A stretch of 64,000 nucleotides of DNA from Aldrovandia affinis (lineage: Eukaryota > Chordata > Actinopteri > Notacanthiformes > Halosauridae): the NCBI GenBank assembly GCA_029706075.1, contig JAINUG010000048.1, forward strand, positions 4,520,501 through 4,584,500, written 5' to 3'. Both the position numbers and the translations under genes were made by a program. Positions 1 through 64,000 of the stretch are shown one piece after another. Numbering within the stretch: the first letter of the stretch is position 1; each line of letters opens with the position of its first letter. The notes under the pieces are model-generated. The model saw nothing but the letters and a program-made list of their open reading frames with translations. It was not told where the DNA came from and made no database searches.

Positions 1-755
1 TTTTTTTAGCTTAACTAAAAAGCTTAACATTGTTGTTTGGCTTTTAAACATGCCTTGGACTGCTTAGGTTGGAGAAATCCCATTCACTGACATTCACCAG
101 AGTATCAGCATTCATTATCATTCATAAAAATTCATCAAAAAACCTTCATTCATTAAATACAAATGATTTTTATTATGGACCATGCAATAAATCATAACAG
201 TGCATAATTCTCTCAGTCAATTCATATCAGTTTTAAGCATCGATTTTGTAAAGTTTACGAGTTTGAAATGAATTAATTGTGCTATGAAGGGCTTATTAAG
301 ATGTTATGAATGGCATAAGACCCCAAATGTATCAAAGTCCTAGTTTACAAAAACTATACTCTCCTAAAACCTTCATAAAGCATGTATAATGCCTTAATCA
401 ACATGTCTTAACATCTTTATAAACAGTTCTTAAGGAAGTACTTTAAATAGGATGAAATGGCATATTACGTAAGATGCTATTTTATAAACGTCACATAATA
501 TAACAATGTACTTCTATATACATACTTAAGAAAGTTGGAGTGGTAATGAATGTGTCATACACATTGATATATATATATATATACCTATAATATATTATAT
601 TCCTTAAGCATATGTCCAACAAGCATACGTCAAGTTAATTGTGACTAGTATTACCAAAGATTAACCTGTTAACTGGTAGTGAGTTTGTGAGGTAAATGGT
701 TAGACGTTGGATCATTATCACATGGATTTTGGCGTTGTTTGTCATTTAAAGTATC

Positions 756-822
<67 letters not shown>

Positions 823-1588
823 CTCACACAAACACATGCACACTCACACAATATCTAAACATGAATGTTTATTTTGACCTGCTGGATAGACCAAGTGTAG
901 TAGCTAGCTAGCTACAGTATGTCATTTGGGTTGTCCAGACCCACTATTTTCCATTAATGAAACTACATCTTTAGATAGCCATCTCTAAATGTATACTAAG
1001 ATTATCTCTATTCCCTGAGCTCCGACTGTCACTTTCACTATCTATTTATTTGGACATGTTCAGAATCGCAATATTTCAAGGCTTTCCCTCTAAATGAGTA
1101 ATTCTTATTGTTTTAGTCATTGACTCAGTCATGGTTTTGTTTGATTCCTTGTGGTGAATTAGCTGGCAGATAGCTTAGCAACTTCCAAAGTACTGAAATG
1201 ATGGAAAAAACAGGCGCACAAACCCAGGAGATGAAACAATAGACCAATATTATTATTGCAGTAACAATATGTTGGACGTTCTATGCCAACATTACCAATC
1301 TATGGGTTAAAGTTGTCTTATAAAAAAGGCAACAACCGGAGGAGGTAATACATGTTTACTGGTTTTGTTTTGTTGGATACAACACCCTGTGAAGAACAGG
1401 CTTGGTCGTGCAAAATGGATAAATCTGATAAAAACATAAAAAAATTGACACTTGTCAACATTGCTAATGGTAAAGGAGTCTGAATCATATTTGTAAGGTA
1501 ATTAGCATGATTCACTGAAATGTTACATTTGGTGTGTGGCAATATATCAAGAATGGTCTTTGCAATAAACTGATAAAGTCTCTTTAAC
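1..1588. other. no gene seen; AT-rich DNA with one microsatellite
   Basis: No supported coding region is visible. Roughly positions 240-660 contain repeated short themes about gradually ending tracts (cttataaa, ttataaac, cataaagc) that resemble the interior of AT-rich fish MITEs, and similar themes recur near 29750-29960. I cannot define termini, so no element is called. Confidence 0.4.
761..821. repeat. (AC)n microsatellite
   Basis: About 30 uninterrupted AC units, followed by degenerate cac/aca-rich sequence to about 850. Perfect arrays of this length are typical of teleost genomes and are expected to be length-polymorphic. Confidence 0.97.
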
Positions 1589-1974
1589 GGTTCCTGCTTA
1601 CCGCCAGAGGGCACCATTGGACTCTTATTCCCTGATTGTGTCATTGTCTAATTGCTTGGTTGTTTTATTGTCTTGAGTGATTCTACCTGTGCCTTGTTTT
1701 GTGCCCTTATTTAAGTTGCCTGTTTTCTTTGTTCTGTGCTCTGTCTCCAATGGTGATTCCCGGTGTTTGCTAGTCCTAGTGTTTCAGTCTTCCAATTTTA
1801 AGCTTTTGCCTTTCAACTCATGTTGGTTTTGTGTTAGTGTTTTATTATTTATACTTGTGTTTATTTTCCTGTTTGTTAGTTTGTTCTTGTGTTTTGAGTA
1901 GTTCAGACATTTTCATTAAATACACATTTTATTGAATATCTGCCTTATTTCAGTGTCAATACTGTATCCACAAA
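1589..1974 (+). mobile_element. Ty3/Gypsy-like solo LTR fossil
   Basis: This block begins ggttcctgctt, then a ccagagggc motif, and carries a tatttaagttgcctg segment like an LTR promoter, and ends in a pyrimidine-rich 3' half. Its first ~150 bases align by eye with 46831-46990, which lies directly in front of gag- and pol-like Gypsy pieces, so both are probably LTRs of one family. No internal coding part is present here, so it looks like a solo LTR. No clear target duplication was found. Old and degraded. Confidence 0.5.
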
Positions 1975-2513
1975 TGACGTGAGTTTACTCTTATTGTGGG
2001 GCACTAGTTAATGACTTAACATTAATAATTAATAATGAAAAGACGAGACCACTGATACGTTCAATTTGAGCTTGTTTTAATCAGTTCAAGAATGAGAAAA
2101 AAGCGACAACCTAATTTGCAAAAAACATACTATTTATTTACAAAAGACAGATAGAAGAATTATTGAAAAGGTATTATATTTTACTCAAAAACAAAGGTCC
2201 ATTGGTTTAGGTTTCTTACTGAAACCAACTTCTGGACCTCAATCAATTTGGAGGTTTCTATCATGAGTAGTTGAGTAAAGGGATCAATTTGTTTTGTTGT
2301 AAAGGTGAATCCCATAGCCCACTAGACAAATGACTGTTCTAGGCCCACGCACACTAGGTCTGGCTTCTCCAGGGAGATGATATACAACATGTGATATTTT
2401 GAGAACTCTGTGATGTGCCTAAGGCAGCCAAATGACCTGTCAGCTCAGCGCAGTAGGCTGAGACTGATGCTCCCTTTCATTCCCTTTACCTTTTCTATTT
2501 TTCAGAGTTGTGT

Positions 2514-3010
2514 AGGAGAGAGAGAGAGACGGCGAGGGAGCAGAAGATGTAGCTGGAGCTGGCGACAGAGGCAGTGAGAGCAAGAAGGAGAAAATGGGAC
2601 AGAGAGAGACAGGGATGAGGAGAAAGAGGGAGAGAATGAAAGAGAGAGTGATAGACAGCTGGAGGTAAATGGAGATCAAAAGCAAGGGGGATGGAGGCAT
2701 GAAGATAGAAAGAAGGGAAGTAATGCATCATCAGTAGGAAGAGTTAGAAAAAGAGTGAAGCAGCTAAAGGGGAGGAGAGAGAAACAGGCAAAATAACTGA
2801 AGGGAAATAATGAGAGACTGAGAGAGCAAGAGGGAATGATAGAGTGATATTGAAAAAGGGTATGCCAGAGCAAGGGATAGAGACATTAAGGAAGAGAGTG
2901 AGAAGCAGGAGGGTAAGAATGACAAAATGAGAAAGAAAGTCACTAAGATAGAGGCAGAGAGAAAGATGGAGGTAACAAAAACACAGCAAGAGAAAATGGG
3001 TATAGGAGAC
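2514..3010. repeat. purine-rich (GA-rich) low-complexity tract
   Basis: About 500 bases in which the plus strand is overwhelmingly A and G (gagaga, gaagga, gggaga themes) with few pyrimidines. The open frames on the minus strand here (Ser/Leu/Pro-rich) are by-products of this composition and are not genes. Such homopurine strands can adopt triplex (H-DNA) structure. Confidence 0.85.
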
Positions 3011-4758
3011 TAGTTTGAGACACCAAAGACACATAACCTAGCCCTAATACATAATAAACAAAGAATGCATATCAGAATAGAGGGCAGGTTTTATAGCACT
3101 TTTAACAAAAAGAAGAAGCAATAATTTCTCAAATTTAGGCATATTTTTCTGAACTCTGCTCTGAAGTTAATACACTGCCAGCACCAGCATGCAGTTGTTG
3201 TGTTTATTTTGCCTGTGCAATTGAATGAATGGAATGAAATCATACTGTTCAATATTCAGGCTATATAGCCATCAGGAATGTGTGAGTAAGATTAACTGCA
3301 TGCAACGGTAGGAGAGACATTGCATAGGCCTCATTTAGATGTGAATAATTCATGTTTGGGGTGTTTTGGGGTGAGGGTGAATGTGGGCAGACATGTCTGT
3401 GTGTGTGAGAGAGAGTGGCAGAGTGAATGTATGCGTATGAATGTGTTTTCTTGTGTGCATTTTGTGGTGTGTGTGTACATTTATGTTTGTGCATCATGTC
3501 CCATAGATGTGGACATGGGGGTCAACAAGACAGGGCTACCAATGGCTGGGGGAAGGAAATAATATGCCATTCTGGGATGACCTTGCCACCCTCTAATGGC
3601 TGCTAATGGAATTGAATCCCCAAGGTGTGTTCTAATCCCAAAGGGTTTATGGAAAAGAGACAGAATATGTAAATCTAAGCCAAGAGAATTACCCATTTGA
3701 GGAAGCCACATGTCTGTGACTGACAATCTGACTGACTGCTGACGCATAGGACACATTAGATGACTAAGAAATCAAGTCATATTTATCATTTATTTACCTT
3801 TTAATGGAATTAAATGCCATGGTCTGTTCTGCCTGTTATTTTCTCTTGCAACAATTTTCTATTGCAGTTGAGGTGTGGGGTAAGTTTTGTTTAGCTCACC
3901 TCACAATGCTATGTAACCTTGAATAACTGACATGAGAGACTCATTTTGCAATCAAAATAATGTTGCTGCATATGATTTCAGAGCAGTGACATTCTATTGG
4001 AGATTATAGCTATAGAGTAATATCTTGGGCCTTTTTATTAAATAACTGCAATGGAAGATGTACTGCTTAATGGGACTGTGCCAGGTCCTGGGAAGCCAGG
4101 TTGTCTGCACTCTGAAGCACAAAGCAAAATAAAATAGCCATAAAAGGTGAAAGAGTTTTGCGATATCCAGGGAAGTGGCCTCATTCAGAGGGTAGTGCCC
4201 TACCAGAAAAAAAGAAAGAAAAATGAAATCCTCATTGTCCTATTACTGTCTATCTCCTACCTTTATCAAATCAAAGTAGCCTATTTGTAAAAAATAATAA
4301 TAATAATTCTCTGAGGTTTGGTTGATGTTGAGCACAATGCGTGCTTGGCTGACTAATTTGGCAGTTTTTTCCTTGAGTGCCTTGGCTGGCTTGGGGTTAA
4401 AAATGGCAATGCGCATGCTCCATATATTCCCCTCCACCCCTAGTGGTATAAAAATGTATAACCACCAGAGAGACTAGTGCAGGATTTAAGGAAAACTCAC
4501 CACCGACTATAATGTGAATGTTAGGCATATTCTGCTTCCACTTGTGTGCCTATGGATATTTTTTAATGAATGTGCCCCACTGGAATTTTTATGATAGAAA
4601 CACTACTGGCTATATTGCTTTTACCCATAGGGGAGGAAGAGCAGGGGGATTCATTTTATAGTAACTAGTTCATGGGTACACATGAACATACATAATATGT
4701 TTCCCACTGTTAACTGTCTCCCACTGTACAATGTTTTATGTCTTTCATGTGTTGAGGT
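3011..4758. other. no gene seen
   Basis: Ordinary AT-rich sequence. There is a degenerate GT-rich stretch around 3390-3490 and a short (AAT)n run near 4290-4306. No transposon termini, splice-flanked exons or RNA genes could be supported. Confidence 0.5.
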
Positions 4759-4926
4759 CAGTGGCGGCGCCAGGGGGGGGCTTGCCGGGGCTGTAGCCCC
4801 GTCAGGAATTTGCAAAGCACCGGCGCAGCCCCCCCAAGAATTTCCTTACAATTTAAAATGTTCATTAAACCTTTAAATCAAAATAACTACCAGCTGACAA
4901 TTATTTTATAATTCCATAGTAGAGGC

Positions 4927-4928
<2 letters not shown>

Positions 4929-4958
<30 letters not shown>
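4929..4958. repeat. (TG)n microsatellite
   Basis: About 15 TG units inside the hAT element at 4759-5993, followed by cgcg-containing sequence. Confidence 0.95.
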
Positions 4959-4962
<4 letters not shown>

Positions 4963-5013
4963 TGGGGGGTCTCGCGAGACGAGAGTACCTATAACTAGCC
5001 TGCGTACGTTACG

Positions 5014-5691
5014 TTGCCATGTCGAACATTAAACTTCATTGAACTTTTACATGTTATTGGCAAGTTTGACAAAACTGTTGCGCAAAAAATATCAGACAAT
5101 CCCAGAAATGCGAAGTATACTCACCATGATGTACAGAACGAGTTAATTGATATTATGGCAAATATAGTTAGGGAGCAAATAAGTAGTGAAATAGAGGAAG
5201 CTGGACTGTTTGCATTGATAGTCGACGAAAGTAAGGACGTCAGCAAAAAAGAACAGGTGTCTGTGGTGGCACGCTATTTGCTCAATGATGTTGCACTGGA
5301 AGAATTCCTACATTTCATTCCAGCTGATGGATTAGATGCTGATTCACTTTTAAAAACAATCAAACTGACACTTAATAAATGCAACATTGACCACAATACG
5401 TGCATTGCTCAATGCTATGATGGCGCAGCCGTCATGCCAGGCTGTCATAACGGTGTAGCAGATAAACTGAGAAAAGATGTCCCACAGGCACTGTATATCC
5501 ATTGCCACGCTCATCGTCTAAATCTTGTTTTGGTGGACTGCGTTAAAAACCGGCGGCAGAGTTCTTTGAATCAGTGGAGGTGCTGTACAAAATGTTTTCG
5601 GGCTCCGTCCCTCATGATCTTTTCCAAAAAAACAAAAGAAATCAAGCCAACACAAGCTCCCGTTGATTTTGTAATGAGTGAGATGGTCTAA
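5014..5691 (+). pseudogene. hAT transposase fragment (DUF4371-like)
   Basis: The translation matches the hAT-type transposase region found in ZMYM1-, KIAA1586- and ZBED-like proteins. Visible hallmarks are LFALIVDESKDVS, which carries the first acidic residue of the RNase-H-like core, then QCYDGAAVMPG and the HCHAHRLNLVLVDCV block. Homology ends near 5555, after which the frame runs into unrelated sequence. The C-terminal catalytic and dimerisation parts are missing, so this cannot be an active enzyme. There is no ATG at the left edge; the coding similarity simply starts within the element. Family knowledge: such enzymes cut and paste DNA with 8-bp duplications, which agrees with the flanks seen here. 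Confidence 0.85.
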
Positions 5692-6034
5692 GCAGTGTTT
5701 ATCTATCATGTTGTGGCAATGTTTTCCTGGCTATTGGTATTGAGGGTCTGGGTCATTGTATTAATTTTTGAGTGTGTGAGATGGCAGTACATAAGCTAAA
5801 TCAATGCATAGCATGCTTGTTGTAGTAGCCATGCTGTAATATCTGACTAGATGGTTTAAACATTATGCGTAGTAATGTAGGCCTTCATAGCCGTGGTCTG
5901 CGCGCCCGTGACCTGCACGGGTGTCTAAATTTCATGAGCACCACCTCACAACCATAAAGCACCCCCAACCAAAATGTTTTGGTGCCGCCCCTGGTTGATG
6001 TTGATGTCATCCTTGTGTTTGATCTATTTGCATG

Positions 6035-6162
6035 TATATATATATATTTTTTGTAACTATTATTTTTTTGTAATTCCTGTGTTGCTTTTATTGACTTTTA
6101 TGTAAGGTGACCTTGGGTGTCCAGAAATGCGCAATCAAATAAAATGCATTATTATTATTATG
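6035..6162 (+). mobile_element. L2-type LINE 3' end with (ATT)n tail
   Basis: The sequence tttatgtaaggtgaccttgg, then gaaatgcgcaatcaaataaa and a short (ATT)n tail is the typical end of fish L2-clade LINEs. A second tail of the same type ends at ~60885. Only the untranslated 3' end is present, as expected from 5' truncation during target-primed reverse transcription. Confidence 0.65.
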
Positions 6163-6988
6163 TCTATATGTCTATATACATAAGCTCAAAACACCATTCT
6201 CATCTATCACTGGGCATCAGGTATAACAGCAGAAAATATTATAATGTATTATGCTTTGTGTTGAATCGTCCAATATTCAACACACACACACACATGCATA
6301 GACCCACACTCTTTTTTCCCCTAAAGCTTCTGCATATACCGTCTACAATTAAATGGTTTGTCTGTCTCAGTTTTTGTCTTCACAGAGATCACAGTCTTTG
6401 TCTTCAGGTCAGCAGATTTGCGGTGCTGCAGGTTTCTGTATTGTAATGTATGCTGTGGACATGCATTTGGGATGCAGCATGGACTCTGGCTCAGTTTGTT
6501 ATTGAACATACAAAGAATTCTCAGAGCAACATACTACTGCCATCTCAAAGTCTCCGGCAGTCATTAGTATGTTCCAGATGGAACACTGTGGTATCGTGTT
6601 TAGTTTAGTGGAATTCAATGCTGGGAGATGGAGCACACGAGCACTAAGCAGTAATCCAGCCTAGCAGTGCCTGATGATTCAGAATTCTTAGTATTGGTAT
6701 ACACGGTTATTTTAGGAGTAATTACCTGTTGCTTTTGCAATTGGGCAGCACGGGTCCGCCCCTCTCGTCTCTGAACCCCAAATTAAACATGCAGTTCAAA
6801 AACTGCTGTGTAGAGCAGATGCTTTACTGAGGAACAAACACACAGATTGACCCTTGAGCAGATTAACCATTTGTACAAGGAGAAATAAAGGGTTCATATG
6901 AATGCAGTCTGCATTCGATGTGGGTGTGTGAACCAAAACTGTTCCCACAGAAATGCACTAGGTAGGACATGTTATTTTTGGAGATATG
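6163..6988. other. no gene seen
   Basis: Non-repetitive-looking AT-rich DNA with a short (AC)n at 6280-6294. Nothing supports a gene or defined element. Confidence 0.4.
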
Positions 6989-8827
6989 TGTCATGGTTTA
7001 GTGCCTGTTTAGCCCTGTGTGGGCGTACTCCTTTTCTATCCTCGTGAGTACGTTCCTGCTCATCTCCATATCTAATCAGCGGATTGCAGTGACGTGCGGT
7101 GAGGTCAATGGTTGGGGAGGCACTGGAGATCAGAGTAGGGCGACCAGATTTTCAGAACCTCAAACCTGAACACTTTGTAGGCTATATATGAACGCGCCGC
7201 ACGTGCACGCGCACCGAAAATGCAGATCTACAGTGCTATTATACAATGTTTTAATACAGATAACATAAACATTCTGATTTTCACACCAAATAACCCGCCC
7301 CAATTATTAAAAAAAGACGTTATATCTCACGGCGAGGACCGGAGGGGCATTCCTACCGACCCCTGGCCTCGGCTATGTAAGCGCTGAATAACGGGAAAAT
7401 TTGAACATGATTGTTAAAAAACGGGAAAAATATAGCTGATTTTAGATGCAATTCACTTTCGTTTTAGTTAGTTTTGTGTCGTTCATTGTAGATTTTATTT
7501 TCATTTCAGTTAGGCTATTTCCACTGCTATTACTTTGTTATAATCCTCACACACGCACAAGTTAAAGTGAAAATATTGCTTAGCTTACCTTTACTTGTAA
7601 ATGAAGTCCATTCGCCTTTCTTTCTCAGTTTAGAAATCAAATCCTCCATTTTCAGAGCGAAAAATCTGTGCATTTGTTTGGTTGTTGTTCTTTTAACTTT
7701 GGCAAGAGTAAACCGAGTCATAAACTTCAGGCTCACTATCGCCCCCGTCTGTGAGGCAGAGGTACTGGCTGCCTCAAGGCAAGCCTTTTCCTTGTGGATT
7801 TATGTCAGATCAATAAGACTTAAATATTACACACATACGTGAAATACATTACCGAACACTATGGAAATTAAGACGTATAATAAAAGTGTCTTCAAACATG
7901 ATATTGGAAACATACAGAGAAATGGCAACAAGCACGCGCCAATTGCACGCGCTCAATTTAGTTTGTGAGGGATTGCGCAATCTGGGGAGAGGCTCGGCTC
8001 ATCACTGCCTCACCTCTCGTCTCTCTGTTGTATTTGAACAGGAAATACAGAATTTCAGCGATTTTGACTATAAAAACGATCAAAACTTATAGGAACCACA
8101 CCAAAATTGCATTGAAAGCACAGACGAGTGGACAAACATTAATACTTATTTTATTTTATTATTTCTTTTTTTACTTCTCATGAAGACAGGTGAGGCTCTG
8201 CCTCACCTGCCTCCCCTGACCGCACGTCCCTGGCGGATTGTTTTCAGGTGTTCACTGCCTACTTCAGTTCGCTGCTTTCACTACTCCGTGCTTCAGTGTC
8301 TATTCATTTGGCGTTGAAGCCGGTACGGTGTCAGTCTTAAATTTAAAAAAAAAAATCACTTTAGCTTTCTCGCCACTTCTACGGAAGTCTAGCTTTTCTT
8401 ATTTTGTTTGGTCTGTGTTTCGGGGTTACTTATGGCAGACCCATGGCACTTATTTTCGCTGTTCTTTTTCCTAAACTGCGTCTTATTCTGGGTTCTATTC
8501 CAGCTTTGTTTTCTTTTTGCTTGTGTTGCGACGCAAGTTATTTTATTTCCTTTTTCCTCTGCGTGTGGTGTTGGGCTACACGCCAGAAATTTCTGTTTGG
8601 TTTTACTATCGTTCGGTACCGTTCGTGGACCGCTTTTATTCGCCCTTTTTAGGGGTAGTTATTATTTCGTATTACGCTGGTAGTTTTATTTTTTTTCTGT
8701 GGCGATTCTCGTGGGTTAACGCCCCTTGCTCCCTATTGTGTTTTAGTGACATCCTGATTGTTCAGGAGTGTTTCTGATCCTTATTCCCCATTGGTCGCAC
8801 TTGGGCCTCACCCCTACAAGCCCTCAC
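6989..8827 (+). mobile_element. Gypsy-like LTR fossil split by a hAT insertion
   Basis: The outer parts (6989-7086 and 8241-8827) read as one long-terminal-repeat-like unit starting tgtcatggtttagtg and ending near ccctacaagccctcaca. The right half contains pyrimidine-rich and tattccccattgg segments common near the 3' end of fish Gypsy LTRs. The hAT at 7087-8232 interrupts it, so the LTR is older than the hAT. No gag or pol sequence is attached, so it looks like a solo LTR. Outer target duplications are not clear, and the right boundary is approximate. Confidence 0.45.
7087..8232. mobile_element. non-autonomous hAT transposon with perfect 8-bp TSD
   Basis: The element starts CAGTGACGTGCGGTGAGG and ends in the complement of CAGGGACGTGCGGTCAGG, so the terminal inverted repeats match at about 16 of 18 positions. 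It is flanked by identical 8-bp duplications gcggattg at 7079-7086 and 8233-8240. Subterminal DNA on the right is a tgaggctctgcctca palindrome. Length is 1146 bp and no transposase similarity is visible in either strand, so it must have been mobilised by another hAT. The perfect duplication suggests it is younger than the 4.8 kb and 20.2 kb hAT copies. Confidence 0.92.
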
Positions 8828-8885
8828 ACTTGAAGGATCTCTTAACCGCTGTTAACACCGTATAGTGGTGCAGCTTAGCTAGAAA

Positions 8886-9027
8886 TTCCATAAGGATTGT
8901 GCATTTTGTGATAAAAGCATGAAATTTGGTACACATATAGTTAAAGGCATTCCAAAAAGATTTAGATGTGGAGCCATCATGAATTTTCAATATGTCGCCT
9001 ATGGCAACCAAAATGGCCGCCATTGGT
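8886..9027 (-). repeat. inverted single copy of the ~146-bp repeat unit
   Basis: Read on the minus strand this is ggcggccattttggttgcc, then gcgacatattgaaaattcat, then cttttatcacaaaatgcac, matching each unit of the 11208-11650 array at roughly 80-90 percent by eye. It lies in the opposite orientation about 510 bases upstream of the PIN/CXC reading frame. A further partial match (aagatggcggccatgac) is at 9152-9168. Together with the array it forms an inverted-repeat bracket around that gene. Confidence 0.8.
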
Positions 9028-9539
9028 CACTATTGATAATTCTTTCTGATAAATGTTCTTATCAGGGATGGAAATGTAATGATATTGAGGACATAAGCTC
9101 AATTTATCTAGTATACATAGTTCTTATGAATTGACATTTGGATAATACAATTTTCAAGATGGCGGCCATGACTGGTATGACAATTGTAATTGCAATAAAG
9201 TTGCATAGATTATTTTGATATGGATGATCTCGGGTCAAATTATACATAGGCCTACAATTTTATGATTCAGACTTCAAATTTGCAACTATAGAATTACAGA
9301 GAAGCTGCATTTTATCATATAATTCAAGAAGATCTTTTTTATGTGGTGGCCAACATAGAAATTGTAATTCCAATAAAATAACACGAAAGTCCAATAAACT
9401 CACAAGTCTGCAAAATGAAGAATAATTACTGTACATGTGGCTATGTTTTACAGAAAATAGTACAGTAATAGAGTGGATGTCAAAGCACAGCCAGGGCACA
9501 CTGGTGACACCACTGCTGTGAAACTCAGCATGGGGTTCA

Positions 9540-10616
9540 GTGTCAGTGTGGGACCGCTACTTGTCTGAATCTTTGAAAGCTGCTACAAGAGCAAAGTGTG
9601 GGAAAGGGGTGCAGAGACGTGTGGTAGGTACTGCAGCCATTCCCAGGAACTGGCAATACTTTCTCAGAGTTGACAGCAATAAGACTGAGTTGTTCACCTT
9701 ACTCTCAGATGCTCTGCTTAGATGGTTTGTGCAGGAAGACAAACAGCTTGTTGTCACACATGATGTGGAAGTCTTCAGCAAGCCACAACTTCCAGATCCG
9801 TCTTCAGTTGCTCCATGTACACACGAGGAAGCTGATAGTCGCATGTTATTACATGTGGCCCATGCAGCAAGAAATGGCCATCAGAAAATCATGATTCAAA
9901 CTGTTGATACTGATGTTGTGGTGATGGCTGTGGCAGTGGCTCAGGGTCTACACCCAGAAAATGAGCTTTGGTTGGCATTTGGAACTGGAAAGAATTTCCG
10001 ATACCTTGCAGCCCATGAAATTGCAGCAGGGCTAGGGCCTGAAAAGGCACGTGCTCTTCCCATGTTCCATGCATTGACGGGCTGTGATACTGTATCAAGC
10101 TTTGCTGGCCACGGGAAGAAGACAGGGTGGGCTGTTTGGGCTGTCTTTCCTGAGCTGACACATGCCCTGCTGAAACTATATTCTGCCCCGGACGACATAC
10201 CACAAGAGGTAATGGTCACAATCGAGAGGTTTATTATCCTTCTTTATGACCGAACCAGCACATGCAAAGAAATAGACAAGGCACGGAGGAAGATGTTTGC
10301 GAAGAGGCACAATGTGCTGTCAATCCCTCCAACAAAGGCTGCCTTAGAGGAGCATGTGAAGAGAGCAGTGTATCAAGGAGGCCATGTGTGGGGTCAGATG
10401 CTAGTGTCCACACCAAAACTACCTTCACCGTGTAGATGGGGATGGTCAAAGACATCTGAGGGGTACGAACCCTTCTGGACATGCCTACCAGATGCAGGCC
10501 ATTCCAGCTATGAACTTGTCTCTTGCAAATGTAAGAAGGGTTGTGTTAAGCAGTGCAAGTGCAAAAAAGCTGCATTAGACTGCACAGCCCTCTGTTGCTG
10601 TGAAGGGGAGTGCTAA
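9540..10616 (+). CDS. PIN/FEN1-like nuclease with C-terminal CXC cysteine motif, 5'-truncated
   Basis: A 358-codon uninterrupted frame ends at TAA 10614-10616. The frame is open from 9522, just after a stop, and the first in-frame ATG is only at residue 102, so the true N-terminus lies elsewhere: either an upstream exon (acceptor-like ttcag at 9536-9540) or lost sequence. Motifs: THEEADSRM (94-102), TVDTDVVV (121-128) and LTGCDTVSSFAGHGKK (179-194). Their acidic residues and Gly-rich helix-hairpin-like segment fit the PIN/XPG/FEN1 nuclease fold. Residues 329-358 form a CKCKKGC...CKCKK...C...CCC cluster like the CXC domains of tesmin/TSO1-type DNA-binding proteins. I recall very similar uncharacterised proteins as multi-copy families in fish and cnidarians, which suggests a mobile-element origin. 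Inverted copies of a 146-bp repeat flank it on both sides. An ATTAAA signal at ~10786 could serve for polyadenylation. Nuclease activity is inferred only from the pattern; the CXC call is firmer. Confidence 0.72.
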   Translation: MSVWDRYLSESLKAATRAKCGKGVQRRVVGTAAIPRNWQYFLRVDSNKTELFTLLSDALLRWFVQEDKQLVVTHDVEVFSKPQLPDPSSVAPCTHEEADSRMLLHVAHAARNGHQKIMIQTVDTDVVVMAVAVAQGLHPENELWLAFGTGKNFRYLAAHEIAAGLGPEKARALPMFHALTGCDTVSSFAGHGKKTGWAVWAVFPELTHALLKLYSAPDDIPQEVMVTIERFIILLYDRTSTCKEIDKARRKMFAKRHNVLSIPPTKAALEEHVKRAVYQGGHVWGQMLVSTPKLPSPCRWGWSKTSEGYEPFWTCLPDAGHSSYELVSCKCKKGCVKQCKCKKAALDCTALCCCEGEC

Positions 10617-10721
10617 ATAGACTTTGATGTGATAGACCCTATATTTGGCGGGTCATTGTTATCACTTATTTTGAGTCTTAAATTGTAGCTTCTGAGCAAT
10701 TCTGAATTTCCAAATTCAAGT

Positions 10722-10812
10722 TCTGAATCATAAATCCTGATGATGGTCAAGGACCAAAACGTTGTTCTCAGCATGTGTAATTTGTATTAAAGTTCAGCAC
10801 TCAGCAAGTTTA
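10722..10812 (+). repeat. LINE/Penelope-like 3' end remnant
   Basis: The sequence tgatgatggtcaaggaccaa then aacgttg and tgtattaaagttcagcactc is a recurring interspersed-repeat ending in vertebrate DNA: a short imperfect dyad (ggtcaaggacc) followed by the gaaacgttg-type box. A weaker relative lies at 48488-48545. The family is not certain. Confidence 0.35.
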
Positions 10813-11027
10813 GACGCTTTGTGGGTGTCCTTCCCTTTTCAAGTTCTATATAACAAAACAAATAACAAAAAAATAATAATAATAATAAAAATAATATAAA
10901 AAAGAATCGGGGGAGACAAAGACAGCCTCTACGTGGCCTCCCCTACGAGTAGCTTAAAGGCCCAAAAGCCTACAAAAGTGAAACTAATGTCTTTAACACA
11001 TCTGCAGACCGCAAAAAGCCAAGCTGG

Positions 11028-11105
11028 TTTAGCGCTACTGCAGCTCAACATTGAAGGCCTTCACGCTGCTAAGGTCAATGTTATCAAACAGATTGCCGGA
11101 CCTGG
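11028..11105 (+). pseudogene. possible LINE endonuclease start fragment
   Basis: Translation gives ALLQLNIEGLHAAKVNVI, resembling the N-terminal strand and helix of apurinic-type endonucleases of jockey-group LINEs (pattern LQLNIEG...K). Only ~25 residues match, and the reading frame then closes. It is either a small LINE remnant or chance similarity. Confidence 0.3.
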
Positions 11106-11207
11106 ACAATGACACAGTAGCCTGGCTCACCTCAAACGAACAGCAGGTCTAAAAGACGTACGACAGAAGAAGAAAATTGATAAGAAAACAGTTGTCACTG
11201 GTGCCCA

Positions 11208-11650
11208 CTGGCGGCCATTTTGAAAAAATGGTTGCATGGGTGACATATTGAAAATTCATGAAGACTCAACAACCAAATCTTTTTGGAATGTCTTTGGCTA
11301 CATGTGTACCAAATTTGGTGCGTTTATCGGAAAATGCACAATCGTTGTGGTTAACTGGCGGCCATTTTGGAAAATGGTTGCCATGGGCGACATATTGAAA
11401 ATTCATGATGACTCAATATCCAAATCTTTTGGAATGTCTTTGGCTACATGTGTACCAAATTTGATGCTTTTATCAGAAAAAACACAATCGTTGTGGTCAT
11501 CTGGTGGCCATTTTGAAATAATGGTTGCCATGGGCGACACATTGAAAATTCATGATGGCTCCACATCCAAATCTTTTTGGAATGTCTTTGGCTACATGTG
11601 TACCAAATTTGATGCTTTTATCACAAAATGCACAATCGTTGTGGTTATCT
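11208..11650 (+). repeat. three-unit ~146-bp tandem array
   Basis: Units start with ggcggcc/ggtggcc at 11210, 11357 and 11503 (spacing 147 and 146 bases) and end at 11650. Each has tggttgcc, gacatattgaaaattcat, tttggaatgtctttggctac and acaatcgttgtgg. Because the repeat is not an exact multiple of three, the long open frame across it (11236-11913) drifts between units and is most likely non-coding. A single inverted relative lies at 8886-9027. The last unit joins hAT coding sequence directly at 11650. Confidence 0.9.
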
Positions 11651-11803
11651 GCCCCACTAGTAGCAATTTCCAGCGCAGAGTGCGAGAGAGGTTTCTCACA
11701 AATGAATCTAATCTGCACGTCAACAAGAGCGTCTTTATCAGCAACCATATTATCGCTCCTGTTTTTAACCCTTGTTGCTCCACCACTGGAAAGTTACCAT
11801 TAG
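11651..11803 (+). pseudogene. hAT transposase C-terminal dimerisation domain fragment
   Basis: The frame reads VAISSAECERGFSQMNLICT followed by STRASLSATILSLLFLTLV, the conserved end of hAT transposases of the KIAA1586/ZMYM-like branch (pattern SSAECERGFS.MN.I.T..R..L). It is the complementary half to the N-terminal fragment of the 4.8 kb element, but the two lie 6 kb apart and I see no evidence they were one copy. It begins abruptly at the end of the 146-bp array and stops at TAG 11804. Downstream 11850-11910 is G-rich with a gagccccggc motif like the ends of the 4.8 kb hAT. Confidence 0.75.
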
Positions 11804-11810
11804 ACCAGAG

Positions 11811-12002
11811 GGAGGGACAGAAATGCAGCAACAGAGGTAGGAAATGTCTACACTTTTTCCTCCGGGGTTGGGGGGGCAAGTTGAGCCCCGGCATCTCTTA
11901 TTTTACAAATTAAGCACTGGACCCTAACATCGTACTTTAGCTGTCCTACTAATATTATGACAATACTGTCCTAGTAACATGAGCGTGAGCAAGCCTAGAA
12001 CA

Positions 12003-12035
<33 letters not shown>

Positions 12036-12832
12036 CACAGTTCACCACTACACATAACACTTATCTTTCAAAGTGATAGCTAGCTAGCTAGAAACTAATA
12101 TTATTTTCCTTTCCAAGAACGCACCTGCCAATCGTCGTTTAGTGTTCCAGCCAAACTTCAGTCCCACCATTTATTCGAAACAACAATAAGGAAAAGTGGT
12201 AGCCTTGTTAGTATGTGGAAATGTTGTATAATGCATCTCAAAATGAAATCCCCAAAACTACGTTTTAAGTGAATGTTAAAGGTTTTGAAAAAGACAGGAA
12301 ATTCAAATGAGCATCAAAACCTTTAATTTCATAGGTAAGTCCAATCGACAGAAGGTGTCCTGTGGTCAACCTGTGACTGAACCCTCAATCCTCTGGTCCA
12401 GTCCATGGAGCTCTGACCACCTCACCACACATTGCATTGGAATAGCCAAGTGATGTGTGCAGCTGTGCCATTGTTCCATAAGGTCACAGCAAAGCAATGA
12501 ATGACTGGTCAGATGGGATTTCCTTCTCAGATCTACAGTCTGGCAGCATGCTGAAATTGAATGTCGGCATGGTGACTATCCCTCCCTTACAGTCCTGTTA
12601 CTGCTTACAGATGGAGTTCTCCCAGTGGGTATAACACTGTACATTAGCTCTTGAAATTATATTGATTTGTATGAAAAAACTAAAGGGGGAAAATATGCCC
12701 ATTTGCAGGCCATCATCAGAAATGTGCTGTTTTTAATTAAAGTTCTGGCTTGCAAATCATCAAGGAGGACATTGGGTAATGGCCTGGGTTCTGGTTTGGA
12801 TTATTAAAATGTGGTAATTTTAAATATACAAT
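11811..12832. other. no gene seen; one (TG)n run
   Basis: A (TG)n microsatellite lies at 12009-12033, followed by tagctagctagctag. The rest is AT-rich without recognisable coding or termini. Confidence 0.45.
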
Positions 12833-13557
12833 TGTCACGTCTCGTGTTCATGTTCCCCGTAATTAGGTGTTTGTAGTTTATTCCATGTTTTCCTTGTTGT
12901 CCAGTCCGTGTTTTTACTTCCGCTTACCTGTTTCCAGTCTCGTCATTGTATTATTGTTTTCACCTGTTTCTCGTTATGTCTGATGTAGTTAAGCTGTTCG
13001 TTTCCCATGTTCATTTCCAGATTGTCTCGTCATTGTATTATCGTTTTCACTTATTCCTTATGTGTCTGATTGCAGTCAGCTGCATTCGTGTTAATTCCTG
13101 ATTGTTTCTTGTTATGTCTAAATGTATATAAGCTGTGCGTTTTCTCATGTTCATTGCCAGATTGTCTTGTGCTTTGCTTATGCCTACAGAACTGTCCAGA
13201 GATTTCGCTGTTTACCTGTGTTTTGTTTCATCGTGTTCTTGTTCGTGCTTCCGTGTTCGGCTGTATCCCAGTCTCGTTCCCGACCCACCTGTTCGTGCTC
13301 TTTGTGGTTCCAGTCCACCTCCTCTCTGTGTTCCCTGGACTGATTTCCCGTTATCGACCTCCGCCTGCCCATTGACCACGTCTTGCCTGCCTCTGACACA
13401 CCTGAAGCCTGGAACGAACTTTGCCTGTCCCCGACCACTCTTTGGATGCCTGTATTGCCCTGATTGCTCCTGTTTGACCATAGCTTGTTTTTTACGCAAT
13501 AAAGGACATTATTGCATTTCTGGGTCCGCGCCTGGTTTTCCTATTCCGTTCCTGACA
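12833..13557 (+). mobile_element. Ty3/Gypsy solo LTR fossil
   Basis: The unit begins TGTCACGTCTCGTG and ends CCGTTCCTGACA, the TG...CA termini of an LTR. It holds an AATAAA signal at ~13498 followed by a tattgcatttctgg and ccgcgcctgg segment, which is the usual arrangement at the R/U5 boundary of a common fish Gypsy LTR. Part of the left side is internally repeated (gtctcgtcattgtattat occurs twice, ~12938 and ~13024). The open frames inside are composition effects. No gag/pol is adjacent, so it is a solo LTR. The flanks do not show a convincing 5-bp duplication. Confidence 0.8.
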
Positions 13558-14726
13558 TATAATATCATTTAAAAGTCTTATTGTTTATCATAAAAACCCA
13601 AAAAATCTCTGAATGCTGATCACAGTACTCCCAAAAAACAACTGCAATCTCAAAATGTCCACATCGGGCAGAAGATATTTTCTTGGTGATCAGAATCCCC
13701 TCTTGAAACATTAATGGTACACCGCGATGTGCTATTATAAAGGTTTTCCACAATACTTTTTTTTCACATCGGAAGAAAGGAAAAACATTTTTTAAAGTTG
13801 ATTAATTCAAAGTTGACTTTAAAATGATTTTCCTAAAACTTGAAATTCTCTTGCAGGGGGAACACATTTTACATTTATTTCCAGTGGTAACCCCCCCCAA
13901 AACAAACTGCAGCAGTCTCCACCCTCATTGTCAAGATATTAATTTATCTTTCTTCCACTCCCGGTCAAAGGGAAATAGATTTGTGTATCAGCCACATTGA
14001 CATGTCAACCCATGTTTTCCCGCCCCACACTGACAGGCGCCCGAGCGTGATCTCTTCTTTATACCCTGTCCACCGCTTGTCCTTTGGCAGGAAATAATTC
14101 ACGATGCCTTAATCTTCCTTCTCTCCAATTCGATCCGGTTGCTTCCATCTACTCATCTCCCTAGCAACCATGCACATATGAAGTAAAATGCATGACTGCC
14201 TGACAGCTGTCTCTGTCTTTTTCTTGCCTATCCAGGGAACAGGGATTATTAATGTACCACAGCAGAAACATCTAGAGCTCTCCACGCTGTAGAAGCAGGG
14301 GTTTTCAATGGTGACCCCACCTCTCCACAGCAGCCATGGGTTAACATCATCCAGATCTCTGTTACTGGAATGGGTGCAGCAGTAATTAAGAGTGAGTCTA
14401 TATTGTTTCATACATGGAGCTGGTGGTAGAGAGGTGGTTTGTATCATTCACACATTCTTTTAGTGCAAGGTATGCAAGAGCCCATCAGAGCTTGGCAACT
14501 TGCTATGAACCCTGCCAATTTGGCCTTTTTTATAGAGCATGTCTACATTTTCAGTTGACCCATTCACATTGAAAACCACCTGAAAGCAAATAGTTACCAA
14601 ATAATGAAAATGAGTGAAAAATGAAAAAGGACTCATATTTTAAAGTAACTAAATTGAAAGGAGTCCTTAGGACTCCTTTCATATTAATCAATACTAATTA
14701 CCAATATATTTCTGCTATAATAGACA
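13558..14726. other. no gene seen; short perfect hairpin at 14656-14680
   Basis: AT-rich DNA with a C-run at 13892-13898. A perfect 11-bp inverted repeat (gaaaggagtcc, loop tta, ggactcctttc) sits at 14656-14680, too isolated to call a terminator or RNA. Confidence 0.45.
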
Positions 14727-15560
14727 TTAAAAAATAAAATGAACACTTATATGTGAGTTTCTAAGGCAGCATGAGAGATCTAACAGATTTTGAAAGAGAT
14801 AAAATAATTGGTATCCAAATTATGTGTCACTCACAGAAACAAAATTATGAATTTGTCAAGGGGAAGGGATGTTGAAAATCCATCCATCCATCCATCCATT
14901 ATCTAAGCCGCTTATTCCTGGTCAGGGTCGCGGGGGGCTGGAGCCTATCCCAGCATGCGTTCCGGGCGAGAGGCAGGAATACACCCTGGACAGGTCGCCA
15001 ATCCATCGCAGGGCAATGTTGAAAATCATGATGACATATACCAGACATGAAAAAACTGCATCAGGAAAGAGGAACAGTGTTCGCAAGTCAAAGCTCACCG
15101 ACAGGGATGGACATAGGACCAGCCTCAAACAACAGCCTTACAAATGACCACAGAACTGATTCTACACATCCGTGACCCAGTGTCAACAGAAATGTTCACA
15201 AAGCTGATATTTATAGTAGGGCTGCAATTTGAAAACTATTTGGAACCAAGGCCAATGCAAACAATAGATAATCTGAAGTAATGTGCATAAAACCTGGAAT
15301 TCTGAGCAGTGGAAGAAAGTAGTATTGTCTGTTGAGTCTGCAAACATTGTTTCCTCAATATATTCCCATATTCCAAAACAATAACACCCCCATACACACT
15401 GCTAAATGACTAAGAGTGGTTTCATGAACACCATGATGAAGTCAAATACCTTCCCTGGCCTCCCCAATCACCAGATCTAAACATCATTGAACCTTCATAG
15501 AAAGAGTGCAGAGTAGATTTCCACCGTTTTCATCTCTCAATGAACTGGAGGCTTTTCTTC
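14727..15560 (+). mobile_element. Tc1-like (RSg-1-type) relic
   Basis: The left edge resembles the terminal motif aataaa...gaacactt of salmonid-type Tc1 elements. Translated pieces in order are MRDLTDFERDKIIG (14770-14811), then SKLTDRDGHRTSL (15085-15125) of the paired-like DNA-binding region, and near 15455-15495 a degraded PWPPQSPDLNIIEP block of the DDE domain. The element is broken by many substitutions and indels and by a nested LINE-tail insertion at 14881-15015. No right inverted repeat was recognised, because a SINE-like fragment follows at 15566. Confidence 0.7.
14881..15015 (-). mobile_element. RTE-like LINE tail nested in the Tc1 relic, 12-bp TSD
   Basis: On the plus strand it starts with (CCAT)n, then tctaagccgcttattcctgg, gggtcgcggggg, ggagcctatcccagc and ccaatccatcgcagggc. 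It is flanked by identical 12-bp copies atgttgaaaatc (14869-14880 and 15016-15027). The simple-repeat tail at the left implies a minus-strand insertion that was 5'-truncated. Family naming is tentative: this very common fish repeat behaves like the 3' end of an RTE-type LINE. Other copies are at 27510-27816 and 42358-42592. Confidence 0.75.
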
Positions 15561-15565
15561 TTTTA

Positions 15566-15735
15566 AAAAAAAATATTTGTTTAAAATGTTCCCCTGTTTT
15601 TCTCCCAATTTAGTAGCCAATTCAACCCCCTATTTATTTTGGTTCACCCTCCCCTCACGAGCCCGCTGCCCATCCTCCGGGTCAAGCTAATATCCCGAGG
15701 CCGTCAATGATTCACCTCCTCTGAGATGGAACTTC
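15566..15735 (-). repeat. truncated tRNA-derived SINE (family A), tail half
   Basis: Contains ctcccaatttagtagccaat and a downstream accctcccctca segment shared with copies at 30290-30625 and 63485-63830 and, in reverse, 25087-25375. Only the tail-side half is present; the tRNA-related head is missing. Confidence 0.55.
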
Positions 15736-15860
15736 AGTTGCTCTGAGGTGCAATTTGCATTAAAGTAATCAAGACTAAGCTCTCTGTGGAAGAAGCATTT
15801 ATAAATCTGTGGACTCTAAAGTGTAGCTGCAGAATATCCAAATATGTAGTAGACGTGGTG

Positions 15861-16165
15861 CAGGGCTGGACTGGCTATATAGTCTACCGGGCCGATTCCC
15901 GGTGGGCCGGTATAATTATTATTTTTAATTAAGAAATATATAAATATTTTTTATTTTTTTTTTTTTTTTGTCATCTAACGGCCAACAAAAAAATGGACAG
16001 CGGCCCATTGGTTCATTTTCTATACTGACACTGGGCCGGCCCAATCACATGCTTTTTTTGCCATCGAACGGCCGCCCCAAAATGGACAGCGGCCCATTGG
16101 TTCATTAGTGATGGGCCGGTCTGAGCCAAATGCCAGGGCCTATTTTTTGTCCCAGTCCAGCCCTG
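15861..16165. mobile_element. 305-bp hAT MITE with perfect 8-bp TSD
   Basis: Terminal inverted repeats CAGGGCTGGACTGG and CCAGTCCAGCCCTG (14 bp, perfect) are flanked by acgtggtg at 15853-15860 and again at 16166-16173. It carries no coding capacity. Inside, a ~50-bp block with atggacagcggcccattgg occurs twice (about 15974-16020 and 16060-16110), and a T-run lies at ~15952-15969. The perfect ends and duplication make the call secure and suggest a relatively recent insertion. Confidence 0.95.
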
Positions 16166-16173
16166 ACGTGGTG

Positions 16174-16919
16174 TGACAGGTGTGGAAAGACCAGCACACT
16201 GATTTCTCATGCTTTTAAAGGGCACCGTTCTATATATTATCAGCAATTTACCTTACAGTAACCATTAAACAAATACATTTAATTGCAAATGCATTTCTTT
16301 CCTGGAAGTCAAAGTATTTAGGACATCATATAAAACTTTGATTATATCAGCCACATAGCTTGTTCTACATTCTTCTCTTCTTCAATGCAGCCTTTCTCAA
16401 ATTGAATATCTATTCCTCTGTGAAAAGCAGGATATGTTCAGCAGGGTGACTTTGCAATGAGCTGTGACACTCCAGCTGATACCCCATTTTGAACAAAATA
16501 ATGTTAAGAATAATAATGTTTATGCAACAAATATACTAAATGCTTAAATGTTTAAATGTCAACTCAATCAATGTGCGTAACATCAAGTGATCTGTGATCT
16601 GGAAGACTGAGATTTGAAAAGAGCTATCAATAACATAAGTAACATTAGCAAAATGTTATTGCTTGATCATCATCTTAATTCTGTCAAACAATAAAAATAT
16701 CATTATTAACTTATTGATAACGTTACCTTGTGAAGCCACAGGGTTTAATCATACTCAAAAACATTTAAAATCAGTTACATTTGCTTTGAGCTGTTGTCGA
16801 TGTTACTGGTATTCAACTGTAGGTTACGTTTTGTTGATTTTATGCCGTATTTGGAGGAGTTTGCAATTCAATGATTATTACAAGCCATTTAACAATGATA
16901 ACATTAGCTAAAGCTAGGT
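16174..16919. other. no gene seen
   Basis: AT-rich DNA without recognisable coding sequence, termini or RNA genes. Confidence 0.4.
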
Positions 16920-16929
16920 TGCATGTTGT

Positions 16930-17152
16930 TGCATGCATGCTGTTCTATGTAGCTGCCCTCCCCCGTTTACCTTAGATTGTTTCACCACAAGTTCTGCCCC
17001 CACCCTTGCTGCACATCTATGTGTTTCATGATGTACCTCATGTCACGTGTCATGTTAATGTTTTTAGCCTATGTGTTTTATGTACTTTTGAAGCTCTGCC
17101 AAATGAATTTCACATTTGTGGGATAATAAAGTTTACTTGACTTGACTTGACA
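16930..17152 (+). mobile_element. LINE 3' end with (TTGAC)n tail
   Basis: The block ends gccaaatgaatttcacattt then gataataaagtttac and the pentanucleotide tail ttgacttgacttgac. Short tandem pentamer tails with an AATAAA box just before them are typical of jockey-group (CR1/Rex-like) LINE 3' ends in fish. Another such end, with TTGAA units, is at 51380. Only untranslated 3' sequence is visible. Confidence 0.6.
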
Positions 17153-17949
17153 TCCTAGCTGCCTCTCATGGCAAGAAGCATCTGTCATGAGAAGCTGCTT
17201 TTAAGCTAACGCTTGCTGCGCTCATCTGACACAGAAGCAAACCATGAGTAATTAATTTATATTCAGCAACTGTTATTGTAAGTGCTTAAGCTACATTGGC
17301 TCAAAAAAGTGTTATTCTAGCTAGCAAGCTAACCTGAGTGAGTTGCTTACATGTACCTACAGTGAGCCAGCTAACATGGTTGTGCTATAGGGTCTTTACA
17401 TAACTAGCTAGCTATCTGTATTGTAGGTCTGTGGGTGTAGCTCGGAAGCCATTTTGCATCACAGTATTTCCTTGTCTTACTATCCGCTATTTTTGCACTG
17501 TGAAACCCTGAAATGCTGCAGTTTGCCTGGCTGGTGGCATGACCCTTGTAGAGCCATGGGTTACACAGCCACAACAAAGGGTCCCAAGATTTTGTAGAAG
17601 TAATTTCAGGCAGAAGGGAAAGGTCTCATCATGTGCACACACTGTCACAAATTATTTATTTAATTATATTTTCTTGGTGGAAAAGCTGCATATCGCACTG
17701 CAGGCATTTGATTGATCAGTGCTAATATTTCCATGGCAAAATGAATCATGAACCCTACATTTTTTTAAACCCTCAATTTCCTTTAATACACAAAGGTTTA
17801 CTTACATAAAACATATTTTTTAAATTTGTGATGAAATGTATTTACATTCTTTTACATTTGACATATTAGTTACAGTATATTAGATATGTAATCAATGGGA
17901 ATGAAGAGAAAACAGGAAATAGAGAGGTTCTTCATAAAAAGGCCATAGT
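17153..17949. other. no gene seen
   Basis: Contains tagctagctagct-type dyads at ~17318 and 17406 and otherwise plain AT-rich sequence. Confidence 0.4.
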
Positions 17950-18354
17950 ATGTGTCATATAGTGTCACTCATCTTTTCACTCTTTCTCACTGTCACACGC
18001 CACGTGACAATCCCTGGATGGGAACAGAGCAGTCTAGAGACGGAGTGGAGTTTGCCGGTCTACGGACCAGATTTTTTTTCTTTTCTGTCTCTCCCCCCAG
18101 ACATGGGAGAGAGACAGTGGGAGAGCAGGTTAACATAAGACAAACACAAACACAAACACAAAATCTTCACCCTACTCACCGCGAAGCTTTCGGGCAAAAA
18201 CAACGAACTAAAATAACAAGCTAAAATAATAAAAACTTACAGGACTCTACATCTTCACATACACCGCGCCTCTTTGTCCGGAGTTTTTGTGACCCATGCA
18301 CACAGAGACACTCGAACTTTGCAGTCCAAGTTCTCCAATCACCCCAAACATACC

Positions 18355-18490
18355 GAGACTCTCGCCACTCCTCACAGTGAGAGTTCTCTCGCGACCAGCC
18401 CCGAGACACTCTCCACTCTTTCAGTGAGAGTTCTCAGGCCGTTGTCCAGAGACACTCTCCACTGCCCGAGTGCGAGTTCTCTTCCAATCA
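18355..18490. repeat. degenerate ~60-bp tandem repeat
   Basis: Three diverged units share gagac(a/t)ctc, ccact and gtgagagttctc (starts near 18354, 18403 and 18456). The surrounding 17950-18970 is unusually rich in C and CA-type words, looks satellite-like, and ends in a long (AC)n array. The open frame across it is compositional. Confidence 0.6.
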
Positions 18491-18638
18491 CACTGAGGGT
18501 GAGAGGCGGACCCCCTTTCAGGGCGCCCTCTCGCTCTCTTTCCCACTCACACAGGAAGCACTCTACACTCTACTTTCGACAAATGCACACAGAACTCAAC
18601 AAACTCCACACAGACTCCACCTCCCAGAAGCTTGGATT

Positions 18639-18653
18639 ACACACACACACACA

Positions 18654-18728
<75 letters not shown>

Positions 18729-18730
18729 CA
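18639..18730. repeat. long (AC)n microsatellite
   Basis: About 45 AC units with a few AT interruptions. It generates spurious Thr-His and Cys-Val frames on the two strands. Confidence 0.97.
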
Positions 18731-19279
18731 ATGACAAGACAAGACTAACTCTCTACAATATGCACACACGACAATCAATTCCATACACACACGACACGAC
18801 AAGACTGACTGATTCAAACCTGCCCCCGGAAAGTCTCCCTGCTCTAAAGGCCTCCACAACATGTAAAAACACAGGCAACCATGCCACTCCCACGTGGCCG
18901 AGACCGACGCCCTCCACACTCACCATATATATTCATTTTTGCCTGCTTTCTTTCTCCCTGGTTTTGGTCTGATGATCTGATAGCTTTTCGCATCATATTA
19001 TTGATTTGAAACATTGCTTTTGAAAGCAGCCCACCACAGATCTGCAGATCTGAGTCTGTGCCCCTGCTCTGCCACCCAATGTGTAAAATCCTAGACATGA
19101 CACTGACTAAAAGGGCCAAATTTGTGCAGCATCCAGCACCTACAGGTTGACTACATTTACCTTTTGTCTTTTTGCTAAGTTTTTAGATCATAGCCTGGCC
19201 CTGATAATAAAAGCAAGGCCAGCATATATTGCGAAGGCCTTTTTCTTTTCTTTAAATATAATAGAGTGCATGTATGCGT

Positions 19280-19314
19280 TTCACCTTCAACTGCCTTTTA
19301 CAGTTGAAGGTGAA
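19280..19314. repeat. perfect 14-bp hairpin running into GGTGAA repeats
   Basis: ttcaccttcaactg (19280-19293), a 7-base loop, then cagttgaaggtgaa (19301-19314), continuing as aggtgaagatgaagg. The arms are exact complements. It may be the trace of a small foldback or of slippage on the GGTGAA motif. Confidence 0.85.
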
Positions 19315-19330
19315 GGTGAAGATGAAGGTA

Positions 19331-20204
19331 AATACCTCAGTGGTATTCAATGCCAATTAATACTCTAATTGTACAGAACTGTATAAGAGGTCTCACATAA
19401 ATAACCTTGTCTAGGACACATGACTGTTAAAAAGGCTCCCTGCTGTAGGCCCAAATAAAGACTTTTCCTGGGTTTTATTTTTCATTAGAAGAAAACCCTA
19501 CTGATAAGTGATTTGATTTTAGTGATTCATCCCCTTCTCTCTCAATATATTTATGTGTTCTCTTTTTGCAGATGTGTAGGTGCTGGGGAAGACTGATCCT
19601 GCATGTGTGTCCATTCTCAGCAATGACATTTTTGACATTTCTGTCCCTACATTGAGGCTGGAGTTCATTACATTGAGATTTTATTACCAGATGACACTTT
19701 AATGTGCAAATCAAAAATATACTCCCAATTTCTCTGTTCGTGTTGATTTGGTTTCTAAGGGCCATGTGTGTGCAGCAAGATTGGCGGTTTTTCCATGATG
19801 CTGGCCCTCCAGCACAAAGAAGACCGCCCTGGTGAGCAGATTGCTGATCCACACCATGTGGAACACATTCTCTATTTGACTGAAGTGAGAGGCAACTGGG
19901 GTCAAACCAACACCTGAGACATCTCTCATATAGTTGTGCCTGCATAGAAGGCAATACATAGAGAGAAAATCCATTCATAAATTATATAATAATAATAATT
20001 AATAATACATTTTATTTCACTCTCTCCGAACTCCAATGTAAAGTGGACGTATTGCCACAGAAACCAGATTCATAGCCTTATTGTGCTGCCAACAAAATTG
20101 GTACCCATGGAATGATACCCATTCAGCATAACTTTTATAGAATAAACTGTTTTCAGGGAACCAGCTTTGATCTCTGATCCTTTCACCATCAATTTCACTG
20201 TGAA
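19331..20204. other. no gene seen
   Basis: A 167-codon minus-strand frame (19475-19978) is present but has no recognisable domain, no splice context and ordinary AT-rich composition; I regard it as chance. Confidence 0.4.
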
Positions 20205-20212
20205 GTTAGATG

Positions 20213-20890
20213 CATGGCCATATCTACCATTGAGGACATGACCTCTGTATTTTTTCTGAGTTGGAGTTGTATTTTTTTTACATGACTGAGTGTAATACTG
20301 AATAAAAGTGGTTAACTACTGCACATAAAATGACTTCACTTCGGTATAGCAAAGATTTTGTACAAAGCTAAGATTACCGCTTGCTCACCTGATCACTGTT
20401 ATCGTCATTACTTCTGTATGTGTCATGGTGAAGCGGACCCGTCCTGAGCAGGCGGATCTCATTGTTACAACAAAATATTTGCTCAGCAAAGATGATGCAG
20501 TTACGCTTGGGATGACTTTGATGCACAGCGGGAGTTGTAACTCAGACTGCTAATCTGAAGCCAAGCGAAGCATGATGGAGGTGTAGAGATCTCTCACATT
20601 ATGAAAAGTTGACTGCTTGTATTATAACCAGATTAATGCTATTCAGCTCCAGAGATCATCTATCAATAGCTACTTTGTGTGTAGTTTTGTATAGCCGCTA
20701 GCCAAACGTAGCTGACCGTGTCTAGCTGACTGTTACACAAACCACTTTTTAATCAGACTTTACAGTGGTGATAGGCTAATTTAGGCTAACCTTATGCCGG
20801 AATGGACAGTGATGATAGGCACACAGCTAGCTACATTTTAGTGTACATTTTCATGACCTCGGTAATTCTCGACTCCTGGATACGGCCCTG
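20213..20890. mobile_element. degraded non-autonomous hAT
   Basis: Left end catggccatatctacc and the complement of the right end, cagggccgtatccagg, form a ~15-bp imperfect inverted repeat. The next bases also pair (gaggacatgacctc against gaggtcatgaa). Candidate 8-bp duplications gttagatg (20205-20212) and gtcaggag (20891-20898) match at only 5 of 8 positions, so this is an old copy. Length 678 bp. No transposase domain is visible. Confidence 0.5.
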
Positions 20891-20898
20891 GTCAGGAG

Positions 20899-22231
20899 AG
20901 TTTTTTTTAGAAAGACCTCAGATTTTCTTGATTAACAAAAGGACATAGGTTACTAATCACTGTTGTCTAAAATAACTGAAGATTTTTTTTTTAAAAGATG
21001 CAATCTTCATAACCGTACATGCTGGCATTTTGAGAGCGTAGAAATGTATAAAAAAACTGAGGAGACTTTTGAGAATTTTAGCTTTTTAGCTTTGCTGCCT
21101 TTGAAGATTGGGTTGAATGCTGACATGACTAATGTCATCCAGATGTTTGGGTGACCTGACCACAGCTCTCTGTGTGTTTTTTCAGGCTTTGCAGAGATTC
21201 CAGTGGTTCTTCCCAATCCTCTGCTTCTATGTGCTGAAACATGAAGCACCCACTTATAGAAGCCTTTTTAGGGTGTAGACAGAATCTACCCCCGGGGCCT
21301 GACACTGGATCTTTTCCCTTCATAGTTATATGGGTATTGAGGGTTTTAGGGCTGAGTGACCTGTTCTTGGTTCAGTTCTGAAAATATCTTGCGGAGAAAA
21401 GAGGAAGGTTCTTGATTGATTAATTGATTGGCCAGCAGGAGAGTGTGATTCACTGGCTCATGCACAGGTCACTTGTCAGTCAGCATATTGTGTGCTTGGA
21501 ACAGACAGCAAGCTAAATGGGATAGTGTTCTGCTGCATAGAATGAGGGGAACAGGTCATAAGAACACACTATTGTCTGACTATATTGAATAACATACGAA
21601 GATGAAAAGACACTTGCATTAAACAGCAATAAAACTAATGTTTTTCTCAGGAACATATTATGTAATATGGTAAACACTTCAGCGAAGGCTGAAGACTGTG
21701 CTGGATGCCAAATTTACGCAATATACGCTCAATGTGAAGAAGAAAATGTGGCAAATACAGACTTTAATCATCATTGTGGGTGTTATTCGTGCAGAAGAAA
21801 TTGACTGAGCTAATCATATCAGATTATATTCACACAAACCCCTGAAAACATTGTGGGGGTGCCACAAGCTAAAAGCTCCAAACATCTGAATTGGCGATTC
21901 AGACATTTGTCCTGAAATCCATGCAGATCACGAATGGTCCATTAACAAGCTGCTTATTGAATTGCCTCAGAAAGGATAGCCTTGGTTCAGTGAATTCAGA
22001 AACGCAGGTGAAAGAGTTAGGCCTTTCCCACTCAAACGGTTTAAAAAGCCTTTCATTATGTGCTGCAAATGATTATAGTAAGTAGTATAGTATTTATAAG
22101 TGTAATCACAATAATAAAGTACAGTCCTAGGAATGTATGTCATATAATTTGCATTGTACATTATACAATAAAGGCATCTAGGCATCTTATCCTTAACATA
22201 AAATTGGAAGAGAAGCTTTCTGTGCATGCCG
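20899..22231. other. no gene seen
   Basis: AT-rich sequence. None of the short frames shows a family motif. Confidence 0.4.
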
Positions 22232-22375
22232 ACTTCCCTCAGCCCTAACTCTGGGGCGGACAGCCAATTGATCCCGATCCCCCAGCCCAGAGCCGGGCTG
22301 GCGCAGCCAGGGAATCGAACCCCGGACGCAGTGTGCAACCTGCACTCCAGGTGAGTGCCTTTACCATTACGAATC
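22232..22375 (-). repeat. tRNA-derived SINE (family A), head half
   Basis: The minus strand carries GGTTCGATTCC (22311-22321), an exact RNA polymerase III B box, with an upstream tRNA-like stretch, followed by ctgggctggggg and ggctgtccgccccag. The latter is shared with copies at 25087, 30290 and 63485. The tail half is missing. Confidence 0.75.
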
Positions 22376-24175
22376 ATAGAATGTTTAATAATTTGTTCTT
22401 TGCTCAGCTGTAAAAGTGAAACTGTTTTTGCTCTTGGTGCCTGAATGTCTCAGTCGTATGGCAAGCACAGCAGCCATTATCATAGCTATGGCATTGTATT
22501 GTATTGGCTTTGTACAAGCTCTGTCTCAGGAAGGAGCATGCACAGCTCTCGCTTAGCATGATGGCTACTTGCGATGCTTGTTATGCCATGGAGAGAACTG
22601 CCCTCTACCGCTTCTGCTCCTTGTTCAGCGGCCGTGACACCTGACTACCCTCCCTGCATCAACCTCGTTGCTGTTTGCCACAGCAGGGAGGCAGATGCGG
22701 TGCACTGCAAAGCTACGTGATCTCTGACTCATCTTCCGGTGAGGACGAGCACATTTATCTTTTTGATTATACATCATTCACAAATTTTGGCCAGCTGATC
22801 AGTGGCCCATGAATAGACCCACTGTCTAGCTTTGATGGACAGCCCTTTTATTGAAAGATCTATTATTGAATGGTTGAAACTAATCATTCGGAAACAACTG
22901 TGGAAATAAATAAATAAATGCTGAAATAAATATATGTTGGAATAAATAAATGATTAAATTAGTGAAACCATTAATGAATTTCATGACATAGTGAAATATA
23001 TTTGTTTAATTATTGATTTATTATTATTGATTTATTGAGCTTTAGCAAATATATAATTATACAGTGTTAAGTTCATTCAGCCAGAGGCATTACTAGGCTT
23101 ATAGGGTATTATTAGGCTACTAAATTACTAACAAGACTTTGCAAATGTCCTGTTTCCATTGCTCAGAATGATGACAGGATGTTTGGGAAAGGCATGCTTA
23201 GGATTCCAGCCTCTCTCTTGCCCCTTGACCAGACTGTGTTCTGAGTACAGAGGTGGGGTGAAGCATTTACAGATAAATGTACCAAATCCAGTAAGCAATT
23301 TACTGACCAAGAAAAAGGCACCGCATTTTGCAAGTGCATTATACATTTTGTATTTCATGATTAAGTTAGTTACTTGGCACTTCATTCACATGCACAAGTA
23401 GCTTTTCCCTTAATATAAAGTGCAGAGGAAAAACAGCCCCCATTCCATTTCATGAAATTCTCATTCTCTCTCTCACACACACACACAATTTCTTCTTTTA
23501 TAGATACATTGAAATGAGGCTTCTGAAGGCCCATTCAATGTTCTCCTCAATAGCATGTTTCCATGAATATATGCATATAGACTGTGGGGTTATGTTTGAT
23601 CCTGTGACTGGATATGCACCATTATGGATTCTGGACTCAAGCTTACATAGCAGAAGCGCATGCTATTCCCAACTGAAATCAGCAAGACATTTGATAGCGG
23701 AGAGGTTAGTGGAAATAGGTGCAACTCTCCATGAAAAAATGCTCAGATTGAACTAATTTAAGTAAGCGTTTCTTACGCAATACTGTGAGTTCAAAGGTGG
23801 CTGGAATTCATGAACACTTGTGCAATGAAAAAAAGAAAGAGGAGAACACTCCTGAAATTTCAGTTTTCAAGAAGTTGATGGTCTTTGTGTTTGTGTAATA
23901 TGTATTCTTTTTTTTTCCTTTATTTGTCTGTTTGCTTTTTCTCAACATTTCAGTGCTAATTCCTTGCTACAATAAACACATGTAATGCTTATTGTGTGCT
24001 TGGTGAAATGCTACAATGCACAAGTAATGGTATGGGTGGATCAGTTGGTTTGGTTGGGTTCATGCTGGTGTAAATGGTTGAGGCTGTTAACTACATGTTA
24101 CTACATGTGTGTTCATGTGTCCCTGTTGACAAAGCAGTGAAAAACTATCCCAATATTTATTATTATTATTATTAT

Positions 24176-24222
<47 letters not shown>

Positions 24223-25086
24223 TAGCGATCTATAATTATAATTATAATTTCTTATTTTCACTCAGCAGTCCACCAGCTGAGCTGTGTTGTCCTTGTGTCA
24301 TGGGAGCACACTTCATTGTATCTTGCACTGTTGGTGCAGGCAGTCGATTGGATGCCCAATTGGCCAGAGGAGTCTTTCTTGCATGGTGAGACAGAAAACA
24401 GATACTCTCCCTCCCTGGGTGACACAAAAGCCAATAATCCACCTTGTTGGGCTGCCAGCCACCACCAGTACTCACTCAGTCCAGACTAAAATCTAGACCA
24501 TGGTGTGAATCACCCCAGAGAAACATGAGCATGAACCCTGTGTCTTTACAAGAAAAGTCCAGTTTCAATTATCTCTTTACCTTCATCAGAAAACGATGCA
24601 TGTGTGTTGCACCTATTTTATCTTTCATCCTATTATTTTACTCTTCGTTCGAACAAGAATAACAAAATATATATATTTGATTTTAGCACATAGGTAGTGC
24701 AATTACATGTATTCTCTTTTTACCCCACAGTAATGACAAAACAGATGTTTTTTCAAATGGAGCTACACCATTAGGTAGAGATTCATTTTTGAGACTTGGG
24801 TTCTGATCATGAAACTGAGATGAGATGGAGCTGTGATTCCTGGATGATGCTGCTGATATAAAACACACTGCTCTCTAAAGTACCAAGCATGCAGCTGAAT
24901 ACAAATTCTGAAACCGTACAAGATTCTACTGTTCAGAGTGGACAGTTTAGCTTTCCCTTCCCCATCCTTTCTTATATACTTAAAAGTTTTGCATGCAGTC
25001 CTTGGGCATTAAACTCAAGTTAAAACTGTGATTGTTAGCACACTGAACATCAATGTGTAAAACCCCCACTGAGTTCTTCATAAAAC
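22376..25086. other. no gene seen; compound trinucleotide microsatellite
   Basis: A (TTA)n run at 24160-24177 passes into (TAG)n to 24221. A GC-richer island at 22560-22745 contains cttcagcggccgtgacacc-like unique sequence of unknown meaning. No coding exon or transposon terminus was recognised. Confidence 0.45.
24160..24222. repeat. (TTA)n-(TAG)n compound microsatellite
   Basis: Six or so TTA units followed by about fourteen TAG/GTA units. Confidence 0.95.
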
Positions 25087-25375
25087 TGGATGCTGGGCCA
25101 GAAGTGCCACCAGGGGGCGGCGATTGGCTGTCCACCCCAGGGAGGGGGAAGGGAAGCCAACAGGACGTTCGCTGCCCATAAGAGTGGCCCTGTAGTACCG
25201 GGTTACGGTCGACGGCCTGGTGAGTGCCATCTCGGAGGAGACGTTACTTCACCTTCGTCACTACCGGTCGCAGGACTACGGCAGCAAACTCACATTACTA
25301 GGGGGGATTGACATAAAATAGCGGGTCTAATTGGCTACTAAATTGGGAGAAAATGGGATCAAATCAAAGCTGAAT
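25087..25375 (+). repeat. tRNA-derived SINE (family A), plus strand
   Basis: Reads gccaccagggggcggcgatt, ggctgtccaccccaggga, then a middle with tcgacggcctggtgagtg and the tail ggctactaaattgggagaaa. The order is the exact reverse of the 30290-30625 copy, which fixes the SINE orientation. The tRNA head is truncated. Confidence 0.75.
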
Positions 25376-27144
25376 GCTGAATGGATCTCTACTCCTCGCA
25401 AAATCTGCACAATGTTATATGCTGATTCATGAAGGTAGCATCCGACTGATTACTGCAATGGTTTGAGCTTTGTTGCCTTATTGCTCTCTGTAAATTAATA
25501 TGAAGGTAACAGCAACCAGTGCTAACGCTGAATCCAGATTAGATTGATTCATTGCAGTAGTGTAAGAGCTGCAGTTTCAATTTCTATGTTAAATTAGTTT
25601 TTGAGGGGTATATACTGTATGATGCACTGGCTGCCAGCAAATTTACTGGTACACTGGATTATTGTGACAATCAAATCATGAAGAACCTTCAATGAAATCT
25701 GAAAACTATTTTTAATAGAGGAGGTAGAGGATTTAATTGGAATTATTTAAGAAAAATATACAAGTCTATTTTTAAACATGTGTTGCATAGCAGCACAACT
25801 GCAAAAATCTGTGTGCATGTCATACTTGCTTGCCAAAATAAAAAAATACCCTCTGTACAAATATTCGCAAAGCACATTAAATTAGAGTAAAATAAATGAG
25901 AAAGCACACTGCAATCTATGAACCACATTTTAATCCAAGTATACATCCATGCGTCCCAACCTCATATCCCCATCTGTTTTTACTGTCATATTTTCACTTT
26001 ATAATCACCTTTAATGACATAAAAATATTAAAGTGGGGTATAATACAGATAGTCAATACAACACAATATAAAAGCCCTGGTAACCAATGTTTATGAGTAC
26101 AGTCCTTTCAAATAGGGAATCAAATCTCCTTTTAGAAGTAAAAAAAATAATACAGACAAAAGTAAGATTGAGCATCAGTAAGTGGACCATTGTTCATTTT
26201 TTCCAGGCTCACTTGTTTGAATAGGCTACACTCCTGCACCGCCATCCGAGTGGGCAGAAATGCTGCATTTATGTCCAGCTGTGAACACACAGCTTGTCAC
26301 AGCACAGCTGTGCCCTGGACTCACACTGTGACTTCTTTCAGATAATCAAAGGTATTCGGTATACAGCTGGAGCCATGAAGCAGGAAGCTTGAGGAGAAAA
26401 AAACACTGGTTCCTATCAATTTAGATTTGCCTAGCATTACTGCCAAATCCAGCACTCTTCCTCCCAGCATCAATGAGAAATGTAATGAGAAATAGAAAGA
26501 CATATGGAGGAGATTTTGCTGTTCTCCTGAGAATAATGATGGCATCTCTATTCTTTTTTGTACATTCGGGAAACTAGAGAGCTTTAACAATGGCCTGGCA
26601 GAAAGCAATTACAAGCAGGGTCTTTTGCACCAACAACAACGTCCAGCATATTCATCATTTAATACATTCAATACCATACTATATTCCAGTCAGAACTATG
26701 ATGTGTAAGATGTCCCCAGTTTACACAGGGACAAAAGATATCGTTCCCTTTGGTATTGTGACTGCTAGTAAAAAGCAGCTTCATGCTAAGAAAAATATTA
26801 TAGATATTTACATCCAGGGGGTGTGTGTGCAAAGGTGGTGGAACCAAGGTTGACTAACACCTCACAGAACTACTTTGCGCAATAACATTCGATAATCCTT
26901 TTTATTCCTAAGGGGTTATATGGAACACTACAAGTTTCTGGCTACATTAATCACATAAACCAAATAATGTATATATGGTAATGTAAAATTACCTGTAGAC
27001 ACTCCCACATCCATCTAATCAAAGTACATCATGAAAGAATATCAAAATAGATTTTGAAGTGTAATTAACTAACAAATTAGGTTTGGAAGGATTAACTTGG
27101 TAGGTCAACAGAGAACTCAATTCTCCTTTGCAGTCTGGGGATTT
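25376..27144. other. no gene seen
   Basis: AT-rich DNA. The short frames show no known domains. Confidence 0.4.
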
Positions 27145-27300
27145 TTGACTAAGCACTGGATTGGTTGGGGAGCTGGGCTTTTCACCAGAAGGTTGCTGGC
27201 TCTGTTCCCCTGTGGGCCATTCCACCCTTTAGCAAGGTACCTATGCTGAGTTGTTGTATAAATGCATGAACTGTAAAATGCAAACTCTCAATCTCTTGGA
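27145..27300 (+). repeat. second SINE-like family (family B)
   Basis: Contains gagctgggcttttcaccaga, then aggttgctggctctgttccc, a degraded B box, and then cctttagcaaggtacct and tgtataaatgcatgaactgt. This layout matches the common fish tRNA-derived SINEs whose 3' part reads ...agcaaggcac...tgtataaatg...tgtaaa. It is diverged. Confidence 0.5.
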
Positions 27301-27509
27301 TCAAGTAATTTGTCAGTCAAATAATAATTGCGAATCAAATTAAATATAATGGGTATCAGCTCATTATTTCAATTTCTGATGATAACGTTTGCTTGGAGCT
27401 TGTCTTCCTTTGTATTCATTACATTAAACACACTTGCTCCCCACTCATCCAGAAAAAACACAAAATAACACATTGGATTCTTTAGCTATGGATTGTGGGA
27501 GCTACATTT

Positions 27510-27816
27510 CCATCCATCCATCCATCCATTATCTAAGCCGCTTATTCCTGGTCAGGGTCGCGGGGGTGCTGGAGCCTATCCCAGCATTACACCCTGGACA
27601 GGTCGCCAATCCATCGCAGGGCACACACACCATTCACTCACACACTCATACCTACGGGCAATTTAGACTCTCCAATTAGCCTAACGTGCATGTCTTTGGA
27701 CTGTGGGAAGAAACCGGAGTACCCGGAGGAAACCCACTGCAAACTCCGCACAGAAAGGCCCCGGCCTGTGAGACCTTCTTGCTGTGAGGCGACAGTGCTA
27801 TCCACTCCACCACCGT
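27510..27816 (-). mobile_element. RTE-like LINE tail with 9-bp TSD
   Basis: This is the longest copy of the (CCAT)n-starting repeat: (CCAT)n, gccgcttattcctggtcagg, ggagcctatcccagc, ccaatccatcgcagggc, cctaacgtgcatgtctttgg, gaaaccggagtacccggagg, and gctgtgaggcgacagtgcta. It is flanked by gctacattt at 27501-27509 and 27817-27825, a perfect 9-bp duplication. Simple tail at the left means a minus-strand insertion. The open frame on it is spurious. Confidence 0.8.
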
Positions 27817-27825
27817 GCTACATTT

Positions 27826-28603
27826 TATATAGAGAATTGATCCAGAGTCAGTGCTGGGGGCAGCGGGGACTGATGTGCACTGAATTCTCCTCAGAACTGA
27901 AGCTACGGATATGGGTATGTGACACTGGGAGAGGTGGAGGGAGAAGTGGAGAGGGCTGCACCTCCCTTTTGGCTGCTGTAAAGTGTTCCTGTTTCCTCCC
28001 ACAGCCTGGAGAGTACTACAGGTCCTTGGACAGCAGTGGCCTCACTTACAGGCAGGCTCACCTGAGGCTAATGAGCAATTCACTCGGGTGTCAGCCATTG
28101 CCTTCATTAGGCCATTATAAAAGCACAGCCTGCCATGCCTGAGGGAGTTTTTGTGGGGGGCATGGAGGAAGAGGTGCTGGTTTTTGTTGCGGTTAAACCT
28201 CTAAACAAATCGTTTTGGATTTAACTTAGTTTTTTTGTGTTTTGTTTTATTTTTGTAAAAGGATAAGGATAATAAACTGCCCATTGGCCTATTGGAACTC
28301 TTTCATCCACTTACCATCTGGCATGGTGGCCACCCCTGCCACCTTGCTACAGTGTGCATACAATGTCAGATCAAATGTATACTGCTTAAGTGCAATATAT
28401 GCAGGATTACTTAATTTATTATCACTATTTAAATCATATGCTCACAAACCACACAAATAATGCTGACTATTTATTATACTAACTAATAATTATATTATCC
28501 ATCCCCTCCAATGTCCCTATTTGTAGCTAAGAGTGATATGAAAAAATGTTTTCTGTTGGTTTTGTTTAAGGTAACAAACAACTGGCAACAGTAGCCCAAA
28601 CTT
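27826..28603. other. no gene seen
   Basis: No family motif in either strand. Confidence 0.4.
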
Positions 28604-28609
28604 TCAAAC

Positions 28610-28640
<31 letters not shown>

Positions 28641-28651
28641 TATATATATAA
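28604..28651. repeat. (AT)n microsatellite
   Basis: Roughly 24 TA/AT units with two interruptions. Confidence 0.95.
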
Positions 28652-28794
28652 ATGAAATTGAGTTACCAGAAAATACTGGTTGCTTCCCAACCTTTTTGTT
28701 TTATTAAATATGGTTGAAGCTATGGAACGGATTCTGTCATATAACTGTAAAACTGATCATTTAATCAAAACAAATGTACTGTGGTAACCTGAAG

Positions 28795-29080
28795 CTCGTA
28801 GCCCCACGGGGCAATTCATAATTAGCAATAGCCTCACCCAGGGAGGGAAGGGCTGTCCGTGTCCATTCGCACACTGAGGACCCCCGCGGGTTAATCAGGT
28901 GCCCACAGTCTGCCTGTATACAGCTGCGCATGAAGTGTCTTCCTCATGTCTCTGTAAGCTTAACTTGTGAACTGCAGTGTGAAAAGAAGCGGCGGCAGAC
29001 ATCACACTTTTCGGAGGAGAGCACGTGCTTGTCTGTGCCCTCCCAAATTGATAGTGGGGGCTGCATGTGAGCATGGCTTG
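28795..29080. repeat. unclassified GC-richer interspersed repeat candidate
   Basis: A 290-bp block of higher GC content in AT-rich DNA, containing gaagcggcggcagacatcac and ggaggagagcacgtgcttgt. The composition and word use resemble a SINE body, but I found no second full copy in the window and no clear termini. Confidence 0.3.
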
Positions 29081-29654
29081 AAAAGACAATTTGGGCATTC
29101 CAAATTGGCATAGTATATACAAAAACAAATTGTAGTCATTGAAATAAGCTGAAATTTACATTTAAGCTATGACCTATACAAAGATGAATGCTATATATTT
29201 TTTACCTAGGTTATAAATATTGAAAGCAGCTTAGTTAAGTAAGAAGACTATATTACCCAGGCTATTATTTATTTAAAAATCGGTATGGCTTTGCAATTAT
29301 TCATAAGTATTTTCCTTAGGGCATTGACAGAAAGGAAATAGCTCCATCGTGGGAAGCTAATATGCATCATTGTTAGAGAGGGAGATATCACACTAAGAGT
29401 CAGCCATCTGAATTGGCATGCAAACACAAAGAACAGGGAGCTTACGCTTTTAATAAGTCTTGACCCTCTAGCGTGCATTGTAAATTGGATTCATCATCTA
29501 CATAATTGTAACACAAGTGGAGTGAAATTAAAACAACATCAGAGCATGTGACCAAAATGCATGTTGTATTAAGGCACATAAACGTCTGCTTAGTATATAT
29601 CTGTGTGTGCATATGTGCGTGTGTTTGTGTATATATACAGTATATACAGTATAT

Positions 29655-30285
29655 GTAAACAGTGAGTATAAAAATTATTCACCCCCGTTTGGCATTTTTC
29701 ACATTTTATTTTCTTACTTCATGGATTTAAATGGCATTTTGGTAACACTTTCTACGAAGCAAACAGATATAATGCCTTATAGCTGTGTTTATAGCGCCTT
29801 ATGATGCACTATAAGCACTCATAACAACTCATAGGTCAATATAACAGCATTTATAACAGCAATAAATTATTGCTATGATAAACTATAAGACCAAAGGGTA
29901 TAAGGTATTATACCCTGCTTGCTAGCCAACTATGTTACTGTATGGAAGTAGCAGTCACTTGGAGTTATTATCTTTTGACCACCATTTCAACTTAGTCTCA
30001 TGGCTTTGGATATACGTACCTCTGACCACTTAATACTGACTTAATACTTGGTAGAAGCGTCTATTTGGGGAAGTCTCTACCAGCTTTGCACATCAGGGAC
30101 ACTGCAATTTTCACCCATTCTTTATAAAATAGCTTGAGCTCCATCAGGTTGGATGGGGATCATTGATGAACAACAATTTTCAAATCTTTCCATAGATTTT
30201 CAATTGGACTGAGGTCTGATCTTTAACTGGGCCACTCCAGGACATAGATTTTTTTTGTTTTGAAACCACCCACATTTTTAAAAGA
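29655..30285 (-). mobile_element. Tc1-like element, non-autonomous
   Basis: Left terminus cagtgagtataaaaattatt followed by cacccccgtttggcattttt is a well-known fish Tc1-type end. In 30050-30280 the minus strand encodes RSDLSPIENLWKDLKI, the last DDE-region block (consensus SPDLNPIENLWQDLK). The middle (about 29740-29970) is replaced by an unrelated AT-rich segment with ttggtaacacttt and repeated cttataa themes, perhaps a nested MITE. Most of the transposase is absent. Confidence 0.65.
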
Positions 30286-30289
30286 TTTT

Positions 30290-30625
30290 GTTTCAGATTT
30301 TATCCCATTTTATCCCAATTTAGTAGTCAATTACACCCTCACTTTTCATTTCAATCCCCCCCTCATATTGTGAGTTCACCGTAGCCCTGAGACCAGCAGT
30401 GACAAAGGTGACGTACTGCCTCCTCCAAGCCGGGATTCGGCAAACCGTCGACTGTAACTCGACACAGACCCACTCCTATATGCAGCAAACTCATGTTGTC
30501 TTCCCTCCCCCCTCCCTGGGGCGGACAGCCAATTGCCGCCCCCTAGTGGCACTCCCAGCCAGAGCCGATACTGGTGCAGCTGGTGGAATCGAACCCTGGT
30601 CACAGTGGCCACAAACCACTCACAT
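30290..30625 (-). repeat. tRNA-derived SINE (family A), near full length
   Basis: On the plus strand the tail side is tatcccaatttagtagtcaa, the middle has ctcctccaagccgggattcg, then ccctccctggggcggacagc and ggaatcgaacc (30585-30595), whose complement GGTTCGATTCC is an exact B box. Both halves are present, so this is the best copy for defining the family. It abuts the right end of the preceding Tc1-like element. Confidence 0.8.
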
Positions 30626-30944
30626 TTAACTGAATAAATTAATGTTTACAGAAAAAAGCCAGGAAGTATTTGAAAATGAACCCCAGGGTAAGTACCTTGT
30701 TGGACACAGCAAGCACACACCCAGTGGCTGTGCCCCAATACTTTTTTCAGAATTTCTTGTTGTCTCCTGTACTCTTCTACTTCTGACACATTGTTTGTGA
30801 GAAATATGAATATGAGATCATGATTTCATCTGTAACTGCTAAAATTGTAGACCTAGTTCAAGCTAGCTCATAACTAGCTTGTGCCCATTCTGGCTTGCTA
30901 AAGGATGTTCACAAACTTTCTTTATGTCAAGCTAGTCAGCTTTG

Positions 30945-31820
30945 TAATACTGCAGTTTATATACACTTTTTTTTTAACTGAAATTTAAGCAGTTCAAGTC
31001 CAGTGAATAACCTGGAATGGTACAAACTGCCAGAGGTTAAAAAAAAGTTTAGGTTGCCAAAAAAAGAAAAATAATGTACATTTTTTGGCAGTGAGTAGTT
31101 TCCTACACCATCAAAAGGCACTTGGAAACTGAAGGAAACTCTGACAGGAAGAGGTCTGGCAGACCTAAAGCCACAACAAAATCAGAAGACAAGTTTCTGA
31201 GAGTTAACAGCTTGCATGATAGGCGGCTCACAGGACAACAGCTTCAAGCACAGCTCAACACTGGTCGAAGTAAGAAGTTTCAGTTTCACCTGTGAAGAGA
31301 AGACTTCGAGCTGCAGGTTTAACAGGTTGAGTGGCAGTAAGAAAGCCATTGCTAAGATGGCAAAATAAGAAAAAGAGGCTTTCCTGGGCCATGAAGCACC
31401 ACCAGTGGACTACTGAAGACTGGAAGAAGGTCTTATGGACAGATGAAATCTTGAAATTTTGAAAGGTTTTTGTAGGCCGTTGAGTAGGTGAAAGGATGGT
31501 CCCTCAGTGTGTGACACCAACTGTAAAGCATGGAGGAGGAAGCGTGATGGTCTGGGGCTCTTTTGCTGGATCCAGAGTCGGCAACTTGCACAGAGTGACT
31601 GTTAACCCACGTTAACCCATTACTTGGTCCCTGAAAAGGGCCTTTTTTTATAACTCTGAAATTAAGATAATATTTCAGTTTTTGGTAACCTAAACTTTTT
31701 TTTTTAACCTCTGGCAGTTTATCGCTTACCTTTGTACCATTTCAGGTTATTCACTGGACTTTAACTGCTTAAATTTCAGTAAAAACTGGAAAATGGGGGT
31801 GTTTTAAACTGGTAGTGTAG
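30945..31820 (+). mobile_element. Tc1-like transposon with ~130-bp TIRs, internally deleted
   Basis: The arms at about 30945-31075 and 31685-31820 are inverted copies sharing ctgaaatttaagcagtt, gtccagtgaataacct and actgccagaggtt. Between them lie pieces of a Tc1 transposase: a helix-turn-helix region with KRSGRPKATT (31155-31185), HHQWTTEDWKKVLWTDE (31400-31450) with the second-domain acidic residue, and TVKHGGGSVMVWGSFAG (31519-31569). Several stops are present, and the third catalytic block is absent. At ~876 bp it is shorter than the usual 1.2-1.6 kb. It could only move with a helper transposase. Confidence 0.9.
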
Positions 31821-31914
31821 GTATCAGATTTTAATTTTATAAACATGGTTTTCTTACTGTTGAGCAGATAATTTGAGATTGTGGGTACAATTTTTAACTG
31901 CTGAGTTAGCTAAC

Positions 31915-32066
31915 TAGCTACAGTAAATCTAAACAACTCCTACATCTGAATTGCTACACAATCTCTTGCATTCCCTACCCACTTTGATTCCCTGGGTTGT
32001 CTCTGCAAAAGAGAAATTAGTTCTCTAGTTGTAGTATCTACCTGGTTAAATAAAAGTAAAATAAAT
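31915..32066 (+). mobile_element. LINE 3' end remnant
   Basis: The sequence gagaaattagttctctagtt then tacctggttaaataaaagta and an A-rich end is a recurrent LINE-type 3' terminus in fish. No coding part is present. Confidence 0.45.
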
Positions 32067-34329
32067 CATCAAAAGTTGGCGCCCATCCTCACCTGTACAA
32101 CTCCATACTCAATTTTGGACTGCCTCAGAGCTGATTTATACATTCCCACATCTTTAATTCTGCACTCCATAGTGAAATCATGCATATTTCTCCACCACTG
32201 TCACTGCTCAAGTGAGCATTGAACCATTCAATTATATACCTTTCTGTACAATATTTTGGCTCCCCTAACCGTCTGCTCGTTTGCAGATATCTCTCCCTAA
32301 CAAGCTGAAAAGCAATATTCTGACAATGTTGAGCCAGAAGTTCTCTCCAGTGCACAAACCCTGACTTCAGCAACACTGTCACATTTAAAGATTCATTAGC
32401 AGCCTGCCTGATGATGGCGCTCCGGGAGTTACTGTGCAAGTTGAAGCGCTTATCCGCACATTCACTCAGTGAGCCAAATCAAATTTGTTTTTGTTGTTCC
32501 ACTCACAAAGAGGCAGGCGGTGCATAGGAATTTATGCCACGGCTGATTCCCCCATCTGAGAGAGTGGATTAATGTGTTCTGGTGCAGGGGGGGAGCAGGG
32601 TGAGGGATGGGGATGAGTGTAGGAGGCTCACAGGAGGAGAGGAAAGAAACAAAGAGATCCACCCAAATTCAGCTCAGGTCACCTTACACAGAAACCAGGT
32701 TACAGGATATCACACACCTGTGAGATGGTGTGCATGTGTGAGAGACTTTGTGTGTGAGTGTATGTGTGCATTCATGTGTGCGCACATGTGTGTACATTCA
32801 TTAATGTGTGTGGGCTGTGCCTGTGTAAGACTGCCTGTGCCTGTCTGTGTTTCAGGGGGTTGGTGTGAGTATGTGTGTGTCTGTGTGCACATACATTTTT
32901 GTGTGCCTGCGTGTATGTGTTTCTGTGTAATGTCTAGTGTATTCTGTTAAAACATGGCCACAGCCCATTCTGCATGCTTGTGGCTGACGTTCAGCAGGCT
33001 GGGAGCTGTGTGATAGACGTTATGCTCATTATGAAACAGTCATCTCAGGTCTTCACAGGACTCAGGGGGATGACAGCTCCACATTACACTGTAGGCACTG
33101 CAGGGAAAGGGAGAGGAGAGGGCCACAGACATGCTGGAGCAGTGACCTGCCATCCCAAAGTGCAATTCTTCCACACCAATGCCCTCTCACACCACCTCAC
33201 TCACAGGCAGAATCCCACCTGAATGTGTCTGGGACAGATAAATCCGTGTCTGGTGTTCAGGCAAACACAAAACACAAATAGCAGAAATGGTCTTTTGTGT
33301 TACCAAATATATTTATTTGTAAATATAGAAGAAAAAAAGAAGAAAAATCAAAGAACTTTAACATATACCAGCCCTTCCCCCAAATAAACTTTTATGGTAG
33401 TTGCCTGTTCCAGAAAAAAACTATGGGAGTTAAATAAGATATTTCAAGAAATACATAAGATGAGAGTATCTAATATATCTAAATAAACAAATGGAAAACC
33501 AATGTATGCATATGTGTACAAATATAAAAATAATGTGAATATAAGTCTGTGAGACTAATATAAATATTCAGTCTAAACACAGTGGGTAACCAGAGTTTCG
33601 AATTCATTAGCAGGCTCACTGGATGGACATGATGGTGCTCTGTAATTATAGGCACCTGGGCTGTGAAAAAATATATAATTTACATCTCCAATTATAAATC
33701 CCTGTTAAACAAAAATAAAAAAGTGTGAATGGCACCTAGGTGCTTTTTAGCACGGTTCAGACTGGTGTTTAGCACCCACCACTCTCAAGCTTTTAGTAGG
33801 GCAATGTGCTGCTGTTCTGTTTCCTCTCCTACTCTCTGCCTGCTATCTGTCCCACTAATTATAGCAAACACAATCTTCTTTCATTTGGAACATATACCCG
33901 GAGAGGAGAACTGTGTACTCATTCATCTGTCATGATTTCAAAATAGATAAAACAATGGATTTGACTGGTTTTTAATTTAGCACCAACAATTATGAACATA
34001 TTCAAAATACTCTTACTGTTGTGTTCCTGTATTTGAAAATGTCATCTTTTTTTCGATGGAAATTGCTTTGCTCAATACAATAGAATCCGTTACGGGCAAA
34101 TGAACAGATGGGCTCATGCAGGGCCCTATTGTATTGTGACTGTCTCTTGGGGACAGAGACCTAATGACCTCGGAATAACAGGGACAGTGGTTCAGATGTC
34201 ACTCTGGTGCCTGAAACTGCCCAGAGATACATGTCAAAGGATGGGTGGGTTGTAAAACCGCAACCACAGTCTCCAGGCTCACATGTGGGTGTGGGGTTCT
34301 TGGGGTATAAGGACAAGACGCACATTCAA
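32067..34329. other. no gene seen; degenerate TG-rich stretch
   Basis: 32725-32925 is rich in degenerate TG/TGTG words and yields spurious Cys/Val frames. The rest, including a homeobox-like ctgtaattatagg at 33640, is unannotatable by eye. Confidence 0.4.
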
Positions 34330-34458
34330 CACAGGGCCAAATGTGAGAGCTTTCTTGACAGGACAAACATCGGAACCAGCACCAAAGGTGAGAACTTTCC
34401 TGACAGGACACACATCAGATCCATTGCAGAGGGTGAGAGCTGTCTTGAGAAGATCTGA
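34330..34458. repeat. degenerate ~50-bp tandem repeat
   Basis: Three diverged units share aggtgagaactttcctgaca and the following ggacacacatc(a/g)ga (starts near 34340, 34387 and 34431). The plus-strand frame reads as imperfect peptide repeats (GENFPDRTHI, GESCLEK). The conserved phase may simply reflect the unit length near 48-51. No gene is implied. Confidence 0.6.
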
Positions 34459-35212
34459 TCCTGCATAAGTTGTAACCACTTTCTGATGAGAAGCATCACA
34501 AGTCCAGCTGAGGAGGCACCTGAATATGGTGCCTTGCGAACGCCTGAATCCAGTCCCGTGAATACATTTCTTTGTGTGGTCCGGGAAAGTTCAGCTGTGC
34601 CAGCTACTCCATGACCTGATCCACAGTGTTCAGTCCCGCAGCCATAGACATGAAAATAACTTATCTCACTTGTTCTGATAGAGTCCCGCTCTCCAGCCAC
34701 TCAACGGCAGCTCAATCGTCCTGAGTCCTGCTAGCCCATGGAAGGGTAACTTACTCTGACCATTAGATTTGAGTCCCTTCGTGCCCCAGTCTCCTCTGAA
34801 CCTCCACCACTGAGACTGGGTAACGAGTTGGAATTTCACCTTCCCCAACGCAGCTGACAAGCTGCAGCATGGATCCAGGACTGGTCCCCCTTGGAGTCAT
34901 TAAGTATTTACAATGTTGCTATCCTTTAAGAGACCATTGTAATGCATAACAAATGTATACAGTATACACAGCAGCCAATACAATTGTTTTAATGTGTGTT
35001 TACATTGTTTGACTAAGAGATATCATAAGTTATCTAGTGCAACTAACAGTAGCTAAAAACGCATTCGTTTAGCAAAAATGAACGAAACACCAGCTAAGAA
35101 ATTGAAATACAGCCAAAAAAAACCTCAGAAGAAAAGAGCTCATAGGGGAGAGCAACGTAGATTCTTGTGTTGTACAATGACATTCATTGTGGCCCAATAC
35201 ACAAGGCACTGA

Positions 35213-35560
35213 TATTTCTACACTTCCACTGCATCATACAATATACCGTGAAATGATACATCCTTTAATAGTAACCGCTGCTTCCCATTGCTTTGGAAGC
35301 TTGGGAGGGTGATGGCAAGAAAGTGGAGGGTGATGGCAAGCTGCTCTGCTTCATCCACTGGCTCACTGTGCATGTTTTGCTGTGTAATGAGCGGGGCCAC
35401 TTGATGAAGCAAGTCATCAAATGTCCTGGCAGACATATGGAAATACTGATGATGCTTTTCATTGTCAATTTCTCTCATCGGTACAATGAGAGAAACATAC
35501 TCTCGTCGTTATGCCAGGATACATTTAATGGTCTAATATACCATCTCTGTTGTTTAGTTT
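35213..35560 (-). pseudogene. PIF/Harbinger (HARBI1-like) transposase N-terminal fragment
   Basis: The minus strand encodes YFHMSARTFDDLLHQVAPLI, followed by AEQLAITLHFLA, the conserved N-terminal region before the DDE domain of Harbinger nucleases (pattern YF.MS...F..LL..V.P.I...E.LAITL.FLA). The DDE domain itself is absent. Further upstream on the same strand (35600-35660) an Arg/Gln-rich stretch may be the original N-terminus. The element's inverted repeats were not identified with confidence. Confidence 0.75.
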
Positions 35561-36044
35561 AGTTTATTTGACATTTCACTTTAAATAAAGACAATACATG
35601 GTTACATCCCGATGTACATGTTGGCGCCGCTGCCGCTGTTTCTGCCGTCTTCTCAAGATATCATCAAAACAACTTCCTCCACTGTTGCCATGTTTATTGT
35701 TATGTTGCTGGGCACAATCGGAAGTAGTTGTCAATGTATGCCGACCAGAGACAACTTTCTTTCAGCTCTGATCTGCCCCCTAGTGGTTATAGCTTTGAAA
35801 CATCCAGGCAGACAAAAAGTACGCAGTGGAGTATGTGAACAATGCTACTCGCGTTGTGTGCGCGTACACGTGATTAAGTGAAGTATATTTAAGCCCTTAG
35901 TCCTGAAAGACGGCCATAATACATGGTAAGAACAATCACAGTTCGCGCAAGAGATCAGTGCAGTTTTACAGCGATAGACATCGTTGTTGGCAGCTGCATA
36001 CCATACCTGTAACACTGGGAAGGAAAAGGTTAGTCCATTTTTTT

Positions 36045-36560
36045 ATTTTGAGGAGTAAGCAAGGATACATATACAAAAAGTATTGAACAAGTCGGCAGTG
36101 GTGATGACAATTGGCTAGATGTACAGAATTCAGTCGTAGTGGAGTCTGAAAAGGTGGGTTTTGAGTCTCTTGTGGAAGATCGCAAGTGATTCCGCGGTCC
36201 TGACCGATTGCGGAAGGGCATTCCACCACCGAGGGGTCAGGACAGAGAAGAGGCGAGGCCGCGAGGAGCGGCTGCTGGGCGCCTGGAGGGATGGGACAGT
36301 CAGTTTGCCAGAGGAGGCAGAGCGGAGGGGTCTGGCTGGGGTGTAGGGTGTGATGAGTGTCGGGAGGTAAGGGGGAACACTTCCTCTAGCCGCTTGATAA
36401 GCCAGCACCAGTGATTTCAATCTGACGGGTGCTGTGATGGGGAGCCAGTGCAGAGAGGAGAGTAGAAGCAGCAGCCTCTCCAGCAGAAAAACAGGCATTA
36501 TTGATACATTCCGGCCACCGCTTGGTAAGAGGAACTTTACAGTTGGCAACATCATGTAGA
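36045..36560 (-). pseudogene. L2/CR1-type LINE reverse transcriptase C-terminal end
   Basis: The 141-codon minus-strand frame contains SSLHWLPITAPVRLKSLVLA, VPPYLPTLITPYTPARPLRS, then RWWNALPQSVRTAESLAIF and KTHLFRLHYD, the highly conserved C-terminal segment after the RT of L2-clade LINEs (LHWLP...PPYL...Y.P.R.LRS...WN.LP...R...S...FK..LKTHLF). The RT core is missing, as in a 5'-truncated insertion. The UTR probably runs down to about 35950. Confidence 0.85.
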
Positions 36561-37685
36561 ATCAGTCTGTCCTTAGGGATTTCACCCTAAGGAACATTTG
36601 CCATTCTGAATTGGCTCCCCTTCCTCAGCAACAGTCCGAGCTCATGGTCAATACTGTGCAAAAGGAAAATGGAGGGAAATTGCTTCTGCCCTATGATTAA
36701 TGCTGCCCTGGGGGAACTCCAATAACATCACAATTGTTCTGATGTGATTACCACGTTATTCATTTCCTTTTTTTCCAATGGGACCACGGGACAGAGCCAG
36801 TCACATGGCTAATTTACACGTAATGCGAAATACGAAAATGAGTTCCAGAGGGTCTCCTAATCAAAACAAAATGCGTACGTGCAGAGAAGACAGCTTTTTT
36901 GTTATGAAGCCTGATGTGAAATGTGTGTTGAATGATAGTACATGACAGATAACCAAGCTTTGCTCTTGTCTCACTTTAATTACAGTAATTCTCTTTATAC
37001 CAGTCCATTATATGATGCTCTGGGTCCTGGAACTAAGAGAGTTCTGCTTATTGTCTGGTCTTCGCCCTTCCTTGCTTCTTTCGTTTAACTGTCTTGTTCT
37101 GAGCTCTCAACTGACTCCCTGGTCTTTTTTTTATTCACCTCAGCTCTTTATCTTAAATAATGTCATGTATGAGATTGTCGCCAATTGCTTGATTCTCTCC
37201 TTGTAACTCTGTGGCTGAATCTGAAACTGCGAAAGGGATGGGCTGACAGCATAATGGCACAGCTTCCTTTTCAAGATTTTGCCCTCTCTTAGAAAGACAA
37301 TTCTTTACAATTCACCCCTATGTTTTCTTTTCACTTATTTTCATATGAATTTGATGTATTTGCATGTGTCTTTGCACTATATTTTGTAAACATTGTATTT
37401 ATTGTAAGTACCTTGTACCTTAAAAGTCACCTTTTTCAAGGGAATCTACTGAGTGGAATATTCCATTTACTAATATTACTACTAATAATAATACTCATAA
37501 TATTATATTTATTATTAATCGTAATTTACGAATTGATTATTAGTTAAAGTAGAAGTAGTAGTATTAGTAGTAGAATCATAATATGATCATCATCATAAAA
37601 TTGAGGCCTATGTTTGCAATGAGGGATTGTAAAAACAAGAGTTACTTTGTATTTGTAACACCTAGTGTTGGAATAATGTGAAGTC
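36561..37685. other. no gene seen
   Basis: AT-rich DNA with irregular TTA/GTA-type simple sequence at 37470-37575. Confidence 0.4.
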
Positions 37686-37830
37686 AGGAGGCACCCCTGG
37701 CTGTTAGGTTGATCAATACCCCCCTTAGCCTTATACCTGGGGGGGCTGACTGATGGACCTCCAAGGCCAGATATCTGGCAAAGTGCACATCTTAAAAAGT
37801 ACTGGATTACCTGACAGCCAGGGTGCTTCT
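37686..37830. repeat. 145-bp foldback / MITE candidate
   Basis: Outer arms ggcacccctggctgttaggt (left) and the complement of acctgacagccagggtgctt (right, 37809-37828) pair at about 18 of 20 positions. The interior is 100 bp with a cctgggggggctg run. No target duplication was evident. Confidence 0.5.
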
Positions 37831-38689
37831 GAGTGCAACTCTTTTTCTAGGTTGTGGAGATACCTTGGTGGCTGTGAACCTGATGGTTTTCCTTCAAAAG
37901 CCATTGCAGAATTCCGAAAAATATTCCATGTGAAAATAGAAACAACATTACTCAGAAATAACATTGTCATCTCTGATGATATCCAATGTATGATGGGAGA
38001 CTGTAATATTTTTAATATATAATACCTTTTTCACTGTGAAAATTTGATATTCTTGTACCGTAATAATGTAACCCCCCCCTTCCGTAACAATACCATCTGA
38101 CTTTAGCAATAAACTTTCCACATTCTGAAAACTGGGGAGACTTATGCTCCAGGTCCAATGCTGCTGACATGTTTGGAAATGGGAGAGGGATTTGGTAGAT
38201 TTGGTAAATCCCTGTATGACAAGGAGCACACAATTATAAAGACTGGATTTGATCCTGTGGATTGTGGTGAAGTGGCCATAGGGAAGTGAGTTAGCTTGTA
38301 TGGGTCAGAATTCCATAAATCTCAAACTGGAACTGCCTCTCAAGGCAAAGGCCAAAGTGAAGAGTTACCCACAACCACAGCTCTGCATTTTCAATCCTTT
38401 TGTGATCCTTGATCCTTGAAAGGTGCAATATATATGAAAGTCAGTTCTCTGAGAGATTGGCAGTGATCCAGAGAGATATATTTACTTTACTCCAACGGAA
38501 TAAAACTATGTTAGCTTTTTCAGATGACATGTCAGTGGAGAGCTGACAGCATTGTGAGTTTGTTTTTCTTTATTACTATGGACACTATAACTACGGCAGA
38601 CTCGTTGCTTTACAAAGGCAGAAAAGCTTGTTCTATTTTGTGGCATCCCAAGGGGCAGGGCAAGGAAATGGCTGCCTGCCTCTTTAACT
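37831..38689. other. no gene seen
   Basis: No family motif. A C-run lies at 38071-38078. Confidence 0.4.
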
Positions 38690-39135
38690 CTTGGGAGCCA
38701 CTAAGGCCTAGAAGACCACAGTTCCCAGCAGCCTGCAGTCCCACACCTGAACCAAGTGAAGAAATGAGGACTGCGGCAGCTGAAGGCAATTTGGAAGTGT
38801 ATTATTAGTAAAGGACTGTTTTGTGTCATATGGGGAAGGAGCAGGTTGATGTTTTGGAGAGTGTTTGGAAGAATTGTTTTCTGGATTGCTGATTGTGTAC
38901 TGACTGTGGATTGATTGAGGAACTGCATTGGATTACAGACTTGGACAAAGAAACGGATTGTGGACTGTATGTGTTTGAGTTTCCCCGATTACCCATCCTT
39001 TTTTATGTTTTGTCAAGAATTGAGTTTAATAAAATTATTGTTTTGTTTAAAACACTGCCTCCTCCGGATATTCACTTGCCTGTGCCCTCCTGGTCCTGGA
39101 GTGTCACCCCACCCCAAGTGACACCACAATTTGTT
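38690..39135 (+). mobile_element. possible LTR-like fossil
   Basis: The block has dense tgtggattgattg-type repeats, an AATAAA box at ~39029, and then a gcctcctccggatattcac segment and a tgtgccctcctggtcctgg end, an order resembling U3-R-U5 of some fish Gypsy LTRs. Termini and target duplications were not identified, so this is weak. Confidence 0.3.
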
Positions 39136-41520
39136 CTGCATGGATTAGGCCAATGAAGAATATCTGATGACTGTGACTAGTATTAAATGCATGTTAACAA
39201 AACAATTGATTGTATACACATCTGTGTTTTATTTATGTTGTATTCATTCTTTCTATTAGTTGTGCTTAATAACCTTAAGAACATAACCTTTTTGTAAAAT
39301 TGTTATTATTTTTAATTTAAAAAACATTAATAATTCATCAATATGTGAAAATGAAGAAAATGAAGATGAAAAAATAATTATTGCATATGGCACTAACATA
39401 ACATAACTCCAGACCACAAAGCAAGGGTATTAACATGCAAATGGTCATATTAGCATGCAAATGGTCAATACGCCCTATTCAAAATAAATATTAAAAAATA
39501 ATATTCAGACATTTATTTTTTTAAATACCTTTTTTCATAAAATGCAAATTCGTTTTTAATTTTGACTTGCTGTATGTAAGTATATATGGATACCCTCTAC
39601 GAATAGAATATATTTGGCATAAAGGGAAGCTCAAATATTTTTAATACAACTGCAATGCAATGCTTGGAGCTTGTGTTAGATTACCTTGAGAACTGTTAAA
39701 AAAAAAAATAGAAATAAAGATATTGGGAAATTTTTAAAAAGTCCATAGGGTTAAACCGGATAAAAAAGGCATAAAATAAAAGATGGGGTGGTTTGATTGA
39801 TTTAATAAAAGCCGATGTGAATAGCAAAACCAGTACAATTGAAAGCTGAACAACACTGTTGTGTTGCAAAATCAATAGGTAATGCGTATGGAATTTAACA
39901 CCCCAAGCTGGTGAATGCCGACATTCAAACATTCATAAGCGTAGGCTACGCTTGGTCGTCTACTTGCATGAGAATCAAGACAGCAGTGTACCTTCGATGA
40001 GATTATGTCAGGAGTCCAGGTAAAATGATTATACATTGAACCATTATACAGTGTAGGCATTGTAAAGGTTTGATTTTAATAGTGCACCCTGACTGTTATA
40101 AATACAACCAGTATGACTGCACAAACTAAAATTGCACTATTTTGCATAATTACAAATGATCATTTCCAGACACAAAAACAAAATCTTTCAAGACGTGGAA
40201 AGCATTTAACTGCCTACGTGAAGGCAACATTGCCGATGGAAAAAGCACATTCATTATGGTCGGCCAGGTGAAAGTATGACTAAAGCTGCAAACACAATTA
40301 ATCACTTGCTGCGTGAAAGTATTACCATCGTTTCTACTGTTAGCAACACAGACAAAGATTGCTTACAGTCTATAGTACGGTCGTCGGTACGGATAAACCA
40401 TAAGTGGCTTTATTTCAAGGGCGTACCCACATATTTAAATGTTGGGGGGGGGGGGCATAATGAACGGGAATGTTTTATATCTACAAATTATTGGGGGAGG
40501 GACATTTATTTATATGCTTTATTTATTCTTTCATACGCCTAATTACTCAAAAGGCTGCACCTCGCTGAACAAGCAGCAGGTCACTGTTTGTTGGTGAAGT
40601 CAACTGCCATTGTTGATACTCAGTAAACTGGCCGCAGTCACACTAGGAAAGTAAGTGTGAACATGCCTTCTTGCTCATGACTTCAAAGGTGCCAATGCTG
40701 TGGACCACTCAGAGCCATGCTATTATTTACAAAAAAGGATTCGTACCAAAGCCATGAATTTATAATGCAGAATTGGAGGCCACAAACATGGCCAGGATAC
40801 AAACTCATCACCCCTTGGCAACATGCTAAGAAGAGGCGGACCTCATCCGTTCATGTCCTCAGAGTGTCCTTTATTTGTTCACAATTTTCACATATCTTTA
40901 TTCATTTGTTTTTTGCACCACAGAAGAATTAGTGCAATTCCCTTTAAGCATGCACTGCTGCACTGCACAACTGTTTAAAACTAAAAATATTTACGACTTC
41001 CTGGCACCCCCCCCTTGGTGCCTGCTGACAGCTGTCCCAGATACACCAATACAAAGATGTCTGCAAGCCATCCAGATATTGAAACTGAAAACATTTGGGG
41101 CTTTATCAAATAAAATGATACAAAATAGGTGCAAGTCAGAAAGATATCCGAGGCTTTAAATGGTAGGCTTTCAATGGTGAGAAACCGGCAAATTTTATTT
41201 ACTGAATGACCTTGAGTGCAGCCTGGGCTACTTTCATTCTCCTGTGCAGAGCTGACAGCCCTTGCTCTTTAGGCAGTGTGCTTTCTGATACCAAAGTCTC
41301 TGGCTGGTGGGAGTGAACTTTTGGCTTTTCAAGTGAAAACTTGGATATCTACAGTTAATTGAAAATGTGCTCATATCCTGGCAAAAATGTGGGCTCGCTC
41401 GTTTCCAAATTCATCATTTATTTATTGGCAGGAGTCAGAAGAGCATACAGAGAACGAGACAAGTCTCAGTTGTCCCGAGTGGTATGAAGACCTGCTGCAA
41501 TTATTTCTTCAAATGAGGTT
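39136..41520. other. no gene seen
   Basis: AT-rich DNA. At 40419 the string caagggcgtacccacatatt followed by a G-run resembles one hAT-type end, but no partner end was found. Confidence 0.4.
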
Positions 41521-41552
41521 CCCTCTCTCTCTCTCTCTCTCGCTCTCTCTCT
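41521..41552. repeat. (CT)n microsatellite
   Basis: About 16 CT units with one CG interruption. Confidence 0.95.
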
Positions 41553-41560
41553 GTAAATAT

Positions 41561-41795
41561 ACAGGGAACTGCCAAAATAATGCAAACACCAACATAAAGT
41601 GTCTTAATAGGGCATTGGGCCACTACGAGCTGCCAGAACAGCTCCAATGTGCCTTGGTATATATTCTACAAGTGTCTGGAGCTCTATTGGAGGGATACAA
41701 CACCATTCTTCCTTGATACATACATACATACAGGTAGCAGCCAAAAAGGTAGAAATACTGGATGAAATGAGAGCTTCCACAGAGGTGTTGTTCAT
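41561..41795 (-). mobile_element. Tc1-like (RSg-1-type) terminal fragment
   Basis: Plus strand cagggaactgccaaaataat is the characteristic element end. The minus strand encodes EEWCCIPPIELQTLVEYIPR, then AVLAARSGPMPY, the last residues of this transposase group. A second fragment with attcc/gcttccacagaggtgttg, pairing with the other end of the family, continues to ~41860. Most of the interior is missing. Confidence 0.75.
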
Positions 41796-41878
41796 GAGTT
41801 AATTAAAGAATTTCCATCCCAGACTGGGATGTTGGCAAACTGGCTTCTGTTGGCAAACTGGATGTCTGCACTCCATTG

Positions 41879-42215
41879 CAAGGTTTGTGATGTTCCCTTG
41901 TGTCTAAGTTGACCAGAAACTCTTTTGCAAGATTGTCGTTTTAATTTTGAATTTTTGTATATAGTTTGTGTGATGTTTTTACCGTTTTACAATGAATCTT
42001 CCAAAATGAAAAAACTCATTTTCACTCTCACTGCATGGGGAGTGCAAGGTTTGTGATGTTCCCTTGTGTCTACAGTTGACCAGAAACTGTTTTGAGAAGT
42101 GACACCAAAGACTGTGAAAGAACAGATTGTCTCACCATGTTTGAATTTTGAATTTTTTGTATATAGTTGGTGTGATGTTTTCAATGAATCTTCCAAAATG
42201 AAAAAAACTCATTTT
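41879..42215. repeat. imperfect direct duplication (~150 bp, two copies)
   Basis: Copy 1 (41879-42025) and copy 2 (42050-42214) share gtttgtgatgttcccttgtg, gttgaccagaaact, ttgaattttt(t)gtatata and caatgaatcttccaaaatga. Copy 2 has an extra ~25-bp insert (ccaaagactgtgaaagaac). The function is unknown. Confidence 0.85.
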
Positions 42216-42327
42216 CACATGGCTCACTGACTATTGCTTACTCTGATGGCTTTTGTCTTTGTCTGATGGCCGTTGAGAGAGAGATGGCCCATCTGACAGA
42301 TCTCACAGGTGTGGACAACCCTCAAGT

Positions 42328-42797
42328 GTTACCATTCAAGGGGGGCTGTTTGGCCAAGGGTGCCAATCCATCGCAGGGCACATACACCATTCACTCACAC
42401 ACTCATACCTACAGGCAATTTAGACCCTCCAAATAGCCTAACATGCATGTCTTTGGACTGTCGGAGGAAACCGGAGTACTCGGAGGAAACCCACGCGGAC
42501 ATGGGGAGAGCATGCAAACTCCACACAGAAAGGGATTTGAACCCGGGACCTTCTCAGTGCTATCCACTGCATCACTGTGCCGCCCACTACAGCTTGATGT
42601 ATATGCAACATATACTAGCTAGCTTCGTATTGCCAGCAACAGCAAAGATGTCATTCTCCTGGGTCTATGGGATATGTGAGTATGTTTCACATATGAAAGT
42701 TTTGTATCCCTGTGAAGGTGCATCTTTGCTACAAAATAAGCCCACACCTGTCATTCTCTGATAAGTATTGGCCAAACAGCCCCCCTTGAATGGCAAC
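42328..42797. mobile_element. TIR element (~470 bp) of uncertain superfamily
   Basis: A near-perfect inverted pair: accattcaaggggggctgtt then tggccaa on the left (42331-42357), and its complement on the right (42768-42794), with one mismatch in about 28 bases. No superfamily is assigned because the flanks give no clear target duplication. Almost the whole left interior (42358-42592) is a fragment of the RTE-like LINE tail, so either the LINE inserted into the element or the element captured it. Confidence 0.75.
42358..42592 (-). repeat. RTE-like LINE tail fragment inside the TIR element
   Basis: Starts at ccaatccatcgcagggcac, continues cctacaggcaatttagac, catgcatgtctttggactg, and ends with tatccactgcatcactgtg and ccgccc. 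It lacks the (CCAT)n/gccgctt part seen in the other copies. Confidence 0.8.
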
Positions 42798-43860
42798 CAG
42801 TGCCACCAGTAATATCATCATATGGTATGATCCAGGGGTATAATTGATACTACTTCCATCAATATATGCTGAAATTTGTCTAGGGTTCTAGCCAATGGGT
42901 TATTTTTTACAATGATATAAGGTTTCCTTTGGTTTTCATTAACTATCAGGAATGTCCTATGTGCAGATCGTGATGCCAATGAAGATGGATGCAATTGAAG
43001 AGAGTGCACAGACCTCAGAGTTTTGGAAAACCCCTTATAGTTTTCTCAGTTTAGTTGGATTTATTATTTGGTTTTACAATACCAACACCCCAAAGAAGAC
43101 TCGTTTCAATGGCTAGGATCCCATTTATGATTGGTGAGTAGCTACCGGTTAGCTAGTAGGTGGAAGTCTTGGCTCTGCCTCCAGAAGAGACACCTATCAA
43201 ATTCATATTCTGTAATGGAGACTGCTTCAATGACTGGCACAACCAAAATAACCTATAGCTTTTCTTGTGTTGCCTGACAAAAGAACACTGACACTGTAAA
43301 TAGTTTTGTGCAATGAGGGCAGACAATTGCCAGAAGTGTAATTTTGTCTTGGCAAAACAAATTTGTTATATTATTATAATAATTATATATAATTTATATT
43401 GGTGCAATATTTTGATATATTTTATTTATTTTGATCATTTTGACAGCTGTTTCTGTTTTGTTTTTTGATTTCTTTCTTTAATTTGATTTGGTAAATGCCT
43501 GTTGGTTACTTTTTTACCATTAGATAAAACAACTTCTGTTGCTATCTAATTCTTTGGTTTGACTTTAGTGTGTGTCTCATAGGCTATAACATGTTGTACT
43601 GTGATTCTCAGTGTTACAGAAGTGAATTGGGGAGACACTTTGAGCCATCACATTAATATCTGTTTTGTGAGCAATAATGATCCATAATAGTTTGGGTGAT
43701 TGAAACAGATTTAATGGTCATCAAAACGTTTTAGTATGTTTTCCAGTGTCACAGAAGTTAATAGAAATTATTGGGCCAATTTGTCCACCTTGGATAGGTT
43801 TTGAACCACTTGGAGACCACCGCTGACACTGCTCACTGAAAGGGCTCTAGTTCATGAGCC
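42798..43860. other. no gene seen
   Basis: AT-rich DNA without recognisable elements. Confidence 0.4.
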
Positions 43861-43884
43861 CTTGGGCTAGCAGTCTATTTTTTT

Positions 43885-44370
43885 TTGCACAGACTTAAAA
43901 AAACTGAAAATGTGGCCCCTTTGGATTTTTCTAAACTGAAAAAAAAAAATCTACACAACTTTGTATCTAGGGGACACAAAGCCTCCAAATCTACCATCAG
44001 ATGCCACCTCCTTGCCAATAGACAAGGGTTGCCAGAAAAAAATGGCTTTATTCAGGCTAATCAACAAAAATAACCATCTGGAGTGTGCTAAACAGCATTT
44101 TAATTCTGATTGGAACCGGGTGTTATGGTCTGATGAGAACAAAATTGAGCTTTTTGGCCATGCACACCAGCAGTGAGTTTAGTGTGGGAAGCAGGGTGTT
44201 TACATTGAAAGGAATGTCATACCTACAGTGAAATATTGTGGTGGGGCTTTGACGATATGGGGTTGTTTTGGATCTACTGGTCCTGGGGCTGTAGGTGAAT
44301 GGAGTCATGAACTCCAGCAAGTACCTAAACATTTTAGTCTAAAAACTGGCTCCCTCTGCCAGAAAACTGT
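43885..44370 (+). mobile_element. Tc1-like transposase relic
   Basis: Pieces in order: HHLLANRQGLPEKNG-like N-terminal sequence, then ECAKQHFNSDWNRVLWSDEN (44078-44140) with the D of the catalytic domain, then KQGVYIERNVIPTVKYCGG and ALTIWGCFGSTGPGAVGE (44190-44300). Frame changes and stops separate these blocks. The sequence belongs to a different Tc1 lineage from the 30.9 kb element. Confidence 0.85.
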
Positions 44371-45105
44371 AACTTCCAAAGAATACCTAAAAATTAACCA
44401 AGAAATGATTAACTGACAACAAAATTACTTGTTTCGGAATGGCCTCCACTCCACCCTCCCAACTGGACACAACTATTGCCGAAATCCTATTATTTGCTTT
44501 ATTAAATTATTGTGTCTCATTGATTGTGCATCTAATTGCAGAAATATGTATTGTAAAAACATGGTATCACCTCATCAATCTTGTTCTCCCTGTATCTGTG
44601 TATCCATCTCCCAGCATCTGTCTATCTGCACAACTTATGATCTGTCCATTCTTCCATCCATCAATTTATATGTCCAATTTATATAGCCATCCATCCATCC
44701 ATCCATTTATTCTGCAAGTCAATTCACATTTCGCTCGATGGACACGGATGTTGGTGAGTCAGTTAATCATCTCCCTCAACAATCCCATACTGCACTTTTA
44801 CATTCCCTGCACCATCATCACCCTGTCCTAAGCCAAATTTTCTGGACAGCAGCTCTCACCATGATATAACTAGGACAACATTCACTATGTGGATTTATGG
44901 AGAAAAAAATTGAATTGACGTGAAAAAAATACAATGACAATGATGATAAAATAATCTTTAATTTATATTGAATAATCTTTAATAAATATTTCAAACATAA
45001 TGATAAATAAATATTTGTAACGCACTTTTTATTAAAAGTAAATCTTAAACTGCTACAGATGCATAAAACAACAACAAACACAAAGATGCATAAAAATGAA
45101 CATCA
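44371..45105. other. no gene seen; short CCAT tract
   Basis: A (CCAT)n run at 44687-44707 has no attached LINE tail. The rest is AT-rich. Confidence 0.45.
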
Positions 45106-46825
45106 AGTTAAGAAATGGCTGTGTTAAAAATGAAGGTTTTTGGGCCTGATTTAAATAGGTCCAGATTCTGTAGTGCCCTCAGGTGGTCAAGGGGAGAATT
45201 CCACAGATGAGGTGCGGCTAAGCAAAAGGTCTGATCCCCCTGGTGCGGAGCTTGGTCCTGGAGGCACAGAGGAGCAGGCTCTTGCTTGATCATAGGTTGC
45301 GGATGGAGGTTTGGGGATGAGTAGTTCCTTGAGGTAGGGGGAAGCATTTCCATGGATGCACTGATAGGTCAGGAGAAGGGTTTTTAATTTGATCCTGAAG
45401 GAGACAGGGAGGCACTACAGTGAGTGCAGGATGGATGTGATATGTTGGTGTTTTCACACTCTCATTAGAATCCTGGCAGCGCTGTTTTGGATGTATTTGA
45501 GCTTCTGGAGCCTCCAGCCATGGATCCTGATAAAGACTGCATTCCAGTAGTCCAGCCTTGAGGAGACAAAGGCAGGGACAAGTTTATCTGATTCTGACAG
45601 GTTTAGAGTGGGACAGAGTTTGGAGATATTCTTGAGGTGGGAGGAGGTTTTGCACAGATGTTTGATGTGGTCATCAAAGGTCAGGTGAGGGTTGAACCTA
45701 ACGCCCAGGTTGGAAACTGATGAGGAGAGGGGGATGTTTAGGCCAGAAAAGGTGAGGTGGGTTATAGGAGAAAGCTGAACTTTGTGTGGGGTGCTGACCA
45801 AGTGAGCCTCGGTTTTGGTGCTGTTTAGTTGGAGGAAGTTGTATTTCATTTATGCCTTTATCTCCACAAGGCATGTGGATAGTGGTGATGAGGCTGTAGA
45901 GGGACTTTGGGCAGTTTTAGGTATAGTTGTGTGTCTTCAGCATAGCAATGGAATGACATTCCATGTTGGCTGATGACACAGGCGAGGGGAAGCTTATAGA
46001 GGGTGAACAGGATGGGGCTGAGAACTGACCCTTAAGGGACATCACAGGTGACAAGGTGCGTCCGGAGCTTGCAACCTCCCAATGAAACATATTCAGCTCT
46101 ATCAGACAGGTAGGACTGAAACCAGTTCAGGGCTAAGCCAGAGAGTCTGATGGTGCTGTGGAGGAGCTCGAGAAGGATGTCATAGTCGACAGTGTCGAAT
46201 GCGACGTTCAGGTCGAGGAGGATCAGGAGAGAGGGGGAGCCTGCATTGGCTACCATCAGCAGGTCGTTAGTGACCCAGAGCAGAGCTGTTTCGGTGCTGT
46301 GGGCGGAACGGAAACCTGACTGGAACTTCTCAAAGAAGTTGTTGAACTTTAGATGGTCCTGGTCCTTTTTCCAGCACCTTGGGCAGGAAAGGGAGGTTGG
46401 AGATGGGCCTGTAATTGGCCAGAACATCAGTTTTTAGAGCAGGTGGAACACTACCACCTTGAAGGGAGTGGTTGATAACTTGGGTGATCAGGGGACTGAG
46501 AGCTGGGATACACAATTTTACCATTGGAAAATGGTCTAAAGCACAGCTGGAAGGTTTCATCTTGCTGATGGTATCCTCAATTTCTCTCTGTGTGACATCA
46601 GTGAAACAGTCAAGAGGCTGGGAAATCCCAGGCTGAGGGTCAACAGTAAGGTGAGGCAGAGAGGAGAAGCTAGAGAGCAGAGAGAAGATGTTGTTGACCT
46701 TAGCTTTGAAGAAGTCAATAAAGCTGTTACACTGCTCCTCTGTGGTCTCGGTTTGTGGAATAGATTGTAGCTTTAGGAGATGGTTTATGGTGGAAAATAG
46801 CTGCTTAGAGTTGCCAGGATTGTTT
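45106..46825 (-). mobile_element. L2-clade LINE, ~1.7 kb, 5'-truncated
   Basis: On the minus strand the order is: SCALDHFPMVKLCIPALSPL (46510-46560), NYRPISNLPFLPKVLEK, FQSGFRSAHSTETALL, LLDLNVAFDTVDYDILL (RT motif A), the motif B/C region with [15 protein letters not shown] near 45925-45960, then LNSTKTEAHLV, FSGLNIPLSSSVSNLGV, HLTFDDHIKHLCKTSSHLKN and LDYWNAVF, and the C-terminal APHLWNSPLDHL. The catalytic box reads YAED rather than the usual YADD, and several frame breaks separate the blocks, so it is inactive. Endonuclease sequence is absent. The 5' junction abuts the Gypsy-like LTR remnant. Confidence 0.92.
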
Positions 46826-46830
46826 ATAAA

Positions 46831-47700
46831 GGTTCCTGCTTGTTGCCAGAGGGCGGTATTTGACTTTTAGTGTTCCCTGATTGTCCTAGTCTAATTGTTT
46901 AATTGTTTTATTGTGATCCTTGATTGTCTTGAGTGGTTCCTCCTGTGTCTAGTTTTGTGGTCTATTTAAGTTGCCTGCTTTCTGTGTTCAGGATTGGTAG
47001 AACATGGCTTTTTATGCCCAGTGTGACCGCAGCTTCCGTAACAGAGCATGTAGTAATGGACCAGTTGTTGCACTCTCTTCCATATGAAGTCAAAAAGGCA
47101 GTGGGGCCTCGGCAGCCCAGCTGCCTAGCTGAAATGATTGACCTGGTTGAGGCACATGAGTCACCATCTGACCTGTTTCAGAATGGCCGCACGGAAAGAC
47201 CAAGCCCTGCCCCCAGAAAACCCAACGAGCCTGCCATCCCTTCCTGGGCTGGGGGTTTCCTTAACCATCTTCACATAATGCCACCTGGATTTCAGCAGAG
47301 GAGAAAGAAACCGGAACCCCTCAGATCCAGGGCTCTGCTCTCCTTCCCAGCGACCTCACTGATGTGATTTCCATCTCCTGGAGGCAGAGGTGGAGATGAG
47401 CTCCCCGGCAGCTCAGAACTATTGCATGCAGGTGGGGGACCGAGAGGTACCCGTGCTCCTGGATTCCTGCAATGCCATCACACTGATGAGACCCGATCCG
47501 ATGGCGGTGGCTAAGGATACTACACGCATGTGTGACGAGGTGGTTCCTGGCGTTGCAGCCCTTCTGCTTCATGGTACAGCACCATCCGGGGGCCGCCCAG
47601 GGCAACGCTGATGCGCTGTCCCGGCTCCACGCGCTGTGGACTGTTCTCCCTGGCTCGCAGCTGAGGGGGAGGGTGTGTGATACGAGAGCAGGCAACCCTC
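46831..47700 (+). mobile_element. Ty3/Gypsy retroelement fossil (LTR piece, gag, protease, end of pol)
   Basis: Starts with an LTR piece (46831-46990, related to 1589-1740). Then come a gag-like segment (~47015-47240) with a SCAN-like helix pattern LLHSLPYEVKKAV, a protease-like VPVLLDSCNAITL block (~47445-47485), and a short ...NADALSRLHAL block (~47603-47630) typical of the end of the RNase H region. Large internal parts are lost, so it is a clearly broken, old element with several breaks. No matching downstream LTR is recognised. Confidence 0.75.
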
Positions 47701-47917
47701 CAGGATGGACAGCTCCCCAGAAGAAGCGACATCGTAGGAAAGCAATTCTTCACAAGGAATCGGAGCAGCTGTCCAGTGCTAAATCCGAGAGACGGCTGCA
47801 TCCAGTCATTCAATCGCACAGCCATCTCTCGTCTCATAATCAATAGTGACGGGACAAGAAGAAGGGAGCACACCGCGCCTTTCCCCCCCTTACTCAATAT
47901 TTTCTCTCCCTGCAGAT

Positions 47918-48049
47918 ACAGACAGCAGTGTCCGCTCCCGCACCAGCCTGGACGGGGAAGCCTGGCCTCCGGAACTAGATGGCCCACTCCCCGAACCACT
48001 GCAGCCAACACAGCAGCCAGGAAACCGACGGGACCTTATTGAATTCTAA
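47918..48049 (+). CDS. candidate terminal exon of an unidentified gene
   Basis: A strong pyrimidine tract ending tctctccctgcag (47905-47917) precedes a 44-codon open stretch, in the frame DSSVRSRTSLDGEAWPPE and later QQPGNRRDLIEF, closing at TAA 48047-48049. The composition is GC-richer than its surroundings and the codons use C/G third bases. An AATAAA-type signal follows at ~48153. This fits a last exon joined in phase 1. I do not recognise the protein. Alternatively it is the trailing sequence of the neighbouring Gypsy fossil. No donor partner was identified in the window. Confidence 0.3.
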   Translation, partial: TDSSVRSRTSLDGEAWPPELDGPLPEPLQPTQQPGNRRDLIEF

Positions 48050-48487
48050 AAATGGAAAGGAAGGACCAAACTGCGGAAACTGTTTAGTAAATCATTCTTT
48101 ATTTTGAAGCTAAGGAGTGCCAAAAAGAGCATGTTAATTTAAGTTCTGTAAAAATAAAACATAGATTTTTTCAAATTGTTTGTTGGTTTTGTCTTGGAGG
48201 TGGTTAAACTTCACACGCCCCTCCCTGGCAATTGTGAAACATTAAAATCCACTCCACATTTTCTGTCCTGCCTTGTGTACCAAGATCTCGCAGTGTTTCC
48301 AACGATGATGCGTAGGTTTGCTTTGCTTCCATCATTGGGATCGAAACTATGGTACGAGCCCTTGTGGATGTAACGATGTCTGTTCCTTGAAATCCCAAGT
48401 ATATGACTTTACATAACACATTGTATAACATTTTTACAAACTGAATTTAATGGTATGTATTTAAGACTCAAATGGGCACATGTACAT

Positions 48488-48560
48488 TAAGCTCTGATGA
48501 AGGCTGACATTGCCCAAATGTGTCAGTGGTTACCTTCTTTTAAAACAAATCTAATCCAAT
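48488..48560 (+). repeat. LINE/Penelope-like 3' end remnant
   Basis: ctctgatgaaggctgacatt followed by gcccaaatgtgtcagtgg is the dyad plus cgaaacgtgtc-type box found at the ends of several vertebrate retroelement families. A weaker relative is at 10722-10812. Confidence 0.3.
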
Positions 48561-50930
48561 TCTGTATAAAGACAAGACTAAAGCTTGGCAATAAGTATAT
48601 TTCTCTGTGTTGTTTTTCATATCTCTTCAAATTATATATAATGCACACAATAATATACTGCAGAGTTAAGTAGCCAGCCTTATCTGATTGATTCATTATT
48701 ATTAGGGGCCCAAACGCCTTAATTGCTGCTTGTAGCTATGTTCATTATTATTATTATTATTTTTATTATTACATGAAGCATTATCGATGACAACCTAGGC
48801 ATATCCTATATACAGCTGGATATTTTATGTTCATAATTTTGGTGTATAATATAAGATACCATGTGCTCTGCCTGGACTGTGGTTCTACAGTCTTTACTCT
48901 GCAACCTGCTGGGCCAGTATGTGACATTTGTGGGCCTGTGACACTGTGAACCTGACTGAATTAGAACAGGTTAATAATTTACAGTCATTTAAACAGACTA
49001 TAATGTCTGTTTGTCAGTAGACTGCAAACCTCCCTGCTGTGATAGGAGCAGATTTCAACTTGCTTGGTTTCTATGATGCTTGCAAGTCAGCATCACACAA
49101 CCAACCCTCTGCTTTCAGACATGTCAAAAGGGCACAGATACAGAAAAAATCCCATCTGCATGCTGCAATGAGTTATGGCATCCATTGATAGGCGCTGATG
49201 GAGTGTTTGGGCGTGAGTGCATAAAGACAGATCTTCCATTCAATTTTAGCTTTGTGGGAGAAATAGAAAGCTAACAAGATAATTTTTCATTGTGCCAAAG
49301 AATTTACATTTACAGAGATGGGGGCAGCCATAGCCCTCACAAAGACATACGTGCGGCTCATCCGTAAATGCGTGGACTGATTGTTCGCTTAGCACAGTGC
49401 CTTAGATGTCCCCCTCTATCACAGTCCACCGAACACGTATGCCGCTGCAGTGTCACCAGGTCACATTAAGGCAGCCTGTCGCTCATTGAGTGTCCATCTG
49501 CTGCTACCTGTGACCCAATCAGAATTGAGCTAGAACCCCATTTGTCATGCTATGTAGTGAGAAAGGGACAGCTATTGTTAAAGGGAAATATATTGTCAAA
49601 CATTAACATTGTCTGGTGAGAGAAACACCCTTGGGTATAATAACAGCAGCATCCTCGGTTGTGGTACATGAGATGTGTAAACACATATAGGTAAATGCTT
49701 TTGCGTAGCTGATCACAGATCAGTGATATATTTGCAGTATCACTGCTCTTCCATGTGTTCTGTGTTCTGTCATGGTTTGTACTCATTTTCTCCTGCATGA
49801 GAAAACAAGTGAGGTCCAATGTGCTTGGTGAAGTGACAAAAATATATATTTTAGGGTGAGCAGGGAATGGAGGGGGGGATTGGGAGGGTGGTTGGTCAAA
49901 TTAGGGCCAGCACATAACAAAGATGGGAAGCTGACTGAGAGATTGAATCGCTGATTGAATCCTATTCCTCAGTGTGAGCCAGCATGATGTGTGTGATCCA
50001 ACAGTGGGGACGGAGGTTTCAGACTGGCCGTTCATCTCCTGAACAAATGGCCTCTCGTGCTCGCCTCACCCTGGAACTGTCAGGGTTGTGAGAAGGAACC
50101 AGGTCTTGGATGCACCAAATTAGATGTGCCGTTCTTTTCTGCCTGTCCCAGCTTTTTCTGTTGAGTGACGGGGCTGTGCTTGCCTTGTGGAAACAGACGG
50201 AGCATGTTGTGAATCGCCAAAGGTGAAACATTGAAAATTACAAGGATGTGCTGCTTGCCCCAATTGAGTTTTAATACAAAGTACTTTGTTATCTCAAGCA
50301 CCTTGTCAAACATTCAGGATATTGGCTCAGAGATGTGCAATTTATATTGAAGAGATTGAGGGGTCTTGTCATTTTTTATCCTGTGGACCATTAGGGAAAT
50401 AGGGTAAAACTCCTTTCATGTCATAGCAGGCTGTGTTCTTGATCACAAGAAACACTTCACAGGTTCATCCTGTTCCGTATGTGACAACAGCAATGTTGTT
50501 CCACTAGATTATGTACAGCAGACCCTTTATTTTAGTACAGCTGAGGTGCATTATTGTAAAGTGCAGTGGAGTGTACTGGGAATGTAATTGGTCAATGAGG
50601 TCAAATGAAGGGCTTATATTATTTTTAATTCAATTATTATCCACTTAAGAATGTATTATACCATGACATAGTCATTATATTGTGTTTTAAATCAGTACAA
50701 AATAGACAATCAGAGTATATTAAAAATGGATGAAGATGGATGTAGTTCTCTCGCCTCACTGCTGGATGAATGCTGTTGAAATATATAGAGAGCCTGCTGA
50801 TGGTGATCTGATTCTATAACTCTATGCAGATTGAGGACAATAAAGGTCCTCAATCCCCTCCCAGTAACTTATAATTAAGTCGCTCAGCCATGTGATTCAT
50901 TTGGAAGGTTAACTTGTTGTATTAACGTGT
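48561..50930. other. no gene seen
   Basis: Contains a short (ATT)n at ~48743-48770. Otherwise unremarkable AT-rich DNA. Confidence 0.4.
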
Positions 50931-50934
50931 CCCC

Positions 50935-51381
50935 AGTTTTACATTTCTTGGAGTTCACATCAGCGAGGACCTGTCCTGGACATCAAACACCCATTCCCTT
51001 GTGAAGGAGGCCCAACAACGCCTGCATTTCCTGAGGAGGCTGAGGTGCGCCCGCCTACCCCCCCATATACTCACCAACTTCTACCGCTGCACCACAGAGA
51101 GTATCCTGACCAACTGCATCTCAGTGTGGTACGGTAACTGTACATCAGCAGACCGGAAAGCTCTGCAGCGGGTCATCAAGACGGCCCACTGCATCACCGG
51201 TATGTTACATGCCTTTTTGCACTTTGTATGCCCTTTTGCACTATGTTTATTATGTTTGTTATGTGTATTATGCATTATGTGTATTTTGCACTGTTGGTGA
51301 AGCTGCAGCCCTCTTTTCATTTTACTACGTGCTTGCACATTGTTTTAATGACAATAAATTGAATTGAATTGAATTGAATTG
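50935..51381 (+). mobile_element. jockey-group LINE 3' end (RT C-terminus and tail)
   Basis: The frame starting at 50937 reads FTFLGVHISEDLSW, then KEAQQRLHFLRRLRCARLPP, LTNFYRCTTESILTNCISVW and YGNCTSADRKALQRVIKTA, the post-RT region of CR1/Rex-like LINEs. It breaks after HCITG (~51200). A UTR of repeated tttgcac/attatgt words follows, then gacaataaattgaattgaat, a (TTGAA)n tail. 5'-truncated. The clade assignment within the jockey group is uncertain. Confidence 0.85.
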
Positions 51382-52924
51382 AACATCAGCTGATATTATT
51401 TTTGCAGTTAGAAGCAGATAGTTTCAAAAAGTTCACAAGAATAGCACTGTAGTAGCCTAAATAAAGTACAGTAGGCTAGTCCAATTTCAGCATACTGTTC
51501 TAAGCTACTAATAAAGTATCATCCTTTTTGGACATCAAGTTAGTTGTTGGTGGATTTGTTATTTCTGTAGTCAGCAAATTCACTAAAAAAACTCTCTCTA
51601 AATGCTGGTCTATTGTAATATTTGTTGTGTGGTCTAAATATAAGTTGCAATATATGCAAAATAGATTACAAATATGTAATGTACCAGTGGAATATTGTTT
51701 TACTCAAACATCACCGTTCTGATGTTTTTAGTGTTTTTACCATGTTTCACCTCCTCCACACTTGCCCATAACAGCATCATTTTATTGATTTGTACTGTTT
51801 TAGTCCCTAATTTTACAATTAGTCACATGTCTGTGTTGATTGCCAAATGATTGCTGAACTTGGTGTCACTACAGGCACACCTGAAGGATAACTACTGAAA
51901 TTCATCTTGACAGCCCAGATGATCATGTGCTTGAGACCCACGTGTTTGGGTGCGTCTCCGGACGCTGCTTTTAGAAGGAAGAATTGTGTAAGGAAAAGAT
52001 CATCTAGTCAGAGATAAGGAGGGAACAAGAACAGATGTGTCTTATGTGTTTTTTCCACAACCCTCAGATAGCAGTACTCCGGTCAATCACAGGCTCCCCG
52101 ACCCCGATTCCCTCGACTCTCCAGACACCCCCATTCAGTGTCCCTCTTTGCAGCCCTTCTCCTCAATCCGCCTGGTCAGCAAGGCCCCCGACCCAAATGT
52201 GATGGGGCTGACTTGGATGTCTAGAGCTAACAAGCACTCAGGTCATAGGGGATATAGATAATGATGTTCACTGGATAAGGCATAGCACAACTAATAAGCT
52301 TGTGGGAGGAAGCTGGTTTGTATAGGCCAGTTGGAACTTGTGTCACTACATGTTTTCAGAGGGGGCAGAAAATGACTGACCATGAGACTGGCAGGGACTG
52401 GAAAAATGGACTGGCCATGCAATTAAATTTTAACCAAAGGTGACCTACCTTTCTGATGCGTGTTAATCATTTTGAATTGGAGGATGAGGAGGAAGGAGAG
52501 GAACAGCTGTACACACTAATGCATCCAGCAGAACATCAGGGCCTTCCATCATTGCAACATGCCTGACACTGGAGCACAATAAAACACATAATTCCATAGA
52601 ATATTACTCACTGACATACAATATATTCACATCTATTTTTATAACTTATCTGAAGTCCCCTGCTGAGCTAAATTAAGACGCAGAATATTCTGCTGATTGG
52701 GGTGTGCTTTTCATTATTTCATTTTGTTTTGTGGTATGATTTGTATTTTCAAATTCCCTTTTCAGTGAACACCTGAACGCCAACACACATGACAGGTGAC
52801 TCTACAGTCAGTATATGTTGCCAATATAAGCAAAATTCACAGGGTAAAATAAAATGTCAGGCGCTCGATGCATGGGGAAATGTTTCAGCACCCTATATTT
52901 TGGAAAGCAGAACTCAATAAATCC
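51382..52924. other. no confirmed gene; one weak candidate exon at 52064-52200
   Basis: Apart from the candidate exon listed separately, nothing is recognised. Confidence 0.4.
52064..52200 (+). CDS. weak candidate exon, unidentified
   Basis: The sequence ttttttccacaaccctcag (acceptor-like, ending 52063) precedes a GC-rich frame DSSTPVNHRLPDPDSLDS and then CPSLQPFSSIRLVSKAPDP. It is Pro/Ser-rich and richer in GC than its surroundings. A clear donor was not found; a ggtcatagg at ~52241 is one option. I recognise no family. Like the 47918 candidate it would enter in phase 1 and begins Asp-Ser-Ser, which may be coincidence. Confidence 0.25.
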
Positions 52925-53300
52925 TTCTATAGGTAACTGCCAGCATAAATTAAACACCAATATAAAGTATCTTAATAGGGCGTTGAGCCACCACGATTCA
53001 CCAGAACAGCTTCAATGTGCCTTGGCATTGATTGATTGTACAGGTGTCCTGAACACTATCGGTGGGATGCAACACCCTTTTTCCATGAGAAATTCCATCA
53101 TTTGGTGTTTTGTTGATAGTGGTGGAAAACGCTGCCTCAGGCTCCACTCCAGAATTTCACATAAATGTTCAGTTGGGTTGAGATCTAGTGAGATGGCCAT
53201 GGCATATGGTTTGCATTGTTTTCATGCTTATCAAACTATTCAGTAGCCACTTATGCCCTCTGGATGGGGGCATTGTCATCCTGGAAGAGACCCCTCCCAT
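52925..53300 (-). mobile_element. Tc1-like (RSg-1-type) C-terminal fragment
   Basis: Plus strand ggtaactgccagcataaatt is a degraded element end. The minus strand encodes SLDLNPTEHLCEILEWSLRQ, then RFPPLSTKHQMMEFL and CCIPPIVFRTPVQSI, the end of the DDE domain (consensus SPDLNPIEHLWEILE...RQRFPPPSTKHQMMEFL). It continues to ~53290 with PHPEGI-like blocks. The other end of the element is missing. Confidence 0.9.
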
Positions 53301-55095
53301 CATAATATAAATGTATCAATCATCCATTGTTTTCTGTTTGTGGGAAAGGTACAATTGGTACTATGCCCATACACCAAAACTTTATAATGAAACTAATGCA
53401 TTGTGTTGTAAGTGGAGAAGAGTATGTGGGCAAGAGAGGCAGTCTGATAGGCTGTACTGGGAGCCTTCTGTCCAGACAGGGACCATGCAGGTTCCAAACT
53501 CCAAACTCCCTGTGTCTAAGCTACAAGTCTAAGAGTCTAAGCTACACAGAAGAAATGTGTCCAGGCTGCATTATATTTCAAGTTTTTATCTATTTACCTT
53601 TTTTGTACATGTTTGTGTTTTGAAAGATCAGTTCAGTGCAATGAATCTTGGTTTGTTTAACTGAATTAGTCTCACAGGAGAAAAAACCCCTCACATTATA
53701 CGAGGGCAAAATAAGGCTTTAATTGACCTTTAGATCACTCCCACTGACCATGACTAGGCCAAACCTTTCCATTGTATCTCCAACAAGCCTGCTAAGCAGG
53801 GCCACAGCACTCATGGTATCCTTGTTTTCTCCATTTAGTACGTGTTGTGCATGTAGTCTTATTCTCTTCCTGCTTCCCTCCTGTGCTTTGGCTAAATGAG
53901 ATGTAATCCTTAGTGCCTTAACCGTCGACGGTAACATGTCGCGCAGCCCCCTCGTTAATCAGATGCAGCACCACTCTGGAGAGGCTGTGGCCCCTGTATA
54001 ATTACAACCGAGCCATGAGTTGGAAATGCTCCGTGAACACTCCGCCTCCTGCGGGTGCCGATCCACCTCAGGAGCAGGGATTCAATTTCTAAATGGAATT
54101 AATGTTTTTGTTTTTTTGGCAGACACCAACATGGCAGACACTGAAATGTTTTGATGCTGGAATGTCTGGTGAAGAGAAGAAGAATCTAATTCTGGAACTG
54201 GGAAAGTAATTGAAGCGGGCTTTATTTGGTCGCGGTCAACAAATGAGCCATATTATTTCTAACTTGCTCCATGACATTGGCCGACCTTGTTTCCTCTAAA
54301 TATTTGGAGTTGACCCAGCAAGGACCCTCTCTTCAAACTGCGGGTTGACCCCTTGAGGCTGCTGTATGTTGGCAAATGGAAATGCTCCCTGTACACTTTC
54401 CAAACCCGCAAGTCCCCTACCCTGCATGTGTAAAGATCTGGCCCAGCACCAGTGAAGGTTGTCGGGTTCTGGATCATCAGGGGGCCTCCTGGCCTTACCA
54501 CAGCTGGAGAGCATTCAAGGCTTCGTTTCACACGGTCTATGACAAAACCAGGGCGAACAAAGCAGCAGGAATTTATCGATTTATCGAGTTATCGATCTGC
54601 AGATTGGAATTTATTGATTTCTCCCACAGGGAGAGAGAGCATGTACTTGGAACAATAAACAAAAGACTGTCGGCTGTCCCCTGCACAGGTTTTGGACAAA
54701 GAACACGAAACATATATCCATTCTGACACTTTAGACTTTTAACTTTCGCTTTCAGATCTTCTACCTCATACTTTCAGTTGCGGACCTCTCTCCCATCAGC
54801 TTTCCGCTCCTGTTTTCCAGCCACCTACTGAGAGAGCAGAGCAGTTTTAGGCATACAGAGGTACATTATGAATATAAATATATATGTGGCACAGCTGTGT
54901 GTGCTGACTGCCCTGCTAGTAGGTGTGGCCATTAATCAGCCTGATTCCCTTGTCTGGGCCTTCCACACTTATCTTAACACACAGCTAAGATAAAAGCATG
55001 ACAGAACAGTTCACAAGACAAAGGGCAAGTAGGGTGAAAAACTTCCACTGGCATTGCAAACAGAAGAAAAGGAAGAATGTTAAAAAGATTAGGGA
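53301..55095. other. no gene seen; possible conserved non-coding DNA
   Basis: 54060-54300 contains unusually ordered words such as aattgaagcgggctttattt and ggtcgcggtcaacaaatgag that look like conserved non-coding sequence. This is an impression only and needs a cross-species alignment. Confidence 0.3.
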
Positions 55096-55100
55096 GTGAC

Positions 55101-56004
55101 TGTGACGATCCCAAACCCAAACGCAGACCAGGATATAGCAGAAAGAGAACGTTTATTTAATCAGTCCAAGTTCAAAGCCAGTAATCAGAATCCAAGAAGG
55201 TACAAAAACAAAATCCAAAAGAGTAGTCGAGGGGCAGTCAAAAGATCAAAAACAAAATGGGCAAAGGGCAAACAAATCAGAATCGGCAGGCAAAACTTGA
55301 AGTCAAACAATGGGTGTCTCGGAAATCTCAAAATAACACAGGCTTACTGACAATCGGCACTGGGAAACTTTATCAATGTTCTGACAAAGTCAGAGTGCAA
55401 ACTAGGGGCTTAAATACAAACGGGGAAGATAACACAAGAGGAATCAGGTGTGACTGGGAGGGGAAAGGGGCAAGAACACAGGTGAGAACAATCAGGACCA
55501 CTAATACAATAAAAAGGGGAGACGAAAGACACGGACTGGAAAGCACATAGACACAATAATAACAAACGACCTGGGAAAAGCAGGTAGACACGTGCACAGC
55601 TCGGAGGGGAGGAGCGCGTAGGTGGAAACGCGTGCAGAGAATGTGAGAAGACAGAAATCCACAGGGATAGGAAAACGAGAGGGAGAATGACAGATAGAAA
55701 CACAAGATAATTAGTAATTAGTCAATGTTAGTAACGCACCCAAAAACGTTAGTAGATTAGTCGGTTAGTACTATATACACGTAACTAATATGTACAGATA
55801 AAAAGAAAGAAAGAAATAAGTAAACGAGATATGAAATAAGGCAGAAACCAGTATAGCCAAAATCACCTGAATAGTGCAACAACAAAGACAGGGAGTGGAT
55901 TCTCAGATAACAAGGAACACAAACAGATAATACACAGGAACACAGACACGGAGAAAATAATAAAATACAAAAACAAGCAGAACACATAAATACAGAACAT
56001 AACA
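55101..56004 (-). mobile_element. Ty3/Gypsy-like solo LTR fossil with 5-bp TSD
   Basis: On the minus strand it begins TGTTATGTTCTGTATTT and ends GGGATCGTCACA. An AATAAA signal (complement at ~55150-55155) lies shortly before the 3' end, as in an LTR. It is flanked by gtgac at 55096-55100 and 56005-56009, a perfect 5-bp duplication. Length 904 bp. No coding parts are present, so it is a solo LTR. The intact duplication indicates moderate rather than great age. Confidence 0.88.
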
Positions 56005-56009
56005 GTGAC

Positions 56010-57814
56010 ATTTCATGTTTTGGGTTGTACTTTCCCCACATTGTCTTCAAATTGTGGTAATGCAATGCTGCTGGAGAGTGAATTGCATCAGAGAGAACAC
56101 AGCATTATAATTATTGTTACCTGTTTCTGTAATTTCAGGACTGTGTATGGTTTTCATGCGCAAGGAAGGAACACAGAAGAGGCGAGTGGCCTTTTGTTCT
56201 GCATTGAGGGAATTCATTGCAAACATTTCTATGTGTCTGGAGCCAAATCAGTGAGAGATTATGTGTTGATTAGCCTTGAACAGCTATCCTATCCCCTCCT
56301 GTCAAAGAGAGTTACCCAGAATTCTAAGAAGAAACAGGTCAAGGAGTGGCAGATTCTACAATAGGTCCATCACGCTGGTACACACCATGGCTAAAGGCAC
56401 CTTCTTGAAACATTTATCAACCTTTATCGCATTGTTTCCCCGGTAAACACCTTCGCCCATCCTGCTGCACTTGCATTCCTGAGGGTTCCCTGTGGGGAAT
56501 GTGCCATTCTGACATCATTTTACATTTTACATTTTAAGCATTTAGCAGACATCCTCCCTCCATTGGTAGCAGCTTGAGTGCTTTTCCCTGTATGTCCGAG
56601 AGTGAAGGGTTTCAGACCCTCTCCCAGCCTCGTGCTCTCGTCAGACTACAGGGGTGGGTGGGAGTGAAGGGAGGGTAGGGTCAGTGCATCTGTTTTCATT
56701 TCCTAAGTAATTTACAGTCTTTGTTTGGCCCTATGTGGCATGTTTAAATGCGTAGCCCCAATCACTGGAGGTCCTCTGGTCTACGCATGGAAACCCTGCG
56801 GGAACGGACGTGCGGTGAGAGGCACAGCCACATCGCAGGTAAACACGGAGTTCGATGAAAGTGGAAAGCTAATTGCGCGCCTCACATTCCATTTCTGCTG
56901 CAATGGAGCAGTTGATTAGAAAGGTAATTGAATTGGGAGGTTAGATTCAACAAGGGACTCCTGTCTTGTTTGCCTGTAATAGAACACAATATGATGCCAT
57001 GATGAACAAATTACATGAGAATGCTTGGATTAAGGTGTCATGTTTTATTGCAGGGAGCCACGCCCGTTGTTCCCTTGTGAACATCTATGTGCGCTTAGAA
57101 AGCATTAAATTATAGTACCTCAGGTCTTACGATGCATAGAATAATAAAACATCACACATGTTTACTTATTTAATATAATTACAAAATGTACATTTAAACA
57201 ACATTCATTGTGTAAGAGGCAAGAATATCTGAACTCAACTCCATATTAAAAGGACAGCAACAAATACATTACAAGCACGGTCGGTTTGATTGTGAAGAGA
57301 GCATATCTGGATTTTTTGGAACAGGTGTGTTTTTGATTGATGTATTTCTTTAACATATTCTGTATAATTTTTACCCCTGTAATTTTAGCTCTGAACACTG
57401 TTATCACAGAGACATTTTCTTACCTTAGTGAGTTCTCTACTTTTTCACTCCCACGCATCTGCTGTTAAATATTTCATCCTCTGTTTTAAGTCCTCTGCTA
57501 GTACAGCTTCTTCCCCTTTTTAAATATTCTTGGAGGATTTGTGCAACTTAAAGGGGGAGCAATTCATATTTTCTTTCAAATGTACTTGCAGCTCTTTATC
57601 TACACCTGTGATATACAGGTATGTGTTTGAAACCATGAGTTTCTGCATTAAATATCTATTAAAATTATGTATTGTGGTGTGTTTGAATGTGTGCTATGTA
57701 CTTTAATTTTGTCCTGACTGCAGCAAAATAGTTCCTTTTGGTTTGGTAGGGCATGAGTCACAGTGTGGTTGGAAATTGACCACTACTGAATTCATTCAAC
57801 AACTTTGGTTTATG
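56010..57814. other. no gene seen; SINE trace and possible conserved non-coding DNA
   Basis: 56517-56560 (acattttacattttaagcat then ttagcagac) matches the TTACA-tailed fish SINE theme. 56860-57060 has tagctaattgcgcg and gattagaaaggtaattgaat (homeodomain-like TAATTG cores) in otherwise unique-looking DNA. Confidence 0.35.
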
Positions 57815-59068
57815 TAAGTACACATATGTATGTAACAAGAAGTAAGTACTTTATGTAATTACAGATGTGAAATAGAATTGTGCAACAAGAGTTGTTCAAC
57901 TAATGGATGAATCAACACGAGGAACATCCCACTCATATAAATCATGAGTAGGAAATAACTCCTGTGTTACAAAGTACAACAAACATTTCAAACATACATT
58001 TCATACAACATGTGAACATGAACATGATACCAGAATGCTTTTTGTTTATGAAAAATGCAATTACTTATCTTCAGAAAACACACACCCCTATTATAATAAA
58101 GTTATAGTATATAGTATATTAGATATACTATAACGCAAAACTATTATTATTTTTTACAAGAGTTAACCCCTGGGGGAAAATATCTAAACATCTGAAAATG
58201 TGTAAAACACATCTGACTGTAAACATCTGAAATAATCATAGTTCATCTATTTTGATGAAACTCGACCCACGATGTTGAATGTAGGAAGGCTCAAGCTTGG
58301 CCTGCTCTCCACTCATTGAGGAATGTTTGGCAATCTACAATCCGTAAAAGCTCCAAAATTAACATCTTTAAAACATCCGTGGAGTCCATTCTCCTCTATG
58401 GGTGTGAGTCTTGGGCCCTCACCAGCAAGATCACTAAGTCCATCGATGGTACCTACACACGGATGTTGCGTGCTGTCCAGAATGTTTCCTGGCAGGACCA
58501 CCTTCCAAACTCCGCCCTCTACGGTGCCCTCCCCTCCATCTCAAGTGTCATCAGACAGCGTCGTCTTCGGCTAGCCGGACATATCATTCGGCACAATGAG
58601 CCAGCCAGTCGTGTCCTCCTTTGGACGCCAGACTCTCCCCGTCGTAGCGGTCGACCTAACATCACCCTTAAATCATCTATCGAAATGGAGACAGGACTGT
58701 GCGGATCGTCTCTTCGCAATGCAATGCTTAACAGGGAATGCTGGATGAAGCTCATCAAGTCATCACAGATGTGAATGAATTAATGAATAATCAATGAATC
58801 TATTTTGAACACACAACATCAAATTCACCTTTCTTTTGTGCATCAGTGGTCTACTAGTACAGATAAACTTAATCCATCCACATACATATCCACAGCGCTC
58901 CATTGATTATTGACCCATGTTTTGTACCATACCTTGAGTTGGTTGTTCCTTGTGTTGATTCACTTGTTACAGTTACACCTCTTGTTACACAATTCTATTT
59001 CACATGTGTGTGTACTTACACAATTTAACAATTTTATGTTACATATTTCTTGTTACACATGTGTACTT
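57815..59068. mobile_element. long inverted-repeat structure around an RTE fragment
   Basis: The left arm (57815-57925) and right arm (58945-59068) are inverted copies. Shared words are aagtacacatatgta/aagtacacatgtgta, gtgaaatagaattgtg, and gaatcaacac(g/a)aggaac. The arms are about 110-125 bp with indels. The interior of ~1 kb holds an RTE LINE fragment at 58255-58774. The layout fits a non-autonomous DNA element with subterminal repeats, or an inverted duplication with LINE insertion. More ttacacatgtgtaac-type words run on to 59230. Confidence 0.65.
58255..58774 (+). pseudogene. RTE-clade LINE reverse transcriptase C-terminal fragment
   Basis: The 152-codon frame contains KINIFKTSVESILLYGCESW, ALTSKITKSIDGTYTRMLRA, NVSWQDHLPNSALYGALPSI and RRLRLAGHIIRHNEPASRVL followed by SGRPNITL, a classic RTE-type post-RT domain (LYG.E.W.LT....ID.TYTR.LR...N.SW..H..N..LYG). 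Upstream the same frame has RKAQAWPALHSLRNVW, so coding similarity starts near 58255. RT core and endonuclease are absent, and it ends at a TGA near 58772. Confidence 0.88.
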
Positions 59069-60415
59069 GAATTATCTATACAAATCATTGTTACACGTGT
59101 AACTACTTAAACCGCAAACAGATTTTAAGGTTGTAAGTATTAAGTATTAAGTATTATGTAACAATGTGAAATAACACAGTAGATACACTTTACCTACCTA
59201 TGTAACTACACAAGTATTAGGGCCACAATGTAAATTGGGAATTCTAGGGGAAACTGTAACTGTTTAATGAAGTAAATAGTAGCAGGTTCACGTCCACAGA
59301 TCCACAGGTGTCACAGGTGCTGAGCATCAAATTCTAGAACTGACACATCCCTAACAGTGACATCTCTACATCATTCATTGCCATATAACCCCAATTGCAT
59401 CAACACAGATTACACCACAGTTGTGTGCCCAGATGTTTAGCTATTAGAATCCCAAATGACTCTTTCTGAAATATTATCAAGGCTCAAACTCATCATTGTC
59501 ACCTACAGTGCCATATACATCTAACGGGAGCTTAACTGAAATGCTAAGCACTGTATACAAAGCCGATCATTATTCAAAAATGACAATGCAGAAAGGTTTT
59601 GGTTGGATGTAGACGTACCAAACACACACCAAGTAGCTTTTACAAAGGTTTTTAATGAAAGCTTAGTGTGTCCAAGCACTTTTTCCAATCTGTGTTCAGA
59701 GAACATCAGTAGGTTCTGTGAAATGCATTACAATATCAAAAGTAGGGTAAAGTATAAGCACTGACCATGCCACAGCGATCTTTTTATGTTACATATGCCT
59801 CATTGTGTATTATATTGCAGTGTGCATTTGCATGATTGCTCAGATCGTACTACTGTGAGTATTGTATGTGAAATTAGAGTATTATGGGGCAAAAGACTAG
59901 ATCTACCCCCTCCAGGGCCTCATTATTGGCAGGAAACCAAACTGAAAGTTGCCGTCACAAAGATCTGAATGGCTGACACACAGAGCTCAGTAACTAATGG
60001 GGTAGATCAGTTAGGTCCCCAAGCACTGATCCAGGATCAGTATCATCTTTTGAAGTGCAAAGACCAGTGTTAGGATTATGGCTGAGTGTGCTGATAAAGG
60101 ATAAGTTTGCTCAGGTTAGAATGCACCCCTGAGCTGCTCTGTGAGACTTTGGAGACATGGAGCAAAAGGGCCTGTTCAATCACCAGAAGCTGCCCAGTGA
60201 GATGCCTGAAAGGGCATGGGAGGACAGGAGGATCCATATTGCTAATGTCACACCATTTGGTGATAGGTGATAGACAAACAAAACCATTAGAATAATGACT
60301 CTATCAATCTTATCTAGACAGCACCTAAGAACTGCCTTGGCTTATTAGGGCTATTTACCCTTAGCTCAAAGGAACTAGTCAACTAGTTAACCTCTTCCTG
60401 TCAGGCACGAGTCCA
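59069..60415. other. no gene seen
   Basis: AT-rich DNA with a (TTAAGTA)n run at 59135-59155. Confidence 0.4.
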
Positions 60416-60429
60416 GGAAAAGTCTGTTC

Positions 60430-60888
60430 AGTTTTTTATTTCAATATTGGACAAGGCCCCATTTTATTTATTCTGTATCTCCTCCCGCTAGACCGCATCA
60501 TCAGCCGTCATGATGTCTCCTTTCACTGCTATGCGGACGACACGCAAATATACCTGAACACCCTTCCCAGTGCCTCTGCTGCCTCTGGAACACACTGCCC
60601 AACCACCTTCAGCTACCTCTACCATTCAAAACTGGACTCAAAACCCACCCGCACCGCATTACCTTCACCTAAAAACTATTTTCCCCTTGGCTTTTTAAAA
60701 AAAACAAAATTATTTTTTCGACAAATTTTTTTTTTTATTGTTATGATGTGTAATTTCTTGGTCTCTCTTTTTAAAGTGTACTATTGTTTTTTGCAATGTC
60801 ACCTTACACTTTGTACAGCACTAGTTTGAAAAGCGCTTTTATAAATAAAATGTATTATTATTATTATTATTATTATTATTAAAAGTTG
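60430..60888 (+). mobile_element. L2-clade LINE, RT fragment with 3' end
   Basis: 60500-60560 encodes [20 protein letters not shown], the intact RT motif C (YADD) of L2 LINEs. The sequence then jumps, through an internal deletion, to a C-terminal fragment and a UTR with gttatgatgtgtaatttctt, ctttgtacagcactagtttg, aaaagcgcttttataaataa, and a long (ATT)n tail ending near 60888. The copy is deleted internally. Confidence 0.85.
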
Positions 60889-62751
60889 AGGCACAGGCTC
60901 TCTTTATTGTCAGAGCAGATGATAATATTCAGTTACGTCATGGGGGTGTGTGTAGTAGACATGTTATTCAGATACAAATACATGATAATAAATGGATTAT
61001 AATTAAAAATACAGGGTACAAATACAGAAGCTATTTGGACAGGGTCTAGTGTGATATCAGGGCCCAGAGTTCTTGATTTGGAAATGTTGATATTTGGACC
61101 CCAGTTGGAGCTAAAACCAGCATGCATACAGAGTGATCCACTGTGGCCAGGACTCTAAGCACTGCACTTGAATGTGCACTATGATGGAAAAGCAATCATG
61201 TTTTATAGAAAGGGAGAACCTTTAACCCTTTGACCTCTCTCATGTCTCCATGGCTTTGTCCAGAACTCTGCATGTAAACAACAAAGCTGCCAAAATCCTA
61301 CAATAGGAGTGAGTCAATGTGAGCGCGTCTTCCTGTTTGTCGTAATGAGTTTTTAATTTTTGTTTCCTGTTAGCTGATCACAAAACCATCCCCACTGCCC
61401 TGGCATCTCTGAAGCTACTGCAGTTCCACCTGGATATAGCTGGGGATTTTTTTCTTTTTTTTAACCAATGGGTATCCCCAAGTTGGAATGCCTAATAATA
61501 GTTATAGTGCAGACAAGCGCATGCTCTCCTATGAATTGCATGCATGCTACAAGTTTTTTTTACTGCAGCTGAGCTGTGCAGACATTGCATTGGAAGAGTA
61601 CACTTCATGTGCAGCTGGCATAGGCAAACTTCAGGTAAGAGATCAAGAAGATGAGTTTCTGGTGTGCAATGAGACAGGGACATTCCCTCGGGAGATAAAC
61701 GGAAGAGAGGGAGATAAACCCTCCATCCTTGGGCAATGCTATGCAATTATGGGCCACACTACAGGGCTGCCAGCCACAGTCAGCACTGGCACTGTCAGAA
61801 TTAAATACCAGACCATGTCGCATATCACAAAATGAAACTGAGTGTTTTAACAGCTACCTGGCAGCCTTCCCTTGGTGCAAATTTCGCATTGGCTTCCCCA
61901 ATGATGCATATGGCTGCTGGACAGCTGGATCGTACTAATCAGGACATCAGAGGGTACAATTCTCCTGCCCACCAGGAAGATGGTCCAGAAAATCTGTTAC
62001 TTTTGGGCTGTATATTTACAATTTTTGTGAAAACATAAATCTCTTGCATTAATGTTTTTCATATTTTTAATTAGAGATGCAACTCAGTGTTTATCTCATT
62101 GAGTTGACAGTGTGGGCAAAGCCTGTCTTCTCTTTGCGGTTGGTTTTGTTTCCATCAGCTGGTCTCAATAACAGCTAGGATCACTGAGTCATGGTATTTA
62201 TTTTCTTATTATCTTCCATCATGGATGACCTGCCTACCACAGTGTAATGTAATTTTAGGGGCCTGGAAGCACCCATTCATGCTTTTTCCTTGTGTGTTCT
62301 AATATCTCATGTGCTTTAGTTTGTGTCATGTTATGATTGACTTAAAATTGGTACTGTCTAAATTGTGTTTTAAATTGGACATTGATAATTCAATGAGCCT
62401 CTGGACCAGCTGGTTGGATAGGTTCTTGGTCACTTCCCCCCCTCACTCAATGGTTCTCTCTTTAACTCCTCCTCTCTCCCTCTATCTCTTTTTCTGTCAA
62501 TCATCAATACCCTCTTTCCTCTCCCTTCCCATCACTCATGATCCCACTGGTTAAAACTGTTGTTTTTCTATGAGTTTGCATTTTTCATGATTGATGATTT
62601 CATTATTTTTTTTAAATCTTAGCCATTTTCCATCACTCACTCCATCTTTTTATGTAGTCAGTCGATGCCCTTTCACCTGATCTCCATGAAGACACCCTGT
62701 ATCAAACGCATTTTCCCTCTCTTCTTGCCTCTGTTCTCACTCACTACCTTG
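60889..62751. other. no gene seen
   Basis: AT-rich DNA. A cttcag|gtaagag donor-like site at ~61634 follows a short open stretch (from ~61560), but no exon could be supported. Confidence 0.4.
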
Positions 62752-62870
62752 AATTACATTACATTACATTACATTACAGGCATTTGTGTTGCATCAAACT
62801 TACAGTTTACATTTCTTTACAATCCATTTATACATCTCTGTCTTGCTCAAGGGTCTTTTTGAACCTCAAC
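62752..62870. repeat. SINE-like repeat with (TTACA)n
   Basis: gaattacattacattacatt then acaggcatttgtgttg and cttgctcaagggtctttttg are the words of the common fish (TTACA)n repeat (consensus ...ttacaggcatttagcagacg...gtcttgctcaaggg). Diverged copy. Confidence 0.5.
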
Positions 62871-63484
62871 TCACTTCCCTACCTTATACCATCTGTTATG
62901 ACTGTAGTTGGACCTATCTTGCCACTGCTTTATGAAGTCTTCTTCAAAGGCACCTCTTGATGTGAAGTCACTACATTCCCATGGAAAAGCAAATAATTGC
63001 CCATTTCTAATAGCACCCTTCCTTTCAGACCAAGTTGCTATTTATATGACCACAACATTTGACCAAAAATATGACTTGCACCTTTTGACAGCAAGCCTTT
63101 TTTGCATTTTCTGAATTTCAAGTGCCAGATGTGACATTAAAGTTGGATAGCTGGAAGCCAGCTCCAGGCCTTGTATATTGAATTATAGTGCCTTCTAATT
63201 ACATTATAACCTTCTATGCTCCATCAAGAAGAAGCTCTTTGACTTTACATGTGCCAATCAAATCTGGGAAAAAAAACCACGATGGATAGAATTCCAATAA
63301 AACCGAGGTGAAGCTGGATTTTAGTCATTGCTCATTCTGCTTTGTTTCTGCCTTAGAGTGCTCAGGAAGCTCTTTACCAGATTGGCTGAGTTGTCATGTA
63401 AGAAAATATAGAATGTGAAGTTACCTAAACTCCAAAGAACAATGGAAAGGGAGCTTGCAAGCAATTTTTTAATTAATTTATTAT
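62871..63484. other. no gene seen
   Basis: No element or coding exon recognised. Confidence 0.4.
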
Positions 63485-63830
63485 TTGTTTCAGATTCTTT
63501 TCTGTTTTTCTCAGAATTTAGTGGCTAATTATACCCTCTATTTATTTCAATTTGCCCTCCCCACACAAACTCGCTGCTTGTCTCCACGAGGTAAGCTAAT
63601 TCTCAAAGGACAGCGAACTCCACTTCTTTCGAGATGGAATTCTCCCACCCACGTTCTGGAGTCACCCGTATGCGCTTCTCTGCATATTTATGTCGGCTTA
63701 CCCTCCCCCCTCCCCATGGAGCGGACAGCAAACTTTGCCCCCAATCGGGGCTTCCCACCAGGGCCGGTCTGGTGCAGTAAGATTTCAAACCGCGCCAATT
63801 ATAAGCAGCTCACACTCGTAAAGGACCAGC
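63485..63830 (-). repeat. tRNA-derived SINE (family A), near full length
   Basis: Tail side tctcagaatttagtggctaa, middle with ctccacgaggtaagctaatt, then ctccccatggagcggacagc and cagggccggtctggtgcag. Same order and orientation as the 30290-30625 copy. The B-box region (gatttcaaaccgcgcc) is degraded. Confidence 0.75.
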
Positions 63831-64000
63831 CAATACAGGTACTATTCTATCGGAGGCATCTTGCAAGCAATCTTAACCCCTTCCTATCCACATACATCCT
63901 GAATCTGAGATGGTTAAGCTAAAGTAAATCTGATTTCATTTTCATATAAATTCTTGGTAACTTATGAGAATTCAAAAACAAACCATTAATAAGGCCTCCC

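Follow-up and report, generated by a model that had tools for sequence, protein, structure and literature searches.

A recently mobile, internally deleted DNA transposon in Aldrovandia affinis, most likely of the AcademX lineage, carrying the remnant of a nuclease-type protein

Introduction

The nuclease encoded by AcademX transposons is said to have been assigned to the XPG type by Kapitonov and Jurka in 2010 and by Kojima in 2020; no paper describing this XPG part was among those listed in our literature searches on Academ and FEN-type transposases. AcademX is described as encoding a nuclease and making target duplications of 3 or 4 bp, AcademH as encoding a helicase and making duplications of 9 or 10 bp, and these lengths are tied to the encoded nuclease and helicase, respectively (PMC10045372). 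Academ elements of bivalves are given a mean length of 5565 bp (PMC10294476), and the superfamily is listed for the teleosts zebrafish, medaka and stickleback (PMC4746887) as well as for Xiphophorus (PMC4705583). KolobokE and KolobokP are likewise described as DNA transposons with a second nuclease beside a DDE transposase, on the other hand of the PD-D/ExK or His-Me kind and within another superfamily (PMC9587614).

The locus presented here lies in a window of 64,000 nucleotides, the whole stretch of DNA that was analysed, from the fish Aldrovandia affinis. With a probability of roughly 0.83, we read window 8863-11659 as a cut-and-paste DNA transposon of an Academ-type family, most likely AcademX, that moved recently and is internally deleted (non-autonomous). 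Its 3-bp target duplications compare with 3 or 4 bp in AcademX, which is described as encoding a nuclease (PMC10045372); in relatives of the element a putative nuclease part and a candidate DDE part occur together. A sister element of about 5.7 kb comes near the bivalve mean of 5565 bp, a length typical of Academ in that bivalve set and not strictly defining (PMC10294476), and the fish host agrees with the known presence of Academ in teleosts (PMC4746887). The window copy differs from AcademX, with which it is compared by description and not by sequence, in its internal deletion and in a tandem array of the end unit at its right end, which is absent in the sister copies L029 and L036. With AcademH it shares the superfamily by name, but its duplications measure 3 bp and not the 9-10 bp described there (PMC10045372). 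The FEN1/XPG flap nucleases (Rad2 family) appear similar in the order and spacing of seven acids and in a GxD followed by a GxGxK-like motif; however, there is no significant sequence or profile match to them, and the part is fused here to a transposase-type part and a CXC tail.

Results and discussion

Limits, ends and genomic copies of the element

Comparison of the stretch with its genomic copies by blastn places the element at window 8863-11659 (2797 bp), the first and last base being common to the copies. The original prediction had described a bracket of inverted repeats at 8886-11650 and read it as a DNA transposon. These limits are too narrow, while the transposon reading is borne out by exact ends, 3-bp target duplications and unoccupied sites in the same genome: the bracket holds up and represents a DNA transposon. 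Its outer features are:

8860..8862, no strand: left 3-bp target site duplication GTA (from compared copy ends and unoccupied sites)
8863..11659, + strand: whole non-autonomous DNA transposon (from blastn against genome copies with common first and last base)
8863..8873, + strand: left terminal 11 bp, TAGTGGTGCAG, inverted at the right end with one mismatch
8888..9010, - strand: single left 146-bp unit, inverted, 92% complementary to 11522-11644
11208..11651, + strand: right tandem array of three 146/147-bp units (period 147, TRF score 737)
11649..11659, - strand: right terminal 11 bp, reading TAGTGGGGCAG on the - strand
11660..11662, no strand: right 3-bp target site duplication GTA (from compared copy ends and unoccupied sites)

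The 11-bp ends, TAGTGGTGCAG on the left and CTGCCCCACTA on the right, form an inverted pair with one mismatch. At loci with the right-end motif the match stops after CTGCCCCACTA (CCCCATTA in one of them), and the DNA beyond differs. In the L041 family an inverted pair of 44 bases was seen at the ends, the outer limits of which lie beyond the stretch read.

Searches of the own genome covered the Aldrovandia affinis assembly of 1,222,302,279 bases (1.22 Gb) in 2576 contigs. With the array as query, 54 matches came from the 40 scored of 158 candidates, at 88-100% identity (the best at 99-100%), which is far above chance; the frame as query gave 117 matches from the 114 scored of 1070 candidates. 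Besides the window, six copies (L010, L011, L013, L014, L015 and L021) align to the element over the whole length and in one piece, at 97.6-99.3% identity (blastn).

A perfect 3-bp duplication flanks 19 of the 20 copies with both ends in view. The first set of 18, the window included, contributed 17 of these (gta, aaa, tct, atg, ttt, cag, cag, caa, cat, tat, caa, aga, tta, cta, cta, tca and caa), and L061 (ata) and L076 (tat) supplied two more; the sole exception is L020, with cca/caa. In a sister family, the protein of which is 73-74% identical, two of the three copies with both ends viewed have perfect duplications (L029, taa; L036, cta), and the right end of the third, the long copy L039, is altered, so that its duplication is unreadable. 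As had been anticipated for a transposon, frame and repeat occur together at other loci, with common outer breakpoints and 3-bp target duplications. The many near-identical copies with exact ends show past mobility of the element, which we read as recent.

An inversion variant occurs at four places (L017, L018, L019 and L038, with the duplications cat, tat, caa and caa), where the frame-bearing core, about element bases 812-1981, lies inverted between normally oriented ends.

Insertion into a hAT copy

The flanks of the element are formed by two fragments of another transposon:

8829..8862, + strand: hAT transposase fragment to the left of the insertion; near here, at query base 103-107, the joined flanks begin to match the 40 scored places
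11663..11803, + strand: hAT C-terminal (dimerisation) fragment right of the insertion, with the continuous frame LLTAVNTVAISSAECERGFSQMN across the joined flanks

When the window flanks are joined with one GTA, the open frame LLTAVNTVAISSAECERGFSQMN runs through the junction; it resembles the dimerisation region of hAT transposases (Pfam Dimer_Tnp_hAT, E 0.0084, below its cut-off). Of 871 first-look candidates in the genome 40 were scored, and all 40 matches cross the junction (base 139 of 297) at 95-97% identity. Two unoccupied sites were read base by base. Each contains a single triplet (ATA or GTA) and no insert, and a 3-base difference is found further right of the junction. Since the joined flanks match unoccupied hAT copies across the junction, the element is inserted in a copy of a hAT transposon.

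The hAT match starts only at about window 8829, and the DNA to the left of this position is another repeat. This repeat adjoins the hAT fragment at window 8362-8828 and has related stretches (76-92%) beside copy L011 and in L075. Use of the neighbouring copy L011/L075 as an unoccupied site was rejected, as the flank repeat stops short of the junction. At window 5014-5691 there is a frame with DUF4371 (E 1.5e-13), which we take to be a part of a hAT-type transposase and which may belong to the same hAT copy as the flanks of the element or to another one.

The 146-bp end unit

The 146-bp repeat was found in the layout originally claimed, with one inverted copy on the left and three tandem copies on the right. 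Among 19 copies counted, the left-hand unit is single in all 19, and the right-hand units number three in 15, two in three and four in one. In the sister copies L029 and L036 each side bears a single unit of about 146 bp, and the tandem array therefore looks like later growth of the end unit. At C502:1732750-1734371, overlapping array matches extend over about 1.6 kb, which by length would correspond to about 11 tandem end units.

Half of the 40 listed array loci (20) lie within 3.5 kb of a scored frame and the other 20 do not, both lists consisting of scored candidates only. This pairing drew on 44 frame matches out of 117, and inspection by eye put none of the remaining 73 close to the array loci lacking a frame. 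Occurrence of the repeat without the frame had been named beforehand as a sign of coincidence, and these 20 loci could be taken as a sign that an unrelated repeat lies beside the frame by coincidence. Three of them (L076, L077 and L078) were read. L076, which shows both ends, a 3-bp duplication of its own and 320 bases overlapping the end of the frame, is an internally deleted copy of the window element; in L077 and L078 the right end only lies in the stretch read. All three look like further deleted copies. The common exact ends, the duplications and the unoccupied sites likewise argue against a chance bracket, which is refuted by the common breakpoints and to which we assign next to no probability.

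The open frame is a truncated remnant

Within the transposon, the following coding features were located:

9546..10616, + strand: C-terminal remnant of a transposon protein, comprising a nuclease-type part that lacks its first acid and the CXC cluster; as listed, the frame begins at 9540
9828..9836, + strand: codons E97-A98-D99 (motif HEEADSR), putative FEN-type acids (alignment A1; spacing in relatives)
9906..9914, + strand: codons D123-T-D125, putative FEN-type acids (alignment A1; spacing in relatives)
10080..10088, + strand: codons G181-C182-D183, followed by a GxGKK-like motif (alignment A1; spacing in relatives)
10524..10613, + strand: CXC cysteine cluster, C329 to C358 (conserved in alignments A1 and A2)

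The open frame spans 358 codons at 9540-10616 (+). A deletion junction lies at element base 684, corresponding to window 9546, and coding begins past it, from codon 3 (VWDRY); the GTG of the frame is thus no start. L016 and L061 share the same left 684 bases and then contain about 680 and 550 extra bases, respectively, with upstream coding sequence that ends in VSRLDLVWDRYLSESLK and is gone from the window. Due to this internal deletion at window 9546, the frame lacks the first nuclease acid and the whole transposase part. A search with the upstream piece returned only L016 and L061 at 97-100%, all others being at 68% or less except for one 50-residue piece at 90%; a full-length member of the window's subfamily was not among the 150 scored of 338 candidates.

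The original prediction had treated the frame as a gene. A functional or domesticated short gene for a nuclease with CXC, placed by chance between the repeats, would account for 358 open codons and for four scored copies, the window included (L009-L012), that cross the frame without a stop (L011 with a 6-bp deletion). However, the frame starts at the deletion junction, lacks its first catalytic acid and moves along with the element. Its copies at 19 loci, including the window, show three changes that make stops as well as frameshifting indels. Relative to the window frame, 10 of 31 distinct transitions (0.335 expected without selection) and 1 of 16 distinct transversions (0.172 expected) are synonymous; in these small counts from 19 loci there is no sign of purifying selection on the truncated frame. 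The neutral pattern speaks against a domesticated short gene, which we consider very improbable. Most simply, the frame is open because it is young. What stands of the original claim is the open frame itself; the frame is a remnant beyond a deletion junction, its copies drift as if neutral, and it is a passenger and not a complete gene.

A nuclease-type part recognized by its motifs

In four relatives, seven acids (D-D-E-D-D-D-D) follow each other at intervals of 43-44/89-103/2/23-24/2/56-58, as compared to 53/72/2/19/2/61 in P. furiosus FEN1, where we take the seven positions to be the metal-binding acids. In alignment A2 (7 rows) the sole invariant acids are six of the seven FEN-type ones; the first lies in the part deleted from the window. 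A second set, of 11 relatives, retains all seven wherever they are present, two positions in the decayed L070 excepted; five more acidic positions are retained by every member or by all except one. The match to the FEN-type constellation appears strong, not exclusive, and the nuclease part may be assigned to the FEN/XPG type by motif only. The C-terminal cysteine cluster predicted earlier is recovered as the CXC (Tesmin/TSO1-like) cluster, which is conserved in both alignments; Pfam TCR was weak in two of four relatives (E 1.1 and 2.2; 10.0 and 9.1 bits against a cut-off of 23.5) and gave no match in the other scan of 10 protein pieces.

The PIN/FEN1 reading of the frame thus holds at motif level and was not upheld by fold and profile tests. 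Modelling of the window protein from its single sequence (AlphaFold) reached a pLDDT of 34.0, which lends no support to a PIN fold; the model of L050 with the window protein in a two-row alignment reached a pLDDT of 36.5 and a pTM of 0.36. A fold search of the PDB with this poor L050 model gave no match at E 0.001 or better among 143, and an exonuclease at rank 5 (E 1.3) was counted as chance. Comparison of the family with four archaeal FEN1 proteins by hhalign yielded a probability of 0.1, no better than the 0.14 of a control run on the DDE part. After three fish XPG_I exons had been included, the local score of 14.85 stood against 15.12 on average for shuffled columns (sd 2.59, n=200), and the global score was 1.56 against 3.77; that the best local alignment sets GCD on GTD is noted here and not counted as evidence. 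Pfam XPG had no match in the window frame or in the relatives' proteins scanned.

Relatives, the full-length protein and classification

Six long relatives (L039, L040, L041, L029, L068 and L050) were read frame by frame. Across the overlapping frames the protein has the order: two CxxC...HxxxC motifs, a candidate DDE part, the nuclease-type part and the CXC cluster; a single frame holding all parts was not seen in the A. affinis genome. L029 contains a frame of 762 codons, and in L068 one frame of 1164 codons begins at the first zinc-type motif and extends as far as the second acid of the nuclease part. The candidate DDE motifs, picked by eye, are DNID, DQP or DE, and HEQ or IEQ, with D-D-E intervals, likewise picked by eye, of 167/222 in L068 and 211/247 in L050. 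The sister element (L039/L062) is located at about C1916:81012-86686 and has an altered base at its right end.

L050 is the one relative from 14 pattern matches in a search of genome contigs outside the own genome; two scans of viral contigs found no relatives. Its frame of 1466 codons (1-4401), open at the 5' side, combines candidate DDE motifs, putative FEN/XPG-type acids and a CXC tail. The 6.5-kb contig is filed under a Planctomycetota bin and is probably a misplaced eukaryotic contig. For this eukaryote-like transposase-nuclease frame, contamination of the bin and transfer are both conceivable.

Pfam returned no family for the window frame at E up to 5, NCBIfam gave two matches only, weak and unrelated, and phmmer and hmmsearch against PDB sequences found nothing meaningful. 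The two Pfam scans, of 10 and of 4 protein pieces, matched no helicase family. DUF6589 appeared below its Pfam cut-off in L040 (E 0.13), L041 (E 0.026) and L050 (E 0.003) and was absent in L029, L039, L031 and L042; that it is related to Academ is a guess. Against the own genome the DUF6589 profile had no match at E 0.001; as none of the 14 control genomes gave one either, this search is uninformative.

The Academ placement, which seems the most likely one, draws on layout, duplication length and element length and not on a sequence match, and the Pfam and NCBIfam scans yielded no named transposase family for the relatives' proteins. Both points would be compatible with a DNA transposon of another or unnamed DDE superfamily, outside Academ, that independently joined a FEN-type nuclease. 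However, 3-bp duplications, DDE-type and nuclease-type parts, a length of about 5.7 kb and presence in teleosts fit AcademX and Academ as described in the sources cited above, and a non-Academ origin appears unlikely to us. The original prediction had regarded the family as having no assigned mechanism; little studied as it is, it most likely already has a name, Academ, with AcademX as its lineage. The element hence most likely adds a member to a family already known and does not represent a new system.

Possible mechanism of transposition and its meaning

The deleted copies have moved without a complete enzyme of their own, and their past mobility is visible in exact ends and a 3-bp stagger. 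We hypothesize that a full-length relative would supply the protein in trans and that this protein would bind the ends with their 146-bp units. The DDE centre may cut and join with a 3-bp stagger, the flap-nuclease-type part may trim or cut the second strand or branched intermediates, and the zinc and CXC modules may hold the DNA. More tentatively, and rather doubtful at present, the FEN-type part could be a second catalytic centre: DDE chemistry would make the first nick and perform strand transfer, and the flap nuclease of the same chain would cut or trim the second strand, setting the 3-bp duplication. The tandem multiplication of the unit at the right end might have strengthened binding, to the advantage of the deleted copies.

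If this two-centre enzyme were true, it would amount to cut-and-paste transposition by one enzyme that uses two different nuclease chemistries; already participation of the nuclease in cutting would make for an unusual transposition chemistry. Predicted proteins of this type carry the label 'uncharacterized' in many genomes of fish and invertebrates. As frame, ends and duplications are tied together, such proteins are here parts of a transposon. The element is a clean case, ordinary in kind, and its near-identical copies, exact ends and unoccupied sites make a flap-nuclease-bearing transposase, as the motifs suggest it to be, accessible to bench testing.

Elsewhere in the window, frames at 45454-46427 (-) and 58316-58774 (+) resemble, by eye, pieces of LINE reverse transcriptases.
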